The notes below the pieces were generated by a model, which saw only the letters and a list, made by a program, of their open reading frames with translations, was not told the origin of the DNA and did no database searches. This document shows, piece after piece, positions 1 through 64,000 of a stretch of DNA of 64,000 nucleotides. This DNA is from Actinopolymorpha cephalotaxi. Lineage in GTDB: Bacteria; Actinomycetota; Actinomycetes; Propionibacteriales; Actinopolymorphaceae. The stretch lies in contig NZ_JACBZA010000001.1 of the NCBI RefSeq assembly GCF_013408535.1, positions 2,068,850 to 2,132,849 on the forward strand, read 5' to 3'. Within the stretch, counting starts at the first letter, position 1; every line of letters starts with the position of its first letter. Position numbers and translations under genes: made by a program.

Positions 1-173
1 CCCGCGACGCCCGGGTGTCCGGCTCGCTCAGTGCGCAGGCGGAGGAAGGCCTGCGGGAGATCCGCTGGATGATCGAAGAGCTCCGGGTCAGCTACTTCGC
101 TCAGGTCCTGGGCACCCCCGGCCCGATCTCGGACAAGCGGATCCTGAAGGCGATCGACCGGCTCACCAGCTGA
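1..173 (+). CDS. hrpA: ATP-dependent RNA helicase HrpA, C-terminal end (partial)
   Basis: The frame is open from the window edge to TGA at 171-173, giving the last 56 residues of a protein that starts outside the window. The segment IRWMIEELRVSYFAQ followed by LGTPGPISDKRI matches, from memory of the family, the extreme C-terminus of HrpA-type DEAH-box helicases (DUF3418 region). HrpA proteins act on RNA in ribosome quality control and mRNA processing. Helicase motifs cannot be checked here because they lie upstream. The stop codon sits inside a small perfect hairpin shared with the convergent comB gene. Identification rests on a short tail, so it is good but not certain. Confidence 0.8.
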   Translation, partial: RDARVSGSLSAQAEEGLREIRWMIEELRVSYFAQVLGTPGPISDKRILKAIDRLTS

Positions 174-183
174 GGTTCAGCTG
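167..183. terminator. Hairpin spanning both convergent stop codons
   Basis: CAGCTGA and TCAGCTG form a perfect 7-bp inverted repeat around the loop GGT. The hrpA stop (171-173, plus strand) and the comB stop (177-179, minus strand) both lie in the stem. It can serve as a compact bidirectional terminator. No U-tract follows, as is common in high-GC actinomycetes. Confidence 0.5.
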
Positions 184-959
184 CCGGGGTCGGCCGCGGC
201 GTCGGCGAAGGCGCCGTCGGCCAGCACCGGAACGCTCGTACTCGCGTCGATCTCGGCGGCGACGGCCACATCCTTGGCGAACCCCCCGGCACGTAGCTCC
301 CGCCCGGAGGAGCAGTCCAGAAGCGCGGCGACTGGATCCATGGCCCGGTAACCCGCCCTTGCGGCGTTCGCCTCTGGTGACAGCGGACCGGCGCCGAGGT
401 CGGCCAGGGCCGCGGCGACCGCGCCGGCTCCGAGCAGGTCCTCCAGGGCGGGACGCAGGCTCGTGTCCGGCCAGCGTTCACCGGCCGGCACCAACAGCAC
501 CGGCTGGTCCGGGGTGCCCGCACCCTGGCCGGCCAGCCACCGCGCGACGGCACCCGCGTTGCGCAGGCAGGCCGCGACCACGCGCGTACCGCGGCCGGTC
601 GCGGCGGCGGCGATGGTGGAGCCGTTGGGGGAGGGGAGCACGAGCCGGGGTACGAGCGGCGCGTCCCGCAGCGCCGCGGGCGACAGCGACCACGGCGTGG
701 AGGCGGTGACCTCCCGGCGCCCGACCGCCAGTGCGGCCCGGTGCCGGGCGGCGAACGCGACGGCCGTCTCGTCGCGCCACGGGTACGGCAGCACCCGCGT
801 TCCGCGTTCGGTGGCGACGTCCACCGCCGTGGTGAAGGACAGCACGTCGACCACCACCAGCCAGCCGGGACGCCCGTCCGCCAGGCGTTCCGCCCCGGTC
901 GGTCCCCACTCCAGGCGTACTCCGGACGACTCCTGCGCCCACCAGCGTTCACCGTGCAT
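177..959 (-). CDS. comB: 2-phosphosulfolactate phosphatase family protein (ComB-like)
   Basis: A 260-residue protein with the ComB family signatures VVVDVLSFTTAV near residue 35 and LPSPNGST near residue 108, plus an Arg/Asp-rich C-terminal part typical of the fold. Characterised ComB removes phosphate from (2R)-phospho-3-sulfolactate in coenzyme M synthesis. Actinomycete homologues occur without a coenzyme M pathway, so the true substrate is open. The ATG at 957-959 is the only good start, and the length matches the family (about 230-260 residues). The gene is convergent with hrpA and divergent from the sugar operon that begins at 1079, leaving about 120 bp for two promoters. Confidence 0.8.
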   Translation of the reverse strand: MHGERWWAQESSGVRLEWGPTGAERLADGRPGWLVVVDVLSFTTAVDVATERGTRVLPYPWRDETAVAFAARHRAALAVGRREVTASTPWSLSPAALRDAPLVPRLVLPSPNGSTIAAAATGRGTRVVAACLRNAGAVARWLAGQGAGTPDQPVLLVPAGERWPDTSLRPALEDLLGAGAVAAALADLGAGPLSPEANAARAGYRAMDPVAALLDCSSGRELRAGGFAKDVAVAAEIDASTSVPVLADGAFADAAADPGS

Positions 960-1011
960 TGTCGGCCTTTCGACGAGGTTTCGCGCACCGAGGCCGACCC
1001 CGGCCGCGGCG

Positions 1012-1041
1012 TTGACAGCTCGGATCGGGCACTCCTAGCCT
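1012..1041 (+). promoter_or_regulatory. Promoter of the sugar ABC/GH116 operon
   Basis: TTGACA at 1012-1017 and TAGCCT at 1036-1041 are separated by 18 bp. This is a near-consensus -35 and an actinobacterial TANNNT -10. The first gene of the operon starts 37 bases downstream at ATG 1079, with GAGGAG as ribosome binding site at 1066-1071. Confidence 0.65.
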
Positions 1042-1042
1042 C

Positions 1043-1062
1043 CCGAGAAATCGATTACTCGG
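1043..1062 (+). promoter_or_regulatory. LacI-family type operator overlapping the transcription start
   Basis: A 20-bp imperfect palindrome, CCGAG-A-AATCGATT-A-CTCGG, with a central CG and flanking A/T bases as in LacI/GalR-family operators. It begins one base after the -10 box, so a bound repressor would cover the transcription start. No lacI gene is present in the window, so the regulator must be encoded elsewhere. Assignment to the LacI family is inference from the pattern. Confidence 0.55.
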
Positions 1063-1078
1063 TACGAGGAGACTCGTC

Positions 1079-2414
1079 ATGGATCGACGTCCCGCCCCTC
1101 CCGGCCGACCAAGCTCTTCCCGGCGCAGTTTTCCTCGGCCGTGTCGGTGGCGCGGCTCTGGTCCCGGTGTTCGGCTCGGTCCTGGCCGGCTGCGGTGGGG
1201 AGGAGGACGCCTCGCCGGGTGGCGCCACCTCCGGCACGGTCACCTTCGTCTACTACGGCGACGCGAACGCGCAGAAGGCGTACGACAAACTCTTCACCAC
1301 GTTTCGCAAGAAGTATCCGAACATCACCCTGAAGGCCCAGGGCATCGCCGCCGACTCGTGGGCGGGCTTCGCGAACACCGTAGCCACCCGGCTGGCCGGC
1401 GGCCAGTCGCTGGACGTGGTGCAGATCGCGACCGAGGGGCAGCGGATCTTCGCCTCGAAGCGGCTGCTCGAACCGCTGGATCCCTATATCCAGAAGGACA
1501 GGGCGGCGGTGGACGCCTACTACGCCGACACGCCACCCAACCTGCGGAAGTGGCTGAAGGAGTACGCCTCGCCCGACGGTAAGACCTACTTCATGCCGGG
1601 CGGCTACAACACGATGGCGATGTACCTGAACACCGACCTGTTCGCCAGGGCCGGGCTGGAGGTCCCGCAGGCCTGGACCTGGGAGGAGTTCCGGACCGCG
1701 GGCAAGGCGATCAAGGCGAAGACCGGTGCCTTCCTCGGCGTGGCCGCCTCGGGCTACTTCACCGACGTGATGCCCTGGCTGACCAACAACGACACCTCGG
1801 CGCTCAGTGCGGACTGGAAGACCGCGCAGTACGACTCACCCGCCGCGGTCGAGGCGCTGACGTTCGCCCGGTCGCTGGTGGTCGACGGTCTGGCGCCCAA
1901 GCCCGGTGGCAACCTCGAGGCGGCGACCCTGATGGCCAAGGGCAAGCTGGCCACGTTCGGCGGCGGAAGATGGCCGACCAACGACCTGCGCCGGGTCAGG
2001 TTCGTCGACAAGGTACGACTGGTCCGCTGGCCGAAGAACGCCGGCGTAGGCTCCCCGGTCGGGTGGGACGCCTGGCCGATCCTCAAGCAGTCGAAGAACA
2101 AGGACGCCGCCTGGACTCTGATCAAGTACCTGATCTCGGAGGAGTTCGGCGACGCGATCACCACCGGAGGCGGCGGCGCCGTACCCGCCCGGATCTCCGA
2201 CGCCACCGGTGCGGACTTCCTCAAAGACGCGCCACAGAACACCGAGCTGCTGGTCGAACTGCTCAAGGACGCGACGCCGATCCCGGGACCGGACCGCGGC
2301 GCGGAGTGCCAGAAGGTGATCGAGGAAGCCTGGCTGCAGGGCATCAGCGGCACCAAACAGCCGCAGGCGGCGCTGACCGAGGCCAACGCGAAACTGCAGG
2401 ACCTGCTGCGATGA
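1079..2414 (+). CDS. Sugar ABC transporter solute-binding lipoprotein, with a one-base frameshift
   Basis: Family 1 extracellular solute-binding protein, the carbohydrate receptor of the importer encoded with the two permeases that follow. ATG 1079 has a strong GAGGAG site. Its frame reads MDRRPAPPGRPSSSRRSF and then loses coding sense. From 1131 the next frame reads FLGRVGGAALVPVFGSVLAGC and continues as a clean binding protein to 2414. Removing one T from the run TTTT at 1129-1132 joins the two into a classic Tat-type lipoprotein signal (RRSFLG, lipobox LAGC) and a 444-residue protein of normal length. The stop overlaps the permease start (ATGA). Without the correction only an unlikely internal start such as GTG 1167 remains. 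It is either a sequencing indel or a true null allele. Confidence 0.85.
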
Positions 2415-3355
2415 CCCTGGCGACCGGTGCCGTGGTGAGCGACCGCCGCGACTCCGGAAGAGCGCGCCGCCCGGCCGGGACCGGGCGGGCGGAAACCCTG
2501 GCCGGCTGGCTCTTCCTGTCCCCGTCCCTGCTGCTGTTCACGCTGTTCATCCTCGGGCCGTTCGTGGCCGGGCTCGCGATGTCGCTGTTCTCCTACGACC
2601 TGCTGACCCCGCCCAGGTTCGCGGGCCTGGACAACTTCGGCCGGTTGATCCACGACGGCCTGCTGCTGCACTCGCTGCGCAACACGTTCGTCTTCGCACT
2701 CGCCTCCGTGGTCACCCACCTCGCCGGCGGGCTGCTGCTGGCGATCGCGGTCAACCGCGGCATCAACAAGGTGCTCTCCTACTTCGTCCGTACGGCGGTC
2801 TTCTTCCCCTTTCTGATCTCGTGGGCCGCGGTCGCGCTGCTGTGGAAGTACGTGCTCGACCCGACGTTCGGCATCTTCGGCTACTACCTCAGGCTGGTGA
2901 GCATCGATCCGCCGGACTGGTTCACCGACCCGGCCTGGGCACTGCCGTCGATCATCGGCATCGACTTCTGGCACACCATCGGCTACACGTTCCTGATCAT
3001 GCTGGCCGGTCTGCAGACGGTGCCGTCACAGATGGTCGAGGCGGCCCGCCGCGACGGGGCGAACCGGTTCCAGACGTTCTTCCACATCACGCTGCCGCTG
3101 ATGTCGCCGACGATGTTCTTCGCCTCGGTGATCACCTTCATCGGCGCGTTCCAGATCTTCGACCCGATCCAGATCATCACCCGCGGCGGGCCCGACGACG
3201 CCACCATCTCCGCGGTCATGTACCTCTACCAGACGACGTTCCAGGCGTTCCAGGTCGGCTACGGATCGACCATCGCGCTGGCCGTGTTCGTGGTGATCAT
3301 GCTGGTCACGCTGCTGCAGTTCTGGGGCTCCCGGAAGTGGGTGCACAACGCATGA
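2411..3355 (+). CDS. Carbohydrate ABC transporter permease (MalF/UgpA type)
   Basis: A 314-residue inner-membrane permease with a first membrane segment near residues 36-60 (LFLSPSLLLFTLFILGPF) and about six segments in all. The cytoplasmic coupling loop is EAARRDGANRFQTFF, the EAA motif that contacts the ATPase. It pairs with the next gene to form the translocation pore. The ATG overlaps the binding-protein stop and its own stop overlaps the next start, so the three genes are translationally coupled. No ATPase gene is nearby. Importers of this class commonly share an MsmK/UgpC-type ATPase encoded elsewhere. Confidence 0.92.
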   Translation: MTLATGAVVSDRRDSGRARRPAGTGRAETLAGWLFLSPSLLLFTLFILGPFVAGLAMSLFSYDLLTPPRFAGLDNFGRLIHDGLLLHSLRNTFVFALASVVTHLAGGLLLAIAVNRGINKVLSYFVRTAVFFPFLISWAAVALLWKYVLDPTFGIFGYYLRLVSIDPPDWFTDPAWALPSIIGIDFWHTIGYTFLIMLAGLQTVPSQMVEAARRDGANRFQTFFHITLPLMSPTMFFASVITFIGAFQIFDPIQIITRGGPDDATISAVMYLYQTTFQAFQVGYGSTIALAVFVVIMLVTLLQFWGSRKWVHNA

Positions 3356-4236
3356 GCGCTTCCGGGCAACGCCTCGCACCGGTACGCCACCACCACCACG
3401 ACTACCGGCGGCGCCCGGTCCGGGTCGGCCGGCTGGCGATCAGTGTGGTGCTGTTCGTGATCGGCGTGCTGATGGTGGCGCCACTGGTCTGGATGGTCAG
3501 CACCAGCCTGACCGAACCGGTGGAGGCGTTCCAGCTGCCGCCGCGGTGGCTGCCGGTCCCGTTCAGCCTGCAGAGCTTCACCGATATGGCCGGCCTGATG
3601 CCGATCGGGCGGATGGCGCTGAACAGCCTGGTCGTCGCGGTGATCAGCGTGGGTGGTTCGCTGTTCACCGCCTCGCTGGCCGCGTACTCCTTCTCCCGGA
3701 TCCAGTTCCGCGGCCGCAACCAGGTGTTCCTGTTGCTGCTCAGCGCGCTGATGGTGCCGGGTCAGCTGACGATCATCCCGATCTTCATCCTGATGCGCCG
3801 GCTGGAGCTGGTGGACACCCTGGCCGCGCTGTGGCTGCCGGCCCTGATCAACGTCTTCGCGATCTTCTTCCTGCGGCAGTACTTCAACACCATCCCGCGG
3901 GAACTGGACGAGGCCGCGCGGATCGACGGCGCCGGACACCTCCGGATCCTGTTCCAGATCATGGTTCCGCTGGCCGGCCCGGCGCTCTCGGCGCTGGCCA
4001 TCCTCGGCTTCGAGTCCTCCTGGAACAACTACTTCGGCCCGCTCATCTTCTTGTCCACCCCGGAGAAGATGACGCTGCCGATCGGCCTGGTGACCCTCTC
4101 CGCCGGCCAGGGCGGCGGGCCGGCCGGGGTGGTCTTCGCCGGGATCACGATGGTCGTCGTGCCGACGCTGATCGTGTTCGTCGCGTTCCAGCGGGCGTTC
4201 ATCGAGAGTGTCGCCTCGATCGGCATTCGGGGCTGA
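3352..4236 (+). CDS. Carbohydrate ABC transporter permease (MalG/UgpE type)
   Basis: A 294-residue second pore subunit with six predicted membrane segments and the EAA loop EAARIDGAGHLRILF. It ends in the family-typical FQRAFIESVASIGIRG. The N-terminus carries an unusual HHHHDYRRRP stretch before the first membrane segment. ATGA overlap with the preceding permease marks one operon. Together with the binding protein and the downstream GH116 enzyme it suggests uptake of oligosaccharides or glycosides that are hydrolysed afterwards. Confidence 0.92.
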   Translation: MSASGQRLAPVRHHHHDYRRRPVRVGRLAISVVLFVIGVLMVAPLVWMVSTSLTEPVEAFQLPPRWLPVPFSLQSFTDMAGLMPIGRMALNSLVVAVISVGGSLFTASLAAYSFSRIQFRGRNQVFLLLLSALMVPGQLTIIPIFILMRRLELVDTLAALWLPALINVFAIFFLRQYFNTIPRELDEAARIDGAGHLRILFQIMVPLAGPALSALAILGFESSWNNYFGPLIFLSTPEKMTLPIGLVTLSAGQGGGPAGVVFAGITMVVVPTLIVFVAFQRAFIESVASIGIRG

Positions 4237-4250
4237 ACGTGGAGTCGCGG

Positions 4251-5015
4251 ATGACCGTGGAGTCGCGGGGCTTGCCGGCGCTGGACGACGCACCCGGACC
4301 GCATCCGGACCCGCTCCGCCGGGCCGCCACGCTGCTGTGGCCCAACCTGCCGGTGCTGCTCGCCGGCTCCGTCCTGGCGGTGCTGCCACTCGGCCTGGCC
4401 CGGATGCTCGCGCCGGTGCTCGGGACCGTCGGTACGACGCTGCTCGGCGCCGCCTTCCTGTTCGCCGTCGCGCCACTGCTGCGGACGGCGATGGTGCTGC
4501 TGGCCGGTGACCACCGTGGCGTCGGCGGGCTGGCGCGGGAGCTCGGCCGGGACCTGGGAACGGCGCTGCCGATGGTCGCGCCGCCGGTCGCGGCCGCCGT
4601 ACTGACCGCGGTGGCCGTGCGGACCTGGACCGTCCACGGACAGGACTGGGCAGTCGGGTCGGCGGCCGCCTGCGCCGCGGTGACGGTGATCGCGACGACG
4701 ATCACGATCGTCGCCCTGCCGTACCGGCTGTACGCCGATCGGCCACCTGCGACCTGTTCGGCCCGGGAGGCCTGGCTGGTCGGCCTCTACGCGGTCACCC
4801 GGCGTCCGGTGCCGGTGCTCGGCACGCTGTGCGCGGTGGGCCTGTTCGGCTCGGTCCTGCCGTCGGTGAGCCTGGCGCTCGGCTTCGTCGGCCTCGGCCC
4901 GCTCGCGCTGCTGTGGGCGGCGGCCGCCACCGCCACCCTCGACCATGGCCGGGCACGCCTCGGCCGCCTGCCCGATGCCCCTCGTTCCCGAGCCCCTGAG
5001 ACGAGACGACGATGA
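4251..5015 (+). CDS. Small polytopic membrane protein of a sugar operon
   Basis: About 254 residues and five to six hydrophobic segments. The opening LRRAATLLWPNLPVLLAGSVLAVLPLG faintly resembles DUF624/YesL-type membrane proteins that accompany sugar ABC transporters, but I cannot confirm the family. ATG 4251 is chosen; GTG 4239 in the same frame is possible and would lie three bases after the permease stop. The stop overlaps the GH116 start (ATGA), so it belongs to the operon. A role in assembly or sensing of the transporter is only a guess. Confidence 0.7.
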   Translation: MTVESRGLPALDDAPGPHPDPLRRAATLLWPNLPVLLAGSVLAVLPLGLARMLAPVLGTVGTTLLGAAFLFAVAPLLRTAMVLLAGDHRGVGGLARELGRDLGTALPMVAPPVAAAVLTAVAVRTWTVHGQDWAVGSAAACAAVTVIATTITIVALPYRLYADRPPATCSAREAWLVGLYAVTRRPVPVLGTLCAVGLFGSVLPSVSLALGFVGLGPLALLWAAAATATLDHGRARLGRLPDAPRSRAPETRRR

Positions 5016-7513
5016 CTGCTGCCGACGACTGGCCGGTGCTCCGCTCCTACGACGCCGCTCACCTGGACCGGATCGCGCTGCCGCTCGGTGGCATCGGCAC
5101 CGGAACGATCAGCCTCGGCGGCCGGGGAGACCTGCGCGCCTTCGAGCTCGGCAACCGTCCCGCCAAGGGGTTCCGGCCGGACGTGATGTTCGTCGCCGTC
5201 CGAGCTGCCACCGGAGACGGTTCCGCGCGAACGCTGGTGGCCGAGGGGCCGCTGCCGGTCGAGGAGTACGAGGGCGCGTTCGGCTCGCCGGCGCCCAACC
5301 ACGGTCTGCCTCGCTTCGCCGAGTGCGGGTTCGACGCGGCCTATCCGTTCGGCCAGGTGCGGCTGCGCGACGACGCGTTCCCGCTCGAGGTCACGGTGCA
5401 GGGCTTCAACCCGCTGGTGTTCGGCGACACCGCGACCAGCAGCCTTCCGGTCGCGGTGCTGCGCTACCGGATCCACAACCGCGGTGACGAGCCGGTGCGC
5501 ACCACGATCGCCATGTCGATGAGCAATCTCGTCGGAGCCAACGGCACCTCGGACGAGACCGGGCACAACCAGAACTCCTGGCGTTCGTCCGGATCGCTTC
5601 ACGGTCTCACGATGTCCGCGCCGGGTCTGCCTGCCGACGCCGAGGCGGCAGGTGAGCTGACCATGGCGATGGCCGCACCCGCCGGCGCGCACGTCAGCCA
5701 CCGCACGCGGTGGGCGGACCTGTCCTGGGGTGGCTCGCTGCTGGACTTCTGGGACGACCTCACCGACGACGGCGTGCTGGAGGAACGGGAGTCGCGGACC
5801 GAGCGTCCGGTGGCCTCGCTGGCCGCGATGGTGGACGTCCCCGCGGGGGAGACGACCGACGTCACGTACCTGCTCACCTGGAACTTCCCGAACCGTCGCG
5901 CCTGGAGCGGTTCCGGAACACACCTGGGCGAGTACGGCGACGCCGTGATCGGCAATGCCTACTCCCTCGCCCACCCGGACTCCTGGGCGACCGCCCTCAT
6001 GGTGGCCGAGCGGCTGTCCGAACTCGAGCGCGTGACCATCGACGCGGTGCACGCGGTGGTCGGCACCGACGCGCCGGTCGCGCTGCGGGAGGCGGCGCTG
6101 TTCAACCTCAGCACGTTGCGCAGCCCGACCGTGTTCCAGTCCGCCGCCGGCGACTACTACGGCTGGGAGGGAGTCGGTGACCGGGTAGGCAGCTGCCACG
6201 GCACGTGCACGCACGTGTGGGGGTACGAGTTCGCCACGTCGTTGCTGTTCGCGCCGGTCGCGCGGTCGTTCCGGACCACGCAGTACGCCCGTTGCACCGA
6301 CGAGTCGGGCCTGATGAGCTTCCGCGCCGGCCTTCCGGTGGAGGCCTCGCGGGTCTGGGGGCTCGCTGCGGCGGACGGTCAGACGGCGTGCCTGGTGCAC
6401 CTCTACCTGGACTGGAAGCTCAGCGGGGATCACGACCTGCTGCGTACGCTGTGGCCGGCGGCACGGCGCAGCCTGGAGTTCTGCTGGATACCCGGCGGTT
6501 GGGATGCCGACCAGGACGGCGTGATGGAAGGCGTCCAGCACAACACGATGGACGTGGAGTACTACGGGCCCAATCCGCAGATGGGGTCGTGGTACCTCGC
6601 GGCGCTGCGGGCGGCGGAGGAGCTGGCCCGGGCCGTCGGGGAGCCGGACTTCGCCGACCGCTGCCACGCGTTGTTCACGAGCGGGTCGGCCTGGCTGGAC
6701 GAGCACCTCTTCAACGGCGACTACTACCGGCACGAGGTGCGCCCGGTCGCCGACCCGGACCAGATCGCCGAGGGCCTGCGGCACCGCAGCATGGGGTCCG
6801 CGAACACTGTCAACCCGGACTTGCAGCTGGCCGACGGGTGCCTGGTCGACCAGCTGGTGGGCCAGTACGCCGCGACGCTGACCGGCCTCGGCGCGCTCCT
6901 CGACGACGACCACGTCCGGTCCGCGCTGCTCGCCGTGCACAGGCGCAACTTCCGCCGCGGGTTCGCGCACCACTTCAACCCGATGCGCAGCTTCGTCCTC
7001 GGGGACGAGGCGGCCGTGCTGATGTGCACCTACGACGACGACCGGCGTCCGGCGCGGCCCTTCCCGTACTTCGGCGAGGTGATGACGGGCTTCGAGTACA
7101 CCGCGGCCACCGGGCTCCTGCAGGTCGGTGAAACCGAGCGGGCCCTGGAGATCGTGGACGCGATCCGGGCGCGGTATGACGGACGCAGGCGCAACCCGTT
7201 CGACGAGGCCGAGTGCGGGCACCACTACGCGCGGGCGATGGCCGGGTGGTCGGCGTTCGCGACCTGGAACGCCATCGGTTACTCCGGTGTCAACCAGGTC
7301 CTGACAGTGGGCGAGCGACGCGCGTCCGGACCTGCGTTCTGGTCGACAGGTTCGGCGTTCGGCACCTGGGAGCCGAGCACCGGCGACGGACCGGGCCTGC
7401 TCCGGGTGGTGGGAGGCGAACTGCCGCTGAAGGCGCTGGAGGTCGCCGGTCGTACGTACCAACCCCACAAGGGGGTTCTTCGCGCCGGCGAGGTCTGGAA
7501 CGTCGGCTGCTGA
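5012..7513 (+). CDS. GH116-family glycoside hydrolase (GBA2/DUF608-like)
   Basis: An 833-residue protein with an N-terminal beta-sandwich domain (GBA2_N-like, from IALPLGGIGTGTISLGG) and a C-terminal (alpha/alpha)6 domain. GH116 enzymes are retaining beta-glucosidases, beta-xylosidases or glucosylceramidases. By motif comparison the nucleophile should be Glu406 in THVWGYE and the acid/base Asp514 in HNTMD; this is inferred, not aligned. No signal peptide is seen, so the enzyme acts in the cytoplasm on imported glycosides. It is the last gene of the operon (ATGA overlap with the gene before). A terminator-like hairpin follows. Confidence 0.88.
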   Translation: MTAADDWPVLRSYDAAHLDRIALPLGGIGTGTISLGGRGDLRAFELGNRPAKGFRPDVMFVAVRAATGDGSARTLVAEGPLPVEEYEGAFGSPAPNHGLPRFAECGFDAAYPFGQVRLRDDAFPLEVTVQGFNPLVFGDTATSSLPVAVLRYRIHNRGDEPVRTTIAMSMSNLVGANGTSDETGHNQNSWRSSGSLHGLTMSAPGLPADAEAAGELTMAMAAPAGAHVSHRTRWADLSWGGSLLDFWDDLTDDGVLEERESRTERPVASLAAMVDVPAGETTDVTYLLTWNFPNRRAWSGSGTHLGEYGDAVIGNAYSLAHPDSWATALMVAERLSELERVTIDAVHAVVGTDAPVALREAALFNLSTLRSPTVFQSAAGDYYGWEGVGDRVGSCHGTCTHVWGYEFATSLLFAPVARSFRTTQYARCTDESGLMSFRAGLPVEASRVWGLAAADGQTACLVHLYLDWKLSGDHDLLRTLWPAARRSLEFCWIPGGWDADQDGVMEGVQHNTMDVEYYGPNPQMGSWYLAALRAAEELARAVGEPDFADRCHALFTSGSAWLDEHLFNGDYYRHEVRPVADPDQIAEGLRHRSMGSANTVNPDLQLADGCLVDQLVGQYAATLTGLGALLDDDHVRSALLAVHRRNFRRGFAHHFNPMRSFVLGDEAAVLMCTYDDDRRPARPFPYFGEVMTGFEYTAATGLLQVGETERALEIVDAIRARYDGRRRNPFDEAECGHHYARAMAGWSAFATWNAIGYSGVNQVLTVGERRASGPAFWSTGSAFGTWEPSTGDGPGLLRVVGGELPLKALEVAGRTYQPHKGVLRAGEVWNVGC

Positions 7514-7526
7514 ACGAGCGGTGGCG

Positions 7527-7551
7527 CGCGCCCGTCGTCGGAGCGGGCGCG
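7527..7551. terminator. Hairpin between convergent GH116 and DUF3099 genes
   Basis: CGCGCCCG (7527-7534) and CGGGCGCG (7544-7551) form a perfect 8-bp stem with a 9-nt loop, 14 bases after the GH116 stop and 35 bases beyond the stop of the opposing gene. It is likely a shared rho-independent-like terminator without a U-tract. Confidence 0.4.
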
Positions 7552-7585
7552 TCGTCGGCGAGGAGGAGCCGGCCGGGTCCGCCGG

Positions 7586-7759
7586 TTACGGCTCGCGGCG
7601 GGAGTTGGCGATGATCGCGGCCAGCGGCGGCATCAGCGCGGCCACCACGGACATCACCACGGCCGCCGTGAGCGAGAAGTGCCGGACGACCGTCCAGGCG
7701 AGAACGAACAGACCGACGCAGCTGCCCATCAGGAGAAGGTAGGTCTTTCTGCGTCCCAT
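7586..7759 (-). CDS. DUF3099 family small membrane protein
   Basis: A 57-residue protein beginning MGRRKTYLLLMGSCVGLF and containing two hydrophobic segments (about residues 7-24 and 31-50) separated by VVRHFSLT. It ends IIANSRREP. This is the pattern of DUF3099, a small two-helix membrane protein family widespread in actinobacteria and of unknown function. It is too short for routine open-frame cut-offs. It is divergent from the ABC exporter pair at 7904 and convergent with the GH116 gene. Confidence 0.72.
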   Translation of the reverse strand: MGRRKTYLLLMGSCVGLFVLAWTVVRHFSLTAAVVMSVVAALMPPLAAIIANSRREP

Positions 7760-7857
7760 CGTTGGTCAAGCATGGCACACGCCGCCGGCCTTCCGGAACA
7801 GGTCGGCGCACACTCGCCCACCATCGGCCGGATGCGCCGCCGAAGCGTTCCGTTCGC

Positions 7858-7889
7858 CGCAAACCCGGCACATACTGGCCCGGTTTGCG
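7858..7889 (+). promoter_or_regulatory. Inverted repeat around a -10 box upstream of the ABC exporter pair
   Basis: CGCAAACC (7858-7865) and GGTTTGCG (7882-7889) are perfect 8-bp arms 16 bp apart. Between them lies CATACT (7871-7876), a plausible -10 hexamer for the gene starting at ATG 7904. The arrangement suggests an operator that occludes the promoter. No dedicated regulator lies next to it. Confidence 0.4.
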
Positions 7890-7903
7890 ACGACAGGGGG
7901 CTC

Positions 7904-9850
7904 ATGGGCGCTGACCGTAAGCCAGGAACCACCTCTACCAAGTCGACCACGTCCACCACCTCGACCACCTCGACCACCGGCGCCGGCGGCATCCGCGGGC
8001 GGCTCGTGGACATTCTCCGGCTCGGCCGGCTGGCGACCGCTCTGGCCTGGCGGGCAAGCCCGAAAGCGCTCCTCGGCACGGTGCTGCTGTTGTGCGCCCA
8101 GGCCGCGTCGACGCCGGTGCAACTGCTGCTCGCCCGCGAGGTCGTCAACGCCGTCGCGCGGACCACGCCCGCGGCGCACCTCGGAGGGCCCGGGAGTGCC
8201 GTGCCGTTGGCGGGCTGGATCGCCGCGATGGCGGCGACGCTGGCGCTCGGCACGCTGCTGGAACCGTTCTCACGTACGTGCCAGAGCCTGGTCGGTGACC
8301 GGCTGGTCGGCTTCGTCACCGGCGAACTCGTCCGGGCCGCGAACCGCTGGCAGGGCCTGGCGAGGTTCGAGGATCCGGACTTCGCCGACGACCTGGAACG
8401 CGTGAGCAGCCAAGCGGCCCGGTCCGGTCTGGAGGTGATGGCCTACGGCACCCGCGCGGTGACGACGGTCGCCACGCTGGTGGCGTTGTGCGTACCCCTG
8501 GTCCGGCTGCACGTCCTCGTTCCGGTCGCGCTGGTCGCGGCGTGCGTACCCCTGCTGGCACGGCAGTTCGACTTCCAGAACACCACCGGCAGCAGGCTGT
8601 ACGCGCTCACGCCCCAGGCGCGAACGCTCAGGTACAGCAGGGATGTCATGGTGAGCACGGCCGAGGCCGGCGACGTCCGGTTGTTCGGACTGGGCGGGTA
8701 CTTCCGGCGTCGTTACGACGAGGCGTTCGCCGGCTCGGTCGGCGACCTCGACCGGCTGCGGTGGCGGCTCACCCCGCCGATGTGCCTGAGCGCGGGGCTC
8801 GCCGGCACCGCCGTCGGGGCGGTGTTCGGCTACGCCACCTGGCAGGTCGCCACCGGCCGGGGAAGTGTCGGCGACCTCGTTCTCTACGGCGGCACGTCCG
8901 CCGCCGTGCTGTCCACGGTCACCTCGCTGGGTTTCTACCTCGGCTTCCTGCCCATGGTGTTCGCGTTCCTGCCCAGCCTGGACCGGGTGCTGAACGCGCC
9001 GCCGGACCTGCCGGAGGCACCCGATCCGTTGCCGGCGCCACGGCCGATCCGGACCGGGATCGTCTTCGAGGACGTGCATTTCGGATACCCGGGCCGCGAC
9101 GAGCCCGTGCTGGCAGGTCTTTCGCTGCACCTGGCGCCGGGGGAGAGTTGCGCACTGGTCGGGCCGAACGGATCCGGCAAGACGACCATCGTCAAGCTGT
9201 TGTTGCGCCTGTACGACCCGACCGCCGGGCGGATCCTGCTGGACGGGCGCGACCTGCGCGACTACGACCTGGCCGATCTGCGCCGTGAGCTGGGCGTGCT
9301 GTTCCAGGACTTCGTACGCTACGAGTTCACCGCCGCGGACAACATCGGCTTCGGTGACCTGGCGGCACTGGACCAGGGCGGGGACCGCGCACGCCTGCTG
9401 GCCGCCGCCGAACGCGCGGGTGCCGCGGACCTGCTGGAGCGGTTGCCGGACGGGCTCGACACCGAGGTGGGTGTGCGGTTCGGCGGCCGTGAGCTGTCCG
9501 GCGGGGAGTGGCAGAAGCTCGCCCTGGCACGGGCGTTCGCCCGCGACTGCCAGGTGCTCGTACTGGACGAGCCGACCGCGTCCCTGGACACCCGGACCGA
9601 GTACGGCATCTTCGAACGCTTTGCCCAGCTGACGAAAGGGCGGACCGCGGTACTGGTGAGCCACCGGTTCTCCACCGTGCGGATGGCCGACCGGATCGTG
9701 GTGCTGGCGGCCGGGCGGGTGATCGAGGACGGAACCCACGCGGAGCTGATGGCGGCGGAAGGGGAGTACGCGCGGATGTACCGTACCCAGGCGGCGCAGT
9801 ACCTCGACGACTTCGAGGACTTAGAAGTCCCGAGCGGGGAACGGCGGTGA
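7904..9850 (+). CDS. ABC transporter ATP-binding/permease protein (half-exporter 1)
   Basis: A 648-residue type-IV ABC half-transporter. Six membrane helices span roughly residues 45-330. The nucleotide-binding domain has Walker A GPNGSGKTT at about 420, signature LSGGEWQKLALARAF and Walker B VLVLDEPTASLD. The N-terminal 25 residues are a Thr/Ser tandem repeat (STT units, 7926-7980) ahead of the membrane domain. ATG 7904 is the likely start; longer frames upstream overlap the divergent promoter region. It overlaps the second half-exporter by four bases (GTGA), so the two probably form a heterodimer. The substrate is unknown; related pairs export lipids, peptides or drugs. Confidence 0.9.
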   Translation: MGADRKPGTTSTKSTTSTTSTTSTTGAGGIRGRLVDILRLGRLATALAWRASPKALLGTVLLLCAQAASTPVQLLLAREVVNAVARTTPAAHLGGPGSAVPLAGWIAAMAATLALGTLLEPFSRTCQSLVGDRLVGFVTGELVRAANRWQGLARFEDPDFADDLERVSSQAARSGLEVMAYGTRAVTTVATLVALCVPLVRLHVLVPVALVAACVPLLARQFDFQNTTGSRLYALTPQARTLRYSRDVMVSTAEAGDVRLFGLGGYFRRRYDEAFAGSVGDLDRLRWRLTPPMCLSAGLAGTAVGAVFGYATWQVATGRGSVGDLVLYGGTSAAVLSTVTSLGFYLGFLPMVFAFLPSLDRVLNAPPDLPEAPDPLPAPRPIRTGIVFEDVHFGYPGRDEPVLAGLSLHLAPGESCALVGPNGSGKTTIVKLLLRLYDPTAGRILLDGRDLRDYDLADLRRELGVLFQDFVRYEFTAADNIGFGDLAALDQGGDRARLLAAAERAGAADLLERLPDGLDTEVGVRFGGRELSGGEWQKLALARAFARDCQVLVLDEPTASLDTRTEYGIFERFAQLTKGRTAVLVSHRFSTVRMADRIVVLAAGRVIEDGTHAELMAAEGEYARMYRTQAAQYLDDFEDLEVPSGERR

Positions 9851-11664
9851 GCGCCGTGCGGGGACTCGCGGGGCGCGTGCGGTCGACCGCCGTGCTGTAC
9901 GCACGGGGCGCGCGCCTGGCCTACGCCCACCGGCCCGGCCTGGCCGCCGGCACCCTCGCCCTTCTCGCCACGACCAGCCTGCTGCCCGTACTGCAGCCGT
10001 GGCTGCTCGGCGAGGTCGTCGACGGACTGGGCCAGGGCGGCGGACCGGCCACGATCACCCTGCTGGCCGCCGGTTACGCGCTGACGCTGGTGTTGCCCGC
10101 GCTGCTCGTGCCGGTACGCCAGTCCCTCGACTCCTCCCTGGACGCGCACGCGCTCGGTGCTGTCGACCGGCACGTCCTGGACGCGGGCGGCCGGCTGGTC
10201 GACCTCACCAGGATCGAACGACCGGCCTTCCACGACGAGGCGCAGCGGGCCACCTCCTCGGCCTCGTGGGTGTCCCGGTTCGGGATCCTCACCCAGCAGA
10301 CCGCCGGCCAGGGTGTGACGGTGCTCGGCCTGCTGCTGCTCGTCGCCGGACTGTCCCCGTGGGTCGCCGTTGCGCTGGCGGTGTCGGTCGTACCCCACCT
10401 GGTGGCGTACCGGAGGATGAGCTGGCAGCAGTGGCAGACGATGGCCGACCAGTCCCGCCCGGCGCGGGAGATGGACTACTGCGTACGCCTCACCACCTCC
10501 GCCGACGGCGCCAAGGAGGTAAGGGTGTTCGGGCTGGGCGAGTGGTTCCTGCGTCGCTACCAGCGGCTCTTCAGGGCGGCGTACGGCGAGGTGCGCCGGT
10601 TGCGGCTACGTCACCTCGCCGTGTCGGCGGGGTTCGGCCTCCTGCACGCGCTCGCCCTGGCCGGCGGGTTCTGGTACGTCGCGCACCAGGCCGGTGCGGG
10701 CCGGCTCGCCGTCGGCGACGTCGCGCTGTACGTCAACGCGGTGGTGCAGTTGGAGGCGGGGCTGTTCGGCCTGTCGATGTCACCCGGCATGGTGTTCGAG
10801 CTGGGCCTGTACCTGCGGCAGTTGTTCGCGTTCACCGACGCCGCCGCGCCGGGCATCGCGCTGCCGCCGGCCGCCGCCGGTCTGCCCGCGCCGGCCCGGC
10901 ACCACGAGGGTGTGGACTTCACCGACGTCGCGTTCACGTATCCGAACGCATCCGCCGGAAGCGAGCCGATCCTGCGCGGTGTCAACGCCGCCTTGCCCGC
11001 CGGCACGGTCACCGCGGTGGTGGGCGACAACGGGGCGGGCAAGAGCACCCTGGTCAAGTTGCTCACCACGATGTACGACCCCACCGCCGGGTACCTCCGG
11101 CTCGACGGGCGCCCGCTGTCCGCGTACGACCTCGCGTCCCTGCGCGCCTCGACCGGCGGTGTCTTCCAGGACTTCGCCCGCTTCGCGCTCACCGCCGGTG
11201 AGAACATCGCGGTCGGGGCCGGCGACGCGACGGCCACGCCCGAGCAGATCCGCGCGGCGGCGCGGGCGGCCGGTGCGGACTCCGTGGTCGCCACCCTGCC
11301 CGACGACTACGACACCCCGCTCATCCGGACGTTCGACGGTGGCGTCGACCTGTCCGGCGGGCAGTGGCAGAAGCTCGCCACCGCACGCGGTCTGCTGCGG
11401 GACGCGGCCCTGGTGGTGCTGGACGAGCCGACTGCCGCACTCGACGTGGACGCCGAGCGCCGGTTGTTCGACACCTTCCGTACGCTGCTTGCCGGGCGGA
11501 CCGGAGTGCTCGTCAGCCACCGCTTCTCCACGGTCCGGATGGCCGACCAGATCCTCGTCCTCGAGAACGGTGTCGTGGTGGAGGCGGGCAGTCACACCGA
11601 CCTGCTGGCGCTCGACGGGAGGTACGCCGCGATGTTCGAGATGCAGGCGGGGCGCTACCGCTGA
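9847..11664 (+). CDS. ABC transporter ATP-binding/permease protein (half-exporter 2)
   Basis: A 605-residue partner of the preceding half-exporter. The start is GTG 9847, overlapping the previous stop. The membrane domain covers about residues 15-320. Walker A is GDNGAGKST at about 393, the signature is LSGGQWQKLATARGL and Walker B is LVVLDEPTAALD. Both nucleotide sites look intact, so neither partner is obviously degenerate. The GEWQK/GQWQK signature variants are typical of actinobacterial exporters of this group. No regulator is coupled to the pair. Confidence 0.9.
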   Translation: MSAVRGLAGRVRSTAVLYARGARLAYAHRPGLAAGTLALLATTSLLPVLQPWLLGEVVDGLGQGGGPATITLLAAGYALTLVLPALLVPVRQSLDSSLDAHALGAVDRHVLDAGGRLVDLTRIERPAFHDEAQRATSSASWVSRFGILTQQTAGQGVTVLGLLLLVAGLSPWVAVALAVSVVPHLVAYRRMSWQQWQTMADQSRPAREMDYCVRLTTSADGAKEVRVFGLGEWFLRRYQRLFRAAYGEVRRLRLRHLAVSAGFGLLHALALAGGFWYVAHQAGAGRLAVGDVALYVNAVVQLEAGLFGLSMSPGMVFELGLYLRQLFAFTDAAAPGIALPPAAAGLPAPARHHEGVDFTDVAFTYPNASAGSEPILRGVNAALPAGTVTAVVGDNGAGKSTLVKLLTTMYDPTAGYLRLDGRPLSAYDLASLRASTGGVFQDFARFALTAGENIAVGAGDATATPEQIRAAARAAGADSVVATLPDDYDTPLIRTFDGGVDLSGGQWQKLATARGLLRDAALVVLDEPTAALDVDAERRLFDTFRTLLAGRTGVLVSHRFSTVRMADQILVLENGVVVEAGSHTDLLALDGRYAAMFEMQAGRYR

Positions 11665-11777
11665 CCGCTCGCGGAGCCGCCCCGAACATCGCGCCGACAG
11701 TGGCGGACGTGGCTCGGCCAGACCAAAGCGGTGGCCGGGGTTCCGATTCGGCAGGGTATGAGTAGTATCGTCCGGCG

Positions 11778-11984
11778 ATGATTCGAATTCGTGGCGACGA
11801 ACAGGCTGGCTACCACACCATGGTGTCCTGCGACGAGTGCCAGACCAGCATGGTGTTCCGGCCGGACGACCACGGGTTGTGGGTCGGGTCTCCCCGCCAG
11901 GTGCGGATGTATCTCACCGACCACAAGGGCTGGGTCTGGGATCACGACTCCGACTCGTTCTACTGCCCGCAGCACTTCCGCTGA
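11778..11984 (+). CDS. Small Cys-rich hypothetical protein
   Basis: 68 residues, with a CDEC motif near residue 18 and YCPQHF at the C-terminus. Together these give a possible four-ligand zinc site (CxxC and CxxH). The middle is rich in Trp, Asp and Gly. TAGTAT at 11763-11768 is a good -10 box placing the transcription start within a few bases of ATG 11778, so the message may be nearly leaderless. I do not recognise the family. Structure and codon use support a real gene; function is unknown, possibly a nucleic-acid-binding or redox-sensing mini-protein. Confidence 0.6.
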   Translation: MIRIRGDEQAGYHTMVSCDECQTSMVFRPDDHGLWVGSPRQVRMYLTDHKGWVWDHDSDSFYCPQHFR

Positions 11985-12072
11985 GCGTTTTCGCATCCGC
12001 CCGTCTACGGTGGTCGCCACTACGTCCCGCGCTCGGGTGGGCGTGTCGTCGCGTGCGTGCGGGAGGTCATGG

Positions 12073-12534
12073 GTGGGGTCCGACGATCCGGTCGATCCAA
12101 TCGATCCAGGTGATCCGGTCGAGGCGGTCGAACGCGAGCTCGCGGTGTTGTTGCGCCGCGCCCGGTCGACCTCGGGGACCATCGCCCGTGAGCTGCATCC
12201 CGACCTCGGCGCCGCGGCGTACGGCATCCTGTTCAACCTCCAGCAGACCGGCGGCGCCCGCATGACCGACATCGCCGCGTTCTTCGGGGTGGGCAAGCCC
12301 ACCATCAGCCGCCAGGTCGGGTTGCTGGAACGCCTCGGTTTCGTGGAACGCGTCGAGGATCCCGACGACCGTCGCGCGGTGACGTTACGGCTCACCGACG
12401 AGGGCTCGGCGCGGCTGGTCGAGGCCCAGGAGGCCCGCAGGGCCCGGTTGCGCGCATCCCTGGACTCCTGGCCGCGCGAGGACCTGGGGACACTCGGCCG
12501 GCTGCTGCACCGGTTCAACGACCAACAGGTCTGA
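12073..12534 (+). CDS. MarR family transcriptional regulator
   Basis: About 153 residues with the MarR winged-helix core: TDIAAFFGVGKPTISRQVGLLERLGFVER as recognition helix region and DPDDRRAVTLRLTDEG as the wing. The start is GTG 12073, chosen because GGGAGG lies six bases upstream; the open frame extends further but without coding character. The N-terminus is a run of Asp-Pro pairs (DDPVDPIDPGDP). No co-directional target gene follows, and the gene ends in a terminator facing the ASCH gene. It probably controls itself or the small gene at 11778, which is inference. Confidence 0.85.
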   Translation: MGSDDPVDPIDPGDPVEAVERELAVLLRRARSTSGTIARELHPDLGAAAYGILFNLQQTGGARMTDIAAFFGVGKPTISRQVGLLERLGFVERVEDPDDRRAVTLRLTDEGSARLVEAQEARRARLRASLDSWPREDLGTLGRLLHRFNDQQV

Positions 12535-12557
12535 GCCGCAAGCGGGGCTTGCGGCTC
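12533..12557. terminator. Terminator hairpin after the MarR gene
   Basis: GAGCCGCAAGC and GCTTGCGGCTC form a perfect 11-bp stem with loop GGG. It starts at the last two bases of the MarR stop codon. It lies between convergent genes, so it can act in both directions. Confidence 0.65.
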
Positions 12558-12586
12558 GAGTAAGCCGCGAGCTGACAGCGCGCAAC

Positions 12587-12636
12587 GCCGCGTTGACACC
12601 GCGTTGACCCACCACGTTGACCCACCGCGTCGACAG
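12587..12636. repeat. Degenerate 13-bp tandem repeats between convergent genes
   Basis: About four head-to-tail copies of a unit like CCGCGTTGACCCA, with variants ending GACA. They lie in the 150-bp gap between the MarR and ASCH genes. They may be a simple-sequence expansion; no promoter role is expected because both genes end here. Confidence 0.45.
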
Positions 12637-12686
12637 GGCGCCTCCGAGGGATGGCCGGGCGGATCCCGCGCGTCTGTCCGCTGCCG

Positions 12687-13148
12687 TCACCGCGACCGCA
12701 GGTCGGCGGCCACCTCGAACCGTTCGAGCACCACGGGGGTGGAGTCGCTCACGGTGAAGTCCGGGTCGCCGAGTGCCTCGCGAGCCTGCTCGCTGTGCCA
12801 GAAGTCCTCGTGGTCGGCCCGCCAGGCCTCGACGGTGGTGTGCCCCTCGCCCTCGTCGGCGGCGTGCTCCTCGTCCACGTCCTCCAGCGGAACCACCTGG
12901 ACGTCGGTCGTCTCGATCACCGCCACCGGGCGGTCCGCGGAGTCGATCACGACCGACCGGTCGCCGACGGCCGGCAGCGGCTCGCGGGCGCGTTCGTACT
13001 CCGTCAGCAGGCTGGTGGTCGTGGTCTTCGCGCCGTCCAGGATCGCCGCGACCAGCCGGTCACGCAGCGGTCCGGGGAAGGCGAAGAGGGCCCGGGGCAG
13101 TCCGGACAGATCCACCGGCTCGTGCGGCGCGCCCTGGTCGGTCGTCAC
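12687..13148 (-). CDS. ASCH domain-containing protein
   Basis: About 153 residues from GTG 13148. It contains the ASCH fold pattern: RDRLVAAILDGAKTTTTSLLTEY, then LPAVGDRSVVIDSADRPVAVIETTDV, and a C-terminal WRADHEDFW segment. ASCH proteins are small PUA-related beta-barrels proposed to bind RNA or nucleotides; some are amidases or ribonucleases. An upstream extension to 13277 is open but overlaps the MarR promoter at 13237-13278 and lacks coding character, so the internal GTG is preferred. The gene is divergent from the MarR-MFS operon. The physiological role is unknown. Confidence 0.8.
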   Translation of the reverse strand: MTTDQGAPHEPVDLSGLPRALFAFPGPLRDRLVAAILDGAKTTTTSLLTEYERAREPLPAVGDRSVVIDSADRPVAVIETTDVQVVPLEDVDEEHAADEGEGHTTVEAWRADHEDFWHSEQAREALGDPDFTVSDSTPVVLERFEVAADLRSR

Positions 13149-13236
13149 GAACAAGGACCCTACGACTCCGGCGCGCGGACCGGTAGCCACCCGTGCCGTC
13201 CGTCGCCGGACCGGAACAACGCGTCCACCAAGATGG

Positions 13237-13278
13237 TTGCTTAGGGCAGCTAATGGGCATATAGTTGCCCGGGGCAAC
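13237..13278 (+). promoter_or_regulatory. Promoter with MarR operator for the MFS/YceI operon
   Basis: TTGCTT (13237-13242) and TATAGT (13260-13265) are spaced 17 bp, a close match to a housekeeping promoter. GTTGCCC-G-GGGCAAC (13264-13278) is a perfect 7-bp inverted repeat over the transcription start. A looser copy, TTGCTTAGGGCAGC, covers the -35. This is the layout of an autorepressed MarR operon, with the first gene encoding the repressor. Assignment of the protein to the sites is inference. Confidence 0.65.
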
Positions 13279-13291
13279 GATGGGGGTGAAC

Positions 13292-13822
13292 ATGGATGTG
13301 ACCCGCACCCAGCTCGAGGAACTCATCCGAGCGATTCACGACGTGATACTCATCCGCAAGGACATCTCCCGGCTGGCGGCGAGCAAGCGCTGTCACTTCG
13401 GCGCGCTCAGCGTGCTGGCCACGCTGGCGACGTCCGGTGACGCGAGGGTGAGCCACCTCGCCGAGGCGCTGATGGTCGACGTGTCGGTCGCCAGCAGGCA
13501 GCTCGCCCAGTTGGAGGCGCACGGATACGTGGGCCGCCGGGCGGATCCCGCCGACGGCAGAGCGCACCTGGTGTTCGTCACCGAGGCGGGACGGCAGGAG
13601 CTGGCGTCCGTTCGCGCGGACGTGGTCGACCACTTCGAGTCCGCACTGCACGAGTGGCAGGGCGGGGACGTCGCCACCCTGACCGCGCAGCTGCGCAGGT
13701 TGCGAGCCGACCTCGGCCTGAGCCGGCTCGAGCCCTCACCCGGCGCCGACACCGCGGTCCGCGCCGAGCCCGACCACCCGAACCACCAGCAGCACCGCAC
13801 AGGAGTTGACGCACTCTCATGA
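13292..13822 (+). CDS. MarR family regulator of the MFS/YceI operon
   Basis: About 176 residues. The winged helix is seen in FGALSVLATLATSGDARVSHLAEAL, SVASRQLAQLEAHGYVGRR and ADGRAHLVFVTEAGR. ATG 13292 has GGGGGTG seven bases upstream, better than ATG 13280. The stop overlaps the transporter start (ATGA). MarR proteins next to drug-type MFS pumps usually repress the pump and are released by its substrate or a related phenolic or lipophilic ligand. The palindrome at 13264-13278 is the probable binding site. Confidence 0.88.
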   Translation: MDVTRTQLEELIRAIHDVILIRKDISRLAASKRCHFGALSVLATLATSGDARVSHLAEALMVDVSVASRQLAQLEAHGYVGRRADPADGRAHLVFVTEAGRQELASVRADVVDHFESALHEWQGGDVATLTAQLRRLRADLGLSRLEPSPGADTAVRAEPDHPNHQQHRTGVDALS

Positions 13823-16740
13823 CGACCCAGACCGCTCCGGCAGCTGCTCCCGCAGCTCCCGCGTCCGAGGGGATGACGCACCGGCAGGTCCTGGAGGCGC
13901 TGTCCGGCCTCCTCCTCGGCATGCTCGTCACGATCCTGTCCTCCACCGTGGTCTCCACGGCACTGCCGCGCATCGTCAGCGAGCTCGGCGGCAGCCAGTC
14001 CGCGTTCACCTGGGTCGTCACCGCGTCCCTGCTGTCGATGACGATCAGTACGCCGATCTGGGGCAAGCTCGCCGACCTGTTCAGCCGCAAGCTTCTGGTG
14101 CAGATCGCGCTGGTCGTGTTCGTCGTCGGCTCCGCGCTGGCCGGCCTGTCGCAGAACGTCGGCGAGCTGATCGGCCTGCGGGTCCTGCAGGGCCTGGGCG
14201 CCGGTGGCCTCACCGCGCTGTCGCAGGTCATCCTGGCCGACATCATCAGCCCCCGCGACCGCGGCCGCTACATGGGCTTCCTCGGCGCGACGATGGCGGT
14301 TGGCACGGTCGCCGGACCGCTCATCGGCGGTGTCCTCACCGACTCCCCGCTGGGCTGGCGTTCGACGTTCTACGTGGGTGTGCCGTTCGCCGTGATCGCC
14401 CTTGCCGTACTGCAGAAGACCCTGCACCTGCCGCGCATCCGTCGCGAGGTGAGCATCGACTACGTGGGCGCGGTCCTGCTCAGCGCCGGCGTGGCGACTC
14501 TGCTGATCTGGGTCACGCTGGCCGGCAACCAGTTCGACTGGGCCTCCACGACCACCGCGGTCATGGTGGGCGGGGCCGTCGTGGTGCTGATCCTCGCCAT
14601 CGTGGCCGAGCACCGGGCGAAGGAACCCATCCTGCCGCTGTGGCTCTTCCGCAACCGCACCTTCGTGTTCGCCGTCATCGCCAGCGTCGCGGTCGGCGTG
14701 ACGATGTTCGGCACGTCGGTGTTCCTCAGCCAGTACATGCAGATCGCCCGGGGCAAGTCGCCCACGGTCGCCGGTCTGATCAGCATCCCGATGGCGGTCG
14801 GCAGCCTCGTCGCCGGCACCGTGATCGGGCAGATCATCACCCGCACCGGCCGGTGGAAGCGCTGGATGGTGCTCGGTGGCGTACTCCTGATCGCCGGATC
14901 GGTGGCGATGGGCACGATCGACTACCACACCAGCTTCACCCGGATCAGCGTCTCGCTGCTGCTCCTCGGTCTCGGCGTCGGCATGGTGATGCAGAACCTC
15001 GTCCTCGCGGTGCAGAACACCATCTCCATCAGGGAGATGGGCGCGGCCAGCGCGGGCGTGGCATTCTTCCGGAGCATGGGCGGTGCGATCGGCGTGGCCG
15101 CGCTCGGCGCCGTCCTCGCCCACCAGGTGACCTCCGACATCGCCTCCGGCCTGGCCCGGCTCGGCATCAAGGCGGCTCCCGGCGGCGACGCGGTGCCGGA
15201 GGTGTCGAAGCTGCCGCCGCCGGTGCGCGAGCTGGTGGAGAAGGCGTACGGCCAGGGTGTCGCCGACATCTTCATGGTGGCCGCGCCGATCGCGGTGATC
15301 GCGCTGATCGCGATCCTGTGCATCAAGGAGATCCCGCTCGGTACGAAGAGCGGCATCCAGCAGACCCTGGAGGCCGAGCGACTCGCTGCCGAAGGAGCTC
15401 AGGGCGCGCAGGAGGTGGAGGCCTCGCAGGGCGCGCAGACCACGCAGGTCGAGGAGACCGACCGGGTGCCGGTGCCGGTGCGGGCGAACGAGAGCCTGGA
15501 GCCGGTCGGCATCCGCAACGGCAACGGCCATCCCGCCTCCGCCGGCTCCCGCCTCGCGGCCGATGCCGCCGACTGGGCAGGCATGGACGCCGACGGCGCG
15601 GGTGGCAAGACCGTCTCGGAGCGGGACCTGGACTCCCTCGTCGGCGTCGGCGGTCCGCGCCGGGAGTGGCACGCCAACGGCGCGCACCGGCTGGACAACG
15701 GCCGATCCGACAACGGCCGTCCCGAGAACGGCCGCTCCGAGAACGGCCGGCCCGCTTCGTCCGTACGACCCGGCGCTTTCCCGCCCGCTCACCTGGCCCG
15801 CTCGCCGGAGGGGACCGGTGGGAGCGAGACCGGGTACGGCCGCGGCAACGACCAGGGCGGTGACAACGCCGACAGCGGCAACGGATTCGGTGGTGGTGGC
15901 GACGGTAACGGTGGTTTCGGCAACGGCGGTCCCGGGGGCGACGACTCCGGCGCCTCCGGAGGCCGGCCGGCCGGGCAGTCCGCCGCGGTCGTCGGTGTCG
16001 TCCGGCGCGCGGACGGAACCCCCGTCGTCAATGCGGCATTGACACTGATCAACCTCGGCGGCCACCAGGTCGGGCGTACGTCCAGCGGTTCCGACGGCCG
16101 GTACCAACTCGCCGCCGACCCGGGCGGAACGTACGTCCTGATCGCGTCGGCACCGGCCAGCGAGCCGCGCGCCTCGACGGTCTCGGTCGGGCAGACGCCG
16201 GTCACCGTCGACGTCGAACTGTCCGGGGTCAGCGGGCTGGTCGGCGAGGTGCGCTCGGCCGAGGACGGGCTCCCGGTCGCCGAGGCGGTCGCGGTGCTCA
16301 CCGACGCATGTGGTGAGGTGGTCGCCTCCCGGATCGCCGGCGCCGACGGCGGCTTCCGGTTCGACGACCTGGGTGCGGCGGCGTACACCCTCGCGGTGCG
16401 GGCCGAGGGCTACCAGCCGGTGGCGCTGCCGGTCAGCGTGGCCGAGCTCGGCGAGACCCGGCGTGACGTCGAGCTTGTCGCCAAGGCCGCCCTGCGGGGG
16501 ACCGCGCGCGACCGGTACGGCCGGCCGCTGCGGGACGCGCGGGTCATGCTGCTCGACGGGAACGGTGACGTCGTACGCACCGTCTTCACCGACGACAACG
16601 GCGGCTACGCTCTCGACGACCTCGCGGCCGGCGACTACACCGTCGTGGCCACCGGCTACCCGGCGGTGACCAGCTCGGTACGGCTCGGCGGCGGCGACGT
16701 CGGCGCACACGACGTCGAGCTGGGCCACCCGGAGGTGTGA
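13819..16740 (+). CDS. MFS exporter (DHA2/EmrB type) fused to three carboxypeptidase-regulatory-like domains
   Basis: A 973-residue protein, about twice the length of an ordinary 14-helix MFS pump. Residues 1 to about 515 are an EmrB/QacA-type transporter (motif PIWGKLADLFSRK after helix 2; motif C-like AVGTVAGPLIGG). Next is a linker rich in Gly, Asn and Arg with repeats of NGRSENGRP type (around 15700-15760). From about residue 721 come three consecutive beta-sandwich units of the CarboxypepD_reg/transthyretin-like type, each with a DGxYxL/DGGFRF-like core and a TLAVRAEGY or TVVATGY strand. The linker is hydrophilic, so the tail lies on one side of the membrane. It is co-transcribed with a MarR gene and a YceI protein that carries the same domain type. 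The substrate is unknown. Confidence 0.9.
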   Translation: MTTQTAPAAAPAAPASEGMTHRQVLEALSGLLLGMLVTILSSTVVSTALPRIVSELGGSQSAFTWVVTASLLSMTISTPIWGKLADLFSRKLLVQIALVVFVVGSALAGLSQNVGELIGLRVLQGLGAGGLTALSQVILADIISPRDRGRYMGFLGATMAVGTVAGPLIGGVLTDSPLGWRSTFYVGVPFAVIALAVLQKTLHLPRIRREVSIDYVGAVLLSAGVATLLIWVTLAGNQFDWASTTTAVMVGGAVVVLILAIVAEHRAKEPILPLWLFRNRTFVFAVIASVAVGVTMFGTSVFLSQYMQIARGKSPTVAGLISIPMAVGSLVAGTVIGQIITRTGRWKRWMVLGGVLLIAGSVAMGTIDYHTSFTRISVSLLLLGLGVGMVMQNLVLAVQNTISIREMGAASAGVAFFRSMGGAIGVAALGAVLAHQVTSDIASGLARLGIKAAPGGDAVPEVSKLPPPVRELVEKAYGQGVADIFMVAAPIAVIALIAILCIKEIPLGTKSGIQQTLEAERLAAEGAQGAQEVEASQGAQTTQVEETDRVPVPVRANESLEPVGIRNGNGHPASAGSRLAADAADWAGMDADGAGGKTVSERDLDSLVGVGGPRREWHANGAHRLDNGRSDNGRPENGRSENGRPASSVRPGAFPPAHLARSPEGTGGSETGYGRGNDQGGDNADSGNGFGGGGDGNGGFGNGGPGGDDSGASGGRPAGQSAAVVGVVRRADGTPVVNAALTLINLGGHQVGRTSSGSDGRYQLAADPGGTYVLIASAPASEPRASTVSVGQTPVTVDVELSGVSGLVGEVRSAEDGLPVAEAVAVLTDACGEVVASRIAGADGGFRFDDLGAAAYTLAVRAEGYQPVALPVSVAELGETRRDVELVAKAALRGTARDRYGRPLRDARVMLLDGNGDVVRTVFTDDNGGYALDDLAAGDYTVVATGYPAVTSSVRLGGGDVGAHDVELGHPEV

Positions 16741-16748
16741 GGAGCGGC

Positions 16749-17585
16749 ATGCGCACGCAATCGGAGGATCGCTCCGCGCTCACCGCGGACCTGCGGACGC
16801 CCGACGGCTGGCCGGTGCCCCAGGGCATCGTCACGGTGACCGACCTACGCGGCCAGCAGGTGGCCCGGGCCGAGGCCGACGGCCAGGGCGCCGTCGTCAC
16901 CGGACCGCTGCCGGCCGGGACCTACACCGCCATCGTCACCGCGCCCGGGCACACCCCGGCCGCTCGTACTGTCGTCGTCGGCGGCAGCGGCGCCACGCTC
17001 GGTGTGGTGACGCTGCCGCGGACCGGCGGCATGCCGCTGCCGGCGGAGGGGCCGTGGGTGATCGACCCGGACCACTCCAACATCGAGGCGACCGCCCGGC
17101 ACCTGGGCTTCTCCAGCGTGAAGGGGCGGTTCACCCGGTTCGCCGGCCGGATCTACATCGCCCGGCCGATCGAGGAGTCCGAAGTCCGTGCCCTGATCTC
17201 CGCCGACAGCATCGAGACCGGCAACAAGATGCGCGACGACCACCTGCGTACGCCCGACTTCCTGGACGTCGCGCGCCACCCGACGATCGAGTTCCGCAGC
17301 GGACACCTGTCCGCGACCGGCGAGAACCGCTGGACGATGGACGGCACGCTCACCATCAACGCGATCAACCGGCCGGTGAGCCTGGACCTGCGCTTTCTCG
17401 GCGCCGGACCGGACACCTTCGGCGGGGTACGGGCCGGCTTCTGGGCCACCACCGAGCTGAAGCGCGACGACTTCGCGATCAGCTACAACCAGCTCGTACG
17501 AGCCGGAGTCGCGGCGGTCGGCGCGACGATCCGGGTGGAGCTGAACATCCAGGCCGTGCAGGGCGAGGAACTCCCGTCGTTCTGA
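16749..17585 (+). CDS. YceI family protein with N-terminal carboxypeptidase-regulatory-like domain
   Basis: 278 residues. Residues about 10-90 form one transthyretin-like unit (TPDGWPVPQGIVTVTD to LPAGTYTAIVTAPGH), like the tail of the preceding transporter. Residues about 104-275 are a YceI lipocalin-like barrel (WVIDPDHSNIEATARHLGFSSVKGRF, later DFLDVARHPTIEFRS). YceI proteins bind isoprenoid or amphiphilic lipids. ATG 16749 with GGAG is chosen, nine bases after the transporter stop. No signal peptide is visible, so it may work inside the cell, docking to the pump tail. That last point is inference. Confidence 0.88.
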   Translation: MRTQSEDRSALTADLRTPDGWPVPQGIVTVTDLRGQQVARAEADGQGAVVTGPLPAGTYTAIVTAPGHTPAARTVVVGGSGATLGVVTLPRTGGMPLPAEGPWVIDPDHSNIEATARHLGFSSVKGRFTRFAGRIYIARPIEESEVRALISADSIETGNKMRDDHLRTPDFLDVARHPTIEFRSGHLSATGENRWTMDGTLTINAINRPVSLDLRFLGAGPDTFGGVRAGFWATTELKRDDFAISYNQLVRAGVAAVGATIRVELNIQAVQGEELPSF

Positions 17586-17827
17586 GCGGACCCTCGTACC
17601 GACCGCCTCGTCGTACCAACCCGCCCGTCGTGCCGACCGACCGGCCCGGTCCCGCTGCGTCCGGTTGCGGACGCGGCGGACCGTCCGACGCACCGCTTCC
17701 GACCTGCCGTGGCAGGCGTTCTTCCCGATAGCGTCGTCGCGTCGGTCCGGACCCGCTCCTGGCGGGCTCGCTCCCAGGGGGCGAGGACGGACCGGCTCGA
17801 CGACGAACATCTGCGGAAGGGCGTGGC

Positions 17828-18928
17828 GTGAGCGGTAATTCGGGTCTCGTGAGTGGCCTCGGCGATCTGGCGCACCTGTCCGGTGCGGTCACCCGGTCGA
17901 TCAGCGCGGAGAACCCCACCGGTGAGAAGGGGCGCGGCGGCGCGGCGACGGACGGTACGGGTGCCAGGGCGGCCCGCGACCTCGGCCTGGGCTGGAAGGT
18001 CTCGCCCTCGATCCGGATCGGGGCGGGGGAGACGGCGACCCTCGCCGAGATCGACGGCCCCGGCGCGATCCAGCACATCTGGCTCACCACGCACGTGTCG
18101 AACTGGCGTCGGCTGCTGCTGCGCTTCTACTGGGACGACGACACCCGCCCCGCGGTCGAGGTGCCGGTGGGCGACTTCTTCGGCCAGGGCTGGGGGAAGT
18201 TCGCCCAGCTGAGCTCGATGCCGGTGGCGGTGAACCCCAACGGCGGCTTCAACTCGTACTGGACGATGCCGTTCCTGAACAACGCGCGGGTGACGCTTGA
18301 GAACCTCGCCGACGAGGACGTGATCGTCTACTACCAGGTGGACTACACGCTCACCGAGGTCGGCGGACAGGGCGACGATGGCGGCGGTGTGGCGTACTTC
18401 CACTCGCAGTGGCGGCGCAGCAACCCGCTGGCAAGCGAGGACGTGCACACGATCCTGGACGGCGTGACAGGCGCGGGCCACTACGTCGGCACCTACCTCG
18501 CGTGGGGCGTCAACAGCGTCGGCTGGTGGGGCGAGGGCGAGCTGAAGTTCTTCATGGACGGGGACGAGGAGTTCCCGACGATCTGCGGCACCGGGACCGA
18601 GGACTACTTCGGCGGGGCGTGGAATTTCGACGTGCCGGGGCAGGGGTACACCGCGTTCTCGACACCGTTCCTCGGCCTGCACCAGATCATCGCGCCGGAC
18701 GGGCTGTACCAGAGCCAGCAGCGGTTCGGGATGTACCGCTGGCACGTCCTCGACCCGATCCGCTTCGCCTCCGACCTGAAGGTGACGGTGCAGGCGCTCG
18801 GCTGGCGTTCGGGCGGGCGGTACCTCCCGCTGCAGGACGACATCGCCTCGACGGCGTTCTGGTACTCCGGGGAGACCTCGCACACCGCCCCCGCGACCCC
18901 CGACCTGGACACCCTGGAAATCCTCTGA
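17828..18928 (+). CDS. DUF2961/GH172 family glycoside hydrolase
   Basis: 366 residues from GTG 17828. The family signature is the run GTGTEDYFGGAW, with Glu258 in TED, preceded by GEGELKFFMDGDEEFP. DUF2961 was reclassified as GH172, whose characterised members act on alpha-D-fructofuranosyl or D-arabinofuranosyl linkages, including mycobacterial arabinan; some form difructose anhydride. The C-terminal beta-sandwich part (VTVQALGWRSGGRYLPLQDD) is present, so the gene is complete. No signal peptide is found, so the substrate would be intracellular or released by lysis. A hairpin repeat follows the stop. It is not clearly part of the MFS/YceI operon (240-bp gap). Confidence 0.85.
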   Translation: MSGNSGLVSGLGDLAHLSGAVTRSISAENPTGEKGRGGAATDGTGARAARDLGLGWKVSPSIRIGAGETATLAEIDGPGAIQHIWLTTHVSNWRRLLLRFYWDDDTRPAVEVPVGDFFGQGWGKFAQLSSMPVAVNPNGGFNSYWTMPFLNNARVTLENLADEDVIVYYQVDYTLTEVGGQGDDGGGVAYFHSQWRRSNPLASEDVHTILDGVTGAGHYVGTYLAWGVNSVGWWGEGELKFFMDGDEEFPTICGTGTEDYFGGAWNFDVPGQGYTAFSTPFLGLHQIIAPDGLYQSQQRFGMYRWHVLDPIRFASDLKVTVQALGWRSGGRYLPLQDDIASTAFWYSGETSHTAPATPDLDTLEIL

Positions 18929-18953
18929 CCCGACCGAGATCTCGACATCGGCC

Positions 18954-19003
18954 GAGCTTGGGAGACTTACGGGGCCTATGACACCCGTAAGTCTCCCAAG
19001 CTC
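18954..19003. repeat. Long palindrome, copy 1 (terminator-like)
   Basis: The left arm at 18954-18973 and the right arm at 18984-19003 are 20-bp perfect complements with a 10-nt centre. The core is GGGAGACTTACGGG and its complement. A second copy lies at 20034-20080, and the two copies flank the DUF559 gene. This copy contains the stop codon and last eight codons of that gene. It may act as a terminator for both convergent genes or be a dispersed REP-like element. Confidence 0.8.
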
Positions 19004-19968
19004 ACCTGCTCTGAGGGGCCGCACTGCCGGCAGGCCCTGACCCTTCCCCGCCATCCCCGCAAGCGCAGGACGCGGGCAATCTGTTCGGCGACCTCACATG
19101 GCCTGCCGATCGTCTCCGCCCAGCCGTACCGCAAGGTCCAGTAGCCGGTTTCCGCGGCGTGGTTGTCGCGTCGGCGGTCCCGGAACGCGCCGTCACCCAC
19201 GTGGCCGAGCCGCCCGTCGAGTTCGACGACGAGGAGGTACTCGTCGTAACAGACGTCGACCCACTGGCTGATCGAATTCGTTCGCCGATGGGCCTGCCGG
19301 GTGCCGCGCGGAAGTCCGTGTGCGCGTTCGACCGTGCGCAGATAGGCCAGTTCGAGCGGCGACTGCGCACCCTTTTCGACCTCGGCGAGCATCGTCCGCA
19401 GCGGCGCACGCCATGGGGCGTTCGGACGGGCCGCGAGTGCGGCGAGTAGCCGAGCTGGTGTCGTCAGCCGGCGCTGACAGGCGCTGCACACCAGGCCGAC
19501 GACTTCTGGGAACTGTTCAGCCGTCGCCGCCAGGTCGAGCACCGTGTCCTCGACTCGGGTACGTGGGGGTAAGCGGGACGGGTGCCGAATTGCCGTTACC
19601 CGTGTGGAGTAACGGAGACGCAGGCCAGGTTGGGGGCGCACACGACGGTCCCACGAGACAGTGACGTCGACCGGAGCGTCCGCGCCGACCGGTTCATCGC
19701 GCAGGCCCCACAGTTCGGCGGCGGTGCCATGACTCAACAGCGCGTCCGTGCCCGCGTACAGCAGCGCTGCCCACTGGCTGGTCGGTCGCTGCGCCGGCCC
19801 TCCATGGGTGAGGTAGACACGCGGATACAACCGTTGCCATCGACCGGATTTCACCCGGGCGCGCACCTGATCGGGGGTCATGCCGCACGTGCGCACTTGC
19901 TCCAGGAGCACCACCCCGGCCTGCGCCTCGATCGCCTCGAGGAGCGACTGCGGGAGCGGAGCGGGCAT
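18976..19968 (-). CDS. AbiEi-like winged helix / DUF559 endonuclease-fold protein
   Basis: 330 residues. The N-terminal part (LLEQVRTCGMTPDQVRARV, SGRWQRLYPRVYLTHGG) resembles the AbiEi-type winged helix of type IV antitoxins. The middle (LLSHGTAAELWGLRD) is typical of these actinobacterial proteins. The C-terminal part, about 225-320, is DUF559, a Vsr/restriction-endonuclease-like fold: VDVCYDEYLLVVELDG gives D and E-x-D acidic positions, and YWTLRYGW follows. No toxin partner is adjacent. The ATG at 19966-19968 is chosen. The coding sequence ends inside palindrome copy 1, and palindrome copy 2 lies 66 bp upstream of its start. The function is unknown; defence or mobility are possibilities. 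Confidence 0.75.
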   Translation of the reverse strand: MPAPLPQSLLEAIEAQAGVVLLEQVRTCGMTPDQVRARVKSGRWQRLYPRVYLTHGGPAQRPTSQWAALLYAGTDALLSHGTAAELWGLRDEPVGADAPVDVTVSWDRRVRPQPGLRLRYSTRVTAIRHPSRLPPRTRVEDTVLDLAATAEQFPEVVGLVCSACQRRLTTPARLLAALAARPNAPWRAPLRTMLAEVEKGAQSPLELAYLRTVERAHGLPRGTRQAHRRTNSISQWVDVCYDEYLLVVELDGRLGHVGDGAFRDRRRDNHAAETGYWTLRYGWAETIGRPCEVAEQIARVLRLRGWRGRVRACRQCGPSEQVSLGDLRVS

Positions 19969-20033
19969 GGGTGACGGTCCCACACATCGGCCCGCCGACG
20001 CCGACGGCCTGTGGACGGCGATCCGGATACGCG

Positions 20034-20080
20034 GGCTGGGAGACTTACGGGGGCTATAGCACCCGTAAGTCTCCCCAGCC
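20034..20080. repeat. Long palindrome, copy 2
   Basis: GGGAGACTTACGGG (20038-20051) and its complement CCCGTAAGTCTCCC (20062-20075) surround GGCTATAGCA, which contains the palindrome GCTATAGC. The outer GGCT/AGCC arms pair after a one-base bulge. The 14-bp core arms are identical to those of copy 1. It lies between the GntR stop (20100) and the DUF559 start (19968), where it could terminate the GntR transcript. Confidence 0.8.
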
Positions 20081-20099
20081 GTACCCAGCGCGGCGAGCG

Positions 20100-21002
20100 T
20101 CAGGCGCGGCGGCGGGTGCGGGTGGCGTCCTCGTCGGCCCGGGCGCGCGCCGAGGCGGCCAGCGCGGCGGTGAAGTCCTCGGTCTCCTGCAGGTGCTCGT
20201 CCATCAGCGCACCGGCCGAGCGCCGGGCCTTCCGGCGTACGGCACTCATGATCTTGGCGTGGTAGTCGATCGCGCGCTCGGCGAGCTCGGCGTTCTCCTC
20301 GACCGTGCGCCGGCGCACCGAGCGCAGCGCCCCGTCGACGGAGTGGAACAACGTCAGCGCGAACGCGTTCCCGGCCGCCCGCAGCAGCGCGTCGTGGAAG
20401 TTGACGTCGGCGGAGCTGAACGTGTCCAGGTCCTGGGCGGCCCAGGCCTCGCGCATGGTGGCCACCGCGGCCTCCATCCGATCCAGATCCTCGTCGGTAC
20501 GCCGGACCGCGGCGAGTTCGGCGATTCCGCGTTCGACGATGCGGCGCAGCTCGGTCAGCTCGTGCGCGAGCTCGTACCCCGACTCCAGCAGCGCCCGCGC
20601 GTTGAGCACCGTGCTGTCGAACGGCGCCCACGTGTCGGGCTGGTTCACGAACGTGCCGCGCCCCTGCTGGACCCGCAGCACGCCCCGCTGGCGGAGGTCC
20701 TTGATGGCCTCGCGCAGCGTCAGCCGGCTGACGCCGGCACGTTCGGCGAGGACGGGCTCGGGTGGAAGTCTGCTGTCGGGTGGATAGACGCCCGCGACGA
20801 TCTCGTCCAGCAGGCGTTCGGCCAGTTGGTCGGCGAGTCCGGACCGGCTGACACCGGTGAGCGAGCCCCCGGAATCCCGGGCGCCCCCTGAGCTGCGGGC
20901 GTCCCCGGCGCCTCCCGCGGCCCCACCGCTGCCGGGTCCGCGCCCGTCGCGGCCGGTCGTGAGGTGGGCCGGCTTCCTCGGTCGTGGTTTCCGGTCGGTC
21001 AT
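20100..21002 (-). CDS. GntR family regulator, FadR/FCD subfamily
   Basis: About 300 residues. An N-terminal 50-residue Gly/Ser/Arg-rich tail precedes the winged helix (LAERLLDEIVAGVYPPDSRLPPE, AGVSRLTLREAIKDLRQRG, GRGTFV). The all-helical FCD ligand domain carries FHDALLRAAGN and YHAKIMSAV, with histidines expected to bind metal and a carboxylate effector. The start at 21002 is supported by GGGAGG upstream; an in-frame extension exists. It is divergent from the uxaA/larA pair and very likely controls it through the ACATCAGATGA site at 21220-21230. Sugar acids are the expected effectors (inference). Confidence 0.88.
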   Translation of the reverse strand: MTDRKPRPRKPAHLTTGRDGRGPGSGGAAGGAGDARSSGGARDSGGSLTGVSRSGLADQLAERLLDEIVAGVYPPDSRLPPEPVLAERAGVSRLTLREAIKDLRQRGVLRVQQGRGTFVNQPDTWAPFDSTVLNARALLESGYELAHELTELRRIVERGIAELAAVRRTDEDLDRMEAAVATMREAWAAQDLDTFSSADVNFHDALLRAAGNAFALTLFHSVDGALRSVRRRTVEENAELAERAIDYHAKIMSAVRRKARRSAGALMDEHLQETEDFTAALAASARARADEDATRTRRRA

Positions 21003-21200
21003 GTCCGCCGTGCCTCCCAGGGTGACCGCCGAGGTGACCACCATCGGACAGGCTGGTGGGTCGACTGCGGCCCAACCATAAGGCACCCGCCCGGCGGCAC
21101 GTCCCGAACACACCCCGGCCCCGCCCCGAACCTGCCGCCAACCTGCCCCGAACCTGCTCAGAACACGCCCTACGGCGGTCCGCGGCCGCTTCGGAGCGGG

Positions 21201-21230
21201 TACGATTTCCGGCATTGAAACATCAGATGA
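21201..21230 (+). promoter_or_regulatory. -10 box and FCD-GntR type operator upstream of uxaA
   Basis: TACGAT (21201-21206) is a candidate -10. CATC-A-GATG (21221-21229) is a 9-bp palindrome, extended to ACATCAGATGA, resembling sites of actinobacterial FCD-type GntR regulators. It covers ATG 21227, which argues for translation from GTG 21248. No convincing -35 is seen. Confidence 0.45.
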
Positions 21231-21247
21231 CTTGGAAGGTGACACAA

Positions 21248-22822
21248 GTGACGCCAGTGCCGCCAGTGACGCCCGCCACCGACCAGCCCACGCTCGCCGA
21301 CCTGACGCTGCGGCTGCACGAGACCGACAACGTCGTGATCGCGATGGGCGACCTCGCACCCGGCGGCTACGCGCTGCCCGCCGGCGGGTCCCTGCAGGTC
21401 ACCGACGCCGTTCCGCGCGGCCACAAGCTCGCCGTGGCGCCGGTCGCACCGGGTGAGCCGGTCCGCAAGTACGGCCAGGTCATCGGGTTCGCCAGCGAGC
21501 CGATCGTGCCCGGGCGGCACGTGCACACGCACAACACGGCGTTCCAGATGTTCGAGCGGGAGTACGACTTCGGCGTCGACGTCCGGCCCACGGTGTACGT
21601 ACCCGAGAGCGCCCGGGCCACCTTCCAGGGCATCGTCCGCCCCGACGGGCGGGTGGCGACCCGCAACTACATCGGCATCCTCACCACGGTCAACTGCTCG
21701 GCCACCGCGGCCAAGCTGATCGCCGAGCGGTTCAAGTACGACGTCCTCGACGAGTTCCCGAACGTCGACGGCGTGGTCTCCCTCACCCACAGCACCGGCT
21801 GCGGCATGGCCGGTCCGGGCAGCGAGGGCTTCGAGGTGCTCCGGCGTACTCTCACCGGCTACGCCAACCACCCGAACTTCGCCGGCTTCCTCGTCCTCGG
21901 CCTCGGCTGCGAGGTCAACCAGGTCGCCGGCCTGGTCGAGCACTGGAACATCCCCGAGCACAAGATCACCGTGCCGATGACAATCCAGGAGCTCGGCGGC
22001 ACCCGCAAGACGGTGGCCGAGGGGATCGCCCGGATCAAGGACATGCTGCCCGAGGTCGACGCCGTGAGCCGCGAGACCGTGCCCGCCAGCGAGCTGATCC
22101 TGGCGATGGAGTGCGGCGGCTCCGACGGCTACTCCGGCATCACCGCCAACCCCGCGCTCGGCGCGGCCGCCGACCTGCTGGTGGCCCACGGCGGCACCGC
22201 GGTCTTCGGGGAGACGCCGGAGATCTACGGCGCGGAACACCTGCTGGCACGGCGCGCCGTCAGCCGCGAGGTGGGGGAGAAGCTGATCCGCCGGATCCAC
22301 TGGTGGGAGGACTACACCGCCAAGCACTCCGGTTCGATGGACAACAACCCCTCGCCGGGCAACAAGGCGGGTGGCCTCACCACGATCCTGGAGAAGTCCC
22401 TCGGCGCCGCGGCCAAGGGCGGCACGACCAACCTGGCCGACGTCGTGGAGTTCGCCGAGCAGATCACCGCGAAGGGCCTGGTCTTCATGGACACGCCCGG
22501 CTACGACCCGGTGAACGCGACCGGCATGGTGGCCGGCGGCTCGCAGGTGCTGTGCTTCACCACCGGCCGTGGGTCGGCGTTCGGGTGCAAGCCCACGCCG
22601 TCGATGAAGCTGGCCACCAACACCGACGTTTACCAGCGGATGACCGACGACATGGACGTCAACTGCGGTGTCGTCGCCGACGGGGACGCGTCCGTGGCGG
22701 AGGTCGGCCGGCAGATCTTCGACCGGGTGCTGGCCACCGCGTCGGGTGAGAAGACCAAGAGCGAGGAGCTCGGCTACGGCGACGAGGAGTTCGTGCCGTG
22801 GCAGCTCGGCGCGGTGATGTGA
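21248..22822 (+). CDS. uxaA: UxaA family hydrolyase (altronate/galactarate dehydratase type)
   Basis: About 524 residues. The N-terminal SAF-type domain runs from LHETDNVVIAMGDLAPGG to HTHNTAFQ. The large catalytic domain contains GRVATRNYIGILTTVNCSAT, LTHSTGCGM, LGCEVNQ, MECGGSDGYSGITANPA and the C-terminal FTTGRGSAFGC. These are the hallmarks of UxaA/GarD enzymes, which dehydrate altronate or galactarate to 2-keto-3-deoxy sugar acids with a divalent metal. GTG 21248 with GGAAGG eight bases upstream is preferred over ATG 21227, which lies within the operator. The exact sugar acid cannot be read from sequence. It is followed by a LarA homologue, suggesting that an epimerised hydroxyacid is the substrate. 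Confidence 0.88.
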   Translation: MTPVPPVTPATDQPTLADLTLRLHETDNVVIAMGDLAPGGYALPAGGSLQVTDAVPRGHKLAVAPVAPGEPVRKYGQVIGFASEPIVPGRHVHTHNTAFQMFEREYDFGVDVRPTVYVPESARATFQGIVRPDGRVATRNYIGILTTVNCSATAAKLIAERFKYDVLDEFPNVDGVVSLTHSTGCGMAGPGSEGFEVLRRTLTGYANHPNFAGFLVLGLGCEVNQVAGLVEHWNIPEHKITVPMTIQELGGTRKTVAEGIARIKDMLPEVDAVSRETVPASELILAMECGGSDGYSGITANPALGAAADLLVAHGGTAVFGETPEIYGAEHLLARRAVSREVGEKLIRRIHWWEDYTAKHSGSMDNNPSPGNKAGGLTTILEKSLGAAAKGGTTNLADVVEFAEQITAKGLVFMDTPGYDPVNATGMVAGGSQVLCFTTGRGSAFGCKPTPSMKLATNTDVYQRMTDDMDVNCGVVADGDASVAEVGRQIFDRVLATASGEKTKSEELGYGDEEFVPWQLGAVM

Positions 22823-22895
22823 GCCGGTACGCCGGACCAGGCAGAAGCGCGAACCCGAACGCGAACCCCAGCGCGAACCCCAGGGAGGAACCGCC

Positions 22896-24233
22896 GTGAG
22901 CGACGCCACCAGCCCCACCGGGCTCGGCCCCTTCGAGCGCGTACGCGAGCTGCAGCCCAGGGCACCCCTGCCGCGGCTGATCCCGGTCCGCCAGCACTAC
23001 GACGTACCGGCCGAGCCGGACGTGGCCGCCGCGACGGCCCGTGAGCTGGAGGCGCTGCGGGCGCGGATCCGGCCGGGGATGAGCGTCGCCGTCACCGCCG
23101 GCAGCCGGGGCATCCACGACCTGGCGACGGTGGTCCGGGCGGCGTGTGACTGGCTGCGTGCCGCCGGGGCCGAGCCGTTCGTCGTACCGGCGATGGGGTC
23201 GCACGGCGGCGCCACCGCCGAGGGCCAGGTCGCCGTCCTCGCGTCGTACGGCGTCACCGAGGAGACCATGGGCGTCCCGATCCGGGCGACCATGGACACC
23301 ATCGAACTCGGCCGGGTGGTGCCCGACGGCCCGATGGTCCACCTCGACGCGCAGGCCGCCCGGGCCGACGGGATCCTGCTGGTCAACCGGATCAAGCCGC
23401 ACACCGACTTCCACGGGGAGATCGAGTCCGGGCTGGGCAAGATCGCCGCCATCGGCCTGGGCAAGCAGCGCGGCGCGGAGGGCATCCACGTCTACGGCTC
23501 GACCGGCCTGGCCCGCTGGATTCCCGCGGTGGGCCGGCACATCGTCGAGACGGGTCGCGTCCTCGGCGGCATCGGCATCGTGGAGAACGCCCACGAGCGG
23601 ACCGCCCGGATCGCATTCGTCGAACCCGACGGCATCGCCGGCCCGGCCGAGACCGAACTGCTCGCCGAGGCGGGCCGGCTGCTCGGCCGGTTGCCGTTCG
23701 ACGACCTCGACGTGCTGGTCGTGGACGAGCTCGGCAAGGACAAGTCCGGCTCCGGCATGGACACCAACGTCATCGGCCGGATGTGGATCGACGGCGTCGC
23801 CGAGCCCGAGCGTCCCCGCGTCACCAACATCACCGTGCACGGGATCAGCAAGGCGTCGTACGGCAACGCGGTGGGCGTGGGGCTCGCCGACTTCGTGCCG
23901 TTCCGGGTGCTGGAGGACATCGACCTGCACGCGCTCTACGTGAACGCGATGACGTCCGGCATCGGCGGCGTGCGCCGGGCGAAGCTGCCGATCGCGCTGC
24001 CCACCGACGAGGCCGCCGTGGCCGCGGCGATCCTGATGTGCGGGCGGCCCGACCCGGAGAACGTCCGGCTGGTCCGGGTGCACGACACCCTGGACACGGT
24101 CCATCTGCTGGTGGCGGAGAGCCTGCGCACAGAGGTGGACAAGCAGCCGCAGCTGGAGGTCGCCGGGGAGCCGGTGGCGTTCGACTGTACGCCGGACGGC
24201 GCGCTGCCGGACTGGCCGCAGCTCGAGGCCTGA
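22896..24233 (+). CDS. LarA/DUF2088 family nickel-dependent hydroxyacid racemase or epimerase
   Basis: 445 residues with a strong GGGAGGAA site before GTG 22896. The key LarA residues appear conserved by position: His103 in MGSHGG (LarA His108), His169 in KPHTDFHG (His174), Lys182 in GLGK (Lys184, pincer cofactor attachment) and His198 in EGIH (His200). The Lys-His spacing of 16 equals that of LarA. This superfamily uses the nickel-pincer nucleotide and includes racemases of lactate and malate and a gluconate 2-epimerase. Pairing with a UxaA-type dehydratase points to a C2 epimerase for sugar acids; that is inference. LarB/C/E cofactor genes are not in the window. Confidence 0.82.
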   Translation: MSDATSPTGLGPFERVRELQPRAPLPRLIPVRQHYDVPAEPDVAAATARELEALRARIRPGMSVAVTAGSRGIHDLATVVRAACDWLRAAGAEPFVVPAMGSHGGATAEGQVAVLASYGVTEETMGVPIRATMDTIELGRVVPDGPMVHLDAQAARADGILLVNRIKPHTDFHGEIESGLGKIAAIGLGKQRGAEGIHVYGSTGLARWIPAVGRHIVETGRVLGGIGIVENAHERTARIAFVEPDGIAGPAETELLAEAGRLLGRLPFDDLDVLVVDELGKDKSGSGMDTNVIGRMWIDGVAEPERPRVTNITVHGISKASYGNAVGVGLADFVPFRVLEDIDLHALYVNAMTSGIGGVRRAKLPIALPTDEAAVAAAILMCGRPDPENVRLVRVHDTLDTVHLLVAESLRTEVDKQPQLEVAGEPVAFDCTPDGALPDWPQLEA

Positions 24234-24351
24234 GCCGCCCGGCGTTCTGCGAAAATCCCGGAGCTGGTGAACCACCCGGGTCCTCGTGTCGTGTCGTGGG
24301 AGAACTGTGCTCGACTCTGCCCATCGACCCGCGTGACAGACGGAGGACACC

Positions 24352-24891
24352 GTGGACACACCCGAGCGCCGCGACACAGCACCGATGACCCGACGGCACG
24401 CCCTGGGCGGGGTGGCCGTCGCGGCCGCCGCGATCCCCCTGCTCGCCGCCTGCGGTGGCGACAGTTCGAACACCAGCGGCGGTGACGACTCGGCGGGTGG
24501 GAAGACCGACGACAAGACGCCCGACGACAAGACGAAGAAGACGCCCGGGTCCGGCGACGACACCAAGGCGCCCGGCGACGACGACGGGGCCAAGGGCGGC
24601 GGGGGCGGCTCCCTCACCTCGACCAGCCAGATCCCGGTGAAGGGCGGCAAGATCTTCGCCGCGCAGAAGGTCGTGGTGACCCAGCCGGAGCAGGGGACGT
24701 TCAAGGCGTTCTCCGCGATCTGCACCCACAGGGGCTGCCCGGTCGGCGACGTGACCGGCGACATCATCAAGTGCCACTGCCACGGCAGCGCGTTCAGCGC
24801 CCTGGACGGCTCGGTCAAGAACGGGCCGGCGACCAGGCCGCTGCCGCCGGTGAAGATCAAGGTCGACGGCGGGTCGATCAAGCTCGCCTGA
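24352..24891 (+). CDS. Rieske [2Fe-2S] lipoprotein
   Basis: 179 residues from GTG 24352 (GGAGG upstream). A Tat-type signal is followed by a lipobox: TRRHALGG, a hydrophobic stretch and LLAACGG. Next is a 60-residue linker of Asp, Lys, Thr and Gly that would hold the domain away from the membrane. The C-terminal Rieske fold has CTHRGC (Cys124, His126) and CHCHGSAF (Cys141, His144) as cluster ligands. Small secreted Rieske proteins of this kind are common in actinomycetes and lack a known electron partner. It stands alone between the sugar-acid genes and uvrC; a 92-bp gap to uvrC contains that gene's promoter. Confidence 0.92.
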
Positions 24892-24970
24892 GCGGCCGGT
24901 TCGGGTGGTTCACCCCATCCGGTACGCCGGTAGCGGGGCGGCCCGGCGACCGTATGGGGGTGCCGTCGCC

Positions 24971-24984
24971 TAGGCTCGGAAAAG
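24971..24984 (+). promoter_or_regulatory. -10 box giving a likely leaderless uvrC mRNA
   Basis: TAGGCT (24971-24976) ends seven bases before the GTG start codon at 24984. Transcription would therefore begin at or within a base of the start codon. No Shine-Dalgarno sequence precedes the GTG. Leaderless starts are frequent in actinobacteria. Confidence 0.55.
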
Positions 24985-27185
24985 TGGCAGATCCCGCGAC
25001 CTATCGACCCACACCCGGCTCGGTTCCCGACCAGCCGGGCGTCTACCGATTCTCCGACCCCCGGGGCCGGGTGATCTATGTCGGCAAGGCCAAGAGCCTG
25101 CGCTCCCGGCTCGGGTCGTACTTCCAGGATCTCGCCGCCCTCCACCCGCGCACCCAGGCGATGGTGCAGACCGCCGCCAAGGTCGAGTGGACGGTGGTCA
25201 ACACCGAGGTCGAGGCGCTGCAGCTGGAGTACTCCTGGATCAAGGAGTACGACCCGCGGTTCAACGTCAAGTACCGCGACGACAAGAGCTACCCCTGGCT
25301 GGCGGTCACGCTGGACGAGGAGTTCCCGCGGCTGCAGGTGATGCGCGGCAGCAAGCGCAAGGGGGTGCGCTACTTCGGCCCGTACTCCCACGCCTGGGCG
25401 ATCCGGGAGACGCTCGACCTGCTGCTGCGGGTGTTCCCGGCGCGCACCTGCTCCAAGGGCGTGTTCAACCGCGCCGGCCAGATCGGGCGGCCGTGCCTGC
25501 TCGGCTACATCGGCAAGTGCTCCGCGCCCTGCGTCGGCCGGGTCACCCCGGAGGAACACCGGGAGATCGTCGAGGACTTCTGCGACTTCATGGCCGGGCA
25601 CGCCGCGCCCTACATCCGGCGGGTCGAGCGCGAGATGCGCCAGGCCTCCTCCGACCAGGAGTTCGAACGCGCCGCCAAGTTGCGCGACGACCTCAAGGCC
25701 CTCGAACGCGCGCTGGAGAAGAACACCGTGGTGCTGGCCGACGGCACCGACGCCGACGTGGTGGCCCTGGCCGAGGACCAGCTCGAGGCCGCCGTCCAGG
25801 TGTTCCACGTGCGCGGCGGGCGGATCCGCGGCCAGCGCGGCTGGGTCGCCGACAAGACCGACGACGCCGAGACCGGTGAGCTGGTGGAGCGGCTGCTCAT
25901 CCAGCTGTACGGCGGGGAGGGCGGGGAGTCCGTTCCCCGCGAGGTGCTGGTGCCGGCCCTGCCCGCCGACGACGCGGCGCTGGCCGACTGGCTGACCGAA
26001 CGCCGGGGTTCCCGGGTCGACCTGCGGGTGCCCCAGCGCGGCGACAAGAAGTCGCTGATGGAGACCGTGGCGCGCAACGCCCACCAGGCGCTCGGGCTGC
26101 ACAAGACCAAGCGGGCCAGCGACCTGACCACCCGCAGCCGGGCGCTGCAGGAGATCCAGGACGCGCTCGGCCTGTCCGAGGCACCGCTGCGGATCGAGTG
26201 CTACGACATCTCCAACCTGCAGGGCTCGGACGTCGTGGCGTCCATGGTGGTGTTCGAGGACGGCCTGCCACGCAAGAGCGACTACCGCCGGTTCACGGTG
26301 CGCGCCCGCGGCCGCGACAACGGCTCCAACGACGTCGCGTCCATCCACGAGGTCATCACCCGGCGGTTCCAGCGTTACCTCGACGAGCACGCCGAGACCG
26401 GTGACGTCGGTGCGGCCTCGCCCACCGACTCCGAGGACGCGGAGGTAACGGGTGAGTCCAACGGCACCCCCGGCTCCAGCGGCGCCGCCGGACGGACGAA
26501 CGGCGCCGCTACCGGCGTACCAGCGGGGATCGACCCGGAGACCGGACGGCAGCGCAGGTTCGCCTACGCACCCGGGCTCCTCGTCGTCGACGGCGGACCG
26601 CCGCAGGTCGCCGCGGCCGCCCGGGCGATGGACGAACTGGGCATCGACGACGTACCCGTCTGCGGGCTGGCCAAGCGACTCGAGGAGGTGTGGCTGCCCG
26701 GGCAGGAGGATCCGGTCATCCTGCCGCGGACCAGCGAGGGCCTCTATCTCCTCCAGCGCGTCCGCGACGAGGCACACCGGTTCGCGATCACGTTCCACCG
26801 CCAGCGGCGGTCGAAGTCGATGATCGAGAGCCTGCTGGACGACGTACCCGGGCTCGGCGCGACCCGGCGCAAGGCGCTGTTGCGGAAGTTCGGGTCGCTC
26901 AAGCGGTTGCGGGCCGCGACGGCCGAGGAGGTGGCGGAGGTGCCCGGCATCGGCATGCGTACGGCCGAGTCCGTGGTGGCGGCGCTGCACCAGCCCGAGC
27001 GGGCCGGCGGCCGGCCGGCGATCAACACCGCCACCGGTGAGATCCTGGACGACGCGCCGGAGCCGGCGCGGGACGATCAGGCAGAGCGGGACGATCAGGC
27101 GGAACGCACCGACCCGCCGTCGCCGGCCGCCGACGACGACGCGATGATGCGACCTTCTCGCACCTACCCGGGGAGTAACCGATGA
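24984..27185 (+). CDS. uvrC: Excinuclease ABC subunit C
   Basis: 733 residues. UvrC makes both incisions around DNA lesions loaded by UvrAB. Domains in order: GIY-YIG nuclease ([22 protein letters not shown]) at about 12-95, Cys-rich segment ending [13 protein letters not shown] near 180, UvrB-binding UVR motif ([20 protein letters not shown]), RNase H-like endonuclease ([23 protein letters not shown], later VVDGGPPQV) and a C-terminal helix-hairpin-helix pair ([29 protein letters not shown]). The nuclease domain carries an acidic/Gly/Ser/Thr insertion at about 470-515, and the tail holds two DDQAER repeats. It starts the uvrC-rapZ-yvcK block; its stop overlaps rapZ. Confidence 0.97.
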
Positions 27186-28051
27186 CGACAGACCCTCCTG
27201 AGCTGGTCCTCGTCTCCGGCATGTCCGGAGCCGGGCGCAGCGCGGCCGCGCACGTCCTGGAGGACCTCGGATGGTTCGTCGTCGACAACCTCCCGCCCGA
27301 GCTCCTGCCCACGATCGTCAAGCTGGTCGGCGGCGGCGACCGGTCGGTCTCCCGGATCGCGGTGGTCGTCGACGTCCGCTCCGGCTCGTTCTTCGCCGCC
27401 CTGCAGGGCGCGCTGGAGGCGCTGCGGGCCCGTGACGTACGCCCGATGTTGTTGTTCCTGGAAGCCGGCGACGAGGTGCTAGTCCGCCGGTACGAAAGTG
27501 TGCGGAGGCCGCACCCGCTGCAGGGTGACGGCCGGGTCCTGGACGGCATCGCCCGCGAACGCGAGGCACTGCGCGAGCTGCGTGCCGACGCCGACCTGGT
27601 CATCGACACCTCCAACCTCAACGTCCACCAGCTCGCGGCGAAGATCGTGAACGCGTTCGGCGCCGAGGACGACAAGGCACTCCAGGCCACGATCGTGTCG
27701 TTCGGCTACAAGTACGGCATCCCGGTCGACGCAGACCTCGTGGTCGACTGCCGCTTCCTGCCCAACCCGCACTGGCAGCCGGAGCTGCGGCCGCGGACGG
27801 GTTTGGACCCGGAGGTTCGGGAGTACGTCCTGAAGCAGGAAGACGCGCTGCCGTTCCTCGACCAGTACGAAGGCCTGGTGACCCTGCTGGCGCGGGGGTA
27901 TCTGCGGGAGGGGAAACGGTTCGCGACGATCGCGGTCGGATGCACCGGCGGCAAGCACCGGAGTGTGGCGATGGCGGAGGAACTCGGCTCGAGGCTGCGG
28001 GAGCACGGCATCGGCAACCTCGTCCTGCACCGTGACCTGGGGCGCGAATGA
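27182..28051 (+). CDS. rapZ: RapZ/YvcJ family nucleotide-binding protein
   Basis: 289 residues. The P-loop reads GMSGAGRS, with Arg instead of the usual Lys, a variant shared by actinobacterial relatives as I recall. [11 protein letters not shown] follows, and the C-terminal domain contains [11 protein letters not shown]. In enterobacteria RapZ binds small RNAs and glucosamine-6-phosphate; in Gram-positives YvcJ binds nucleotides and affects competence and growth, and its role in actinomycetes is unsettled. It overlaps uvrC and yvcK by four bases on either side, giving strict translational coupling. Confidence 0.95.
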
Positions 28052-29103
28052 GCTCGCTCCAGGGGACGGAGCAGGCGGGCGGCGGGCCGAAGGTCGTCGC
28101 GCTCGGCGGCGGGCACGGCCTGTCCGCGTCCCTGTCGGCGCTGCGCCAGGTCACCGAGCGGCTCACCGCGGTGGTGACGGTGGCCGACGACGGCGGTTCC
28201 TCCGGTCGGTTGCGTTCGGAGTTCGGCGTGCTTCCGCCCGGTGATCTGCGGCAGGCACTGGCCGCTCTGTGCGGCGACGACGAATGGGGACGTACGTGGG
28301 CCGAGGTGCTGCAGCACCGGTTCGCCAGCGACGGTGAGCTGTCCGGGCACGCGGTCGGCAACCTGCTCATCGTGGCGCTGTGGGAACGCCTGGCGCAGCG
28401 ATCCTCCGGCTCCGTCCCGGGCCCGCCTGGTACGCCTGATACGCCTGGTACGGAAGCCGGCACGGGGATGCCGGCGGACCGGCATGTCGCCGGCCTGGAC
28501 TGGGTGGCCCGGCTGCTCGGCGCCCGTGGCCGGGTGCTGCCGATGTGCGCCGTCCCGTTGCGGATCACCGCCCAGGTCGACGGTCTCGATCCGGCGAACC
28601 CCGCGCTGGTGGAGACGGTGCGCGGCCAGTCGGAGGTGGCGAGCACCCCGGGCCGGGTCCGGAGCGTGGCACTGGAGCCGCCCGACCCGCCGGCCTGTCC
28701 GGAAGCGGTAGCGGCCGTCCGCGAGGCCGACGGCGTGGTGCTCGGGCCGGGCTCGTGGTTCACCAGCGTTCTCGTTCACCTGCTGGTCCCCGAGCTGGCG
28801 GCGGCGTTGCACGAGACGAAGGCGCGCCGCATCCTTACTCTCAACCTCGCACCGCAGGCGGGGGAGACGCGCGGGTTCTCGCCCGAGCGGCACCTGGAGG
28901 TGCTCGCCGCGCACGCTCCTGACCTGCGCGTGGACGTCGTGGTGGCCGACGACGCGTTCGTCGCCGACCATCCGGCACTGGTCGACGCGACCACCCGGCT
29001 CGGCGCCGAACTCGTGCTGGCCGACGTCGCCTGGACCGACGGTTCGCCCAAGCATGATCCTCAGCGACTCGCCCGTGTGTATGCCAAAGTGTTATCGTCG
29101 TGA
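28048..29103 (+). CDS. yvcK: YvcK/CofD-like gluconeogenesis factor
   Basis: 351 residues with the UDP-sugar binding fold: VVALGGGHGLSASLSALR at the start and VVTVADDGGSSGRLR near residue 50. PPGDLRQALAAL and GPGSWFTSVL follow. YvcK proteins bind UDP-GlcNAc-type sugars and are needed for growth on gluconeogenic carbon and for cell-wall synthesis and shape. A Pro/Gly/Thr insertion (around 28420-28470) interrupts the middle of the fold and probably forms a surface loop. ATGA overlap with rapZ is seen. An 87-bp gap separates it from whiA. Confidence 0.95.
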   Translation: MSSLQGTEQAGGGPKVVALGGGHGLSASLSALRQVTERLTAVVTVADDGGSSGRLRSEFGVLPPGDLRQALAALCGDDEWGRTWAEVLQHRFASDGELSGHAVGNLLIVALWERLAQRSSGSVPGPPGTPDTPGTEAGTGMPADRHVAGLDWVARLLGARGRVLPMCAVPLRITAQVDGLDPANPALVETVRGQSEVASTPGRVRSVALEPPDPPACPEAVAAVREADGVVLGPGSWFTSVLVHLLVPELAAALHETKARRILTLNLAPQAGETRGFSPERHLEVLAAHAPDLRVDVVVADDAFVADHPALVDATTRLGAELVLADVAWTDGSPKHDPQRLARVYAKVLSS

Positions 29104-29190
29104 CTCTGGGTAGCGAAAGATGATCCTGAGAAGCCTCACCGGCTCGACCCATTCGCGGTACGAATTCCCCTTTCGTGGCAGGATCGGGCC

Positions 29191-32598
<3,408 letters not shown>

Positions 32599-32601
32599 AC
32601 A

Positions 32602-33414
32602 GTGGCGACGAAGCAGACCGGCGGCCGCAGGGTGCTGATGGCCGGCAACTGGAAGATGAACCTCGATCACCGCGAGGCAGTCCACCTGGTCCAGAAGCTC
32701 ACCTGGATCCTGCAGGACAAGAAGCACGACTACGAACGCGTCGAGGTGGCCGTGCTGCCGGCGTTCACCGCGATCCGGTCGGTGCAGACGCTGATCGACG
32801 GCGACAAGCTCCACCTGGTGCACGGTGCGCAGGACATCAGCCAGTACGACAAGGGCGCCTACACCGGGGACGTCTCCGGTGAGATGCTCGCCAAGCTGGG
32901 CTGCAGGTACGTCCTCGTCGGGCACTCCGAGCGCCGGCAGTACCACAACGAGGACGACCAGCTCGTCAACGCCAAGGTGCAGGCCGCGTTCCGGCACGGC
33001 CTGGTGCCGATCCTGTGTGTCGGCGAGGGCCTGGAGGTCCGGCGCGAGGGACGCCAGGTCGAGCACGCCGTCGGCCAGGTGCAAGCAGCACTTGACGGTC
33101 TGAAGGCCGAGCAGGTCGCCGACATCGTGATCGCGTACGAGCCGGTGTGGGCGATCGGCACCGGTGAGGTGGCCACGCCCGAGGACGCGCAGGAGGTCTG
33201 CGCGGCCATCCGGCAGGCGGTCGCCGACCGTTACGACGCCAACGTCGCGGACGCGGTGCGGGTGCTCTACGGCGGGTCGGTGAAGGCGGCCAACTCGGCC
33301 GGCATCATGGCCCAGCCCGACGTCGACGGCGCTCTGGTCGGCGGGGCGAGCCTGGACCCGGAGGAGTTCGCCGGGATCTGCCGTTACCACGAGCTGCCCA
33401 ACCTGCCTTCCTGA
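32602..33414 (+). CDS. tpiA: Triosephosphate isomerase
   Basis: 270 residues, GTG start. The N-terminal AGNWKMN carries the catalytic Lys, VGHSERRQ the His and the active-site signature [11 protein letters not shown] the catalytic Glu; YGGSVKAAN binds phosphate. It interconverts dihydroxyacetone phosphate and glyceraldehyde-3-phosphate. In many actinomycetes secG follows directly; here the order breaks after this gene and secG is 17 kb away. Confidence 0.98.
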
Positions 33415-33489
33415 GCAGGGAATCACCGTGGTCGCTTGCCCTGGTCGTCGCACGTGGTGACCGACCCGGTGATCGACCCGGTGAGTGAC

Positions 33490-34653
33490 ATGCCCGAACG
33501 CCCGTACGTCGTCGCCAGTGCGGCCCAGTCGGTGGACGGTTACCTGGACGACAGTGCCGACGCCCGGCTGGTCCTGTCCGGTGAGGCGGACCTGGACCGG
33601 GTGGACGACGTACGGGCCGGGTGCGACGCGATCCTGGTCGGTGCGCACACCGTCCGGCGGGACGACCCGCGACTGCTGGTCCGGTCCTCCGAACGCCGGC
33701 AGGCGCGGGTGGCGGCCGGTCTTCCACCGAACCCGGCCAAGGTGGTGCTCACCCGTTCCGGCGACCTCGACCCCGGTGCGGCGTTCTTCACCGCCGGTCC
33801 GGAGACGACGCCGCGGCTCGTCTACGCCTCCGCCGGCTCGGCCGCGGAGCTGCGTGCGCGACTGGGCTCCACGGCCACGGTCGTCGACACCGACGACCTG
33901 GTTGGCGATTTGGCAGGCGACCTGAGTGGCGGCCCTTCGGACGGGGTGGACCTCACCGCGGTGCTCGCCGACCTGCATCGGCGCGGCGTGCGCCGCCTGC
34001 TGGTCGAGGGTGGTTCGCGCATCCTCACCGCGTTCCTCGCCGCGGATCTGGTGGACGAACTGCACCTGGTGGTCGCGCCGTTCTTCGTCGGCGACCCGGA
34101 CGCGCCCCGACTGGTCGGTGCGGGCGACTTCCCGCACGGGCCGGGCAACCGGATGCGGCTGGCCGAGGTACGCCAGGTCGGTGACGTGATGCTGGCCCGC
34201 TACCTGCTCGCGGCCGCCGACGACTTCTGGCTGCGGCGGGCGATCGAGCTGTCCCGCGCCTGCCCGCCCACCGAGTCGGCGTACGCGGTGGGTGCGGTGG
34301 TCGTCGACGACACCGGACACGAGATCGCCACCGGCTACTCCCGGGAGACCGGCCCGCGCGAGCACGCCGAGGAGGTCGCGCTGAGCCGGGTCGACCCGGC
34401 CGACCCGCGGCTGGCCGCGGCCACGATGTACACCAGCCTGGAGCCCTGCAGCGCCCGCGCCTCCCATCCCGTGCCCTGCGCGGACCTGATCATCCGCGCG
34501 GGCATCCGCCGGGTGGTGCTCGCCTGGCGCGAACCCGCGCTGTTCGTCGACTGCCACGGCGTGGAACGCCTGCGCGACGCGGGCGTCGAGGTGGTGGAGC
34601 TACCCGAGCTCGCCCCGCTGGTCCGCGAGGTCAACGCCCACCTCTTCGACTAG
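33490..34653 (+). CDS. RibD-type fusion with reversed domain order (reductase then deaminase)
   Basis: 387 residues. Residues 1 to about 225 are a RibD_C/dihydrofolate-reductase-like domain (VVASAAQSVDGYLDD, LVGAHTVRRDDPRLLVR, LVEGGSRILTAFL, LVVAPFFVGD). Residues about 236-387 are a cytidine-deaminase-fold domain with zinc ligands His292 in HAE, Cys320 in EPCS and Cys330 in VPCAD. Bifunctional RibD of riboflavin synthesis has the deaminase first, so the order here is swapped. All zinc ligands are present, so the enzyme is probably active in riboflavin or a related pterin/nucleoside pathway. ATG 33490 has a weak GGTGAG site; GTG 33481 is an alternative. Its TAG stop overlaps the TAG stop of the convergent gene in one CTAG. 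Confidence 0.82.
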   Translation: MPERPYVVASAAQSVDGYLDDSADARLVLSGEADLDRVDDVRAGCDAILVGAHTVRRDDPRLLVRSSERRQARVAAGLPPNPAKVVLTRSGDLDPGAAFFTAGPETTPRLVYASAGSAAELRARLGSTATVVDTDDLVGDLAGDLSGGPSDGVDLTAVLADLHRRGVRRLLVEGGSRILTAFLAADLVDELHLVVAPFFVGDPDAPRLVGAGDFPHGPGNRMRLAEVRQVGDVMLARYLLAAADDFWLRRAIELSRACPPTESAYAVGAVVVDDTGHEIATGYSRETGPREHAEEVALSRVDPADPRLAAATMYTSLEPCSARASHPVPCADLIIRAGIRRVVLAWREPALFVDCHGVERLRDAGVEVVELPELAPLVREVNAHLFD

Positions 34654-35069
34654 GAGATGGCGTTCCGGGCCTCCTCCCGAACGGGGTGGAGGTACTCAAC
34701 GGGCTTGCCGATCCTGGTGGCGTAGGCGATCTCGCGGTTGGTGGACTCTCCGACGTAGCCGCCGACGTTCAGCACCAGCACCTCGTCGGCCAGGTCGATC
34801 TTCCGCAGATGCAGCGCGCCGAGCCGCGCCTTCAGCTCGTCCACCTCGCCCGCGCCGTCCGCCCCGAACAGGTCACCGTCGGCCCTGGTGTCACAGCCGA
34901 TCGACAGGACGATCACGCTGGCCAGGGTGAGCCGAAGGTTCTGCCGGCGGAACTCCTCGTAGAACCTCGTGGAGCCGCACAGGACCACGATCCGCGGCCG
35001 GTCGCCGCCGAAGTCGCGCACCAGGTCGTGATGCTCGGCGCACTCGGCCGAGTCGTGGGCAGAGCTCAT
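34650..35069 (-). CDS. Nucleoside 2-deoxyribosyltransferase-like protein
   Basis: 139 residues. The start IVVLCGSTRFYEEF and the C-terminal LADEVLVLNVGGYVGESTNREIAYATRIGKPV give a Rossmann-like nucleotide-binding fold seen in phage and actinobacterial proteins annotated as 2-deoxyribosyltransferase-like. The GES-x-x-E segment would hold the catalytic Glu, which is inference. ATG 35069 has GGAAGGGA upstream. It is convergent with the RibD-type gene and shares its stop region. Its proximity to a deaminase/reductase hints at nucleotide or flavin salvage, without proof. Confidence 0.65.
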   Translation of the reverse strand: MSSAHDSAECAEHHDLVRDFGGDRPRIVVLCGSTRFYEEFRRQNLRLTLASVIVLSIGCDTRADGDLFGADGAGEVDELKARLGALHLRKIDLADEVLVLNVGGYVGESTNREIAYATRIGKPVEYLHPVREEARNAIS

Positions 35070-35152
35070 TGCGTGTCGTCCCTTCCGTACGGCCCGCGCC
35101 GAGGCTTCTCCGCCGGCGCGGTCCGTGCCGGTGCCGGACCGGCGCCTCCGCA

Positions 35153-36649
35153 TTATCGCCAGTCGGTGTTCGATGCAGGTTTCCGGCTGCGGCCGAGGGC
35201 GATTCGCACCACGACCGCGGTGTACGCGCAGAGCACGGCGAGCCCGCCCCACCACGGGAGCGGGAAGTACCCGGCCGACGGCGCGTAGTGCGCGGTCACC
35301 TGCGGATACCTCACCATCGTCTGCTGGACGGCGAAGCCCGCGGCCGGGGTGAGCCGCAGCAGCCACTCCGACACCGTGTCCGGCAGCAGCGGGACCGCGG
35401 TGACGGCGTAGGGCACGGCGATCAGCGACGAACCGACGAGGATCGCCGCCCAGCCGCGCCGCAGCAGCACACCGAGTCCGTACGTGAGCATCGCGCACAG
35501 CGCGAGCACCGCCGCGACTCCGACGCTCACCCGCGCGCCGGTCGCGGCGGACACCGGCTGTACGGGGATGCCGCTGCCCTCGAGGATCACCAGCCCCACC
35601 GGGAGGGTGACGCCGACAGCGACCAGACCGGTGACGAAGGTGGCTGCCCCGAGGACGGCCGCCTGGGCGGCGATCACGCGTCGGGAGCCCATGCCAGGAG
35701 CCGTACGGGCGCCGTAGCGGCCCGCGACGACGATCACGACGATCAGTGCGACCGTCAGGCCGAGCAGGATCATCGCGACGGCCGGCACGCCCTCCTCACT
35801 GCGTGGGCCGATGTCGCCGGTGCCACTGACCGTGACACCGCCGTCGTGCCGCACCGCTCCGGACGGGTGGTGGTCCTTCTCCCAGTCGGTCTCGTTCATC
35901 CGGCCGACCGGGCTGCTGACCCAGGAGCCGGTGGCACTGCCCTCGACGGTGACATGGTCGAACGTGCCGACGGCCTGGGTGAACCGGACCTCCTCGATCG
36001 CACCGCCGAGGCCGACCTTGCGGAGGGTCAGGTCGCCGGGGGAGGTGGCGAAGAGCCCGACCTGCACGGTGTTCGGCAGCCCGGCGAGTTTCACCGTCCC
36101 GACGGTGTGCCACCGCCGGCCGTCGGTGGACTCGGCGCCGGTGATGGTGCCGGCCGAGCGGGTGAGGCGCAGCCAGCGCGGGGACCGCTCCGATACGCCG
36201 CCCACGCTTCCGGCGACGTCGTGCTCGTAGTCGTACTGGAAGCGCACGCCGTGGCTGCCGGTCATCATCAGCGCCGCGTACGGCGAGCCCTGCCGCAACC
36301 CGTCCTTGACGATGATTCCGGCCTTCGCCCACGGCACGAGGCCGGACACGATCTGGTCGTGGTTCGGCGGAGGGTAGGTGATCGTCCCCGTCATCGAGGT
36401 CATCCGGACCGTGATGCTGCCCTCGGGCCCCAGGTCACGATGCAGGAACCAGAACCTGTCGCTGACGGTGGAACCGTCGCCGGCGACGGGAACGGACGGG
36501 CAGGGGCCAGGGTCGCAGGACGAGCGGTTGGCGAGGCAGACCAGCAGGCCGACGGAGATGACGGTGAGGGCTGCGGCGGCCAGGGCGACGAGCCGGCCAG
36601 GGTGGCAGAACGCGGTCCACTCCCGCCGAAGGAGTTCGGTGGTCGACAT
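35153..36649 (-). CDS. ABC-2 permease-like membrane protein with large extracellular lectin-like domain
   Basis: 498 residues. One membrane segment near 20-40 is followed by about 250 extracellular residues with a concanavalin/LamG or DUF1349-like pattern (AGIIVKDGL, VRFQYDYEH, SPRWLRLTRSAGTITGAES, VQVGLFATSP). Five to six further membrane segments follow, at about 285-480. The N-terminal LLRREWTAFCHPGR is typical of ABC permease subunits that recruit a separate ATPase, but no ATPase gene is adjacent. It is divergent from a histidine kinase/response regulator pair across an 86-bp gap, so that system may control it in response to envelope stress or antibiotics (inference). Confidence 0.65.
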   Translation of the reverse strand: MSTTELLRREWTAFCHPGRLVALAAAALTVISVGLLVCLANRSSCDPGPCPSVPVAGDGSTVSDRFWFLHRDLGPEGSITVRMTSMTGTITYPPPNHDQIVSGLVPWAKAGIIVKDGLRQGSPYAALMMTGSHGVRFQYDYEHDVAGSVGGVSERSPRWLRLTRSAGTITGAESTDGRRWHTVGTVKLAGLPNTVQVGLFATSPGDLTLRKVGLGGAIEEVRFTQAVGTFDHVTVEGSATGSWVSSPVGRMNETDWEKDHHPSGAVRHDGGVTVSGTGDIGPRSEEGVPAVAMILLGLTVALIVVIVVAGRYGARTAPGMGSRRVIAAQAAVLGAATFVTGLVAVGVTLPVGLVILEGSGIPVQPVSAATGARVSVGVAAVLALCAMLTYGLGVLLRRGWAAILVGSSLIAVPYAVTAVPLLPDTVSEWLLRLTPAAGFAVQQTMVRYPQVTAHYAPSAGYFPLPWWGGLAVLCAYTAVVVRIALGRSRKPASNTDWR

Positions 36650-36735
36650 GCCGTCGGTTCTACGAGGCAGTGGGTAACACGGCCCGAACCGATGCTGTCA
36701 TGCCGCTGTTAGGTGGTGCCGGGCATGCTGGTGGC

Positions 36736-37938
36736 ATGACCAGGCTTCGCGGCGGAACGGTGGGCGTGCGCTTCACGATCCTGTACGCGGTGGTGTTCCT
36801 CCTGTCCGGCGCCGGGTTGCTGGGCCTGACCCTGCTCCTCTCCGACGTCAGCATGAGCAGGTCGGTCCCGGCCGGGGGTGTTCCGGGCGGGAATCCCCCC
36901 GCCCAGGACAGCCTCGCCGTGGCGCAGCAGCGCATCCGGCAGCTGGAGGACCAGCTGGGCGCGGTGCACACACAGCAGTCCCGCCAGTTCCTGGTGGCCT
37001 CGCTGATGGCGCTGCTCGTGATGGCGGTCGCCGCGTTGCTACTCGGTCGGGTGCTGGCCAGGCGTGTTCTGCGGCCGTTGCGGCTCATCACGAGTGCCAC
37101 GCAGCGCATCTCCGCCGACAGCCTGGATCGGCGGCTGGGCGTGTCCGGTCCGGCCGACGAGGTGAAGGAACTCGCCGACACCATCGACGGCTTGCTCGGT
37201 CGGCTCGAGGCGTCGTTCACCGCGCAACGTCGCTTCGTCGCCAACTCCTCCCACGACCTCCGGACACCGCTGGCGACGATGCGGGCGTCGCTGGACGTCG
37301 CGGTCGCCAAGCCGGACCCTCCCGCCTCGACGGTGGCACTCGCGGAACGTCTGCGGACCCAGCTCGATCGGGTCGATCACCTGCTGGACGGCTTCCTCGT
37401 ACTGGCGCGGGCGCAGCACGGCCCGCTGCCCGACACCGCCGTGGTGGATCTCGGCGGGCTGATCGACGGCGCGCTGAGCGAAAGAGCAGCCGACGTACAG
37501 GGGAAGCGGCTGCGGGTGACGGCGGACCTTCGGCCGGGGACGGCGATCCAGGGCAGCCCGGCGCTGCTGGCGCGGCTGGTGGGCAACGTCGTCGACAACG
37601 CCGTGACCCACAACGAGGACGGCGGGTGGATCGCGATCACCGGGTCCGCCGGCGAGCAGGAGACGGTGTTCGCCGTCGAGACCGGCGGGCTGGTCCTCGA
37701 CCAGCGGGAGGTCGACCGGCTGACGCACCCCTTCGAGCGGCTCGGCGGCGAGCGTACCGGCTCCTCGGGTCTGGGTCTGTCCATCGTGGCCGCTGTCGCC
37801 GCCGCACACGGCGGCCGGCTCGCGCTGTTCGCCCGGCCGGAGGGCGGCCTGCGGGTGTCGGTCACCCTCCCGGCGAGGTCTGCCGACCACCGCGCGACCA
37901 TTCTTCCGGCGAACGTCGCGGGGGTTCCGGTGGCATGA
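36736..37938 (+). CDS. Sensor histidine kinase (HAMP-type)
   Basis: 400 residues. Two membrane segments, about 12-35 and 90-115, enclose a short extracellular loop with a coiled-coil stretch (VAQQRIRQLEDQLGAVHTQQ). A HAMP domain follows. The phospho-acceptor is His173 in SSHDLRTPLATM (Asp replaces the usual Glu). The catalytic domain has NVVDNAVTHN and GSSGLGLSIVAAVAAAHGG. The small sensor loop suggests membrane-embedded sensing, as in Gram-positive intramembrane-type kinases. ATG 36736 is chosen. The stop overlaps the response regulator start. Confidence 0.92.
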   Translation: MTRLRGGTVGVRFTILYAVVFLLSGAGLLGLTLLLSDVSMSRSVPAGGVPGGNPPAQDSLAVAQQRIRQLEDQLGAVHTQQSRQFLVASLMALLVMAVAALLLGRVLARRVLRPLRLITSATQRISADSLDRRLGVSGPADEVKELADTIDGLLGRLEASFTAQRRFVANSSHDLRTPLATMRASLDVAVAKPDPPASTVALAERLRTQLDRVDHLLDGFLVLARAQHGPLPDTAVVDLGGLIDGALSERAADVQGKRLRVTADLRPGTAIQGSPALLARLVGNVVDNAVTHNEDGGWIAITGSAGEQETVFAVETGGLVLDQREVDRLTHPFERLGGERTGSSGLGLSIVAAVAAAHGGRLALFARPEGGLRVSVTLPARSADHRATILPANVAGVPVA

Positions 37939-38591
37939 GGGTTCTCGTGGTCGAAGACGAACGCGCCCTCGCCGACGTCGTCGTGGAAGGGCTGCGCGAC
38001 CAGGGGATGGCCGTCGACCTCGCGCGGGACGGCCTGACCGCCGTCGGCAAGCTCGACCTCACCGCGTACGACGTAGTGCTCCTGGACCGGGATCTGCCCG
38101 GTCTGCACGGCGACACGCTGTGCCGGATGGTCAGCGAGCGCGCGGACCGACCGATGGTGCTGATGCTGACCGCAGCTAGCGCCCCCGGCGACCGGGTCAG
38201 CGGGCTGACCCTGGGCGCGGACGACTATCTCGGCAAGCCGTTCCACTTCCCCGAGCTGGTCCTGCGCATCCGCGCGCTGGCTCGACGCAGGCCGGACGCG
38301 CGGCCCAGGCACCTGCGCGCGGCCGGCATCGAGCTGGATCCGGTCCGGCGTACCGCCGTCCGCGACGGGCGGGACCTCGACCTCTCGGTGAAGGAGTTCG
38401 CCGTGCTGGAGGCGCTGCTGCGGGCGAGTCCGGGTTTCCTGAGCGCCGAGGCCCTGCTGGAGCAGGTGTGGGACGAGAACGCCGACCCGTTCACCAACAC
38501 CGTGGCGGTGACGGTGGGAAGGCTCCGGCGCAAGCTCGGCGACCCACCGGTCATCGCGACGACGCCCGGAGTCGGCTACCGGGTCGGGTGA
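37935..38591 (+). CDS. OmpR/PhoB-family response regulator
   Basis: 218 residues. The receiver domain has the acidic pair in VVEDE, phospho-acceptor Asp51 in LLDRDLPG and switch Lys in LGKPF. The C-terminal winged helix contains LSVKEFAVLEALLRASPGFLSAE and VAVTVGRLRRKLG. It is partner of the preceding kinase (ATGA overlap). The likely targets are its own operon and the divergent permease-like gene. Its 3' end overlaps the convergent dehydrogenase by 16 bp. Confidence 0.95.
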   Translation: MRVLVVEDERALADVVVEGLRDQGMAVDLARDGLTAVGKLDLTAYDVVLLDRDLPGLHGDTLCRMVSERADRPMVLMLTAASAPGDRVSGLTLGADDYLGKPFHFPELVLRIRALARRRPDARPRHLRAAGIELDPVRRTAVRDGRDLDLSVKEFAVLEALLRASPGFLSAEALLEQVWDENADPFTNTVAVTVGRLRRKLGDPPVIATTPGVGYRVG

Positions 38592-39451
38592 TCCGGCGAC
38601 CCGCGTCGCGCGTGCTCCTCCACGACGTCGGCGAGGGTCTGGGCCAGCAGCCCGGCCACCGGCATGGTCACCCCGGCGACCCGGCCCGCGGCGACCACCT
38701 CCCACAGGTCCTTGCTCCACGGCCGGGACCGGACGGGCACCTGCGAGGCGTCGTAGGCCTGCGCGGTGCGGTCGAAGAAGCCCCACTCGCGTGCCGGCCA
38801 GGAGTCGCCGGTGCTGGTCCGGGCGACCTCCAGGACGGTCTCCACCGGAACCTCGTGCGCCTGCGCCAGCCGGAGCGCCTCGTGGGTGCCGGCCAGGGAG
38901 GCGAACATCATCAGCTGGTTCGCGAGCTTCACCGCGGAGCCCGCCCCCGGCGGACCGGCGTGCACCACCTGGTCGGCGATGGTGTCGAGGTACGGCCGGG
39001 CGGACGCGAGCGCCGGCTCGTCCGCACCGACCATGACCGTGAGCGCCCCCCGCTCGGCGCGTTCGGCGCCACCGCTGACCGGCGCGTCCAGGAACGCCAG
39101 CGAGCGATCCCGGGCACGGTCGCCGAGTTCCCGCGCGGTCGCGGGCAGCACGGTGCTGTGCACGGCGACCAGCGCGTCGTCGGCGAGTCGGTCGAGCAGC
39201 TTGGGGGTGTCCAGGACGGCGGTCACGGTGTCGTCGTCGGGTACGGCGAGGGCGAGCACCTGACAACCGGCGAGGTCGGCGAGGGAGTCCGCGCCGTCGG
39301 CACCGCGCTCGACCATCGTGGCGACCGTGCTTGAGTTGACGTCGTACGCCGTGACCGGCCATCCGGCCCGAACCAGCGCGGTGGCCATCGGGAGTCCGAG
39401 GTTGCCCAGTCCGACGAACCCGATCCGGGCCGATTTCGGCAGCGCGGCCAT
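38576..39451 (-). CDS. NAD(P)-dependent beta-hydroxyacid dehydrogenase
   Basis: 291 residues of the 3-hydroxyisobutyrate/6-phosphogluconate dehydrogenase superfamily. The Rossmann motif is FVGLGNLGLPMATALVRAGW, the substrate motif DAPVSGGAERAERG, and the catalytic Lys lies in SAVKLANQLMMF. These enzymes oxidise short beta-hydroxyacids to semialdehydes or reduce tartronate semialdehyde. It is divergent from a GntR gene with an operator in the 86-bp gap, so it is probably regulated with the CoA-transferase/hydratase genes. The exact substrate is not determinable. Confidence 0.87.
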   Translation of the reverse strand: MAALPKSARIGFVGLGNLGLPMATALVRAGWPVTAYDVNSSTVATMVERGADGADSLADLAGCQVLALAVPDDDTVTAVLDTPKLLDRLADDALVAVHSTVLPATARELGDRARDRSLAFLDAPVSGGAERAERGALTVMVGADEPALASARPYLDTIADQVVHAGPPGAGSAVKLANQLMMFASLAGTHEALRLAQAHEVPVETVLEVARTSTGDSWPAREWGFFDRTAQAYDASQVPVRSRPWSKDLWEVVAAGRVAGVTMPVAGLLAQTLADVVEEHARRGSPDHPTR

Positions 39452-39487
39452 GGGGTCTCCTCTGGTCGGCGGTGATCTTGGTGACTA

Positions 39488-39497
39488 TTGTCTACAA
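39488..39497. promoter_or_regulatory. Candidate GntR operator between divergent genes
   Basis: TTGT-CT-ACAA is a perfect 4-bp inverted repeat of the kind bound by FCD/VanR-type GntR regulators. It lies midway between the dehydrogenase start (39451) and the GntR start (39538). A related half-site-like stretch TTCCACAA occurs at 39510-39517. Confidence 0.5.
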
Positions 39498-39537
39498 CAG
39501 GCAAGCGCCTTCCACAATCGCCGAAGGGAAACGCTTC

Positions 39538-40287
39538 GTGGCCGGACGTCGCCGCATCGACCCGCCGAGCCTGGTGCAACTCGCCGCGCAGGAGTTACGC
39601 CGGATGATCCTGGCCGGTGAGCTGGCACCCGGCGAACGTCTGATCGAGGAACGGCTCACCGAGGAGCTCGGGATCAGCCGGCCGCCGCTGCGCGAGGCGA
39701 TGCGGACGCTGCAGCACGAGGGTCTGGTCGAGATCACCCCGCGGCGCGGCGCGTCGGTGACCCGGCTGGCCGACGGCGACGTGGTGGAGATCCTCACGCT
39801 GCGGTCCTCGCTGGAGCGGCTGGCCGTCGAGATGGGGGTGCCGGTCACCGATCCCACCAGGCTGGCCCGCTGCCGGGCGGCGCTGGCCGAAATGCAGCGG
39901 TGCGCCGAGAGCGCCGACCGGGCCCAGCTGGTCGAGCGGGGCTACGAGTTCCACCGGGCGATCGTCGGCCTGGCCGGTCACCGGCGGCTGGAGGGCATCT
40001 ACGACTCGCTGCACCAGCAGCAGCTGTGGTGCATGGCGATGAACCTCCACACCCGCGAGCACTTCTACGAGGACCTCGGCACCCACGTCGCCCGCCACCG
40101 GGACCTGCTCGACCTGATCGAGGCCGGCGATCCCGACGCCGTACTCCACGCGTTGGCGCACCACGGCGAGCGGTCGTTCACCCACGGCTTCCGGCAGCCC
40201 CGGCAGGACGCACCAACGGCACCGGACGCACGCGAAGCACCAGGCACATCAGACGCATCAGACGCATCAGACGCAGTGAGCAGGTGA
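39538..40287 (+). CDS. GntR family regulator, FCD subfamily
   Basis: 249 residues from GTG 39538 with AAGGGA upstream. The winged helix is visible in LAAQELRRMILAGELAPGERLIEERL, LGISRPPLREAMRTLQHEGLVEI and RRGASV. The FCD domain is visible in YEFHRAIVGLAGHRRL and ARHRDLLDLIEAGD. The last residues are a Ser-Asp-Ala triplet repeat from nine-base units (40248-40276). It is likely an autorepressor and controller of the divergent dehydrogenase and of the downstream genes, via the site at 39488-39497. Confidence 0.9.
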   Translation: MAGRRRIDPPSLVQLAAQELRRMILAGELAPGERLIEERLTEELGISRPPLREAMRTLQHEGLVEITPRRGASVTRLADGDVVEILTLRSSLERLAVEMGVPVTDPTRLARCRAALAEMQRCAESADRAQLVERGYEFHRAIVGLAGHRRLEGIYDSLHQQQLWCMAMNLHTREHFYEDLGTHVARHRDLLDLIEAGDPDAVLHALAHHGERSFTHGFRQPRQDAPTAPDAREAPGTSDASDASDAVSR

Positions 40288-40327
40288 CAACGGCTACGCC
40301 CGCCCAGCACCCCGAAAGAGGTGGCCC

Positions 40328-40707
40328 GTGCACGGCAGCTCCGCACCTCACGATGTCGAACGTCCCGACCTGTCCCGGCGAGGTTTCCTGGCCCGTGCCG
40401 GGTTCGCCGCCGGCGGCCTGGCCTCCGTGGCCGCGGCGTGTTCGCCGTTTCGCGGCGAGGTGGACGACGAGAAGTCCGGTTCCACCACGATCCGGTTCAT
40501 CACCCCGGCCGACCTGGGGCTGGAACGCACGCCCTACAAGGGTTTTCTGAAGGACTTCGAGAAGGCCAACTCCGGTACGAAGGTCACCGTCACCTTCGAG
40601 GCCTGGGACGACTACATGGCCAAGCTGCCCACGTTGCTGGCCGGTGGCGCCGTACCCGATCTGATCCACCAGCACCAGAGCATCGTGCAGGACTACGGCC
40701 ACCGTCG
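40328..40707 (+). pseudogene. 5' remnant of a sugar ABC solute-binding lipoprotein
   Basis: GTG 40328 with a GAGGTG site begins a normal binding protein: Tat motif SRRGFLARAG, lipobox AAAC, then TTIRFITPADLG and FEAWDDYMAKLPTLLAGG up to about residue 123 (VQDYG). Homology then ends abruptly; the frame runs on as HRRGTSAWRRRCSW to a stop at 40744. Roughly 300 residues are missing. Immediately after, in another frame, comes the end of a permease gene, so the remnant results from a deletion across an SBP-permease-permease operon, or from a misassembly. It is almost certainly non-functional as a receptor. Confidence 0.82.
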
Positions 40708-40824
40708 TGGAACATCAGCATGGCGGCGTCGATGTTCTTGGTGATCCCGGTGCTGATCGTGTTCTTCGTCGCCCAGCGGCATTTCATCCGGGGCGTGGTG
40801 ATGACCGGCATCTCGGGCAGGTGA
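40708..40824 (+). pseudogene. 3' remnant of a MalG-type sugar ABC permease
   Basis: In the frame ending at TGA 40822-40824 the sequence reads WNISMAASMFLVIPVLIVFF and ends AQRHFIRGVVMTGISGR. This is the last membrane segment and tail of a carbohydrate permease (compare FQRAFIESVASIGIRG in the intact gene ending at 4236). It has no start and follows directly on the truncated binding-protein gene. It marks the right edge of the deletion. The CoA-transferase gene starts 25 bases later and probably belonged to the same operon. Confidence 0.82.
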
Positions 40825-40849
40825 ACCCAGGCAGGGAAGGGAAACGCGC

Positions 40850-42082
40850 ATGGACCAGGGGAGCCTTTCGGGCGTACGGGTGGTGGAGGCCGGGGTCTTC
40901 ATGGCCGCGCCGTTCGCCGGAATGCAACTCGCCGACCTCGGCGCCGACGTGGTGAAGGTGGAGCCGCCGGGCAGGGGAGACCCGGCCCGCCAGGTCGGGC
41001 CGTACCTGCGGGGAGAGGGTTCGGCGTTCCTCCGGCTCAACCGCAACAAGCGTTCGGTGGCGGTCGACCTCAAGCATCCTGAAGGCAAGGCGGTGTTGAC
41101 ACGGCTGCTCACGAACGCCGACGTGTTCCTGCAGAACCTCCGCCCCGGCGCGATGGACGCGCTCGGCTTCGACTACGAGACCGTGCGGGCGCTGAACCCG
41201 CGGCTGGTCTACGTGTCGCTGTCGGGGTGGGGGCAGGACGGCCCGCGGGCGAGCCTGCCCGGCCTGGACGTGATGGCGCAGGCACGAGCGGGGCTGATGA
41301 GCATCACGGGGGAGCCGGACGGCCCGCCGGCGAAGGTGGGCGTACCCCTGTGTGACCTCACCTGCGGTCTGTACGCCGCGCTGGCGGCGGTCGCCGCGCT
41401 GCGCGCCCGGGACGCCGGCGGTGCCGACGGGGTGGGGCAGCACGTCGACGTGTCGCTGTTCGAGTCTGCGGTGTCGATGGGCATCTGGGAGGCCGGGAGG
41501 TACTTCGCCACCGGTGAGGTCGGCGGCCGGCTGGGCTCGGCCCACCAGAGCACCGCGCCCTACCAGGCGTTCGCCACCGCCGACGGATGGGTGACGTTCG
41601 GCGCCGTCACACCGCGCACCTGGGTGGCGGCCTGCGACGTGCTGGGCCTGGGTGAACTGGCCGACGACCCGCGCTACGCCGACGCCTACCAGCGGCAGCT
41701 GCTGCGGTCCGAGCTCACCCCTGTGATCGGGCGCGCAACCCGCGGTTGGCAGACCGGCGTCCTGGTGGGTGCGCTGGAGAAGGCCGGTGTCCCGTGCGCG
41801 CCGATCGCGGACTACGCCGAGGTGTTCACCGACGACCATCTGGGGGAGCGGGGCTACTACTGGGACGCGCCGCACCCCACGCTGGGAGACGTACGCCAGC
41901 TCGGTTCGCCGATGCGGATGTCGGCCACCCCGCCGGTGCGCGGGCCGGCCGGCCCGCCACTGGGCGCCGACAGCCGCGACGTCCTGCGCGAGGCGGGATT
42001 CGCGAGGTCGGAGATCGAGCGACTGGAAGCCGCCGGTGCCGTGCGGTGCGGTGAGCCGGACCGGGAAGGACGGTCGGAGTGA
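40850..42082 (+). CDS. CaiB/BaiF family (class III) CoA-transferase
   Basis: 410 residues. The N-terminal LSGVRVVEAGVFMAAPFAGMQLADLGADVVKVEPP and NRNKRSVAVDLKHPEG are family hallmarks. The catalytic Asp is expected in PGLDVMAQARAG. C-terminal EKAGVPCAPIADYAEVFTDDH is also typical. Such enzymes move CoA between carboxylic acids through an aspartyl-CoA intermediate. The gene overlaps the enoyl-CoA hydratase gene (GTGA), giving a two-step unit: activate an acid, then hydrate or isomerise it. Confidence 0.92.
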   Translation: MDQGSLSGVRVVEAGVFMAAPFAGMQLADLGADVVKVEPPGRGDPARQVGPYLRGEGSAFLRLNRNKRSVAVDLKHPEGKAVLTRLLTNADVFLQNLRPGAMDALGFDYETVRALNPRLVYVSLSGWGQDGPRASLPGLDVMAQARAGLMSITGEPDGPPAKVGVPLCDLTCGLYAALAAVAALRARDAGGADGVGQHVDVSLFESAVSMGIWEAGRYFATGEVGGRLGSAHQSTAPYQAFATADGWVTFGAVTPRTWVAACDVLGLGELADDPRYADAYQRQLLRSELTPVIGRATRGWQTGVLVGALEKAGVPCAPIADYAEVFTDDHLGERGYYWDAPHPTLGDVRQLGSPMRMSATPPVRGPAGPPLGADSRDVLREAGFARSEIERLEAAGAVRCGEPDREGRSE

Positions 42083-42921
42083 GTGACGCGGAACCATCGG
42101 GAACCACCGGAGCCACCGGAGCCACGGGAGCCACCAGAGCCACGGGAGCCACCAAGGATCTGCTCGTCGAGCGCGACGGGCCGGTGCTGCGGGTGACGTT
42201 CAACCGCCCGGAGCGGCGCAACGCCATGACCTGGGCGATGTACGACGGGTTGCTGGCCGCCTGCGCACAGGCAGAGTCCGACACCGAGATCCGGGTGATG
42301 GTGGTGCGGGGCGCCGGTGACGAGGCGTTCGTCGCGGGCACCGACATCGGGCAGTTCGCGGAGTTCACCGGCGGCGACGCCGGGGTGGCGTACGAGCGGC
42401 GGATGACCCGGCTGCTGGAGGCGGTGGCGGGGGTGCGGGTGCCGACCGTCGCGGTGATCACCGGCTACTGCGTGGGCGCGGGCCTGGCCATCGCCGCGTC
42501 CTGCGACCTGCGGATCGCCGCCCGCGGCGCGCGGTTCGGCGTACCGATCGCGCGGACCGTCGGCAACTGCCTGTCCACCGGCACGGTCGCGCTGCTGGTG
42601 GACAACCTCGGCCCCGCCCGCACCCTCGACATGGTGCTGCGGGCCAGGCTGCTGGACGAGACCGAGGTCGCCGCGGCGGGGTTCCTCTCGCAGGTCTGCG
42701 AGCTCGAGGAGGTCGACACCGCGGCCGAGGCCCTGGTCGCCAGGCTGGTCGAGCACGCGCCGCTGACGATGTGGGCCACCAAGCAGGCCGTATGCCGGAT
42801 CATGGCCGCGCGCGTCCCGGACGACACCGACCTCGTGCACCGCGTCTACGACAGCGCGGACTTCCGTGCGGGGGTGGCGGCGTTCGTGGCCAAGCGGCGC
42901 CCCACCTGGACCGGCACCTAA
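42079..42921 (+). CDS. Enoyl-CoA hydratase/isomerase family protein
   Basis: 280 residues. The N-terminal 25 residues are Gly-Ala-Thr repeats (GATGATGATRATGAT). The crotonase fold follows: FNRPERRNAMTWAMYDGL, the oxyanion-hole segment FVAGTDIGQFAEF and ITGYCVGAGLAIAASCDLRIA. The usual catalytic Glu positions after GAGLAIA are not obvious, so hydratase versus isomerase or decarboxylase activity is open. It is coupled to the CoA-transferase. Its TAA stop overlaps the TAG stop of the convergent hydrolase. Confidence 0.88.
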   Translation: MSDAEPSGTTGATGATGATRATGATKDLLVERDGPVLRVTFNRPERRNAMTWAMYDGLLAACAQAESDTEIRVMVVRGAGDEAFVAGTDIGQFAEFTGGDAGVAYERRMTRLLEAVAGVRVPTVAVITGYCVGAGLAIAASCDLRIAARGARFGVPIARTVGNCLSTGTVALLVDNLGPARTLDMVLRARLLDETEVAAAGFLSQVCELEEVDTAAEALVARLVEHAPLTMWATKQAVCRIMAARVPDDTDLVHRVYDSADFRAGVAAFVAKRRPTWTGT

Positions 42922-43829
42922 ACAATCTCCGGCGCGCCGATGAGGGTGGCGACGTCGGCGGCGATCCGGTCGGGAAACTCGCCGTTGACGGCGTGCGAGG
43001 CGTCCGGGTAGACCCGGACCGTGCCGTGGCGGAGCGCGCGCTCGGCGGTTCGGGCGGCGACCTCGGGGCGGTGCATGACGGACCGGCCGGCGATGATCGC
43101 GAGCACCGGCAGGTCGAGGGTGGCGAGTCGTTCCTCGGTGATCCGGCCGGGCTGGGGGAGCTTCAGGGCGTAGTGCCGCATGCCGGCCTCGATCATGTCC
43201 GCGACGGGCACGTCCTTCACGGGGGCGCCGCCCGCGGTGTAGGAGTTGAAGCCGTCCCGCCAGGACTTCGGCAACCACGGCAGCGCCGCCGGCAGGGACC
43301 GGACGATCGTCGCGAGCGGCATGTCGTCGAACACGAAGACGGGATCGACGAGCGTGACGCTGGCGAGGTGTCCGGGTTCGCGCAGGGCGAGGTTGGCCGC
43401 GGTCCAGCCGCCGATGGAGATTCCGACGAGGTGGAACGCCTTCTCCGGCAGGGCTTCCAGGGTCTGGTGCAGCCAGGCCGCCTGGTCGGCGTCGGTGCTG
43501 ATCGGGTGTTCCTGGACGCTCATCCCGGGTTCGCCGAGCAGGTCGACGGTGTAGACGTCGCCGAGCCGGAGCAGGGACGGCAGGTTGTCCGCCCACACCG
43601 GGGAGGCCGACGCCCGGCCGGGCAGCAGGACGAGCGGAGCTGTGTCGTTCCCGGTGCCGGCGAAGCGGTAGACGCGGACGACGCCGTAGTCGGTGCGTAC
43701 GTCGATGGTCCGGGCCGGCTCGGGCAGAGCGGCGAACGCCGCGTCGTAGGCGGACAGGAACCGCCTCCGTCCCTCGGCACTGTCCCAGTGACCCACGCGA
43801 GTACCTCGCCGCCTGCGGGTGTCCACCAC
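42918..43829 (-). CDS. Alpha/beta hydrolase
   Basis: 303 residues. Oxyanion segment PLVLLPGRASASPVW, nucleophile elbow GISIGG (Ser) and a late ASHAV with the catalytic His; the acid is likely in the LVDP or AIIAGRS region. No signal peptide. It is divergent from a TetR regulator with a shared operator at 43841-43854, so it is the probable target of that repressor. The substrate is unknown; TetR-hydrolase pairs often detoxify esters or lactones. Confidence 0.88.
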   Translation of the reverse strand: MVDTRRRRGTRVGHWDSAEGRRRFLSAYDAAFAALPEPARTIDVRTDYGVVRVYRFAGTGNDTAPLVLLPGRASASPVWADNLPSLLRLGDVYTVDLLGEPGMSVQEHPISTDADQAAWLHQTLEALPEKAFHLVGISIGGWTAANLALREPGHLASVTLVDPVFVFDDMPLATIVRSLPAALPWLPKSWRDGFNSYTAGGAPVKDVPVADMIEAGMRHYALKLPQPGRITEERLATLDLPVLAIIAGRSVMHRPEVAARTAERALRHGTVRVYPDASHAVNGEFPDRIAADVATLIGAPEIV

Positions 43830-43840
43830 TGCCGCCCCCC

Positions 43841-43877
43841 TGACCGATCGGTAAGTAATTCAACCCTACGGTAAGGT
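43841..43877. promoter_or_regulatory. TetR operator and leaderless -10 box
   Basis: ACCGATCGGT (43843-43852) is a perfect 10-bp palindrome in the divergent gap, reading TTACCGATCGGTCA on the minus strand, a typical TetR-family operator. TAAGGT (43872-43877) is a -10 box ending seven bases before the GTG of tetR, implying a leaderless message. Confidence 0.55.
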
Positions 43878-43883
43878 GCGGGG

Positions 43884-44495
43884 GTGGCGACAAGGCGGGC
43901 GGCGACAGGACGAGCCGCGGACGGCGACGCGCGGGCGCTGACGCTGACCGAGCGGGCGCGCAGGGCACAGCTGATCGACATCACGATCGATCGGGTCGCG
44001 GAGAAGGGACATGCCGGTACGTCACTGGCGGGCATCGCCGAGGCCGCCGGCATCACCAAGGCGGCGGTGCTCTACCACTTCGCGACCAAGGAAACCCTCG
44101 TGAAGGCCGCGTACGACCAGGTGCTGGGCGCACTCGCCACCGACGTCGCCGCCGCGACCGAAGCCGCCGGCGAGCTCGCGGCTCCGGCGGCCTACGTACG
44201 GTCGATGATCGGTCATCTGCACAGGCATCCGCGCCACACGCGCATGATCGTCGAGGCGGTCAGCCACGGCGGGGCCGAGCACGCGACGCAGGCGCGGTGG
44301 CGGCCGCTGGCCCACCTCGTCGACGTCGCCGCGCGGGCTCGCGGTGGCGCGGGCGTCGACTCGCGGACACTGGCGATCATCATCGGCGGCGCGATCGACG
44401 CCATCGTCACCGAGCGCCTCCGGGACCCCGGCTTCGACACCGCCGGGGCGGCCGACCGCCTCGCGGAGCTTGTCGAGGCTGCCCTGGCGGGTTGA
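43884..44495 (+). CDS. TetR family transcriptional regulator
   Basis: 203 residues from GTG 43884. The N-terminal helix-turn-helix is RAQLIDITIDRVAEKGHAGTSLAGIAEAAGITKAAVLYHFATKE. A helical ligand-binding domain follows with IIGGAIDAIVTERL near the end. A 30-residue basic N-terminal extension precedes the DNA-binding domain. It is expected to repress itself and the divergent hydrolase through the palindrome at 43843-43852. Confidence 0.9.
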   Translation: MATRRAATGRAADGDARALTLTERARRAQLIDITIDRVAEKGHAGTSLAGIAEAAGITKAAVLYHFATKETLVKAAYDQVLGALATDVAAATEAAGELAAPAAYVRSMIGHLHRHPRHTRMIVEAVSHGGAEHATQARWRPLAHLVDVAARARGGAGVDSRTLAIIIGGAIDAIVTERLRDPGFDTAGAADRLAELVEAALAG

Positions 44496-44561
44496 CCGCC
44501 GACCACCGCTGGCTTCCGCCCGCCACCGCCGGCCACTGCCGGCCCGGAACGCGCGCGGTGG

Positions 44562-44581
44562 CCGGGCCCCGAAGGACCCGG
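44562..44581 (-). terminator. UUCG-loop hairpin downstream of the secreted repeat protein
   Basis: On the minus strand the sequence folds as CCGGGTCC, loop TTCG, GGGCCCGG, with eight pairs including one G-U. It lies about 130 nt after the stop at 44709. The pairing is worse on the plus strand, which suggests it serves the minus-strand gene. Confidence 0.45.
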
Positions 44582-44641
44582 CCGCCGCTGCTCACTGCCG
44601 ACTGCACGGTGTTGCCGCAGCCGCCGTGACGTCGTACTGGT

Positions 44642-44692
44642 TCAGCTACTTCCGTGTGTCAGCTACTTCTGTGTGTCAGCTGGTGCCGTGCG
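44642..44692. repeat. Three 17-bp tandem repeats
   Basis: TCAGCTACTTCCGTGTG (44642-44658), the same with one C-to-T change (44659-44675), and a diverged third copy TCAGCTGGTGCCGTGCG (44676-44692). They lie just beyond the stop of the secreted repeat protein, between convergent genes. The role is unknown; a minisatellite is possible. Confidence 0.7.
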
Positions 44693-44708
44693 AGTCGCAG
44701 GGCAACCG

Positions 44709-45680
44709 TCAGAGCCGAGCCTTGCCGGCCGCCTTGGCCTCGGCCTGCGCGTCCGCCCGGCGCTCCTTGACCTCACCGGAGAGGTCGGCCTTGCGGTCCT
44801 GCGGCGCGGCCATCGTCCGCATCGCGGCCGGGGCCTGGAGGTTCTCGAACTGACCCGACACCGTGCCACGCACGCGGTTGTTCTCACCGGTCGGGGCCGG
44901 GTCGTTCCCGGTGCCGGACAGGTTGCCGCGCACGATGTTGTTGCTCACCACGACGGTCGCGGTGTTGTTGGAGACGTCCACGTTGCCACCCCAGTAGCTG
45001 GTGCCGGAGCACGGAGCCAGCGGCCCGTCGCCGCCCAGCTGCAGGGTGTCGGAGTTGCCGGTGTAGCTGGCGTCCCCGTAGACCTCGCTCTCGCAGAAGA
45101 CCGAGCCCTCCTTGTTGCCGGCGACCGTCAGCTTGCCGCCGATCGTGGAGTTGTAGACGTCCAGGTAACGCGTGCCCTGGCCGGTGAGAGCGCCACCGAC
45201 CTGTGTGCCGTCGATGACGACCTCGCCCGGGACCGCCGCGTTGACCCGGCCGGTGACCTTGGAGTCGACGGCGTAGACGAACCCGTCCTGCTCAGCGCCC
45301 TGGTCGGCGTTGGCGTTGACCGCGCCACCGACGTTGCTGCCGTAGAAGTACGACCCGAACGCGTTGCTGGCCGAGACGTTCTTGGCGATCGTGGTGTCGG
45401 TGGTGTCGATGTAGCCGTCCTTCGCCACCGCGACGGTGCCCTTGAACGTCGCACCGTCCACGATCAGATCGGCACCGGCCGCTACCCGGACGTTGCCCTC
45501 GACGGTGGTGCCGTTGAGCCAGCAGGCCTTGCCCGCCGGAACAACCAGGTCACCCGGAACCGTAACGGCACCGCCCTCACCGACGCAGCTGGTCACGAGG
45601 TCGGCGTTGGCCGGCATCGCGAACGCGATCCCGCCCGCTGCGACCAGAGACGTCGCGGCGATTGCACTTCGTAGCTTCAT
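44709..45680 (-). CDS. Secreted beta-repeat protein of unknown function
   Basis: 323 residues. Sec signal peptide MKLRSAIAATSLVAAGGIAFA with cleavage near MPANA. The mature part is built of short beta-strand repeats such as GNVRVAAGADLIVDGATFKG and VVSNNIVRGNLSG, rich in Gly, Asn, Val and Thr. Four cysteines could form two disulfides. The pattern suggests a right-handed beta-helix or bactofilin-like stack. The last 35 residues are a charged Lys/Glu/Ala tail. ATG 45680 with GGGGAGGA is chosen. It is probably a cell-surface or matrix protein; I do not recognise the family. Confidence 0.75.
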   Translation of the reverse strand: MKLRSAIAATSLVAAGGIAFAMPANADLVTSCVGEGGAVTVPGDLVVPAGKACWLNGTTVEGNVRVAAGADLIVDGATFKGTVAVAKDGYIDTTDTTIAKNVSASNAFGSYFYGSNVGGAVNANADQGAEQDGFVYAVDSKVTGRVNAAVPGEVVIDGTQVGGALTGQGTRYLDVYNSTIGGKLTVAGNKEGSVFCESEVYGDASYTGNSDTLQLGGDGPLAPCSGTSYWGGNVDVSNNTATVVVSNNIVRGNLSGTGNDPAPTGENNRVRGTVSGQFENLQAPAAMRTMAAPQDRKADLSGEVKERRADAQAEAKAAGKARL

Positions 45681-45741
45681 ATGGTGCGGTCCTCCCCGGT
45701 AAGTGGTGGTGGTCCGCCTGGAGGAACGCGGTAGTGCAAGA

Positions 45742-45771
45742 ACGAACATCCCCCCCGTACGGACGAACATC
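45742..45771 (-). promoter_or_regulatory. Direct repeats upstream of the secreted repeat protein
   Basis: ACGAACATC occurs at 45742-45750 and 45763-45771, 21 bp apart, two helical turns. On the coding strand the unit reads GATGTTCGT. They lie 60-90 bp upstream of ATG 45680, an expected position for an activator. No clear -35/-10 pair is recognised between the repeats and the gene. Confidence 0.4.
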
Positions 45772-45942
45772 ATCTTTCACGAAAGGTCCGCTATGTGAAG
45801 CTTGGTTCCATATGCTTCCGGAATCGGACGTCCGTTCCGCACCAAACGGACATCGTGCCGCCACATTCAGACGTCGGCGAGCCGCGCACCGGCCACCGGC
45901 CGTCGCGTCCGCAACCTCGTTCGAGCGCTGCGAAAATGCCGG

Positions 45943-46995
45943 TCAGGGAATGCGCGCGGTCCATTCGGCGGTGCCGAACTTCGTCGCCACCAGATCGGCG
46001 GCTGCCTGCTGCTCGTTCGCCGTCAAGGTGTCGTTGACAAGGCCGTAACGCCTGCGGAAGTGCGCGACCATCCTGTCGACGATCTCCGTCCGCGGCAACC
46101 CGGTCTGGCGCCGAAGGGGGTCCACTCGCTTGCCCGCGCTGGTCGTTCCCTTGTCCGACAGCTTTTCCCGGCCGATGCGGAGGACTTCCAGCATCTTGTC
46201 GGCGTCGATGTCGTAGGCCATCGTCACGTGGTGCAGGACCGAGCCGGTGGCCAGCCGCTTCTGCGCCGCCCCGCCGATCTTGCCGCCGTCGGAGGTGATG
46301 TCGTTGAGCGGTTGGTACCACGCGCGCACGCCGAGGTCCTCGTTGAACGCCCCGAGCACCCAGTCGTCGAGGTAGGCGTAGGAGTCCGCGAACGACATCC
46401 CGTCGATGAGCGACGTCGGCGCGTACAGCGAGTACGTGATGGTGTTGCCCGGCTCGATGAACATCGCGCCGCCACCGCTGATCCGCCGGACCACCTCGAT
46501 GCCGTGCCGGTGGGCGCCCTCGCCGTCGACCTCGTTGCGCAGCGACTGGAAGCTGCCGATCACCACACAGGGCTTCGCCCACTCCCAGATCCGCAGTGTC
46601 GGCGGGCGGCGTCCGGCGGCGACGTCCACGGCCAGCACCTCGTCGATCGCCATGTGCATCGCCGGGTCCTGCGGTCCCTCGTGGACCAGGTGCCAGTCGT
46701 GGTCGTGCCACTCGGTGGCCCGGGCCAGGGCGCGGCGGACCGCGATCGCCACCGCCTGGGCGGAGAAGCCGAGGAGTACGGCGTCGGGGCCGAGCCCGGC
46801 GTCCACGCGTTCGGCCAGCACCCGGGTGTCGGCGGTGGCGGGCAGCCCGGTCAGTGCGGCGTTGATCGCGTCCAGTGCCTCGTCGGGTTCGAGGAAGAAG
46901 TCACCGCTGACCCGGACGTCCGCCAGCACGCCGCCGGCGACGTCGAGGTCGGCGACCACCAGCTTGCCGCCCGGCACCTTGTACTCACCGTGCAC
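45943..46995 (-). CDS. lplA: Lipoate-protein ligase/octanoyltransferase family protein with N-terminal accessory domain
   Basis: 350 residues from GTG 46995 (AGGTGG upstream). Residues about 1-65 (HGEYKVPGGKLVVADLDV, VSGDFFLEPDEALDAIN) match the accessory domain that in E. coli LplA is C-terminal. The catalytic domain follows: RIWEWAKPCVVIGSFQSL, RRISGGGAMFIEPGNTITYSL and GGKIGGAAQKR with the conserved Lys. The enzyme attaches lipoate or octanoate to E2 and GcvH proteins. The N-terminal placement of the accessory domain is a recurring actinobacterial form as I recall it. It is adjacent to but separate from pgm. Confidence 0.85.
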   Translation of the reverse strand: MHGEYKVPGGKLVVADLDVAGGVLADVRVSGDFFLEPDEALDAINAALTGLPATADTRVLAERVDAGLGPDAVLLGFSAQAVAIAVRRALARATEWHDHDWHLVHEGPQDPAMHMAIDEVLAVDVAAGRRPPTLRIWEWAKPCVVIGSFQSLRNEVDGEGAHRHGIEVVRRISGGGAMFIEPGNTITYSLYAPTSLIDGMSFADSYAYLDDWVLGAFNEDLGVRAWYQPLNDITSDGGKIGGAAQKRLATGSVLHHVTMAYDIDADKMLEVLRIGREKLSDKGTTSAGKRVDPLRRQTGLPRTEIVDRMVAHFRRRYGLVNDTLTANEQQAAADLVATKFGTAEWTARIP

Positions 46996-47114
46996 TTCGC
47001 CACCTGCCTGTCCTGTTCGCGGTCGGCACCCGCTGCGTCCGCCGCCGTCGGTGTCAACGTCGGCGGACGCCGAGGTCCTTCCCGTCGGCCCGTCGGCCCG
47101 TCGGCCGGTTCGCC

Positions 47115-48758
<1,644 letters not shown>

Positions 48759-48868
48759 CGGCTCGTCCCTCTCCTCGAACTCGGGTGGTCAGCGGAGCCG
48801 GCGCTCCGGCTGCTCGGGTCCAGCCTGCCAGCCGGAGGCGCACCACACGTGCCGACCCGTCCGCGCTC

Positions 48869-48933
48869 CTGGCTGCCTGCGGCCACGGGCACGGACACCG
48901 GCTGCCCGCGGCTCTGGCTGCCTGCGGCCACGG
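48869..48933. repeat. 20-bp direct repeat in the pgm/MFS gap
   Basis: CTGGCTGCCTGCGGCCACGG occurs exactly at 48869-48888 and 48914-48933, 45 bp apart, upstream of both divergent genes. It could be a regulator site pair or a simple duplication. Confidence 0.55.
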
Positions 48934-48984
48934 CGGCGAATCCCGGTGGCGACCGAGCGGGCGCGCACCGCAGAATGGCACCTT

Positions 48985-50346
48985 GTGACAGGTCCTCGTC
49001 CCACCGAGGCGGCACCCGGTGGGCAGGGCCCCACGGGATGGCGCCGCCGGCTGACCGCGCTGTGGCCCGACCTCACCCCGCTGCGCACCTCCCGTGACTT
49101 CCGCCTGCTGTGGATCGCCGGAACGGTGTTCTACCTGGGGGGGATGGTCTCGTACGTCGCTTTGCCCTACCAGCTCTACCACCTCACCGGCTCCAACTTC
49201 GCCGTCGGAGCGCTCGGCCTGGTGCAGCTGGTCCCGCTGGTCGTCTGCGGGTTGTACGGCGGCGCGCTGGCCGACCGCGCGGACCGGCGCAAGGTGCTGG
49301 TGGGCACCGGCCTCGGGCAGTGCCTGCTCACCGCCGTACTCCTCGCGAACGCCGCTCTCGACGACCCGTCGGTCGCGGCGATCTACGCCGTGGGCGCGCT
49401 GCTCGCGGTGGCCCAGGCGCTGCAGCGGCCGAGCCGGGAGGCGCTCATTCCGCGGGTGGTCGGGCACGACCAGCTTCCGGCCGCGGTCGCGCTCAGCTCG
49501 ATCGGCGTGCAGGTGAGCATGCTGGCCGGGCCCACCCTCGGCGGGCTGATCCTGGCGTCCGGGGGAGCGGCCTGGGCGTACGCCGTGGACGTCGCGGGGC
49601 TGGCCGTGGCCACGGCGATCTTCGCCGGCCTGCGGCCCTGCCCTCCGGTGGCGAGGGCGATCAGCTCCGGGATCGCGGCGACCGTACGCGAGATCGGCGA
49701 CGGGCTGTCCTACGCCGTACGCCGTCGCGACCTGCTCGGCACCTACATCGTCGACCTCACCGCGATGTTCCTGGCGATGCCGACCGTGCTGTTCCCGGCG
49801 TTCGCCGCCGACGTGCTGCGTGAACCCGCCGCACTGGGCCTGCTGTACTCCGCCGGCACCGTCGGGTCGCTGCTGGCCACCGCGACCAGCGGCTGGGTCG
49901 CGCGGGTCCACCACCACGGCCGCGCGGTGGTGCTCGCGGCGGCGACCTGGGGTGCGGCGGTGGTGCTCGCCGGACTCTCGCCGTCGGTGTGGCTCGCCGT
50001 GGTCGCCCTGGCGGTGGCCGGAGCCGCCGACATGGTGAGCGGACTGTTCCGGAGCGTGATCTGGAACCAGACGATTCCCGACGAACGCCGGGGCCGGCTC
50101 GCCGGGATCGAGATGCTGTCGTACTCCATCGGGCCGCTCGGCGGCGAGGCGCGCGCCGGTCTGGTCGCCGACGCCACCAGTGTGCGAACCGCGATCGTGA
50201 GCGGTGGCGCACTGTGCGTCCTCGGCGTCGGGCTGGTGGCCGCCTGGCTGCACGACTTCTGGCGCTACGACGACCGCACCGACGAGCACGCGATCCACGA
50301 ACGCGAGGTGCGCGCCGCCCGCGCCGCTCAGACGCCGGTCGGCTGA
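48985..50346 (+). CDS. MFS transporter (EntS-like exporter)
   Basis: 453 residues with twelve predicted membrane segments. The motif-A-like loop is GGALADRADRRKVLV. The layout LRTSRDFRLLWIAGTVFYLGGMV at the start and MVSGLFRSVIWNQTIPDERRGRLAGIEM after helix 10 fits the MFS_3 (enterobactin exporter-like) group. GTG 48985 is chosen because CAGAAT at 48971-48976 would make the message near-leaderless; a long upstream extension lacks membrane character. The substrate is unknown, with siderophores or drugs as family precedents. Confidence 0.88.
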   Translation: MTGPRPTEAAPGGQGPTGWRRRLTALWPDLTPLRTSRDFRLLWIAGTVFYLGGMVSYVALPYQLYHLTGSNFAVGALGLVQLVPLVVCGLYGGALADRADRRKVLVGTGLGQCLLTAVLLANAALDDPSVAAIYAVGALLAVAQALQRPSREALIPRVVGHDQLPAAVALSSIGVQVSMLAGPTLGGLILASGGAAWAYAVDVAGLAVATAIFAGLRPCPPVARAISSGIAATVREIGDGLSYAVRRRDLLGTYIVDLTAMFLAMPTVLFPAFAADVLREPAALGLLYSAGTVGSLLATATSGWVARVHHHGRAVVLAAATWGAAVVLAGLSPSVWLAVVALAVAGAADMVSGLFRSVIWNQTIPDERRGRLAGIEMLSYSIGPLGGEARAGLVADATSVRTAIVSGGALCVLGVGLVAAWLHDFWRYDDRTDEHAIHEREVRAARAAQTPVG

Positions 50347-50444
50347 GCCCTTTCGTGATCCGGTCAGGCCCGGCCGCCGGGTCCGGCTCACCCCGCGGAA
50401 ACACCCGGGCGGTGCCGGGGGCGGCAACCTGCCCAGGTGTGTCG

Positions 50445-50450
50445 TAGTCT
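50445..50450 (+). promoter_or_regulatory. Candidate -10 box of secG
   Basis: TAGTCT in the 178-bp gap before secG fits the TANNNT pattern and gives a leader of about 68 nt. The -35 is not evident. Confidence 0.35.
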
Positions 50451-50524
50451 GGTTTCCTCGAAGAGAGCCGGTCATTCGGCTCGGCTGACAATCGGCGTCG
50501 TCTGACAAAGGGGTTCACCGGAAC

Positions 50525-50758
50525 GTGGTCACCGCGCTTTCGATCCTGCTGATCCTCACGAGCCTCGTGCTCGTGCTGCTGGTCCTGCTCCACAAAGGGC
50601 GGGGCGGCGGTTTGTCCGACCTGTTCGGTGGAGGGGTGACGTCGAGCCTGGGTGGCTCCTCCATCGCCGAGCGCAACCTCGACCGCATCACGGTCGGTAT
50701 GGGCCTCATCTGGTTCGCCTGCATCGTGGCGCTCGGTTTGTTGCTCAAGTTCAGCTAG
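50525..50758 (+). CDS. secG: Preprotein translocase subunit SecG
   Basis: 77 residues, GTG start. Two membrane helices (ALSILLILTSLVLVLLVLL and VGMGLIWFACIVALGLLL) flank a Gly-rich cytoplasmic loop HKGRGGGLSDLFGGG, the hallmark of SecG. It assists SecYEG-mediated protein export. It commonly follows tpiA in actinomycetes; here it is 17 kb downstream of tpiA and 149 bp upstream of rbpA. Confidence 0.95.
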   Translation: MVTALSILLILTSLVLVLLVLLHKGRGGGLSDLFGGGVTSSLGGSSIAERNLDRITVGMGLIWFACIVALGLLLKFS

Positions 50759-50907
50759 TCTCCTCTCACCCGATTCCAGCCAGGCTTTCGCAGTTTCACC
50801 ACCAGACCATCGACGTAAAGCCCGACCGTTTCCTCGAATCCGATATAACGCCGATGTCAGCATCCATCGGTCGGCACGTCAGTCATTCCGTACGAGGGAG
50901 ATCGTCC

Positions 50908-51264
50908 GTGGCAAGTGGCAGCGCCATTCGAGGAAGCCGGGTCGGTGCCGGTCCGATGGGAGAGGCCGAGCGGGGTGACACCGCTCCACGCCGTCGCGTC
51001 ACCTACTGGTGCGCCAACGGGCACGAGACCCGGCCGAGCTTCGCGATCGAGGCGCAGATTCCGGACTCCTGGGACTGTCCGCGATGCGGTCTGCCGGCCA
51101 GCGTCGACTCCGGCAACCCCCCGCCGGTGCCGCGCAACGAGCCGTACAAGACACACCTGGCCTACGTGAAGGAACGCCGTAGCGAGGAGGAGGCCCGCCA
51201 GATCCTGGAGGAGGCCCTTCAGCAGCTGCGCGGCCGGGTGAACCGGGGCGAAGTCATCCTCTGA
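50908..51264 (+). CDS. rbpA: RNA polymerase-binding protein RbpA
   Basis: 118 residues from GTG 50908 with GAGGGAG seven bases upstream. The N-terminal SAIRGSRVGAGPMGEAERG and the zinc-ribbon-like core YWCANGHETRPSFA with WDCPRCG identify RbpA. The C-terminal helical SEEEARQILEEALQQLRGR contacts sigma factor. RbpA is an actinobacterial general transcription factor that stabilises the open complex with the primary sigma and influences rifampicin tolerance. A 16-bp terminator hairpin follows. Confidence 0.97.
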   Translation: MASGSAIRGSRVGAGPMGEAERGDTAPRRRVTYWCANGHETRPSFAIEAQIPDSWDCPRCGLPASVDSGNPPPVPRNEPYKTHLAYVKERRSEEEARQILEEALQQLRGRVNRGEVIL

Positions 51265-51696
51265 GCCGGCGTGGGCCGGTAGGTCCGCAGTCCGTTCGGT
51301 GAGTGGTGGGCCTCAGGTCGACTCCGTTCCCCTGATCGTCCCCTGATCGGCGGGGTCGGCTCGAGCCCGACGCCGGGCCGTCCGTTCCGACCCGCCCCCG
51401 TTCCGATACACGTTCCGATGGCCGGTCGCGTGATCCACGCGACCGGCCATCGGCATGTGAGCGCCCTGTTCGACATCACCTCGGGTTCAGGTGACCTCGG
51501 TTCCTCGTGACTCGGCGTCGCGATCGAGTCTTTGCGTCCGGCCCCGGCCAGGTCGGTGCCCGCGTCCTTGTGCGCCTGCTTCTCACCCGCTCTACTGAGC
51601 AGGTCAGGACATCCCATGTCCCACGTCCGGCGTCGTGGCACCGCCGTGCCGGTCCCACGGCACCCGGGTTCGGCCGACGACGATCGAGGAGCCGCC
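51265..51696. other. Gap between rbpA and the LamG remnant
   Basis: 432 bases without a convincing gene. The only clear structure is the strong hairpin at 51415-51453. Downstream of it there is room for a promoter for the ATG at 51697, but I see no convincing -35/-10 pair. GAGGAG at 51685-51690 is the ribosome binding site of that start. Confidence 0.5.
51415..51453. terminator. Strong hairpin terminator after rbpA
   Basis: CCGATGGCCGGTCGCG (51415-51430) and its exact complement CGCGACCGGCCATCGG (51438-51453) form a 16-bp perfect stem with a 7-nt loop, about 150 nt after the rbpA stop. There is no U-tract, as usual in this GC range. Confidence 0.75.
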
Positions 51697-52144
51697 ATGG
51701 CCACCTCACCAGCCCACGAACGCCGCGGGGCGTTCCCCACCCGCGGCAGGAGCAGGCGACGTGCCGTCCTCGCCGCCAGCCTGACCGCCGCCAGTCTCGG
51801 CCTGGCCGCGACGAGCCCGGCTCGGGCGGCCCCACCGGCACCGGCGGATGCGGTGAGTGCAGCGGGTCGGGCGGCGTTTCCTGATGTGGGTGGACGGTGT
51901 CCAGGTCGCGGCCGCCACCTCGCCGGCGGGGTCGGTCACCGAGGGAAAGGAGTTCGGCGTCCAGGGCATCCACATCGGTGAGCGGGTGGACGGGACCAGC
52001 CGGTTCCGAGGCTCGCTGGACGAGGTGCGGGTCTATCGCCGCGCGTTGTCGCCTTCGGAGATCACCCGGCTGTACGAGACGAACCTCTCGGGCCGCCGCG
52101 GCCTGGCGCTGTGGCTGCCGTTCGAGCGCGTCGACCCCAACTGA
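51697..52144 (+). pseudogene. Broken secreted LamG-domain protein (signal peptide joined out of frame to a C-terminal fragment)
   Basis: ATG 51697 with GAGGAG starts a Tat-like signal peptide (GRSRRRAVLAASLTAASLG, cleavage after ARA) and a few mature residues. Around 51840-51880 the frame loses coding sense. In the next frame RFLMWVDGVQVAAATSPAG, FGVQGIHIGERVDG and LDEVRVYRRALSPSEITRLYE form the last 80 residues of a LamG/concanavalin-like domain, ending at TGA 52142-52144. The catalytic middle of what was probably a secreted carbohydrate-active enzyme is missing. An internal deletion or an assembly gap are the explanations. Confidence 0.75.
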
Positions 52145-52171
52145 CGCTGCCGACAGGCGAGGAAGTTCGGT

Positions 52172-52221
52172 GAGGCGGGAAGACCTGCGGGTGCTCTGGG
52201 CCCCGTGGGTCTTCCCGCCTC
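52172..52221. terminator. Bidirectional hairpin before the GHL10 gene end
   Basis: GAGGCGGGAAGACC (52172-52185) and GGTCTTCCCGCCTC (52208-52221) are perfect 14-bp complements with a 22-nt loop, lying between the LamG remnant and the convergent gene ending at 52260. Confidence 0.65.
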
Positions 52222-52259
52222 GTCCCGCTCACGCGTGCTCGGCAACCGACGAAGCGGTG

Positions 52260-53978
52260 TCAGCGGCGGACGGTGCGGCTGCGGCTCGGCTCGCTCTCGT
52301 GCTGGATCCGGTCGAGCGCGGTGACGACGTAGGTGTAGGTCTGCCCCGTGCCCGCCGTGGTGTCGACGAACGTCTGCCGGCTCGCTCCGGTGTCGCGGAC
52401 CGTCGCCACCAGGCCGTGCGCGTCGGCGAGGTCGCAGGTGTCCACGGTGGCTCGCCCGTCGAACCGGTAGACGGCGTACGAGGTGGGTGCGGGCCCGCCC
52501 GGCGGACGGGCCACCCAGGTCAGCCGGATCCCGTCCGCGACCGGCTCGGCGGCGGAAAGCAGCGGCTGGGCGGGCGCGTGCCCGCCCAACTGCTCGGCCA
52601 CCGGAATCAGCGCGGGCCGGGAGTAGTGCTCGGCGCGCACGATGTCCATGTGGCTCAGCCGGTTGGCCCGGACGTCCTTGGCGCTGAAGTACACGTCGCC
52701 GAGCACCTCGGGGTAGTCGCGGTTGAAGGTGAGGTGCCGGCTCATCTCCCGTGGATCGGACCACTCCGGCGACTGGGTGGACGTGCCGACCTTGTAGGTG
52801 GCCTGGCCGATGAAGAGCTGGACGTCGGTGCCCTCGACCTGCTCCGACCACCACGGGATCAGCACGGCGTAGTCGGCCGGCGCGAAGCCGATGCTCCAGT
52901 AGACCTGCGGAGCGATGTAGTCGATCCACTCCTCCCGCACCCACTTGCGGGTGTCGGCCGCGAGGTCGTCGTAGGTCTGGGCCCCCGCCGTGGTGGCCGA
53001 GCCTTCCGGGTCGGTGGCCTGGTTGCGCCACACCGCGAACGGGCTGACGCCGAACTTCACCCACGGCTTGGCGTCCTTGATCGCCGCACCCAGCTCCTGG
53101 ATCAGCAGGTCGATGTTGTGCCGCCGCCAGGACGCCTTGTCGGCGAAGCCGTCGCCGTACCGCTCGTACGTCGCGTCGTCGTCGAACGGCGTCGTGCCCA
53201 CCGGGTAGGGGTAGAAGTAGTCGTCGAAGTGCACTCCGTCGATGTCGTACCGCCGCACCGCGTCCATGATCGCGTCCTCGCAGAAGCGGCGGACCTCCGG
53301 AATGCCGGGGTTGTAGTAGAGCTTCCCGCCGTAGGCCACGATCCAGTCCGGGTGCTTCCGGGCGGGGTGGTCGGGGGTGAGGACGGACGGGTCGGTCCCC
53401 ATGCTCACGCGGTAGGGGTTGAACCACGCGTGGAACTCCAGGTTGCGCGCGTGCGCCTCCCGGACCGCGAACTCCAGCGGGTCGTAGCCGGGATCGCGTC
53501 CCTGGGTGCCGGTCAACCAGGACGACCAGGGTTCGTACGGCGACGGCCAGAACGCGTCGGCGGTCGGCCTGACCTGGACCACGACCGCGTTGAACCGGTT
53601 GCGTTCGGCGTCGTCCAGCAGGGCGCGGTATTCGGCCTGCTGTTCGGCAACACTGAGCCCGGGACGGGAGGGCCAGTCGATGTTGGCCACACTCGCGATC
53701 CACACCGCGCGGAACTGGCGCTTGGGCATGGCCGGATCCGGCGCCGGGCAGTCGGCGGCGGCGTGGCTCACGCCGGTACCCGCGGCGGCCGCGGCGGGGG
53801 AGGCGCCGAGCGCGAGCCCCCCGGACACCGACGCGAACGCGGCGCCCAGGCCCACGCCCAGAACGCCGCGGCGGGACAACGCGTGCGGTCGCTGCGGACC
53901 GTGCCCCTCTGACCACTGTGCCGGCGACTGTGCGGACGACTCATCGGACGACTCTGCGAAACCGGACTCGTGGACCAC
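52260..53978 (-). CDS. Tat-secreted GHL10-family glycosidase (DigH/YngK-like)
   Basis: 572 residues from GTG 53978. Tat signal SRRGVLGVGLGAAFASVSGG lies near residues 35-60. The catalytic TIM barrel begins RQFRAVWIASVANIDWPSRPG and carries VVVQVRPTADAFWPS, FHAWFNPYRVS, IDGVHFDDYFYPYP and IDYIAPQVYWSIG, the GHL10 (PF02638) pattern. E. coli DigH of this family cleaves denuded peptidoglycan glycan strands. A C-terminal fibronectin-III-like domain (IRLTWVARPPGG, YTYVVTALDR) may bind the wall. The likely role is cell-wall turnover outside the membrane. Confidence 0.9.
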   Translation of the reverse strand: MVHESGFAESSDESSAQSPAQWSEGHGPQRPHALSRRGVLGVGLGAAFASVSGGLALGASPAAAAAGTGVSHAAADCPAPDPAMPKRQFRAVWIASVANIDWPSRPGLSVAEQQAEYRALLDDAERNRFNAVVVQVRPTADAFWPSPYEPWSSWLTGTQGRDPGYDPLEFAVREAHARNLEFHAWFNPYRVSMGTDPSVLTPDHPARKHPDWIVAYGGKLYYNPGIPEVRRFCEDAIMDAVRRYDIDGVHFDDYFYPYPVGTTPFDDDATYERYGDGFADKASWRRHNIDLLIQELGAAIKDAKPWVKFGVSPFAVWRNQATDPEGSATTAGAQTYDDLAADTRKWVREEWIDYIAPQVYWSIGFAPADYAVLIPWWSEQVEGTDVQLFIGQATYKVGTSTQSPEWSDPREMSRHLTFNRDYPEVLGDVYFSAKDVRANRLSHMDIVRAEHYSRPALIPVAEQLGGHAPAQPLLSAAEPVADGIRLTWVARPPGGPAPTSYAVYRFDGRATVDTCDLADAHGLVATVRDTGASRQTFVDTTAGTGQTYTYVVTALDRIQHESEPSRSRTVRR

Positions 53979-54045
53979 GGGTACCCCCTCGGACGACGGC
54001 GTTTCGAAGGAATTGTGCCGGTGAGAGTCGTGACGCGTCTATCGT

Positions 54046-54993
54046 TCACGGCGACGAATCCAGCCCCTCGACCGCCACGCCGGTGAGCTGCTCGGACCGC
54101 TCCCACAGCCGGGCGGCGGTCTCGGGGTCGTATGCCTTGGCCGTGGCCTTCACCCTGGTGGGATGGCCGCGGGAACCGCCGAAGGAGTCCGGGCCGAAGA
54201 ACTCCCCGCCGCGCACGTCGGGCATCGTCGCGGCGTACAACGTGGTCAGCGCGCCCTGGGCGGCGGGCTGGGCGACGAGCCGGGTGACGGCAGCGCTCGC
54301 GTGCCGCACCCAGGCCCGGCGCCGGGTCTGCGCGGCGGCGTTCTGCAGGTTGGTGGCGGCGTATCCGGGGTGGGTGGCCACGCTGGTCAGCGGCATGCCC
54401 GCCCGATCGGCCCGGCGCTGCAGCTCGAACGTGAACAGCAGGTTGGCCAGCTTGCTCTGCCCGTACGCCTTCCACGGGCCGTACCTGCGTTCGGACATCA
54501 GGTCGTCGAAGTCGATGGTGCCCATCGCGTGCATCTGGCTGGAGACGGTGACGACCCGCGGCTCCGGAGCGGCGAGAAGGGCGGGCAGCAGCAGCCCGGT
54601 CAGGGCGAAGTGGCCGAGGTGGTTGACGCCGAGCTGGCGCTCGAAGCCGTCGACGGTCAGCGCGCGTGGCAGGGCCATGATGCCCGCGTTGTTGACCAGC
54701 AGGTCGAGCGAGGGGTGCTCGGCGGTGACGTCGGCGGCGAACCCGCGCACGCTGCTCAGGTCGCCCAGGTCGAGCGGGCGCAGCTCGACGGCCGGGCGGG
54801 CGAGCTCGCGCCGGATCCGGGCCAGCGCGGCCTCGCCGCGCCGGAGGTCGCGGCAGGCCAGCACCACGGCGGCGCCGTACCTCGCCAGCTCGAGCGCGAC
54901 GTGGTAGCCGAGGCCGGCGTTGGCTCCGGTCACCACCGCGGTGCGGCCGGTGAGGTCGGGAATCTGGTCGGCAGTCCAGGACGGTGAACCCAT
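54046..54993 (-). CDS. Short-chain dehydrogenase (retinol dehydrogenase-like)
   Basis: 315 residues. Cofactor motif TGANAGLGYHVALELA, NNAG motif LLVNNAGIMA, and catalytic Tyr/Lys in YGQSK preceded by VTVSSQMH. CRDLRRGEAALARI after strand two favours NADP. The size and LTVDGFERQLGVNHLGHFALTG place it with retinol dehydrogenase/protochlorophyllide-reductase-like oxidoreductases common in actinomycetes. The substrate is unknown. ATG 54993 is chosen. It runs toward the GHL10 gene with a 67-bp gap. Confidence 0.9.
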   Translation of the reverse strand: MGSPSWTADQIPDLTGRTAVVTGANAGLGYHVALELARYGAAVVLACRDLRRGEAALARIRRELARPAVELRPLDLGDLSSVRGFAADVTAEHPSLDLLVNNAGIMALPRALTVDGFERQLGVNHLGHFALTGLLLPALLAAPEPRVVTVSSQMHAMGTIDFDDLMSERRYGPWKAYGQSKLANLLFTFELQRRADRAGMPLTSVATHPGYAATNLQNAAAQTRRRAWVRHASAAVTRLVAQPAAQGALTTLYAATMPDVRGGEFFGPDSFGGSRGHPTRVKATAKAYDPETAARLWERSEQLTGVAVEGLDSSP

Positions 54994-55137
54994 GCGCTCA
55001 TCATCGCCGCCGCCACCGACACCCGGCCGAAGGGGGCCGAACCAGGGCGAACGGGGCGGGACCAAGGCGGCCCGTGACCGGGTGCCGGGATCGCGGCCGA
55101 CTGGCGACCGTCCGGCGATCAGGCATACTCGGGTGCT

Positions 55138-55809
55138 GTGAAGCTCCTCAGAAACAGTGCCGCCGGCAAGGCCTCCGACGTCGCGATCGGCTACCTCATG
55201 CGCGCCGGTATCGACGGCGGCGGCGACCTCGCCTCGGCGAGCAAGGCCGCGGAGCGGGCGCTGGCCGCCACCGACGACCCGGAGCAGGCCATCGACCGGA
55301 TCGTCGCCATGCACACCAGGCTCGCCGCCGCCGGTGGGTTCGTCACCGGTCTGGGTGGGTTCCTGACGCTTCCGGTGGCGCTCTCGGCCAACGTGGTGGG
55401 CTTCTACGTCGTGGCCACCCGGATGGTCGCGGCGATCGCCGCGGTGCGCGGCCACGACGTCAGTCACGACGCCGTCCGTACGACCGTGCTCCTCACCCTC
55501 ACCGGCAACGACTCCAGCACCGTGTTGTCGAAGGCGGGCATCGGTGTGAACGGCATCGCCGCGGCCGCCCTGCAGGGCGTGTCCCCGGCGGCGTTGATGA
55601 TGGTCAACAAGGCGGTGGCGTTCCGGTTGTTCGCGCAGGTCGGCCAGAAGAGCCTGGCTCGGCTAGGTCGCGCGGTGCCGGTGGTGGGTGGCGTCGTCGG
55701 CGGCGCCTTCGACGCGATGCTGATGCACCGGATCGCCTCGCACGCCCGGATGCACTTCCCCCAGGCGCCGCGTGAGCTCGGCGCCGACCAGGCCGCCGAG
55801 CGCGGCTGA
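55138..55809 (+). CDS. EcsC family protein
   Basis: 223 residues from GTG 55138. Central hydrophobic and Gly/Ala-rich segments (LAAAGGFVTGLGGFLTLPVALSANVVGFYVVATRM, VPVVGGVVGGAFDAMLM) match the EcsC/PF12787 pattern. EcsC is a membrane-associated protein of unknown activity first noted with the Bacillus EcsAB ABC transporter. CATACT at 55124-55129 is a possible -10 giving a near-leaderless transcript. It is convergent with the PhyH gene, 22 bp apart. Confidence 0.82.
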   Translation: MKLLRNSAAGKASDVAIGYLMRAGIDGGGDLASASKAAERALAATDDPEQAIDRIVAMHTRLAAAGGFVTGLGGFLTLPVALSANVVGFYVVATRMVAAIAAVRGHDVSHDAVRTTVLLTLTGNDSSTVLSKAGIGVNGIAAAALQGVSPAALMMVNKAVAFRLFAQVGQKSLARLGRAVPVVGGVVGGAFDAMLMHRIASHARMHFPQAPRELGADQAAERG

Positions 55810-55831
55810 GAGCCACAGCGGAGCAGGGCGT

Positions 55832-56776
55832 TCAGCAGATCAGGCCACGCTTGCTGGCGATTCCGTGCGCGGTCGGGCTGGCGCCCACCCAGCGCGGGTC
55901 GGCGGGCTCACTCGCCCGTTGGTACCTCAGGTCGCAGGAGAGCCGCACCCGGGTCGAGGTGTTGTCCAGACTCCCGTGCAGCGTGTACATCGGGAACGTC
56001 ACCACATCGCCTGCGGCGTACTCCCCGGTGACCCAGCGCAGGCCGAGGTCGGCGCGCAGCGCCACCGGGTCGGGGGAGAAGACGCCGTTCCAGCCCCAGC
56101 GCCCCTCCCGCGCGAGCTCGGCCTCCTCCTCGTCGTTCTCGCAGTACGCGTCGACGTCGCGGGTGTGGTAGTCGCGGCGTACGCTCTCCAGCCGGTTCGA
56201 CCCCTCCAGCAGCATCAGGCCGCCGAGCCGAAGGTCGACGTCACCGAGCGGCACCCACGCAGTGAGCAGGTTCGGCGTACCGCGATTCATGAACACGCTG
56301 TCGCCGTGTGGTGCGGTGCCCCGGCCCGGGCGGACCGCCCGCAGCCAGGTGTAGTCGTAGTGGCGGACCGGCTCGCCGAACAGCCGCTCGTACAGCCGGA
56401 CCATCGCGCCCGCGTACAGCACCCGCCGCAGCGGTTCGCTCGCCTTCGCCAGGTCGTCGAAGATGCGGTTGTGCTCGCTCGGACCGGGCACGGCGAGCAT
56501 CGGGTCGGCTTCGGGGTCGAGGATGCCCTCGCCCGCCAGTGAGGTGGCGATGTCGCGCCGGGCGGCCAGCACCTCCTCCCGGTCGAGGTACCCGGGAAGG
56601 TACAGATAGCCGTCGGTGTCCAGCCGGCGCCAGAGTTCGTCCGGGTCGTTCACCGCGTCGTCGGAACGCCGCAGTGGGCCGAGCGCGTCCGGACTCGGTT
56701 GCAGGGTGCGGTCCTGGGCGCGCAGCGGCGGCAGCTCCGAGGTCGCGACGGACGAGGTGGTCGAGGCGGTCGCCAT
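55832..56776 (-). CDS. Phytanoyl-CoA dioxygenase (PhyH) family protein
   Basis: 314 residues. The double-stranded beta-helix has the Fe(II) facial triad candidates His and Asp in APHGDSVFMN and His in YTLHGSLDNTS, plus Arg in TRVRLSCDLRYQ for 2-oxoglutarate. These are non-heme Fe/2-oxoglutarate hydroxylases acting on lipids or secondary metabolites. ATG 56776 has a strong GGAGGAG site. It is divergent from ribokinase. A second PhyH gene lies at 59285, but the two are only distantly alike. Confidence 0.88.
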   Translation of the reverse strand: MATASTTSSVATSELPPLRAQDRTLQPSPDALGPLRRSDDAVNDPDELWRRLDTDGYLYLPGYLDREEVLAARRDIATSLAGEGILDPEADPMLAVPGPSEHNRIFDDLAKASEPLRRVLYAGAMVRLYERLFGEPVRHYDYTWLRAVRPGRGTAPHGDSVFMNRGTPNLLTAWVPLGDVDLRLGGLMLLEGSNRLESVRRDYHTRDVDAYCENDEEEAELAREGRWGWNGVFSPDPVALRADLGLRWVTGEYAAGDVVTFPMYTLHGSLDNTSTRVRLSCDLRYQRASEPADPRWVGASPTAHGIASKRGLIC

Positions 56777-56921
56777 GTCGGCTCCTCCGTTGCCAAGAGA
56801 CGGGCACTCCCGGACGCGCGGGTGTCCCGTCGCGGGTGCCACCCCCAGAATGGTGGGCACCGACGGCGAGCGGCAAGGCTCGGCAGCGATGCGACCGGCT
56901 GTGGTCGCGCGGGGAGGCCGG

Positions 56922-57890
56922 ATGGGCAGGGCGCGGGTGTGCGTGCTCGGCAGCGCCAACATGGACCTGGTGGTGTACGCCGAACGCGCGCCGGAGCTGG
57001 GGGAGACGGTCACCGGCCGGCGGTTCGTCACCGTGCCCGGGGGCAAGGGCGCCAACCAGGCGATCGCGGCCGCGCGCGCCGGCGGTGCCGTCACCATGGT
57101 CGGTTCGGTCGGCGGCGACCCCTACGGCCGGCAGTTGCGCGCGGTGCTGGACGACGCCGGCGTGGACACCCGTGCGCTGGCCGAGGTGGCCGAGGCCACG
57201 GGTACGGCGCACATCCTGGTCGAGGACGGCGGCGACAACTCGATCGTGGTCGTACCCGGCGCGAACGGCACGGTGCACGGCCCGGCCCCGGGTCTGGAGG
57301 ACGCGTTGAGCGGCGCACACCTGCTGTTGCTCCAGCTGGAGTTGCCGCTGGACGCGGTGCTCGCGGGGGCGAGGGCGGCGCGGGAACGCGGTGTCAAGGT
57401 CGTCCTGACACCGGCGCCGGCCCGGCCGTTGCCGGCGGACCTGCTGGCGTGTGTCGACCTGCTGGTGCCCAACGAGTCCGAGGCGCGGGTGCTGACCGGG
57501 AAGGACGACGCGGAGTCGGCCGCGCGGGCGCTGGCGGAGACGGTGCCGGAGGTCGTGGTCACCCTCGGCGCGGACGGTGCGCGCTGGCTACGCCGGGACG
57601 GCGCCGGCGAGCACGTGCCCGCGCCGTCGGTCCAGGTGCGCGACACCACCGCGGCCGGGGACACGTTCGTGGGCACCCTGGCGGTCGCGCTCGGCGAGGG
57701 CCGGCCGATGGAGCAGGCCCTGCGGTGGGCGACCGCCGCAGCCGCGCTGTCGGTGGGACAGGAGGGCGCGAGCACCTCCATGCCGGCCCGGGCGCGGATC
57801 GAGGAGTTCGGCGCCGAGACGTTCGGCGCCGAGACGTTCGGCGCCGAGTCGTTCGGGGCGCCATTCGACGGCGGGGCGTCCGAGCGGTGA
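56922..57890 (+). CDS. rbsK: Ribokinase (PfkB family)
   Basis: 322 residues. VCVLGSANMDLVVYAERAPELGETVTG and the first PfkB signature GGKGANQAIAAARAGG open the protein; the second signature DTTAAGDTFVGTL carries the catalytic Asp. NESEARVLTG and VVVTLGADGARW are typical. It phosphorylates ribose or a related sugar with ATP. GGGGAG precedes ATG 56922. The C-terminus holds three repeats of FGAET type encoded by 15-bp units. No ribose transporter is adjacent, so the sugar may come from nucleoside turnover. Confidence 0.9.
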   Translation: MGRARVCVLGSANMDLVVYAERAPELGETVTGRRFVTVPGGKGANQAIAAARAGGAVTMVGSVGGDPYGRQLRAVLDDAGVDTRALAEVAEATGTAHILVEDGGDNSIVVVPGANGTVHGPAPGLEDALSGAHLLLLQLELPLDAVLAGARAARERGVKVVLTPAPARPLPADLLACVDLLVPNESEARVLTGKDDAESAARALAETVPEVVVTLGADGARWLRRDGAGEHVPAPSVQVRDTTAAGDTFVGTLAVALGEGRPMEQALRWATAAAALSVGQEGASTSMPARARIEEFGAETFGAETFGAESFGAPFDGGASER

Positions 57891-57936
57891 TCCGGCGTCC
57901 CAGGGCTCCGGCTCAGGACCCGGCTCGGGTCTCGGC

Positions 57937-58149
57937 TCAGGCCCGGCCGCGGACGACCAGCCCGTCCAGCAGGTCCTGTGTCGCCCGGGCGACCGCCTCC
58001 ACCGCCGCGTCGAACGCCTCGGCGTTGTGCGCGGCCGGGGCGCGGAACCCGGAGATCTTCCGGACGTACTGCAGCGCGGCGGCGTGCACGTCGGTGGACG
58101 TGGCGGACTCGACGTACGGCGCCCGCAGGGTCTTGATGCTTCGGCACAT
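57937..58149 (-). CDS. DUF2277 family protein
   Basis: 70 residues beginning MCRSIKTLRAPYVESATSTD and containing AALQYVRKISGFRAPA. The N-terminal MCRSIKTLR and the FRxP segment are the family signature. DUF2277 is a short conserved bacterial protein of unknown function. It is convergent with rbsK and divergent from the AraC gene. Confidence 0.85.
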   Translation of the reverse strand: MCRSIKTLRAPYVESATSTDVHAAALQYVRKISGFRAPAAHNAEAFDAAVEAVARATQDLLDGLVVRGRA

Positions 58150-58242
58150 CTGCTTCTCCTCGCACTCGACGCCGTCCAGTCAACCACCGACCACCCCCGT
58201 CCCCGGAGGCTGCCGCGGCCACCGGCGAGGATCGGTCGCGAC

Positions 58243-59160
58243 ATGAACGCCGAGAACGACCCGCACGACCCGGGCGAACCGCAGGACCCACGCGACCCGC
58301 GTGATCCGGGTGATCCGCGCGTGACCCCTCCGCTGCTGGACTTCGTACTCGCGAACGCGCAGATCCGGGCCGTGGGGGCCATGGGCTCGCGGCAGGTCCG
58401 CGACAACGGCTACACGCTCGTGCGGCGTACCGTGCCCGACTACAACCTGATCTTCCTGCGGCAGGGCCGGGTGACCTGGGTCCTCGGCGACGAACCCGTT
58501 CCGCTGGCCGCCGGCGATCTGCTGGTGGTCCCACCCGGCGTTCCGCACCACGCCACTCCGGTGAGCAGGCGCGTGGTGCTGGGGTCGCTGCACGTGGAGG
58601 CCACGCTGGCCGGCGGTCAGGACGTCTTCGACCTGCTCCGGCCGCCTCGCGTCCGCACGGTGCGGTCCGGCACCCGCCTCGCCGGGCACCTGCGTTCGGC
58701 GGTGGCCGAGTGGGATCGCGACCCCCGGCTGACCCGCCTCACGCTGCCCGCCTGGGCGCAGCTGGTGACCCTGGAGCTGCTGGTGCACGACGCCGAACTC
58801 GGCCTGCTGCGGCCCCGCCCGGTCGACCCGGTGGTCGCCTGGGTGCTGGACGAGCTCACCGAACGCGTCGGGCGGCGGACGACTCTGGACGACCTGGCCG
58901 GCAGGTTCGGGTTCAGCGGGCAGCATCTGAACCGCGTCTTCGGCCGGGTGCTCGGCGTCACTCCGCTGCAGTACCTCACCCGGCTGCGACTGGACCGGGC
59001 CGCGGCGATGCTGATCGACCGGCAGCTGACGATCAGGGCGGTCGCCCGGGAGGTGGGCTACGACGACCCCTACTACTTCAGCCGGGCGTTCCGGGCGCGG
59101 TTCGGCCGCAGCCCGTCGGAGTACCGGCGCGACCTCGACCCGGTGAGCCCGTTCGACTGA
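58243..59160 (+). CDS. AraC family transcriptional regulator
   Basis: 305 residues. The N-terminal 25 are Asp-Pro-Arg repeats (DPRDPRDPGDP). A cupin sugar-sensor domain follows (YNLIFLRQGRVTWVLGDEPVPLAAGDLLVVPPGVPH). Two C-terminal helix-turn-helix motifs are LDDLAGRFGFSGQHLNRVFGRVLGVTPLQYL and IRAVAREVGYDDPYYFSRAFRARFGRSPSEYRR. ATG 58243 is used; GTG 58321 would drop the repeat tail. It probably activates the PhyH gene 124 bp downstream in the same direction. Confidence 0.9.
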   Translation: MNAENDPHDPGEPQDPRDPRDPGDPRVTPPLLDFVLANAQIRAVGAMGSRQVRDNGYTLVRRTVPDYNLIFLRQGRVTWVLGDEPVPLAAGDLLVVPPGVPHHATPVSRRVVLGSLHVEATLAGGQDVFDLLRPPRVRTVRSGTRLAGHLRSAVAEWDRDPRLTRLTLPAWAQLVTLELLVHDAELGLLRPRPVDPVVAWVLDELTERVGRRTTLDDLAGRFGFSGQHLNRVFGRVLGVTPLQYLTRLRLDRAAAMLIDRQLTIRAVAREVGYDDPYYFSRAFRARFGRSPSEYRRDLDPVSPFD

Positions 59161-59284
59161 GCCCACCCCGTACCCGGGATTCAGATTGTCCATCCCGGCG
59201 TTCACCGCATCCATTCCGTCCCGCGCGACGCGGACCTAGCGTGACGGAAGTGCCGGAGATCCGGAAACGATGCCAAGGAGTGCA

Positions 59285-60124
59285 ATGAGTGCAATGACTG
59301 GCCTGGTCACCACGGTCACCGCGGAGCAGTGGGACTTCTACGAGGAGAACGGCTACGTCGTCCTCGGCCGCGTCCTGTCCGACGACGACCTGTCCGGACT
59401 GCGCGACCGCATCGACGACATCATGCTCGGCCGCGCCGCCATCGACTACGACCGGCTGCTGATGCAGCTCGACAGTCGCAACGGCGCGTACGGCGACGCC
59501 GGAAAGCAGTCCAAGGGCTGGAAGGGCGCGACGCTGGACTACCGCAAGATCCAGGACCTCGAGTTCGACCCGCTGTTCCTGTCCTACCTCCGGCAGCCGC
59601 TGTTCGAGGAGATCTGCCGGCAGACCTATGGCGACGCGCCGGTCTCGGCGTTCCGGGCGATGTTCATGAACAAGCCGGCCCGCCAGGGGACGTTCCTCCC
59701 GTGGCACCAGGACCGCTGGGCGTTCCTCGACCGCGACCCGCTGATCACGGTGTGGACCGCGCTCGACCCGGCGACGGTCGCGAACGGCTGCGTCCAGGTG
59801 ATCCCGGGCAGCCACAAGTACGGCCTGATCAACCCCGAGCACGGCTCCGGTTTCCTCAAGGAGGAGCAGGCGAAGGAGTACTGCCTGCCGGAGAAGGTGC
59901 ACCACCTCGAACTCCAGCCGGGCGAGGCCGTCCTGCTGCACAACTGGCTGGTGCACTCCTCCGACGTCAACTCCACCGACATTCCCCGCCGCGCCTTCAG
60001 CGTCTGCTACATGGACGCGCGCACCCAGCACACGAAGGGCCGCGAGGAGTACTCCCGAGTGTTCGGCGAGGGCGCGCTGACCCCGGCGGACCTCAAGCCC
60101 GGCAGCCCGGTCGCCACCGCCTGA
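59285..60124 (+). CDS. Phytanoyl-CoA dioxygenase (PhyH) family protein
   Basis: 279 residues. The iron-binding His/Asp pair is in PWHQDRWAF, the distal His is in NWLVHSSDVNSTD, and the 2-oxoglutarate Arg is in IPRRAFSVCYMD. It is a non-heme iron hydroxylase of unknown substrate. AAGGAG (59275-59280) stands four bases before ATG 59285; ATG 59294 is an alternative. TAGCGT at 59237-59242 is a plausible -10. It is preceded by an AraC gene that likely regulates it and followed by a convergent sialidase gene. Confidence 0.9.
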   Translation: MSAMTGLVTTVTAEQWDFYEENGYVVLGRVLSDDDLSGLRDRIDDIMLGRAAIDYDRLLMQLDSRNGAYGDAGKQSKGWKGATLDYRKIQDLEFDPLFLSYLRQPLFEEICRQTYGDAPVSAFRAMFMNKPARQGTFLPWHQDRWAFLDRDPLITVWTALDPATVANGCVQVIPGSHKYGLINPEHGSGFLKEEQAKEYCLPEKVHHLELQPGEAVLLHNWLVHSSDVNSTDIPRRAFSVCYMDARTQHTKGREEYSRVFGEGALTPADLKPGSPVATA

Positions 60125-60142
60125 GTCCCGTCGTGCCGTCCG

Positions 60143-61309
60143 TCACAGCTCCCACACGGACACGCTGACGAACCTGATGCGTTCGTACGCCGACCGCTCG
60201 CCCGCCTCGTGCAGCACCCCGATCCCGGCGTGCCCGGGGTCGGAGCCGCTGCCGAGGTGGTCGGGGTGGTCGGGCTGGTCGAGGTGGGAGAGGTCGACAA
60301 GATCGGAGTAGGCCGCCGGCCCGGGCCACACCACCAGCGAACGTGCCCAGGTGTGGCCCGCGTCGGCGCTCACCCGCAAGGTGAGGTTGCGCCGCTCGCC
60401 CGCGTCATCCGGACCGGCGAACACCAGCAGGGCCGGCGGGCTCGGGACCGACAGCACCGAGCACTGCACGACCGGGGCGACCAGGCCGGACACCGAGGCG
60501 TACGGCCGATCGAAGGTCTCCCCACCGGACGAGCTCCACGTGTGCGCCCGGGTGGTCACGGCACCGTCGGCCTGGTTGCGGGTGGCGGCGTAGGCCCGGC
60601 CGTCGGGGAGTTCGGCGACGGCGGTCTCGTTAGGCCTGATCTCCTCACCCGCCGCACTGTCGGGCCCACCGGGCCCACCGGGCCCACCGGGGTCGACCGC
60701 CCCGATCCGCCACGACCGGCCGCCGTCGTCGCTCAGCAACAGGTGCCCGCCGTAGCCGGTGCCGGGTGCGGAGTGGTTCGCGGGTACGACCAGGCGGCCG
60801 GGGAACGAGCCCATCCGCAGCGCCACCCCGTGTCCTGGGCCGGTGGCGTACCACCGCCAGTCCGGACGCTTCGCCGTCTCGGTGACGTCGACCGGCTCGC
60901 TCCACGTCCGGCCCGCGTCGGTGCTGCGCCGAACGCGTACCCGGCGGCCGTCCGCCGGCCCGACCCGACCGGTCAGGATGCGCTCCTCGCTCGCGTCCGC
61001 CGCCGCGCAGGTGCTGAGCAGAACCACGTCGCCGGTGGCCGGATCCACCACCGGACAGGGGTTTCCGACGGTCAGGTCGGTGCCGGTGGCGACCACCGCC
61101 AGGGGACCCCACGTGCGACCGCCGTCGGCCGACCGGCGGAGTACGAGATCGATCCGGCCGGTGTCCCCCGCGCCGTCCCGGCGGCCCTCGGCGAACGCCA
61201 GCAGCGTCCCGTCGCCCGCGAGCACGAGCGCCGGGATCCGGAACGTGTGGTAGCCGTCGGTCCCGGCCGCGAACACCGTCGTGTCCCCCGCGGTGGTCCC
61301 GGTCAGCAC
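60143..61309 (-). CDS. Sialidase (neuraminidase) family glycosidase, GH33-like
   Basis: 388 residues from GTG 61309, overlapping the upstream aldolase by seven bases. The six-bladed propeller is marked by FRIP (YHTFRIPALVL) and four Asp-boxes: RSADGGRTW, RSTDAGRTW, LSDDGGRSW and VSADAGHTW. EGRRDGAGDTGRIDLV carries conserved catalytic-site residues after FRIP. It hydrolyses terminal sialic acids or a similar nonulosonate. No signal peptide is visible, so an intracellular or unconventional location is implied. A Gly-Pro repeat interrupts one blade loop. Confidence 0.87.
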   Translation of the reverse strand: MLTGTTAGDTTVFAAGTDGYHTFRIPALVLAGDGTLLAFAEGRRDGAGDTGRIDLVLRRSADGGRTWGPLAVVATGTDLTVGNPCPVVDPATGDVVLLSTCAAADASEERILTGRVGPADGRRVRVRRSTDAGRTWSEPVDVTETAKRPDWRWYATGPGHGVALRMGSFPGRLVVPANHSAPGTGYGGHLLLSDDGGRSWRIGAVDPGGPGGPGGPDSAAGEEIRPNETAVAELPDGRAYAATRNQADGAVTTRAHTWSSSGGETFDRPYASVSGLVAPVVQCSVLSVPSPPALLVFAGPDDAGERRNLTLRVSADAGHTWARSLVVWPGPAAYSDLVDLSHLDQPDHPDHLGSGSDPGHAGIGVLHEAGERSAYERIRFVSVSVWEL

Positions 61310-62259
61310 AGCCCGGCGCGTTCGAGGTGGCCGAGCACGGCGGCGTTCTCGGTGTCGTTCAGCCCGATCATCGGCCGGCTGGTGGTGCCGGAGGCGATCA
61401 CGCCGCGGTGGACCAGCGCCGCCTTGAACGCGCCGATCGCCGCGGAGTAGCGCCCCATCCGGGCCGGGTCGCCGGCGTCGATCATCCCGAACAGCGCACG
61501 CAGGCGTTCCTGCTCCGCGGTCGCGGCGGCCCAGTCCCCACGGCGCGCGGCGTCGTACAGCCGGACGTACCCGTGCGGATCGACGTTGCCGAGTCCGGGG
61601 ACGATCCCGGCCCCGCCCGCCAGCAGGGCGAGGTCGGCGTGGGTCTCCGAGCCGGTGAACGCGACGAACCCGGGCACCAGCGCGGTGGCGCCGCACGCCG
61701 CGCGGAACCCGTCGACGTCGCCGCTGGAGTCCTTCAGCCCGGCCAGTACGCCGTCCGCGGCGAGTTCGGCCACCAGACCGGTGGGCAGTTTGGTGTGCAC
61801 CGCACTCGGGATGTCGTACGCCAGCAGCGGGAGGTCCACCGCCTCGCGGACGGACCGGAAGTGGACCGCGATCTCGGCCGGGTGGGTGGGGGCGTAGAAC
61901 GGCGCCGTGGCGACCAGGGCGTCGGCGCCGAGCCGGGCCGCGGTGCGGGCGTGGCCGAGCACCCGCTCGGTGGTCAGGTCGATGGTGCCCGCGACCACCG
62001 GGACCTGGCCCGCGACGAGACCCACGACCGCGGACAGCACGCGGGCGCGACGGTCGTCGGTGAGGTACGCCGTCTCGCCGGTCGAGCCGCCCACGAAGAG
62101 TCCCGCCACGCCGGCGTCGAGCAGGAAGCCGCAGAGGCGCTCGAGGGAGGCGAGATCGAGTTCGCGGTCCGGGGTGAGTGGCGTGCACACGGGCGGGATC
62201 ACGCCGCCCGCGACGGGCCGGGCCGACTGCGGGTGGTGGGGTGCGGGTTGACCGGGCAC
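61303..62259 (-). CDS. DapA/NanA-family aldolase (likely N-acetylneuraminate lyase or related)
   Basis: 318 residues from GTG 62259, chosen because GAGGAG lies upstream; ATG 62277 overlaps the operator region and has no ribosome site. The class I aldolase barrel shows GGVIPPVCTPLTPD, the pocket motif GSTGETAYLT, Tyr in LAYDIPSAVHTKL and the Schiff-base Lys in GLKDSSGD. The family includes dihydrodipicolinate synthase, N-acetylneuraminate lyase and sugar-acid aldolases. Coupling with a sialidase favours a sialic-acid lyase role (inference). Confidence 0.82.
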   Translation of the reverse strand: MPGQPAPHHPQSARPVAGGVIPPVCTPLTPDRELDLASLERLCGFLLDAGVAGLFVGGSTGETAYLTDDRRARVLSAVVGLVAGQVPVVAGTIDLTTERVLGHARTAARLGADALVATAPFYAPTHPAEIAVHFRSVREAVDLPLLAYDIPSAVHTKLPTGLVAELAADGVLAGLKDSSGDVDGFRAACGATALVPGFVAFTGSETHADLALLAGGAGIVPGLGNVDPHGYVRLYDAARRGDWAAATAEQERLRALFGMIDAGDPARMGRYSAAIGAFKAALVHRGVIASGTTSRPMIGLNDTENAAVLGHLERAGLC

Positions 62260-62279
62260 GAAACTCCTCGAAGACATGG

Positions 62280-62292
62280 GACATGGGATGTC
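62280..62292. promoter_or_regulatory. GntR operator between aldolase and regulator
   Basis: GACAT-GGG-ATGTC is a perfect 5-bp inverted repeat, overlapped by a direct repeat GACATGGGACATGGG starting at 62273. It resembles FCD-GntR sites and the ACATCAGATGA site at 21220. It lies between the divergent aldolase/sialidase unit and the GntR gene. Confidence 0.55.
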
Positions 62293-62350
62293 TGGACGGC
62301 CGAGCGTTACGCTAGCCGAGGTTCGTTCCGATCCGAAAGGTGTGTACTCC

Positions 62351-63046
62351 ATGGCGGAAAGTGGCCGGCGCAGGCACCTGGAGGAACGCGTCGTCGACCT
62401 GATCCTCGAGCAGGGCCTGCCGGCCGGTGCGCCGCTCCCGTCCGAGCCGGCTCTGGTCGACACGCTGGGCGTGAGCCGCAACTCCGTGCGGGAGGCTCTG
62501 CGCGCGCTGCACACGCTGGGCATCGTGGACATCCGGCACGGCTACGGCACGTTCGTGGGGAGCGCGCCGCTGACCGCGGTGACGCCGGGCCTGCTGTTCC
62601 GTACCCGGCTGCGGGTGCGTGACGACCCCGGCGCCCTCGCCGACCTGGTGGAGGTCCGCGAACTCCTCGAGCTCGGCCTGATCGAACACGTCGCCACCAG
62701 CGTCGACGAAGCCCAGCTCGAGACCCTGGACCGCGCGGTCGAGGCGATGGCCGAGGGCGATCTCGCCGCCGCCGACCGCCGTTTCCACGAGGCGCTGTAC
62801 GCACCGGTGGCCAACGAGCTCGCCATTCAGCTGATCTCGGTGTTCTGGGACATCTACCACCAGGTGGCCGGCGAACTGGAACGCACGCCGGTCGATCGTG
62901 ACCGGGTGGTCCAGGGGCACCGCCGGGTGGTGGAGGCGCTCCGCTCGGGCGACCCGGCGCAGGCCCGGCAGGCGTTGCTGAACCACTTCGCCGACCTGCG
63001 CGATCGCGTCCGGCGGCTGGTGACGGCCGTCTCCGAGTCCCGCTGA
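62351..63046 (+). CDS. GntR family regulator, FCD subfamily
   Basis: 231 residues. The winged helix shows LEERVVDLILEQGLPAGAPLPSE, LGVSRNSVREALRALHTLGIVDI and HGYGTFVG. The FCD domain includes RRFHEALYAPVANE and QGHRRVVEALRSGD with metal-binding histidines. ATG 62351 is preceded by AAAGGTGTG. It is divergent from the sialidase operon and is the obvious candidate for its control, in line with NanR-type regulators of sialic acid genes in other bacteria, some of which are FCD-GntR proteins. Confidence 0.9.
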   Translation: MAESGRRRHLEERVVDLILEQGLPAGAPLPSEPALVDTLGVSRNSVREALRALHTLGIVDIRHGYGTFVGSAPLTAVTPGLLFRTRLRVRDDPGALADLVEVRELLELGLIEHVATSVDEAQLETLDRAVEAMAEGDLAAADRRFHEALYAPVANELAIQLISVFWDIYHQVAGELERTPVDRDRVVQGHRRVVEALRSGDPAQARQALLNHFADLRDRVRRLVTAVSESR

Positions 63047-63232
63047 CTCCGGCTCCGCGCCCGCACGCCCGCCTGCCCGCGGCTTCCCCGGACCGGGCGA
63101 CATCCGCGGACCGGGCGGCTTCCACGCCCGGGTGACCTCTGCGGATCCCGCGCCGCTCACCGGTCCGACCGGCGGGCCCTCGGCGGCCGCCCGAGGTGGG
63201 AGTGCCCCTCGGGCAACTGGCACGATGTGGCC

Positions 63233-64000
63233 GTGCCCCGATCCCTCGACGAACTCCGCGACCTGCTCGACCTCGAGAAGATCGAGGACAACCTCTTCCG
63301 TGGCCGGCAGCCCGAGACCAGGCTCCAGCGGGTGTTCGGCGGCCAGGTCGCGGGCCAGGCCCTGGTGGCGGCCAGCCGCACCATGGGACCGGACCGGATG
63401 GTGCACTCGCTGCACGCGTACTTCCTGCGCCCGGGCGACACCAGCGTCCCGATCGTCTACGACGTCGAGTGCACCCGCGACGGCCGGTCGTTCAGCACCC
63501 GGCGGGTGGTGGCCCGCCAGCACGGCCGGACGATCTTCTACATGAGCGCGTCGTTCCACGTGCCCGAGCCCGGTTACGAGCACCAGGACGCCATGCCGGA
63601 CGTACCCGACCCCGAGCGCTGCCCGACCCTGGGCGAGGTGCTGGAGAAGGTGTCCGGCCGGCCCAGTGCCGCCTGGGCGGAGGAGTGGGCGGCGCTGGAC
63701 GTGCGGTACGCCGGGGACTCCGCACGTGGCGGCGTGCCCGCCGACCCCGAGCACCCGGCCCGCGCCCGGGTGTGGCTGCGGGCCGCCGGCACCCTGCCCG
63801 ACGATCCGGTGCTGCACAGCTGTGTGCTCGCGTACGCCAGCGACCTCACCCTGCTCGGCGCCACGCTGGTGCCGCACGGCACCCACATCGGCGCACCCGA
63901 CCTGCAAACCGTGTCGCTGGACCACGCGATCTGGTTCCACCGGGCGTTCCGGGCCGACGACTGGCTGCTCTACGACCAGGTTTCCCCGTCGGCGGCGGAC
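63233..64000 (+). CDS. tesB: Acyl-CoA thioesterase II, TesB-like (3' end beyond the window)
   Basis: 256 codons are present and the frame is open at the window end. Double hot-dog fold: FGGQVAGQALVAASRTM, VHSLHAYFLRPGD, DGRSFSTRRVVARQHGRTIFYMSASF in the first half, and LAYASDLTLLGATL with the conserved Asp and LDHAIWFHRAFRADDW in the second. TesB hydrolyses medium- and long-chain acyl-CoA. GTG 63233 lies seven bases after CACGAT (63221-63226), a possible -10 for a leaderless message. Only the last 30 or so residues are missing. Confidence 0.93.
   Translation, partial: MPRSLDELRDLLDLEKIEDNLFRGRQPETRLQRVFGGQVAGQALVAASRTMGPDRMVHSLHAYFLRPGDTSVPIVYDVECTRDGRSFSTRRVVARQHGRTIFYMSASFHVPEPGYEHQDAMPDVPDPERCPTLGEVLEKVSGRPSAAWAEEWAALDVRYAGDSARGGVPADPEHPARARVWLRAAGTLPDDPVLHSCVLAYASDLTLLGATLVPHGTHIGAPDLQTVSLDHAIWFHRAFRADDWLLYDQVSPSAAD

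Follow-up and report, generated by a model that had tools for sequence, protein, structure and literature searches.

A palindrome-bracketed gene for a predicted AbiEi-like/Vsr-like nuclease in Actinopolymorpha and its proposed REPtron-like relatives across Propionibacteriales

The window analyzed here, a 64,000-nucleotide stretch of the Actinopolymorpha cephalotaxi genome, contains a self-contained palindrome-nuclease-palindrome arrangement of about 1.1 kb (Table 1). The same anatomy recurs across the order Propionibacteriales, alleles with a solo palindrome and an empty site occur at the window locus, and one repeat family is found in company with its gene. We consider it probable that this is a unit organized like a REPtron but built around an unrelated enzyme, a nuclease that would act on its own palindromes.

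Table 1. Positions of the palindromes, the predicted nuclease gene with its two halves, and the neighboring genes in the window
Feature	Position	Strand	Description
Palindrome 1	18954..19003	.	20-bp arms, 100% complementary, 10-nt loop; holds the gene's 3′ end
Palindrome 2	20032..20081	.	Upstream of the DUF559 gene; same 14-bp arms as palindrome 1
AbiEi-like/DUF559 (Vsr-like) predicted nuclease gene	18976..19968	-	330 aa; ORF and genus search
N-terminal half, AbiEi antitoxin fold (predicted)	19375..19968	-	Residues 1-198; VIA-align and PADLOC
C-terminal Vsr/I-Bth0305I-type endonuclease fold (predicted)	19051..19365	-	Residues 202-306; VIA-align
Third, solo palindrome of the same family	52172..52221	.	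Without an adjoining DUF559 gene; covariance-model match
Left neighbor, DUF2961 protein	17828..18928	+	Locus anchor outside the unit; family match and synteny
Right neighbor, GntR/FCD regulator	20100..21359	-	Locus anchor outside the unit; longest ORF, start probably internal

The initial annotation had described two near-identical long palindromes with shared 14-bp arms, and between them a DUF559 gene whose last eight codons and stop lie inside copy 1. Both parts of this description were confirmed, with copy 2 extending over the full range given in Table 1 and palindrome 1 supplying the final 27 nt of the gene. The 43-bp cores of the two palindromes are 91% identical and lie 1078 bp apart, and within the 64-kb window the exact 14-bp arm is confined to these two copies. 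Folded as DNA, palindromes 1 and 2 reach -24.2 and -23.1 kcal/mol (z -11.4 and -8.7), a stability equaled by none of 200 shuffles. A search against Rfam gave three matches, all below threshold and set aside (the best, to RT-13, has E 0.018 and 26.3 bits, where the gathering score is 69.1).

The encoded protein matches DUF559 in Pfam (PF04480, 22.0 bits, above the cut-off of 20.6) and, beneath the cut-off of 25, AbiEi_4 (22.9 bits); PADLOC models for AbiEi also match it (best 5.7e-17), while NCBIfam gave no match. PF04480 matches 15 of the 48 aligned proteins at E<=0.01. An AlphaFold2 model made with 48 sequences has a mean pLDDT of 91, and structural alignment with VIA-align pairs its residues 1-198 with the Streptococcus agalactiae AbiEi antitoxin (6y8q_A; Z 12.4, 185 residues, rmsd 4.4). 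Residues 202-306 align with the putative endonuclease 3hrl (Z 12.3, 91 residues), the homing endonuclease I-Bth0305I (3r3p_A; Z 11.8, rmsd 2.8, 95 residues) and Vsr (1cw0_A; Z 10.0, 98 residues). Seven residues (E206, D238, E249, D251, D264, R267 and D268) are invariant across the 48 aligned proteins. By its predicted folds the protein joins an AbiEi-type DNA-binding half to a nuclease half of Vsr/homing-endonuclease type. AbiEi and Rv2827c are described as binding inverted repeats in their own promoters (PMC7319586), and because of this property and the predicted folds it is plausible that the protein fuses a palindrome-binding half to a half that nicks or cuts.

The palindromes belong to a dispersed family. 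In the 6.86-Mb genome, the exact arm-to-arm pattern occurs at 4 places (reversed control, 0), and a covariance model, R1, made from 12 genome copies finds at least 23 distinct places at E<=1e-3, the 12 training copies included, in a search that scored 150 of 1125 first-look candidates. The copy count that the initial annotation had proposed to make therefore comes to tens of palindromes in this genome, not hundreds, and they are divided between 21 solo places and 1 unit. Among the 12 aligned copies, 8 of the 20 stem pairs are changed on both sides, with a covariation score above that of all 500 shuffles, and the loops often carry CTAT or ATAG. As for the unpaired GTAG (or CGTC) tag at one end of REP palindromes, inspection by eye showed YAG about 3 bases outside the stem in many copies of one repeat family. 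For 15 of the 21 solo places, gene calls from a crude ORF caller put the palindrome between convergent genes in 9 cases, between tandem genes in 4, between divergent genes in 1 and within an ORF in 1.

Within the genus, with 150 candidates scored per genome and matches on both strands counted, R1 gives 44 matches in G000, 102 in G001, 34 in G003 (A. rutila), 32 in G004 and 32 in G005, and none among the 150 candidates in G002. A. rutila has about 17 palindromes yet no close DUF559 gene; these may be relics that have outlived their gene, or another enzyme may act on them. The third palindrome of the window differs from its A. rutila orthologue at 5 stem pairs, 3 of them changed on both sides, and all 20 pairs can still form when G-T is counted. 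Its orthologues are intact in A. rutila, apparently halved in G004 and lost in G005, and none of the three reveals a clean insertion. Beside this palindrome, at 51360-52170 of the window, lies a shortened version of a gene that in A. rutila is much longer and by eye looks sialidase-like; G005 and G004 retain little of it. A 24-base pattern, searched in the genome_contigs collection, which may omit records of the window's own genome, was found in three records, one from A. rutila and two from MAGs (Frankiaceae and Cytophagaceae). The palindromes of these two MAGs, which lie outside the order, share the 12-bp arm core (L086 1395-1444 and L087 6372-6420) and may reflect transfer, contamination or chance.

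Comparison of the window locus among Actinopolymorpha genomes reveals several allelic states between the DUF2961 and GntR genes. The palindrome-gene-palindrome arrangement is present in the window genome and in G005; it is found in G001 as well, where the protein is 59% identical and the repeats have different sequences. In G004 the gene faces the opposite way and is broken across two frames; one of its flanks carries a whole palindrome, the other only half of one. The corresponding gap in A. rutila measures 90 bp and holds a single palindrome and no gene, and in G002 only 54 bp separate the alignable anchors, palindrome and gene both being absent. A search for empty sites was among the checks proposed in the initial annotation, and the A. 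rutila allele, which is without exactly the gene and one palindrome, is such a site. It can be explained by recombination between the two palindromes or as the state before insertion, and a single old insertion followed by losses would also fit the alleles of this locus. The half palindromes of G004 run from the loop outward at L258 (G004 4921000-4929500) and apparently also at L278, the orthologue of the palindrome at 52172. Breakpoints near palindrome centers would fit cleavage at the center, with the L278 case being ambiguous.

Matching repeats around related genes are found across the order. A homologue search gave matches in 107 of 391 genomes, and we compared the flanks at 94 loci, of which 9 came from the family search and 85 were hand-picked, not randomly drawn, from the upper part of the order-wide list (5 candidates scored per genome); five loci cut by contig ends (L105, L120, L137, L155 and L161) were dropped, leaving 89. 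Left and right flanks match with a score of at least 30 at 46 of the 89 loci (39 of 80 outside the family); among control intervals, this score is reached by 4 of the 781 placed on pseudo-genes and by 4 of the 182 that were shifted. This represents an excess of about 100-fold and 24-fold, respectively, so that matching flanks do cluster at DUF559 genes, as the initial annotation had envisaged. The other 43 loci are without a matching pair at this score. Spacing between the centers of a pair has a median of 1082 bp. The 45 matching pairs scored for symmetry comprise 31 with two palindromic copies, 4 with a single one and 10 in which neither copy is clearly palindromic; shuffled sequence reaches the palindrome-symmetry score in 8 of 550 cases. 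No single repeat polarity holds, since 20 of the 46 pairs are direct, 8 are inverted and 18 are too symmetric to decide. The central 14 nt contain GAC or GTC, a motif chosen post hoc, at 27 of 44 loci, where shuffled sequence gives a mean of 18.3 and 14 of 2000 shuffles reach the observed count.

Eight of the nine loci from the genus and family have a pair if G004, with its half palindrome on one side, is counted, and seven reach a score of 30. Further Actinopolymorpha homologues with pairs of their own are G001:C87, G001:C39, G001:C54 and a broken copy in G001:C1, and the repeats of the four G001 genes differ from one another. In G006, which represents another genus of the family, one of two genes has a pair and the other (L094) has none. 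The broken DUF559 unit (L082, G001:C1) occupies 1315-2061, shortened to 695 bp between repeats that are 94% identical to each other, and is a decayed unit that has kept its ends alike. The dropped locus L120, when compared with itself, has a 47-bp, 89% pair 1062 bp apart. Of three remote homologues, L084 and L078 are without matching flanks. The third, L083 (G001:C44, 28% identity), has flanks that match with a score of 41 direct and 38 inverted, and the matching-flank rule may therefore reach beyond this DUF559 subfamily.

How the repeats vary with the proteins was compared at 55 loci. These were chosen for having a matching pair, a selection that raises the mean left-to-right score within a locus, which is 37.7. 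Proteins that are at least 80% identical have repeats that are alike (mean score 35.4, 10 pairs), and the bin means for proteins 40-80% identical are 9.0-14.4; over all 55 loci, repeat likeness correlates with protein identity (Spearman 0.32, Mantel p 0.001). The 10 close pairs are for the most part orthologous loci whose flanks are homologous too, and hence their repeat likeness may be mere recency. L111 and L121 encode proteins that are 78% identical and are homologous throughout the stretch. Their repeats differ (score 14), and each locus has its own matching pair (scores 27 and 30), which argues that the ends of one unit keep matching each other as separate units drift apart. Across the sequences compared, repeats match within a pair and differ between genes.

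Units at different loci can be compared in genus g5, which comprises 38 genomes; for these tests the L136 unit (G017) was chosen after its repeats were known. The flanks of this unit are in order in all 37 congeners, and among the matches listed the gene is present there only in G017. Its nearest relative is the gene of the L117 unit in G014, which lies at another locus and encodes an 83.7%-identical protein. Homology between the two covers 1328-2453 of L117, with none beyond, and the L117 repeats are at 1309-1375 and 2393-2458. L103 and L107 share 1400-2491 of L103 and, in addition, one stray 182-bp, 62% match, and the L103 repeats are at 1353-1394 and 2445-2486; when either L103 or L102 is compared with L107, the common stretch begins just inside the left repeat and ends at the end of the right repeat. 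The boundaries of the unit lie at the repeats in these non-orthologous copies.

In this genus one repeat family co-occurs with its gene. A 17-bp repeat core, searched with at most one mismatch, has 11 sites in G017, 14 in G014 (in either genome a pair of these flanks the unit), 1 in G107 and none in the remaining 35 genomes; the reversed control gave none. Twelve of 13 places, out of 26 in all, are outside ORFs called by a crude caller. Among the regions compared, one solo site is common to G017 and G014. A DUF559 gene was suspected between two palindromes 1.05 kb apart in G017 and was not found there. One solo site was aligned by collinearity and revealed no clean single-palindrome insertion, and base-exact junctions were not obtained for the L136 unit site, because both sites are hypervariable between species. 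No target-site duplication was found. In G014 the site orthologous to that of the L136 unit (L183) holds a different strong palindrome (center score 20; best of 20 shuffles 11), and the orthologous sites L185, L186 and L188 have no comparably clear palindrome. Searches with tblastn for the protein family gave no match in plasmids at E<=1e-5 and one distant match (34%) in phages, and of the 36 IMG/VR stretches that fit a search pattern, none is a relative.

From these observations we infer binding, cutting, transposition and a route of dispersal. The N-terminal half would recognize the unit's own palindrome, and the nuclease would cut or nick it, possibly when extruded or single-stranded as a hairpin. 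Palindromes, and now and then an entire unit, would then reach further intergenic sites as copies made by repair or strand transfer, and recombination between the flanking palindromes could delete the gene to leave a solo palindrome. Because the same protein would have to recognize every palindrome, the two copies flanking a gene would be expected to stay alike even as units diverge fast.

Other explanations account for parts of these data. If the protein is an AbiEi-type autorepressor, then the upstream palindrome could be its operator and the dispersed palindromes its regulon, as might be anticipated from the predicted AbiEi fold of the N-terminal half, from the promoter-binding proteins cited above and from the position of the upstream repeat, whose center is a median of 127 bp upstream of where the matched gene stretch begins. 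However, the second copy is 3′ of the gene (its center lies a median of 39 bp past the matched stretch), solo copies favor convergent over divergent genes by 9 to 1, and both the nuclease domain and the unit boundaries at the repeats are left unexplained. We therefore regard this model as unlikely, although autoregulation may coexist with a nuclease acting on its own palindromes. It is also improbable that the palindromes stem from an unrelated repeat system and that DUF559 genes land between them by recombination or as cargo. The persistence of palindromes in A. rutila and the numerical excess of solo copies over units in the window genome would be natural under such an arrangement, but locus-specific pairs at half of the loci, the divergence of repeats along with proteins and the co-occurrence of gene and repeat would not be expected. 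Moreover, 8 of 10 genomes gave no match to the Y1 transposases that are the known partners of REPs.

The initial annotation had considered a dispersed terminator repeat to be the simpler reading, and indeed each palindrome that flanks the DUF559 gene comes after the 3′ end of a neighboring gene, DUF2961 or GntR, while most solo copies with called neighbors are between convergent genes. Yet the palindromes match within loci and not between them, the rate of matching pairs far exceeds that of the pseudo-gene intervals, a terminator scan found no intrinsic terminator with a T-tract in 18500-20600, and one repeat core is missing from most genomes of its genus. Bidirectional terminators that happen to surround the gene explain neither the locus-specific pairs nor the co-occurrence of repeat and gene, and are very improbable. 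A defense or toxin-antitoxin module, in which the palindromes around an AbiE-like or restriction-like gene serve as control or self-marking sites, also seems a poor prospect. The PADLOC matches speak for it, but no AbiEii-type toxin is encoded by the four neighbors scanned at the window locus (DUF2961, GntR/FCD, YceI and altronate-dehydratase-type), the family's record in plasmids and phages is limited to a single phage match, and the dispersed palindromes would have no explanation.

A broader proposal, to which we would give nearly even chances, is that these are selfish units, widespread in actinobacteria, whose AbiEi-Vsr nuclease cuts the fast-diverging palindrome of its own unit and so spreads it. 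This would be a REP-like system with an origin independent of the HUH transposases, and its enzyme would be a candidate partner for REP families that have no known transposase. If so, a second, unrelated nuclease family with its own repeats on either side, across an order, would point to more than one origin of such systems. Genes now annotated only as 'unknown function' or 'AbiEi antitoxin' would gain a role, and many natural nuclease-palindrome pairs of differing specificity would become available.

The closest likeness among known systems is to REPtrons, in which REP palindromes flank a RAYT gene whose product is a tyrosine (Y1) enzyme, and to TIRtrons; as in the account of PMC3733652, a small gene for a DNA-processing enzyme is bracketed by palindromes, solo palindromes are dispersed, and genes are specific to their repeats. 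The palindromes on either side of the DUF559 gene likewise have further copies scattered over the genome. Unlike RAYTs, which have a catalytic tyrosine and a HUH motif, the window protein is a predicted Vsr-like nuclease with an AbiEi-like half, and it has no match to Pfam Y1_Tnp, the enzyme family that marks both REPtrons and IS200/IS605, whose TnpA goes with subterminal hairpins. Y1_Tnp (PF01797) matches are absent from 8 of 10 genomes, the window's included (G000, G003, G004, G005, G014 and G017 are among the eight); G001 has 9 and G002, in which no palindromes were found, has 7. The initial annotation had suggested a REP/RAYT-like unit, and the part that is supported is that gene and palindromes probably form one unit, as indicated by the tens of copies, the empty site in A. 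rutila and the flank enrichment, while the REP/RAYT identity is not, no Y1 transposase having been found in the window genome. Among REPs themselves, the GTAG class is attributed to RAYT transposases, and the CGTC class, a second large one mainly in alpha-proteobacteria, is reported to be without a dedicated transposase (PMC3733652); the latter, for which those authors describe finding none, also consists of small dispersed palindromes.

Two further systems share one half of the protein each. The predicted C-terminal domain has the catalytic fold of I-Bth0305I and thus resembles the EDxHD/Vsr-fold homing endonucleases. A homing endonuclease gene splits its own target site, whereas here two intact palindromes flank the gene, which is not in an intron or intein and encodes an AbiEi-like N-terminal half. 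That half, by its predicted fold, resembles the antitoxins of AbiE (type IV) systems, from which the unit differs by its extra nuclease domain and by repeats that are both on either side of the gene and dispersed. The unit lacks, or may lack, a defining feature of each kind of known system compared here. No published description of the association of this enzyme with its repeats was found in the open-access literature searched; the unit probably works like a REPtron but is not one.
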